The notes beneath the pieces were generated by a model. That model did no database searches. It was not told where the DNA came from and was given only the letters and a program-made list of their open reading frames with translations. Made by a program: the position numbers and the translations under genes. From contig CACZAK010000258.1 in NCBI GenBank assembly GCA_902779075.1, positions 1 through 11,973 of the forward strand: a stretch of DNA of 11,973 bases, read 5' to 3'. Position 1 is the stretch's first letter. The number at the start of each line of letters is the position of its first letter. This document shows positions 1 through 11,973 of the stretch, piece after piece. Source of the DNA: an uncultured bacterium (GTDB taxonomy: Bacteria > Verrucomicrobiota > Kiritimatiellia > RFP12 > UBA1067).

Positions 1-105
1 GCCATGGCCGTTCAAGGCACGTCCGAAGGACTAAGTTGTTTTTGAGAGTTGTTCTGGTTGTCTCCCTAAACCGGCCACCGGCAAACGCAAACGAAAAAGC
101 AAATG

Positions 106-111
106 AAAGGA
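106..111 (+). promoter_or_regulatory. Shine-Dalgarno of the truncated HU-like ORF
   Basis: AAAGGA lies 8 nt upstream of the ATG at 120. It favours this start over the longer in-frame TTG start at 36, whose extra 28 residues look like non-coding translation. Confidence 0.5.
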
Positions 112-119
112 AAAAGACA

Positions 120-311
120 ATGGCAAGACATGAAGTGATCATTCACGAGAATCCGGGTCTGGGCGAGCTCGCCCCGTACACCGGCAACTGCATCTCCAAG
201 GAGACGCTCAACGTGAAGGCGTTCGCCGAAGCGGTGGGCGCGAAGTGCGGCCTGCACGCGATCCAGGTTCGCCCCACCCTTACAAAAGACGGCTTCCCCA
301 GTCAACATTGA
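120..311 (+). pseudogene. Truncated HU-like DNA-binding protein, N-terminal part only
   Basis: A 63-codon plus-strand ORF begins at an ATG preceded by AAAGGA (106-111) at 8 nt spacing, in a purine-rich leader. The first 50 or so residues look like a real conserved N-terminus: an NPG turn, then YTGNCISKETLNVKAFAEAV, which resembles the start of the bacteroidete-type HU/IHF-like fold (a strand with a T-G-x-x-S/T motif, then a helix of the kind xxIAxxI). After IQV the sequence turns into low-complexity residues and stops inside a terminator stem-loop. HU-like proteins are normally 90 to 150 residues or more, so the body of the fold is missing. I infer an internal or 3' deletion, or an assembly join. 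The family assignment rests on pattern resemblance only and is uncertain. It could also be a genuine small protein. It is the only plausible plus-strand gene in the window. Confidence 0.4.
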
Positions 312-324
312 TTGAGGAAGCCGT
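289..324. terminator. Bidirectional intrinsic terminator
   Basis: The arms ACGGCTTCC (289-297) and GGAAGCCGT (316-324) form a perfect 9-bp stem around an 18-nt loop, which itself holds a small TCAA/TTGA inverted repeat. On the plus strand the stem is followed by a T-rich tail (CACTTTTCTTTC). On the minus strand it is followed by CTTTTG. It closes the truncated plus-strand ORF, whose stop codon lies in the loop, and could also end any minus-strand transcript from the 330-440 region. Confidence 0.7.
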
Positions 325-335
325 TCACTTTTCTT

Positions 336-437
336 TCAAGCCCAGTCTTTTTCAGTGTATATCTTTCCTGGAACAAGGTCATAAAGTTTTTTCAGCGATT
401 GGGGTCTCGCCCTTTTTCGTGTTGGAGGAAATAGCAT
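336..437 (-). other. Candidate 33-residue minus-strand ORF (weak)
   Basis: An ATG at 437-435 opens 33 codons ending in TGA. The second half, QSLKKLYDLVPGKIYTEKDW, reads like a protein sequence: an amphipathic lysine-rich start, then a VPGK turn. The codons are AT-rich (AAA, CTT, GTT, ATA), unlike the flanking genes. No Shine-Dalgarno is visible, and the ATG overlaps a -10-like TATGCT element (438-433), so a transcript from that element could not include the ATG. The ORF could be a small peptide read through from upstream, a gene remnant, or chance within a non-coding RNA. I do not recognise a family. Confidence 0.15.
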
Positions 438-440
438 ACC
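433..440 (-). promoter_or_regulatory. -10-like element GGTATGCT in the 312-486 gap
   Basis: Reading on the minus strand, a T-run is followed by GG and TATGCT, the same layout as the elements in front of the serine acetyltransferase gene and the VIT-domain gene. No -35 match is visible at 16-18 nt upstream. A transcript from here would begin near 426 and run about 140 nt to the terminator at 324-289. Confidence 0.3.
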
Positions 441-462
441 AAAAATCTGACCCGCGAGCGGG
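441..462 (-). terminator. Weak terminator-like hairpin after the exosortase gene
   Basis: On the minus strand CCCG-CTCG-CGGG (462-451) forms a short 4-bp stem with a tetraloop. It is followed by TCAGA and a run of five T (445-441), 25 nt after the exosortase stop codon. The stem is short for an efficient terminator. Its place and T-run suggest it ends the VIT/exosortase unit. Confidence 0.35.
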
Positions 463-486
463 ATGACTTTCAAAAAGTAGAGAGCG

Positions 487-1851
487 CTATTCTGCGACGG
501 TGACGATCCACCACGGACCGGCGGTGCGGCCAAGGAGGGCGTTGAAGAACCAGTCCGGCACGTCGGCGAACGTGGTACCGTCCGCATCGCGCACCTGCTC
601 GCATACTTTTAGCGCTTCGGCCCCCCGCGTCGCACGAAACGCGGACCACGCGCCCGCGCCGTCGCTCTCGAGCGGCAGCGGCTCGATGTGCCAGCCCGTC
701 GCGCGCAGACAGTACGCCGCGCCGTGTACGCGGTGCGTCGGACGCGTCGTCCAGCGCAGGATCACCGTGCGACGCCCCGCCATGAAACGCCCGATCCGTC
801 CTGGAAAGTTCTGCGCGAACTTCTCTTCAAACTCGCTCTGCGGCTCTTCCACAAGCACGTCCCCGTCAAACGTTTCCGGCCACCCCGGGAACTGCGCCGT
901 TTCCGCGTCGTAAACAGTGGAACGAACAAAAGGTCGGCACACCATGCACAACGCGGCCACGGTGAAAAAGGCGGTCATCGCAAGAATGCGCCCCCATCCG
1001 CCCGTCTTCGGTGTCCGGTCATCACCGGCGCCCTTCTGCGCATTCCCTCCATGCGGCACGCACGCGACAAGCAGCAACGCCACCAGCAGGGCGATGCACC
1101 CCACGACCTCATGCGCCGCGCCGCCCAGCTTCAGACCCGTCGACGCAAACACTGTCAGCACCGCCACACGTGCGGCGTTGGCCAGACACACGGCCACGAC
1201 CGCAAGCGCACACACGCCAACCGTGCGTCCTGTCCGCAGACGCCACACCTGCGCGAGAACGAGAGCCAGCACGACGCCCGTTCCCAGCATCGCCACCCCC
1301 GCACACGGCGCATCGACCCAGACGGGAACGCCACCCACCGCGATTTCCATCCCGTTCCGGACCACCTCCAGCCCCGTGAGGCGCAGCAACGCCGTCGCCC
1401 CGAACGTGGACACCGCGCGAAGCGGCACGCCGAGGAACAAGTCCGCAATGAAAAGTGTCGGCAATCCCGCCACGGCCAGCCCCGCAAGCGGCGCCGGGAA
1501 CTCCCCTTGGTCGCGCGTAGCCGGCACGAGCAACGACACGCCCCCCAACACGCCAAACAGCCCGCACAGCGTGATTGGCAGAAAAGGCCTCGTTACCCAA
1601 TACGCCGCGAGACCGGACGCGGCCAGCGCGTATGCCCGCGTCGACGGACGCGCCGCCTTCCATCCGTTTCGCCGCCACGCATCCACGATGAACACCGCAA
1701 GCGCGGCCCACGCCGCCATCCCCGCGTCAAGCGGCTCGCCGATTCGCGCGAACCACCACGCCCAGAGCGAGAAGAGCGCACCTCCCCATGCGAACGCCGC
1801 CAGCGCCCTCTCCGCGACGTCCCTCACGTCAGGCGCGAACCTTCCTTGCAC
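487..1851 (-). CDS. Exosortase with C-terminal EpsI-like domain
   Basis: This is a 454-residue polytopic membrane protein. Residues 17-266 are mostly hydrophobic, with about eight helices. The exosortase/archaeosortase signature is complete: Cys183 in APCAGV, Arg228 in NAAR and His247 in AHEVVG, each at the edge of a membrane helix. Exosortases are believed to cut PEP-CTERM proteins at the membrane and pass them on for surface attachment. After another helix (288-306) comes a 150-residue soluble region with FPGWPETFDG, a Cys381 followed by RATGW, and a tryptophan-rich end, resembling the EpsI-like domain found beside or fused to exosortases. The start is GTG at 1851, overlapping the upstream VIT gene by 23 nt. 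A second GTG at 1827, four bases past the stop of the upstream gene, is equally possible. No clear ribosome site is seen, so translational coupling is likely. The exosortase family is sure; the subtype is not. Confidence 0.85.
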   Translation of the reverse strand: MQGRFAPDVRDVAERALAAFAWGGALFSLWAWWFARIGEPLDAGMAAWAALAVFIVDAWRRNGWKAARPSTRAYALAASGLAAYWVTRPFLPITLCGLFGVLGGVSLLVPATRDQGEFPAPLAGLAVAGLPTLFIADLFLGVPLRAVSTFGATALLRLTGLEVVRNGMEIAVGGVPVWVDAPCAGVAMLGTGVVLALVLAQVWRLRTGRTVGVCALAVVAVCLANAARVAVLTVFASTGLKLGGAAHEVVGCIALLVALLLVACVPHGGNAQKGAGDDRTPKTGGWGRILAMTAFFTVAALCMVCRPFVRSTVYDAETAQFPGWPETFDGDVLVEEPQSEFEEKFAQNFPGRIGRFMAGRRTVILRWTTRPTHRVHGAAYCLRATGWHIEPLPLESDGAGAWSAFRATRGAEALKVCEQVRDADGTTFADVPDWFFNALLGRTAGPWWIVTVAE

Positions 1852-4189
1852 GGAACATCCACGCGAAAAGGAGAACCAGCGCCGCCAAAATGAGACACAC
1901 GATCGATCCAGGCTCCGGGACGGTCGGCACGGAGGACGTCGTGGTCGGCACGGAATCCGCGTCCGCCGGCTTCAAGTTGTTCTGCTTGTACTGCTCCGCC
2001 GTCTCCAGCACCACCGCACCCGTGACGGGCGTGACGATCTGCCACGGCAGGGCAGTCTTCTGCGCCTTCTCGAGGCTGACGGGATCGCCTACGCGATATG
2101 TGCGCACCGCCTCTTCCGCCGCCCACAGCCGTCCGAGATGCCTTCCGGCCGGCACGGCATTGTCCGGCACGTCCGCGCGCGCCACGTTCGTGCGCGTCGC
2201 CTGCCACGTGGCAGCGCCCCATTTGGAGAAAACGCCCTCCAGAGCCGCGACGGCGTCGCCCTTGAGCGCAGCCGCAGTGCAGGAGATCACGGACGGACTG
2301 GATGCGAGCGAAGAGGAAATTTCGCACGTCCCCGGAGCAACCTGGCAGAGGACCATGCGGACATTCGCCGCGCCGGCGAGCTTCGCGGAGAGCACGTCCG
2401 CGGTTTGCGACACAACCGGCTGGACGGCGTGAATCCACACGAGCGCAGCGGGGTCGGGGCTCTTGGCAAGCGAGTCGAGAGCCCGCACGAGCGTCACGAG
2501 GTTGCAGCGTCCGCCCGCACAGGCGTGCGACTGGATTGCCTGTTCGAATGCGTGCGCGCGGCCCGTGTCGTTTGCTGGCGAAGAGACAGGAGTAATCGGG
2601 GCTTCGTCGTCCACGAGCCAGAGATCAACGGACACATCGGCGGGAATCGCGGCAAGTGCACGCACGGCATCCTTCGCGAAGAAAGGCTCCATCGCGACGG
2701 ACGAATCCAGCACCACGGCGACGCGCTTCGGCTTCCAGCCTGCCGCGCGGGACATGCGCTGCACGACGGCGCGGCCGATGATCGGGACGTACTTGTCCTC
2801 CACGTACACCGCCACGGGAACCGGAGGCTTTTCAAGCGCCTTCGTCTCGTCGGCTGGCAGACCAAGCAGATCGCCCGGAATGCTGAAATTCTGCGTCAGG
2901 ATTGCGGGGGCGGGAAGACGCGCCGTCTTACCGTCGTCCGAAAGTTCCAGCGGAACGGTCATGCCAATCCGCACCTTCATCTCCCCATTCGGCGGCACGG
3001 GGAAGCACTGCATCTGCACCTGGTCGGGTCCGCACACGTTCACCAGCACGGGATCGCGGCGGCGGCTCACGACGCTTTCGTACGCCCGGCGGACCTGTCC
3101 CTTCGTGCCGAACGCGGCCTCCCGCTCCTCGCCGTCGATCCAGAGCGTGAGGCGCGACACCACCCCGCCCGGCGGCAACGCGATGCGCGCGCGTGCCTCG
3201 CGCTGCTGGTAGCTGTCGTTGGCGAACACCAGCGTCCATTCGGCATAGCCGACGTTTCCGGGTGCGTCCACGGTCGTGGAATAGCTGGACCCCTTGAGCG
3301 AAAGACCGTCCACGACGCCTCCCATCTTCTCGCCGCCGATGAAACGGTCCCAGCTCAAACTCCGCCTCCCGCGACCGCCCCAGAAGTCAAACACAGTCTC
3401 AGGATCCTCGCCGGTCACGCGGTAGTAGATGAGCCGACGCTTCTCCATAGGGATGTCCGGCCTAAACGATGTCACCGCGGACCACAGCGCGAACCAATCG
3501 GCTCTTCCGCGATTACGCAGTTTCTTCCACAGCATCGCGTCGTCCGTCCAGACGCGCATCGTACGCAGCATGCGCACGCCCTTCGCCGACGACGCCGGAT
3601 CGTCCGAAGCCGCCAACCTCATGCCGTGTACCTCTATGCACATTTCCGCAAACACCGCGAGCCATGCAAGACCGGCCAATGCAAGTCCCCAGGCGAACCC
3701 CTTCACCTTCTGGCCTCCATCCAACCCGGCCTGCCTGTCGAGACTTCGCCTGAAGCCCATTGTCGCAAGCGTTGCAAACAGCGGCCCCGACGGCAGAAGC
3801 CCGATAAAACCCAAGCCAAAGTACCAGAACGCCAGGCAAAAGAAAATCGCGCCAATCGCTGAAAGCGGCAGAAACGCGAATGCATACACGACCGCGATGC
3901 CGAAGGAAAAACCGCACATCGCGCGCAGGAACTTGCTCCCGACTCCCCATCCCTTCAGGCAACACAGCCAGACAATGAAGTTCACCACCGGCACGGCACA
4001 CATCGCTGCGCACTGGAACACATTGCCGGTCAAGTCGCCGCCGAACGCCTCGGAGCAAATACCGGTGCTCATTTCCACGGCCACGGATGCCGCAGGCAGC
4101 ATCACGCCGAATATGAACGTCGTCACGGGATGCGACAGCCCCCTGAGCAGACGGGCGAAGAATCCTGGTCTTCTTTCTGAGTATTCCAT
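1829..4189 (-). CDS. VIT/vWA-domain membrane protein with PEP-CTERM sorting signal
   Basis: This is a 786-residue protein. The N-terminus (22-183) has about five membrane helices with CxxC-like cysteines at 76-77. Residues 300-415 match a VIT (vault/inter-alpha-trypsin) domain: a short beta strand run, LPPGGVVSRLTLWIDGEERE, an AY helix near 369-370, and a closing IPNGE/VRIGMTVPL-type strand. Residues 488-670 look like a vWA fold starting RVAVVLDSSVAM. Its metal site is degenerate: D495 and S497 are present but the last Ser of DxSxS is Ala499. After a Thr/Ser-rich linker the tail is VPEPGS (757-762), a hydrophobic helix (763-778) and RARKVRA, a classic exosortase recognition signal. Being next to and overlapping an exosortase gene, it is very likely that enzyme's own substrate. 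VIT/vWA proteins usually act in protein-protein contacts at membranes or surfaces; the job of this one is unknown. It starts 15 nt after the EF-G gene. Confidence 0.85.
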   Translation of the reverse strand: MEYSERRPGFFARLLRGLSHPVTTFIFGVMLPAASVAVEMSTGICSEAFGGDLTGNVFQCAAMCAVPVVNFIVWLCCLKGWGVGSKFLRAMCGFSFGIAVVYAFAFLPLSAIGAIFFCLAFWYFGLGFIGLLPSGPLFATLATMGFRRSLDRQAGLDGGQKVKGFAWGLALAGLAWLAVFAEMCIEVHGMRLAASDDPASSAKGVRMLRTMRVWTDDAMLWKKLRNRGRADWFALWSAVTSFRPDIPMEKRRLIYYRVTGEDPETVFDFWGGRGRRSLSWDRFIGGEKMGGVVDGLSLKGSSYSTTVDAPGNVGYAEWTLVFANDSYQQREARARIALPPGGVVSRLTLWIDGEEREAAFGTKGQVRRAYESVVSRRRDPVLVNVCGPDQVQMQCFPVPPNGEMKVRIGMTVPLELSDDGKTARLPAPAILTQNFSIPGDLLGLPADETKALEKPPVPVAVYVEDKYVPIIGRAVVQRMSRAAGWKPKRVAVVLDSSVAMEPFFAKDAVRALAAIPADVSVDLWLVDDEAPITPVSSPANDTGRAHAFEQAIQSHACAGGRCNLVTLVRALDSLAKSPDPAALVWIHAVQPVVSQTADVLSAKLAGAANVRMVLCQVAPGTCEISSSLASSPSVISCTAAALKGDAVAALEGVFSKWGAATWQATRTNVARADVPDNAVPAGRHLGRLWAAEEAVRTYRVGDPVSLEKAQKTALPWQIVTPVTGAVVLETAEQYKQNNLKPADADSVPTTTSSVPTVPEPGSIVCLILAALVLLFAWMFRARKVRA

Positions 4190-4203
4190 AAGCGTATTAT
4201 ACC
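4190..4203 (-). promoter_or_regulatory. -10 element TATAAT 6 nt before the VIT gene ATG
   Basis: The 15-nt gap between the EF-G stop and the VIT gene start contains GG-TATAAT (4203-4196), then ACGCTT and ATG. A consensus -10 box at this distance would place the transcription start on or next to the A of ATG, giving a leaderless mRNA. There is no Shine-Dalgarno and no convincing -35 sequence at 16-18 nt. It implies the VIT/exosortase pair can be expressed apart from the ATPase/EF-G genes. Confidence 0.5.
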
Positions 4204-4204
4204 A

Positions 4205-6230
4205 TTAGCGGGAGAGCAGCTCTTCGCGCACGGCACGGGGGGCGAGGTCAAAGGTGTCCGGTTCCATCGAGTAGGACGCTCGACCTTTCGTAAGCGAGCG
4301 AATGGCCGTGGCATAGCCAAACATCTGCGCCATCGGGACGCGGGCGTGCACGATCTGCATGTCGCCGCGCTGCTCCATGTCGAGCACCGTGCCGCGACGC
4401 GCGTTGAGGTCGCCCAGCACTTCGCCCACGCTCTCCGGCGGGGTCGTGATCTCAAGCTTCATGATCGGCTCGAGGAACTCCGGCGCGGCAGCCTCGGCCG
4501 CCTCGCGGAAGCCCATCATGGCCGCCCCGCGCAGGGCGATTTCATCAGAAACTTCGGGATCGACCAGCTCCATACCCGTGACGGCAGCGGAGAGGTCGGT
4601 CATCGGGTAGCGCGCGAGGACGCCCGTCATCACACCGTCCATGAGCGCCTGTTCGAGGCACGCGGAGAGCTTCGGGTCCGGGAGTTCGTTCAGCACGTCG
4701 CGTGCGACCTTCACCTCACGCCCCTTCCCGCGTTCAAGCGGCTTCACCTCAACGGTCAGCGTCACGGCATGGCGCTTGCCGCCGAGTTCGCGGTCAAACG
4801 TGAACGCCTTCGCGGCCGGCGCGGTCACGGTCTCCAAGTAGCTCACCATCGGCTTGCCGACGTTCGCCGCACACTTGAACTCGCGCTTGAGGCGGTCCAC
4901 GAGGATTTCAAGATGGAGTTCGCCCATGCCAGAGAGGATCGTCTGTCCAGTCTCTTCGTCCTGGCGTACCTGACACGTGGGGTCTTCGGCCGCGAGCTCG
5001 TTCATCGCGTCCACGAGTTTGTCCTTGTCCGCCCCGCTCTTCGGTTCGATCGCGAGGAACATGACGGGTTGGGGCGCGGTGATGCGTTCAAGGTAGCAGG
5101 GCTTCATCTCGGCGCAGAGCGTGTCGCCGGTCGTCGCGTCCTTGAGGCCCACGATCGCGCCGATGTCGCCGGCGCGCAGTTCGTCCACCTCCGTGCGGTC
5201 GTCGGCGAAGAGTCGCACGATCTTCATCACGCGCTCGCGCTTGCGCGTGCGCGGGTTGAACACGTTCGCGCCCTTCTTGAGGACGCCGCCGTAGACGCGC
5301 ACGAAGAAGAGGCGGCCGTAGGTGTCGGACGCGATCTTGAAGACGAGCGCGGTGAGAAGTTCCTGCGGGTCGTGCTTGCGCGTGACGGGGGCCTCGGACT
5401 TGAGGTCCGTCGCCGCGACGGGCGGACGGTCCGTCGGCGCGGGGAGGTAGTCGACCACCGCGTCGAGGAGCGGCTGGATGCCCTTGTCCTTGAACGCGGT
5501 GCCGCAGAGGACGGGCACGAACGCGCCCGCCACCACCTGGCGGCGAATCGCGCCGCGCAGTTCGTCCGCCGTGAGGTCGCCGTTCTCGAGGTACGCCTCC
5601 ATCACGCCTTCGTCGAGGTCGGCGATCTTCTCGCACAGTTCGGCGCGCGCGAGCTCCGCCTCGTCCTTCAGCTCGGCGGGCACGTCGCCAACCGTGAAGT
5701 TCTTGCCCTCGCTCGCCTCGTCGTAAATGATCCCCTTCATTTCAAGGAGGTCCACGACGCCCTTGAAGCCGTCTTCCTTGCCGATGGGCAGTTCCACGGG
5801 ACACGCATTCGCCTTCAGCTTCGTGCGCAGCTCGTCCACCACGCGCGTGAAGTCCGCGCCCATGCGGTCCATCTTGTTCACGAACGCGACGCGCGGCACG
5901 CGGTAGCGGTCCGCCTGACGCCACACCGTCTCGCTCTGCGGCTGCACGCCGCCGACTGCGCAGAACACGCACACCGCGCCATCGAGGACACGGAGCGAGC
6001 GCTCCACCTCCATCGTGAAGTCGACGTGTCCGGGCGTGTCGATGATGTTGACGGTGCGCCCCTTCCACTCGCAGGTGATGGCGGCGGACTGGATCGTGCT
6101 CGTGCACTTCGCCGGGCTTGTGGATCTTGCCCGTGTAGAAGAGGATGCGCTCGGTCGTCGTGGTTTTGCCCGCGTCTATGTGGGCCACGATGCCGATGTT
6201 GCGTACGTTGGAAAGTGGCTTGTCGTCCAT
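4205..6230 (-). pseudogene. fusA: Elongation factor G, frame broken by a 47-nt deletion in switch I
   Basis: EF-G is the GTPase that moves tRNA and mRNA through the ribosome. The N-terminus from 6230 has the P-loop AHIDAGKT (16-23) and continues to GEVHE (40-44). The frame then fails at 6098. In the +1 frame the protein resumes at once with [22 protein letters not shown] and all later domains to the stop at 4205, with no further lesion. In EF-G, 16 residues (GxATMDWMEQEQERGI type) separate these two parts; here one base remains, so 47 nt are missing. Restoring them gives 690 residues, the usual EF-G length. The lost segment is switch I, essential for GTP-dependent function. Starting at the internal Met (6013) would give a 602-residue protein lacking the P-loop, switch I and the DTPGH motif. 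The gene lies 6 nt after ntpK without a ribosome site, outside a str operon. It may be a second EF-G copy, or the gap may be an assembly error. Confidence 0.85.
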
Positions 6231-6236
6231 AGTAGG

Positions 6237-6683
6237 CTACTTAATCGCGCCGAGCGCGATGATCGTGAACACCATCGTGAAGATGGCCACGGTCTCGACG
6301 ATGCCGAGCGCGCCGAAATAGTTGGTGAGGCCCTGTCCCGTCTCTGCCTGCGCGTCGCACGCCGCAGCCGCCGCGCGGCCCTGGAAGAGCGCGGAGAGGC
6401 CGATGCCAAGGCCCGCGAAGATGCCGAGCAGCACGCAGGCGAGCCCCGCGCCGGCGACGGACGTCTTGCCGAGCATGATGAACATGAGGATCATCCCGTA
6501 CAGCGTCTGGGTGATCGGCGCGCCTACGAGGCCGAGGAGGATGAACGGCGCCGGCTTGTTCGCGGCGTAGCACTTCTTCCACGCGCCCACGGCCGCCGAG
6601 GCCGCGAAGCCAGTTCCGAACGCGGAACCCGCCGCGCTCAATCCCAAGCAGGCGATCGCGCCCGCGACAATCATCGGATCCAT
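6237..6683 (-). CDS. ntpK: V-type ATPase proteolipid subunit K
   Basis: This is a 148-residue protein with four hydrophobic helices forming two hairpins, the duplicated V-type form of the rotor ring subunit. The second hairpin carries VET with Glu130, the ion-carrying carboxylate. The first hairpin has TQ (Thr58, Gln59) in place of a carboxylate, and Gln101 sits in FQGR before the last helix. These match the sodium-binding residues known in the E. hirae K ring (Thr64, Gln65, Gln110, Glu139), so Na+ coupling is likely. The start is fixed by a strong AAGGAG 8 nt upstream. It lies 29 nt after ntpI and 6 nt before the EF-G gene, in the D-I-K order typical of bacterial V-ATPase clusters. The alignment is by eye from memory of the E. 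hirae sequence. Confidence 0.92.
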   Translation of the reverse strand: MDPMIVAGAIACLGLSAAGSAFGTGFAASAAVGAWKKCYAANKPAPFILLGLVGAPITQTLYGMILMFIMLGKTSVAGAGLACVLLGIFAGLGIGLSALFQGRAAAAACDAQAETGQGLTNYFGALGIVETVAIFTMVFTIIALGAIK

Positions 6684-6691
6684 TTTTTGTT

Positions 6692-6697
6692 CTCCTT
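6692..6697 (-). promoter_or_regulatory. Strong Shine-Dalgarno of ntpK
   Basis: AAGGAG with 8-nt spacing in an A-rich, unstructured leader. It is the strongest ribosome site in the window, fitting a ring subunit needed in many copies per complex. The neighbouring genes I and EF-G lack anything comparable. Confidence 0.7.
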
Positions 6698-6712
6698 TTT
6701 GATTCTTTTGTT

Positions 6713-8476
6713 TTAATGTTTTTTGAAAGGTGCGAAGGCATATCCCGCCCAGGAAATGCCCTTGTGGTTAGAAAACTCAAGCGTGTTGAGACGTACGGCG
6801 TGGACGAGGATCGAAAGCCCCGCCATCGCGAAGTTGAGTCCGTGCCCCACGAGCAGGATCAGGACGAGCGGCAACCACTTGATCCAGAGCGGCAGGTCAA
6901 GCCCCACTGCCATGTCGTTGAAGTTCTGCGCCACCTTCACGGACGCGAGACCCACAGCGAACAGGCGCACGTAGGAGATGATGTCGCCCAGACAGCTCAT
7001 CACGTTGAGCGGCAGCATACCCAACTCAATGCCGCGGCTCTTCAGCTCGTTCCCCTTTAGCGTGAAGCCGAACACGAGCGCGAGCGACACGCCGAGTTCC
7101 CAGTAGAGCCACGACGGGAACGACGAGAATATTCCAACGATGGAACAGGTCGTCCAGTACATGAAGAACACGATGCCCGCCCAGCCGAACTGGCTGAGGC
7201 ACACACGGTCGTTGATCATGGAGATGCCGCTCCAGACGCGCGCGAGGATGAGATGTGAGGCTCCTATGGTGAAGCAGAGCAGCATCATGTTGTTGTAGCT
7301 TGGGTCCGCCAACCACTTCACCGTGGCCCAGTCGTTCGCGAACGGCAGCCCCGCGCCGAACCACGTGTTCGAGAGGATGCCCCAGATCACAGTCGCCGAG
7401 CTGAACACGGTGAGGAGCGTGAGCCAACTGCGCACGAGCACCGGACGGTGCCGCTTGTCGGCCACCGGTCTCGTCTTGATCCACCCCCACACCGTAAGCG
7501 CGAGGATGATCGCCCCGTAGCCGCCGTCGCCCACGAGCATTGCGAAGAAGAGCGAGAAGTAGCACATGAACGGCACCGACACGTCCGCCTCCGTGTAGCC
7601 CGGCGCGATGCCCAGTCCCTTGAAGAGTGCGGCCACGGGACGGAACAGCTTCGGCGGACGGATCAGCGTGGGAGGCGTCTCGTCCGGACGCACCTCGCGC
7701 AACAGGATGCCCCATCCGCGCGACACCGCCTTCGCACGCAGACGCGGCACGGAGTCCACCGGCACCCAGCCCGTCACCCAGGAGACCTCACCCTGCGTAG
7801 CCAGCACGTCGCGCGCCGCCGCAAAAGCCACCTGGTCCTTCAGCGCCGGATAGCGCGCCTCGATCGTCGATACGCGGGCGTTCGCCTCCGCAAGCGCCGC
7901 ACGGCACGCGGCCGCGCGCGCCTCTGCGGCCGCAAGGCGCGCCTGCGTGGCCGACAGCCTCTCGGACGGCAACGGCACCTCCGTCCATCCCTCCGGCAAC
8001 TCTTCGCCGAAGAAAGCCTTCCCCTGCGGGGGATGTCCACCGTCGACCGCCAGGCGCACCGGTACGCCCGACGCGCGCAGCGATTCCGCAAGCGCGGGGT
8101 CGAAGTCGCCGAACGGCGCGTACTTCCGCACCATCTGGCGCAGCGCCTCCGCCTCGTCCTCCGCCGCCTGGCGTTCGGCGTCCACCTTGAGAATCTCTTC
8201 CACGAGCGCCGCGCTCTTCGCGTTCTCCAGACGCACGGCCACTTCTCCCTTCGATGCCGGTTCGCCGACGTCACGTGCAACTTCGCGCGCCGCCTTGGCG
8301 ACAATACGCACGGCACGTTCCGCGTCGGCGAGTTCCTCCTTCGCGGACGCGAAGTCCGGCGAGTCAGCCGACGAGAGGTCCAGGTGCACGCATCCGATGT
8401 CGCGCAGCGACTCCAGCGCCTTCACGCCCTCGCGCGCCACGCACAGGAGCGTCAAATGCTTCATTTCGACGATCAT
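6713..8476 (-). CDS. ntpI: V-type ATPase subunit I (a-subunit)
   Basis: This 587-residue stator subunit forms the ion half-channels beside the K ring. Residues 1-300 are soluble, with two long alanine- and charge-rich helical stretches (about 41-120 and 170-225) that fit the antiparallel coiled-coil arm. From about 303 on there are seven or so membrane helices. Family landmarks are FSLFFAMLVGDGGYG (307-321), SYVRLFAVGLAS (501-512) with the essential channel arginine Arg504, and a late HAVRLNTLEFSNHK (559-572). The length is slightly short for bacterial subunit I (usually about 600-680). The start ATG overlaps the stop of ntpD in an ATGA junction, so the two are translationally coupled. Confidence 0.93.
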   Translation of the reverse strand: MIVEMKHLTLLCVAREGVKALESLRDIGCVHLDLSSADSPDFASAKEELADAERAVRIVAKAAREVARDVGEPASKGEVAVRLENAKSAALVEEILKVDAERQAAEDEAEALRQMVRKYAPFGDFDPALAESLRASGVPVRLAVDGGHPPQGKAFFGEELPEGWTEVPLPSERLSATQARLAAAEARAAACRAALAEANARVSTIEARYPALKDQVAFAAARDVLATQGEVSWVTGWVPVDSVPRLRAKAVSRGWGILLREVRPDETPPTLIRPPKLFRPVAALFKGLGIAPGYTEADVSVPFMCYFSLFFAMLVGDGGYGAIILALTVWGWIKTRPVADKRHRPVLVRSWLTLLTVFSSATVIWGILSNTWFGAGLPFANDWATVKWLADPSYNNMMLLCFTIGASHLILARVWSGISMINDRVCLSQFGWAGIVFFMYWTTCSIVGIFSSFPSWLYWELGVSLALVFGFTLKGNELKSRGIELGMLPLNVMSCLGDIISYVRLFAVGLASVKVAQNFNDMAVGLDLPLWIKWLPLVLILLVGHGLNFAMAGLSILVHAVRLNTLEFSNHKGISWAGYAFAPFKKH

Positions 8477-9081
8477 GCGGCCTCCCCTTCGCCGGGCGAC
8501 CGGCTCTTCGCGATCTTACCGCGTGTGACGGCGGCCGTCTGCTCGTCGCCGATGGCGATCTTGATCACGCGGATGTTCTCCCGGCACGCGGGAATCTTCA
8601 CCTTCTCAAACAGGTTGACGCGCTGCGACGTCGTGCGCAGCTCCTCGGCGATGCGACGCTTCTGCTCCTCCAGCACCACGCGCTCGCTCTGGAGCGCAAG
8701 GACGCTCGTCCAAGCAGACACGGCGTCGTCCATCCACGCGGGCGTTGCCCACAGGTCAATCGGTTTCACGTCAGTGTCGATACCGTCGAACACGGGAATC
8801 TCGACGCCGGCAACGTTCGCCTGCGACGTGCGGATGTTCTTCACCGTGACCAAACCCTCCAGCTCCTCGCCGCCCGTCGCGAACAGCGCCACCCAGCCGT
8901 CCAGATGCGCCCGCACCTCCCGCTCGCGGGCCGACACGGCGTCCGCCTTCGCAACGATCCCCGCGATTTCGCCCTGAAGCTGCTGCTTTTTCAACTGCAG
9001 CATGGGCAGAAAGCGCTGGAACCGCTTGAGCGCGTCCGTCTGAGCCTTCAGCTCCGTCTTTGTCAGTTTGATCTTAGCCAT
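8473..9081 (-). CDS. ntpD: V-type ATPase subunit D (central stalk)
   Basis: This 202-residue protein is the central rotor shaft linking the catalytic head to the membrane ring. The N-terminus, KIKLTKTELKAQTDALKRF, and the later helix rich in Lys and Gln (LQLKKQQLQGEIA) are typical of subunit D. The C-terminal helix, RTTSQRVNLFEKVKIPACRE followed by IRVIKIAIGD, is the best conserved part of the family and is intact. The N- and C-terminal helices would form the long coiled coil of the shaft. The ATG at 9081 is chosen because the protein family starts here; a longer reading frame continues upstream into the DUF362 gene but is not coding. It is the first gene of the D-I-K unit, with its own promoter at 9112-9140. 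No Shine-Dalgarno is visible. Confidence 0.93.
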   Translation of the reverse strand: MAKIKLTKTELKAQTDALKRFQRFLPMLQLKKQQLQGEIAGIVAKADAVSAREREVRAHLDGWVALFATGGEELEGLVTVKNIRTSQANVAGVEIPVFDGIDTDVKPIDLWATPAWMDDAVSAWTSVLALQSERVVLEEQKRRIAEELRTTSQRVNLFEKVKIPACRENIRVIKIAIGDEQTAAVTRGKIAKSRSPGEGEAA

Positions 9082-9111
9082 CGCTAGTACACCGTTGGAA
9101 ATAGAAGAAGT

Positions 9112-9140
9112 AGTATATCCTTTTTGCGGCGGGAAATCAA
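9112..9140 (-). promoter_or_regulatory. Sigma70-type promoter of the V-ATPase D-I-K unit
   Basis: On the minus strand TTGATT (9140-9135) and TATACT (9117-9112) are separated by exactly 17 nt, with GGA just before the -10. The transcription start would fall near 9105, giving a leader of about 24 nt. The leader has no Shine-Dalgarno but holds a second -10-like GGTGTACT (9093-9086), 4 nt before the ATG. Confidence 0.6.
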
Positions 9141-9141
9141 G

Positions 9142-9166
9142 TTTACGACAGATCTTTACGACAGAT
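9142..9166. repeat. Short tandem duplication over the DUF362 stop codon
   Basis: TTTACGACAGAT occurs at 9142-9153 and again at 9155-9166, a 13-nt period. The second copy contains the stop codon of the DUF362 gene (9156-9158), and the first contains a matching TAA just downstream. The -35 box of the ATPase promoter begins 2 nt further on. Confidence 0.8.
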
Positions 9167-10277
9167 ATTTGAACGCGTGCGCGACGCGCAGGATGAACGA
9201 CGGCCTCATGCGGATTGCACCCTTTGGACACACCTCGTGGCAGCACGCGCAGCCAATGCAGTTTTTCTTGTTGAGCTGCGGAACGGCGCGGCCTTCGATC
9301 GCGAGCGCCTGCGCGGGACACGCCCGCACGCACTGTCCGCACGCAACGCAGCGCGCAGGGTCGAACGTCGGGCGCACCCAGAGCAGCTTGGCGGCGAGGC
9401 GCGCGAACCAGGACGGCACGAGCGCGAGCAGGTGCGCGCCGAGGGGCGTCGCGAACGACGGCACATCGATCGCATCGCCGCGCACGTCCGGCGCGCGCGC
9501 GGACGCGACGCCCTTTAGGTAGGGAACGCTGCCGGGGTTGATGTGCAGCACGCGGCAAAGCGCGCCGTCGAGCGCAAAGGGATCGGCGGACGCCGCGAGG
9601 AAGCCGAGGCGGATGGGGCGTCCATTGGCCGGTCCCTGCCCTTCCATGCCCACGATGCCGTCCGCAATGCTCACGGACGGCGGCAGCACGCGCCAGATGG
9701 CCTTGAGCAGGCGTCCGAACACGGACGGCTTCGGATAGCGTCGGTGGAGCGTGGTCTTGCTGTAGCCCGGCACCGCGCCGTAGAGGTTCTTGACGGAGGC
9801 CGTGAGCTTGGTGAGCGAATGGCTCTTGACCTTCGGGAGGTTCACGATGAGGTCGGTCTCCACGACGGGCTTCGCAAGGGGGAAGGAGAATCCCTCCTCC
9901 GTGAAGTTCTGCACGCCCGCGCGTTCGAACGGAACGAAGGGCACGCCCTCTTCTTCGCAGACCGCGCCGAGTCCACTTTTGGCGAGAACCGAAGGCAGGT
10001 TGGCCGTGCTGGCGGGACTGTCCCCCACGGAGACGTCCGCGCCGGCGGCCTTGAGGTGGCGCACGACGGCGCGCAGGACGTCGGGGTGCGTCGTCACGGC
10101 CTCGTCGGGCGTGCGGTCGGTGAGGAGGTTCGGCTTCACGAGCACGCGCTTGCCGCGTACCGCGTCGGCGGCGAGGAGGCCGCTTTCGGCGAGCAGGCGC
10201 TCAAGTGCGGACGCGACCGGAGCGCCGTAGCCGTCGCAGCGCACGAACCAGACAGGCGATGTGCTTTCCGCTGACAT
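9156..10277 (-). CDS. DUF362 protein with C-terminal 2x[4Fe-4S] ferredoxin domain
   Basis: This is a 373-residue protein. Residues 10-275 form a DUF362 domain with its usual landmarks: VLVKPNLL (45-52), THPDVLRA (63-70), GDSPAS (85-90), LPKVKSHSLTKLTASVKNLYG region (147-167), DGIVGMEGQGP (206-216) and DPFALDG (232-238). Residues 308-355 hold two ferredoxin clusters, CVACGQCVRACP (Cys310, 313, 316, 320) and CIGCACCHEVCP (Cys340, 343, 346, 350), each CxxCxxCxxxCP. No signal peptide or membrane helix is seen, so it should be cytoplasmic. DUF362 proteins of this build are widespread in anaerobes. Their reaction is not established; an electron-transfer or iron-sulfur role is inferred from the clusters. 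Its ATG abuts the stop codon of the serine acetyltransferase gene with no gap, so the two are co-expressed. Confidence 0.88.
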   Translation of the reverse strand: MSAESTSPVWFVRCDGYGAPVASALERLLAESGLLAADAVRGKRVLVKPNLLTDRTPDEAVTTHPDVLRAVVRHLKAAGADVSVGDSPASTANLPSVLAKSGLGAVCEEEGVPFVPFERAGVQNFTEEGFSFPLAKPVVETDLIVNLPKVKSHSLTKLTASVKNLYGAVPGYSKTTLHRRYPKPSVFGRLLKAIWRVLPPSVSIADGIVGMEGQGPANGRPIRLGFLAASADPFALDGALCRVLHINPGSVPYLKGVASARAPDVRGDAIDVPSFATPLGAHLLALVPSWFARLAAKLLWVRPTFDPARCVACGQCVRACPAQALAIEGRAVPQLNKKNCIGCACCHEVCPKGAIRMRPSFILRVAHAFKYLS

Positions 10278-11033
10278 TCAGACCTTTGTCTTGATGCGCG
10301 GGAACGGCGTCTGGTTGTAGACGCGGGAGAACGGCGGTATGGAATCCATCAGCCACACGTTGCCGCCGATCTCGCTGTCGTGTCCGATCGTGGTGTCGCC
10401 GCCGAGGATCGTGGCGCCGGCGTAGATGACCACGTTGTCCTCCACGTTCGGGTGGCGTTTGTGTCCTTTCATCAGCATGCCCGTGGTCTCGTCCTTCGGG
10501 AACGAGAGCGCGCCGAGCGTGACGCCCTGATAGAGCTTCACGTTGCGTCCGATCACGGTGGTCTCGCCGATGACGACGCCCGTGCCGTGGTCGATGAAGA
10601 AGTGTTCGCCGATAGTCGCGCCGGGGTGGATGTCGATGCCCGTCTTCGAGTGGGCGTATTCGCTCATGATGCGCGGGATGATCGGCACCTTCAGCTTGTA
10701 GAACTCGTGTGCGAGGCGGTGGACCGTGACGGCGTATAGACCGGGATAGGCCATCACCACCTCCATGCGGCATGTCGCGGCGGGGTCGCCCTCGTAGGCG
10801 GCCGAGATGTCCGTTTCCAGGAGACGCCGCACCTCGGGGATGCGCGCGCGGAAGGACGCGATCACCGCGTGGGCGTCCGCATGCGGCATGAGCAGGGCGA
10901 CGTCCTTCTCCAGGTCGGAGAAGAGGGACTCCAGGTCACTGGACTCGCCGCCACCCATCGGACCGTAGAGGCAGGGATGGAGCGCGGCGAAGGCGCGTTT
11001 GAGGAGGGACTGGATTCGTTCGGGGAGGGTCAT
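10278..11033 (-). CDS. cysE: Serine O-acetyltransferase (EpsC type)
   Basis: It transfers acetyl from acetyl-CoA to L-serine to make O-acetylserine, the carbon acceptor for sulfide in cysteine synthesis. The protein has 251 residues. A helical N-terminal part (about 1-115) leads to a left-handed beta-helix of hexapeptide repeats (about 130-240). The active-site signature GIDIHPGATIGEHFFIDHGTG (132-152) supplies Asp134 and His149, the general-base pair of the family, and KRHPNVEDNVVIYAGATILG (192-211) forms the acetyl-CoA side. A loop at about 178-193 is longer than in the E. coli enzyme, which I associate with the EpsC-like class. The C-terminus ends soon after the helix, so the tail that binds cysteine synthase in E. 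coli CysE may be absent. No cysK is in the window. The gene starts 6 nt after a -10-like element and has no Shine-Dalgarno. Confidence 0.9.
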   Translation of the reverse strand: MTLPERIQSLLKRAFAALHPCLYGPMGGGESSDLESLFSDLEKDVALLMPHADAHAVIASFRARIPEVRRLLETDISAAYEGDPAATCRMEVVMAYPGLYAVTVHRLAHEFYKLKVPIIPRIMSEYAHSKTGIDIHPGATIGEHFFIDHGTGVVIGETTVIGRNVKLYQGVTLGALSFPKDETTGMLMKGHKRHPNVEDNVVIYAGATILGGDTTIGHDSEIGGNVWLMDSIPPFSRVYNQTPFPRIKTKV

Positions 11034-11047
11034 GGCGATAGTATACC
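11034..11047 (-). promoter_or_regulatory. -10 element TATACT 6 nt before the cysE ATG
   Basis: On the minus strand GG-TATACT (11047-11040), ATCGCC and ATG follow each other directly. The spacing is the same as before the VIT gene and would produce a leaderless mRNA. The position where a -35 box would fall lies in the preceding terminator stem and shows no TTGACA-like match. Confidence 0.5.
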
Positions 11048-11084
11048 AAAAAAGACGGCGGTGCGCCCGCGTGGACGCACCGCC
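11048..11084 (-). terminator. Intrinsic terminator of the rpoA-rplQ operon
   Basis: The arms GGCGGTGCG (minus strand, 11084-11076) and CGCACCGCC (11065-11057) form a 9-bp GC-rich stem with a 10-nt loop. A GTC step and a run of six T (11053-11048) follow. It lies 22 nt after the rplQ stop codon. The T-run runs straight into the GGTATACT element of the next gene. Confidence 0.88.
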
Positions 11085-11106
11085 TTTCCTGTGACGGGGA
11101 TGGGCC

Positions 11107-11526
11107 TTACTTGGCCGGCTCTTCCGTCTTCGGGGCCTCGGCGGCGGTTTCCGCGGGGGCGGCGGCCTCGGGGGCCGTCACCCACTGGAGGATACACATC
11201 TCGGCCGCGTCGCCCTTGCGGGTGCCCAGCTTGAGGATGCGCGTGTAGCCGCCGTTGCGGCCTTCCATCTGCGGAACGATCTTGTCGAACAGCTTCTGGA
11301 CGGCCTTGGGCTGCTGGAGGCGGGATGCCGCGAGGCGGCGCGCCGCGAGACCGCCCTTGCGGGCGACCGTGACGATGCGCTCCGCGTCCTTGCGGGCCTG
11401 CTTCGCCTTCGGCAGGGTGGTCTTGATGGAATCGGCGAGGATGAGATTCGTCACAAGGCTCTTCATGAGGGCCTGGCGGTGTTCCATCGAACGTCCGAAC
11501 TTCTTCTGAACTCTCTGGTGACGCAT
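11107..11526 (-). CDS. rplQ: 50S ribosomal protein L17
   Basis: This is a 139-residue large-subunit ribosomal protein located near the peptide exit tunnel. The start, MRHQRVQKKFGRSMEHRQAL, is the L17 hallmark, followed by LVTNLILADSIKTTLPKAKQ and the closing GGYTRILKLGTRKGDAAEM strand. The last 25 residues or so are an Ala/Glu/Pro-rich extension (PEAAAPAETAAEAPKTEE), which is acidic and probably disordered. It follows rpoA at 21 nt, the usual end of the alpha operon, and is followed by a strong terminator. The ATG at 11526 is supported by the family start and a CAGGAG ribosome site 8 nt upstream. Confidence 0.96.
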   Translation of the reverse strand: MRHQRVQKKFGRSMEHRQALMKSLVTNLILADSIKTTLPKAKQARKDAERIVTVARKGGLAARRLAASRLQQPKAVQKLFDKIVPQMEGRNGGYTRILKLGTRKGDAAEMCILQWVTAPEAAAPAETAAEAPKTEEPAK

Positions 11527-11534
11527 GGGGTCAA

Positions 11535-11540
11535 CTCCTG
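11535..11540 (-). promoter_or_regulatory. Shine-Dalgarno of rplQ
   Basis: CAGGAG lies 8 nt before the ATG in the rpoA-rplQ gap. It shows that internal operon genes of this organism can use conventional ribosome binding. Confidence 0.65.
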
Positions 11541-11547
11541 TAATGGC

Positions 11548-11973
11548 TTATTTCTTTGATTCAAGCAGATCGGCGTCGAACTTGTAGCCGAGACACATTC
11601 CGAGCTCCTTGAGCTTGTCCTTGATCTCGTTCAGCGACTTCTTGCCGAAGTTGCGGTACTTGAGCATGTCGGCCTCGGTCTTCTGCGCCAGCTCGCCGAC
11701 GGTGGTGATGTTGGCGTTGTTGAGGCAGTTCGCGGCGCGGACCGAAAGCTCGATTTCGTTCACGGACATGTTCAGCAGCTTGCGGAGGCGCTCGCGCTCG
11801 TCGGCGCTCTTGCGCTCGGTGTCGTCGAATTCGAGGGCTTCCTCGTTGGAGTAGTCCACGAACACGTCGAGGTGGCGGCGCAGCACGGCGGCGGCGGTCT
11901 TCAGCGCGTCGTCCGGCGTCACGCGGCCGTCGGTCCACACGTCCATGACGAGCTTCTCGTAGTCGGTGCGCTG
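11548..11973 (-). CDS. rpoA: RNA polymerase alpha subunit, C-terminal part (partial)
   Basis: The last 141 residues of RpoA; the 5' part lies beyond the right edge of the window. The visible part begins with the end of the N-terminal dimerisation domain (YEKLVMDVWTDGRVTPDDAL and the following AAAVLRRHL helix), then an acidic linker (EEALEFDDTERKSADER), then the C-terminal domain. That domain has ELSVRAANCLNNANI, whose Arg corresponds to the DNA-contacting Arg265 of E. coli, and RNFGKKSLNEIKDKL, the second helix-hairpin-helix contact. This domain binds UP elements and activators. It ends in TAA 21 nt before rplQ, the normal order rpoA-rplQ. Confidence 0.96.
   Translation of the reverse strand, partial: QRTDYEKLVMDVWTDGRVTPDDALKTAAAVLRRHLDVFVDYSNEEALEFDDTERKSADERERLRKLLNMSVNEIELSVRAANCLNNANITTVGELAQKTEADMLKYRNFGKKSLNEIKDKLKELGMCLGYKFDADLLESKK

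Follow-up and report, generated by a model that had tools for sequence, protein, structure and literature searches.

The XrtN and XrtK systems named in NCBIfam are analogues of a dedicated pair of one exosortase and one VIT/vWA protein. To our knowledge, the target of exosortase attachment and the role of EpsI are open questions. In the accessible part of a published account (PMC3237569), dedicated systems are defined by an enzyme that is paired with a single target per genome, usually adjacent, and one VIT/vWA family is described which occurs with GlyGly-CTERM, with LPXTG and an adjacent dedicated sortase, or, in Verrucomicrobium spinosum, with PEP-CTERM and an exosortase. In the same part, the Gram-negative sortase TIGR03784 is likewise dedicated to one adjacent VIT/vWA protein, but this enzyme is unrelated to exosortases and its signal is LPXTG (PMC3237569). 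Dedicated VIT sorting systems are thus already in print and their kind is known. Within the portions of the sources consulted, PEP-CTERM and exosortase genes are linked to flocs, motility and biofilm, and XrtF, another exosortase type, to surface colonisation (PMC10936215). In the open-licence literature no published account was found of the unnamed exosortase clade described below or its VIT/vWA neighbourhood in all enzyme-anchored cases, nor of an enzyme tree that holds two classes of substrate or an EpsI-like third part that is either fused or split; since the word searches missed PMC3237569, this absence proves little.

The window, i.e., the whole stretch of DNA analysed (11,973 nucleotides, 12 kb), shows the order rpoA-rplQ-cysE-DUF362-V-ATPase D/I/K-fusA, followed by an exosortase/VIT pair on the minus strand. 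The genes rpoA, rplQ and V-ATPase subunit D were read from translations, the remaining flanking genes from domain matches. The pair anatomy given in the earlier note, an exosortase with Cys183, Arg228, His247 and an EpsI-like tail, overlapping by 23 nt the gene of a 786-aa membrane-VIT-vWA protein with a VPEP-helix-basic tail, was confirmed for both proteins:

1829..4189, minus strand: candidate VIT/vWA PEP-CTERM substrate, 786 aa (ORF, domain searches, AF2 model)
3611..4129, minus strand: N-terminal membrane domain with 5 or 6 hydrophobic helices, aa 21-193 (AF2 helices; charge and hydropathy in 89 sequences)
2966..3268, minus strand: VIT domain, aa 308-408 (PF08487, 43.1 bits)
2213..2740, minus strand: vWA fold, aa 484-659, with a MIDAS-like DSSVA lacking the second Ser (AF2 model and VIA-align)
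1832..1951, minus strand: sorting tail SVPTTTSSVPTVPEP-helix-RARKVRA, aa 747-786, PEP at 1910-1918 (VP and PEP present in 89/89 sequences)
487..1851, minus strand: exosortase fused to an EpsI-like domain, 454 aa (ORF, domain searches)
1057..1779, minus strand: exosortase domain, aa 25-265 (PF09721, 1.7e-21)
1303-1305, 1168-1170 and 1111-1113, minus strand: Cys183, Arg228 and His247, respectively (49/49 sequences)
490..900, minus strand: EpsI-like domain, aa 318-454, with invariant His376 (724-726) and Cys381 (709-711) (49/49 sequences)
1829..1851, minus strand: 23-nt gene overlap, VIT gene then exosortase gene (coordinates)

The overlap is identical in L020, L021 and L022. The flanking fusA/V-ATPase/rpoA genes were rejected as members of the system, since among 79 VIT loci their order was found by tblastn only in L021 and L022 and is missing from L020, the nearest locus by VIT identity. 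An EPS cluster travelling with the pair was rejected as well, as no gene cluster occurs in more than 6 paired loci (38 loci, genes of at least 100 aa, up to 6 kb). By eye, the largest clusters of neighbouring genes around these 38 loci look like antisense frames or common signalling genes. The window is similar to gut bacteria of the Kiritimatiellae type, the nearest loci bearing RUG names or titles that refer to ruminants.

PF09721 places the window enzyme in the exosortase/archaeosortase superfamily (77.2 bits, cut-off 25.7). In the comparison with the exosortase subfamily HMMs proposed in the earlier note, all named cut-offs were missed and only the general signature TIGR04178 was passed (31.5 bits, cut-off 23). 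The highest-scoring named exosortase is XrtT (NF033770; 83.5 bits, cut-off 250), whose match extends into the EpsI-like region (aa 119-399), followed by XrtQ (NF012182; 75.9 bits, cut-off 270), XrtN (46 bits, cut-off 200) and XrtK (12.4 bits, cut-off 55). In case of the candidate substrate, the best NCBIfam match and nearest named VIT family is TIGR04477 (sorted_by_XrtN; 108.7 bits, cut-off 250), and TIGR04286 (MSEP-CTERM), the counterpart in the XrtK system, reaches 35.1 bits over the VIT region (cut-off 150). Neither protein reaches any named NCBIfam exosortase-type or VIT-protein cut-off, and membership in the XrtN or XrtK systems was rejected. The kinship to such systems suggested earlier holds for the substrate, which is kin to XrtN-type VIT proteins, but on the enzyme side XrtT and XrtQ come closest among the named types. 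Similarly, the separate subtype that had been considered stands insofar as the enzyme lies under all named exosortase cut-offs, but neither double anchoring nor the EpsI fusion marks it, because MSEP-CTERM, a named family, matches the membrane region of relatives as well, and because 20 of 43 paired loci have a fused EpsI-like part (the type of the window) and 21 have it as a separate gene.

Separate EpsI-like genes were observed in 11 out of 14 Pseudomonadota loci and in L031 and L032, which lie on the same side of the tree as the window. The paired locus L024 is cut; for L028, no EpsI-like gene was seen within 7.9 kb. Judged from these loci, the EpsI-like part is a mobile fusion. PF11984 (EpsI, DUF3485; cut-off 26.1 bits) gave no match in the window protein and, on the separate sister genes, 14.4 bits for L032 and no match for L052 and L100. 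Via sister genes, homology to EpsI was found by profile comparison (hhalign, 94.9%, E 4.7e-8), in which the invariant Cys is aligned and the invariant His has the same spacing of five, the gapping of the aligner being different.

The window enzyme is a member of an unnamed, XrtQ-allied exosortase clade, which by record titles occurs in at least 8 phyla. XrtQ-type enzymes with a TIGR03788-type VIT/vWA neighbour (G321 over the cut-off, G332 below) fall into the same exosortase tree, and the systems of the XrtQ model share with the window a VIT/vWA substrate gene upstream and an EpsI-like third component. Together with the XrtT and XrtQ scores and the shared tree, the identical layout around XrtQ-model members (366 and 208 bits), i.e., VIT/vWA, exosortase, EpsI-like gene, would agree with the pair belonging, as an outlier, to the XrtQ, XrtT or XrtN system, whose model would then be too narrow. 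We consider this unlikely, since the enzyme remains far under the cut-offs of all three, and the partner of the XrtQ-model members is a different VIT protein: these partners hit TIGR03788 at 423 and 438 bits, unlike the window substrate, and in the XrtQ-type locus L110 the VIT domain starts from residue 53, which leaves no room for the long membrane part of the window protein (the start of the VIT protein of L109 is unsure). The enzyme tree has a weak backbone and lacks a curated XrtT or XrtN member.

The AF2 model of the substrate matches inter-alpha-inhibitor heavy chain 1 (PDB 6fpy) with a whole-chain TM of 0.33-0.41 and an rmsd of 8-10. This animal protein has neither sorting helix nor exosortase, and the modelled likeness in fold carries no proof of function. 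Metal binding by the vWA part was rejected as a general rule, since DxSxS is present in 27 of 89 sequences and absent from the window protein. An N-terminal HAAS-like extension, below the cut-off, occurs in 3 out of 8 scanned proteins, namely those of the orphan loci L040 and L058 and of the paired locus L071, the latter with the best score (24.8 of 27 bits).

The association of both genes was followed from either side. Starting from the VIT gene, 79 loci from the best 80 of 257 relatives were examined, of which 43 have an exosortase directly downstream, 30 lack it although the downstream sequence extends over 1.4 kb or more, and 6 are cut. In the family of the nearest genome (96 genomes; enzyme profile at E<=1e-20, VIT profile at E<=1e-50), the enzyme profile matches 24 genomes, 15 with at least 200 bits and 9 with only 73-84 bits; the latter matches were read as general exosortases. 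All 15 genomes with a strong match contain the VIT gene, adjacent by coordinates. The VIT profile matches 16 genomes, the sixteenth (G392) through a VIT fragment of just 322 aa (for the association, Fisher p 1.2e-16). Within genus g1 the cassette is patchy (VIT found in 8/16 genomes), for which incomplete assemblies are partly responsible. Starting from the enzyme, at least 19 of the 387 genomes of the phylum carry it, a lower bound as four candidates were scored per genome, and in 19/19 a VIT/vWA PEP-CTERM gene is situated directly upstream; 4 of them (G001, G079, G073, G374) were already known from the VIT searches. Seven of these partners are of the integral type and 12 are TIGR03788-like (245-283 bits on partial proteins, PEP tail in 12/12). 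In the order of G144, which we take to be Burkholderiales, the XrtQ model gave 10 matches among 200 genomes. Each of the five matches with at least 128 bits has a VIT/vWA gene upstream, three integral (including G144, itself picked as a paired genome) and two of the TIGR03788 type; the five matches with 20-22 bits have no VIT match. No exosortase of the clade without a VIT/vWA neighbour was seen in the phylum (0/19) or the family (0/15), which supports the dedicated pair proposed in the earlier note. At E<=1e-50, 33 out of 34 genomes have one VIT copy.

The enzyme tree comprises 46 integral and 14 TIGR03788 partners and requires 3-4 label changes, one of which is forced by starred branches; of the integral rows, 42 had been collected via VIT and are thus no test of exclusiveness. 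Six changes of the paired label suffice in the VIT tree, compared with a mean of 26.1 after shuffling. Path lengths of enzyme and substrate correlate with r 0.91 over 42 pairs, a value for linked genes, which co-travel, and without a species-tree control; only 19 of the 42 rows have the same nearest neighbour in both trees.

The sorting tail of the window protein shows the motif-helix-basic anatomy but is not over the cut-off of PF07589 (PEP-CTERM; 15.2 of 20.7 bits). The motif [VI]PxxPEP occurs in 40/42 paired VIT proteins, 24/30 orphan VIT proteins and none of 28 general PEP-CTERM tails. As it is kept in 24/30 orphans, this motif seems to mark the VIT protein rather than the enzyme. Paired VIT tails contain on average 0.5 Gly (n=42) and have the basic cluster 18 residues on, compared to 2.8 Gly (n=28) and 15 residues in general tails, which are high-scoring PF07589 hits filtered for a hydrophobic core, 13 out of 28 from one genome.

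The earlier note had asked whether the VIT protein is the only PEP-CTERM substrate in its genome. This was rejected, since in G001, the nearest genome compared, there are two exosortases (the second with 172 bits) and, apart from the VIT protein, 15 PEP-CTERM proteins that pass the cut-off, and G135 has 8 PEP-CTERM hits; a genome with many PEP-CTERM proteins and other exosortases was among the refuting outcomes that the earlier note had listed. The pairing survives because the other tails read in G001 (14 of 15) are of another type: uniform, Gly-rich and unlike the VIT tail. A further exosortase was found in 14 out of 16 paired genomes; in G136, a third exosortase fragment remained unplaced. 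G135, which contains L021 (VIT 95% identical), shows only the dedicated exosortase for its 8 PEP-CTERM hits, which speaks against a dedicated enzyme, but incomplete assembly could explain this. In the distant MAG G150, of unstated completeness, a single exosortase was found at E<=0.001 and a single PEP-CTERM hit at E<=0.05, the adjoining VIT protein. With regard to one target per enzyme, as dedicated systems are defined in the accessible part of PMC3237569, the window genes are adjacent, G150 fits at the cut-offs used, and G001 carries a second exosortase along with further PEP-CTERM proteins.

In Verrucomicrobiota/Lentisphaerota, VIT proteins often lack a linked exosortase. In 14 of 29 orphan loci examined, a small upstream gene of one cluster was observed, the L051 member of which is PadR (63 bits). 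Two divergent exosortases of orphan genomes, in G117 and G121, have TPR proteins as neighbours and do not group with the clade. All 18 orphan VIT genomes tested have exosortases elsewhere; therefore, a general enzyme can probably process the VIT family. Moreover, orphan tails are richer in Gly than paired ones (mean 1.37 vs 0.5) and in this respect nearer to general tails. Both observations fit an unspecific neighbouring exosortase, so that either enzyme processes VIT and other PEP-CTERM proteins and adjacency reflects historical linkage. We regard this as quite improbable in view of the VIT/vWA neighbourhood of the clade enzymes in 19/19 and 15/15 genomes, the different VIT and general tails inside one genome (G001), and G150, where the cut-offs used reveal neither a further substrate nor a further enzyme.

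We favour, with a probability of about three in four, a dedicated protein-sorting cassette, in which one large, adhesion-type VIT/vWA protein has its own exosortase and a general exosortase handles other proteins. Anatomy, linkage and co-occurrence, and the tail difference were computed here; sidedness we infer from charge patterns (hydropathy and charge in 89 VIT sequences and 49 enzymes), which place VIT/vWA, VPEP, active site and EpsI-like domain on the periplasmic side. This disagrees with a cytoplasmic VPEP, which the earlier note had named as an objection. The substrate would insert via its N-terminal helices, with the VIT/vWA part, resembling inter-alpha-inhibitor heavy chains, in the periplasm and the C-terminal helix anchored by the basic tail in the cytoplasm. 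The exosortase encoded by the overlapping gene would sit in the membrane, with its Cys-Arg-His site and fused EpsI-like domain exposed to the periplasm. Cleavage, specificity and transpeptidation by this putative cassette are predicted as follows: the enzyme would recognise the tail of the VIT/vWA protein only, cut at or near VPEP, and join the C-terminus so formed to an acceptor (probably a glycan or glycolipid of the envelope), with the N-terminus remaining in the inner membrane; the other PEP-CTERM proteins of the cell would be left to a second, general exosortase. That the VIT protein is instead a partner or regulator with an uncut docking helix would suit its multi-pass N-terminus, the overlapping genes and one VIT gene per enzyme, but is very improbable given the motif-helix-basic anatomy with invariant PEP, the PEP tails on TIGR03788-type proteins of sister systems (12/12), and the LPXTG, GlyGly-CTERM or PEP-CTERM tails with cognate enzymes of VIT/vWA proteins in the accessible part of PMC3237569.

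According to the consulted portion of PMC7170535, a C-terminal pro-domain is removed from ITIH heavy chains, whose C-terminus is ester-linked to GalNAc; the parallel to the window substrate is suggestive only. It is tempting, albeit rather doubtful, to speculate that a single exosortase clade (at least 8 phyla by record titles) takes VIT/vWA proteins as its sole substrates and has changed over between two dissimilar classes of them. Taken with the sortase and GlyGly-CTERM signals on VIT/vWA proteins in the accessible part of PMC3237569, the conserved function would then be to link the C-terminus of an ITIH-like protein covalently to a surface glycan, much as animal heavy chains are attached to chondroitin and hyaluronan. 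If true, such a glycan would be tethered to the inner membrane by the integral version found here. As the cassette comprises a single enzyme, a single substrate and an accessory domain, and in G150 apparently constitutes the whole system, it offers about the smallest setting for testing attachment and the role of EpsI. The occurrence of the clade beside a VIT/vWA gene in each enzyme-anchored case seen points to a specificity rule for this unnamed family.

At L020, the locus closest to the window by VIT identity (97%), all of the genes flanking the cassette in the window are missing according to tblastn. Thus, unless the contig is a misjoin, the setting of the cassette, i.e., the VIT/vWA gene and its exosortase, varies even among closely related loci. 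Two further features of the window were compared with related loci:

Window 3-311, forward strand: small ORF of 102 aa, starting at base 3
Window 4205-6230: fusA, interrupted by a frameshift, so that it is read as two ORFs, 4205-6013 and 5742-6230, which overlap

The small ORF has no match in the Pfam search, and the related locus L022 contains a sequence with 87% identity to it. In contrast to the broken frame of the window, fusA is intact in L021 and L022, with a single frame of 692 aa in each. The frameshift is probably an assembly error.

In 14 of the 29 orphan loci examined, i.e., those in which the VIT gene lacks a linked exosortase, a small gene of one cluster is situated upstream of VIT. 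Its member in the orphan locus L051 is as follows:

L051:7202-7708: small upstream gene, PadR (63 bits)

A gene of the same cluster also occurs upstream of VIT in L050, yet here exosortase and EpsI-like genes are located downstream. Genome G127 carries two VIT copies on contigs C34 and C116, of which one adjoins an exosortase and the other is an orphan.

The divergent exosortases of L111 (G117) and L112 (G121) show no linkage to VIT and adjoin an EpsI/DUF3485 gene and a TPR protein with weak similarity to PrsT. Exosortase domains are also contained in open frames that mostly measure approximately 1340-1470 aa, with a few outside this range in either direction, in L114 (G100:C249) and in other genomes of the class. 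The frame of L114 begins with the exosortase domain, which is followed by TPR repeats. In L109 (G321) and L110 (G332), an exosortase matching the XrtQ model adjoins a TIGR03788-type VIT/vWA protein bearing a PEP tail. Elsewhere, the TIGR03788 family is named a sortase target, whereas in these two loci its members are neighbours of an XrtQ-model exosortase.
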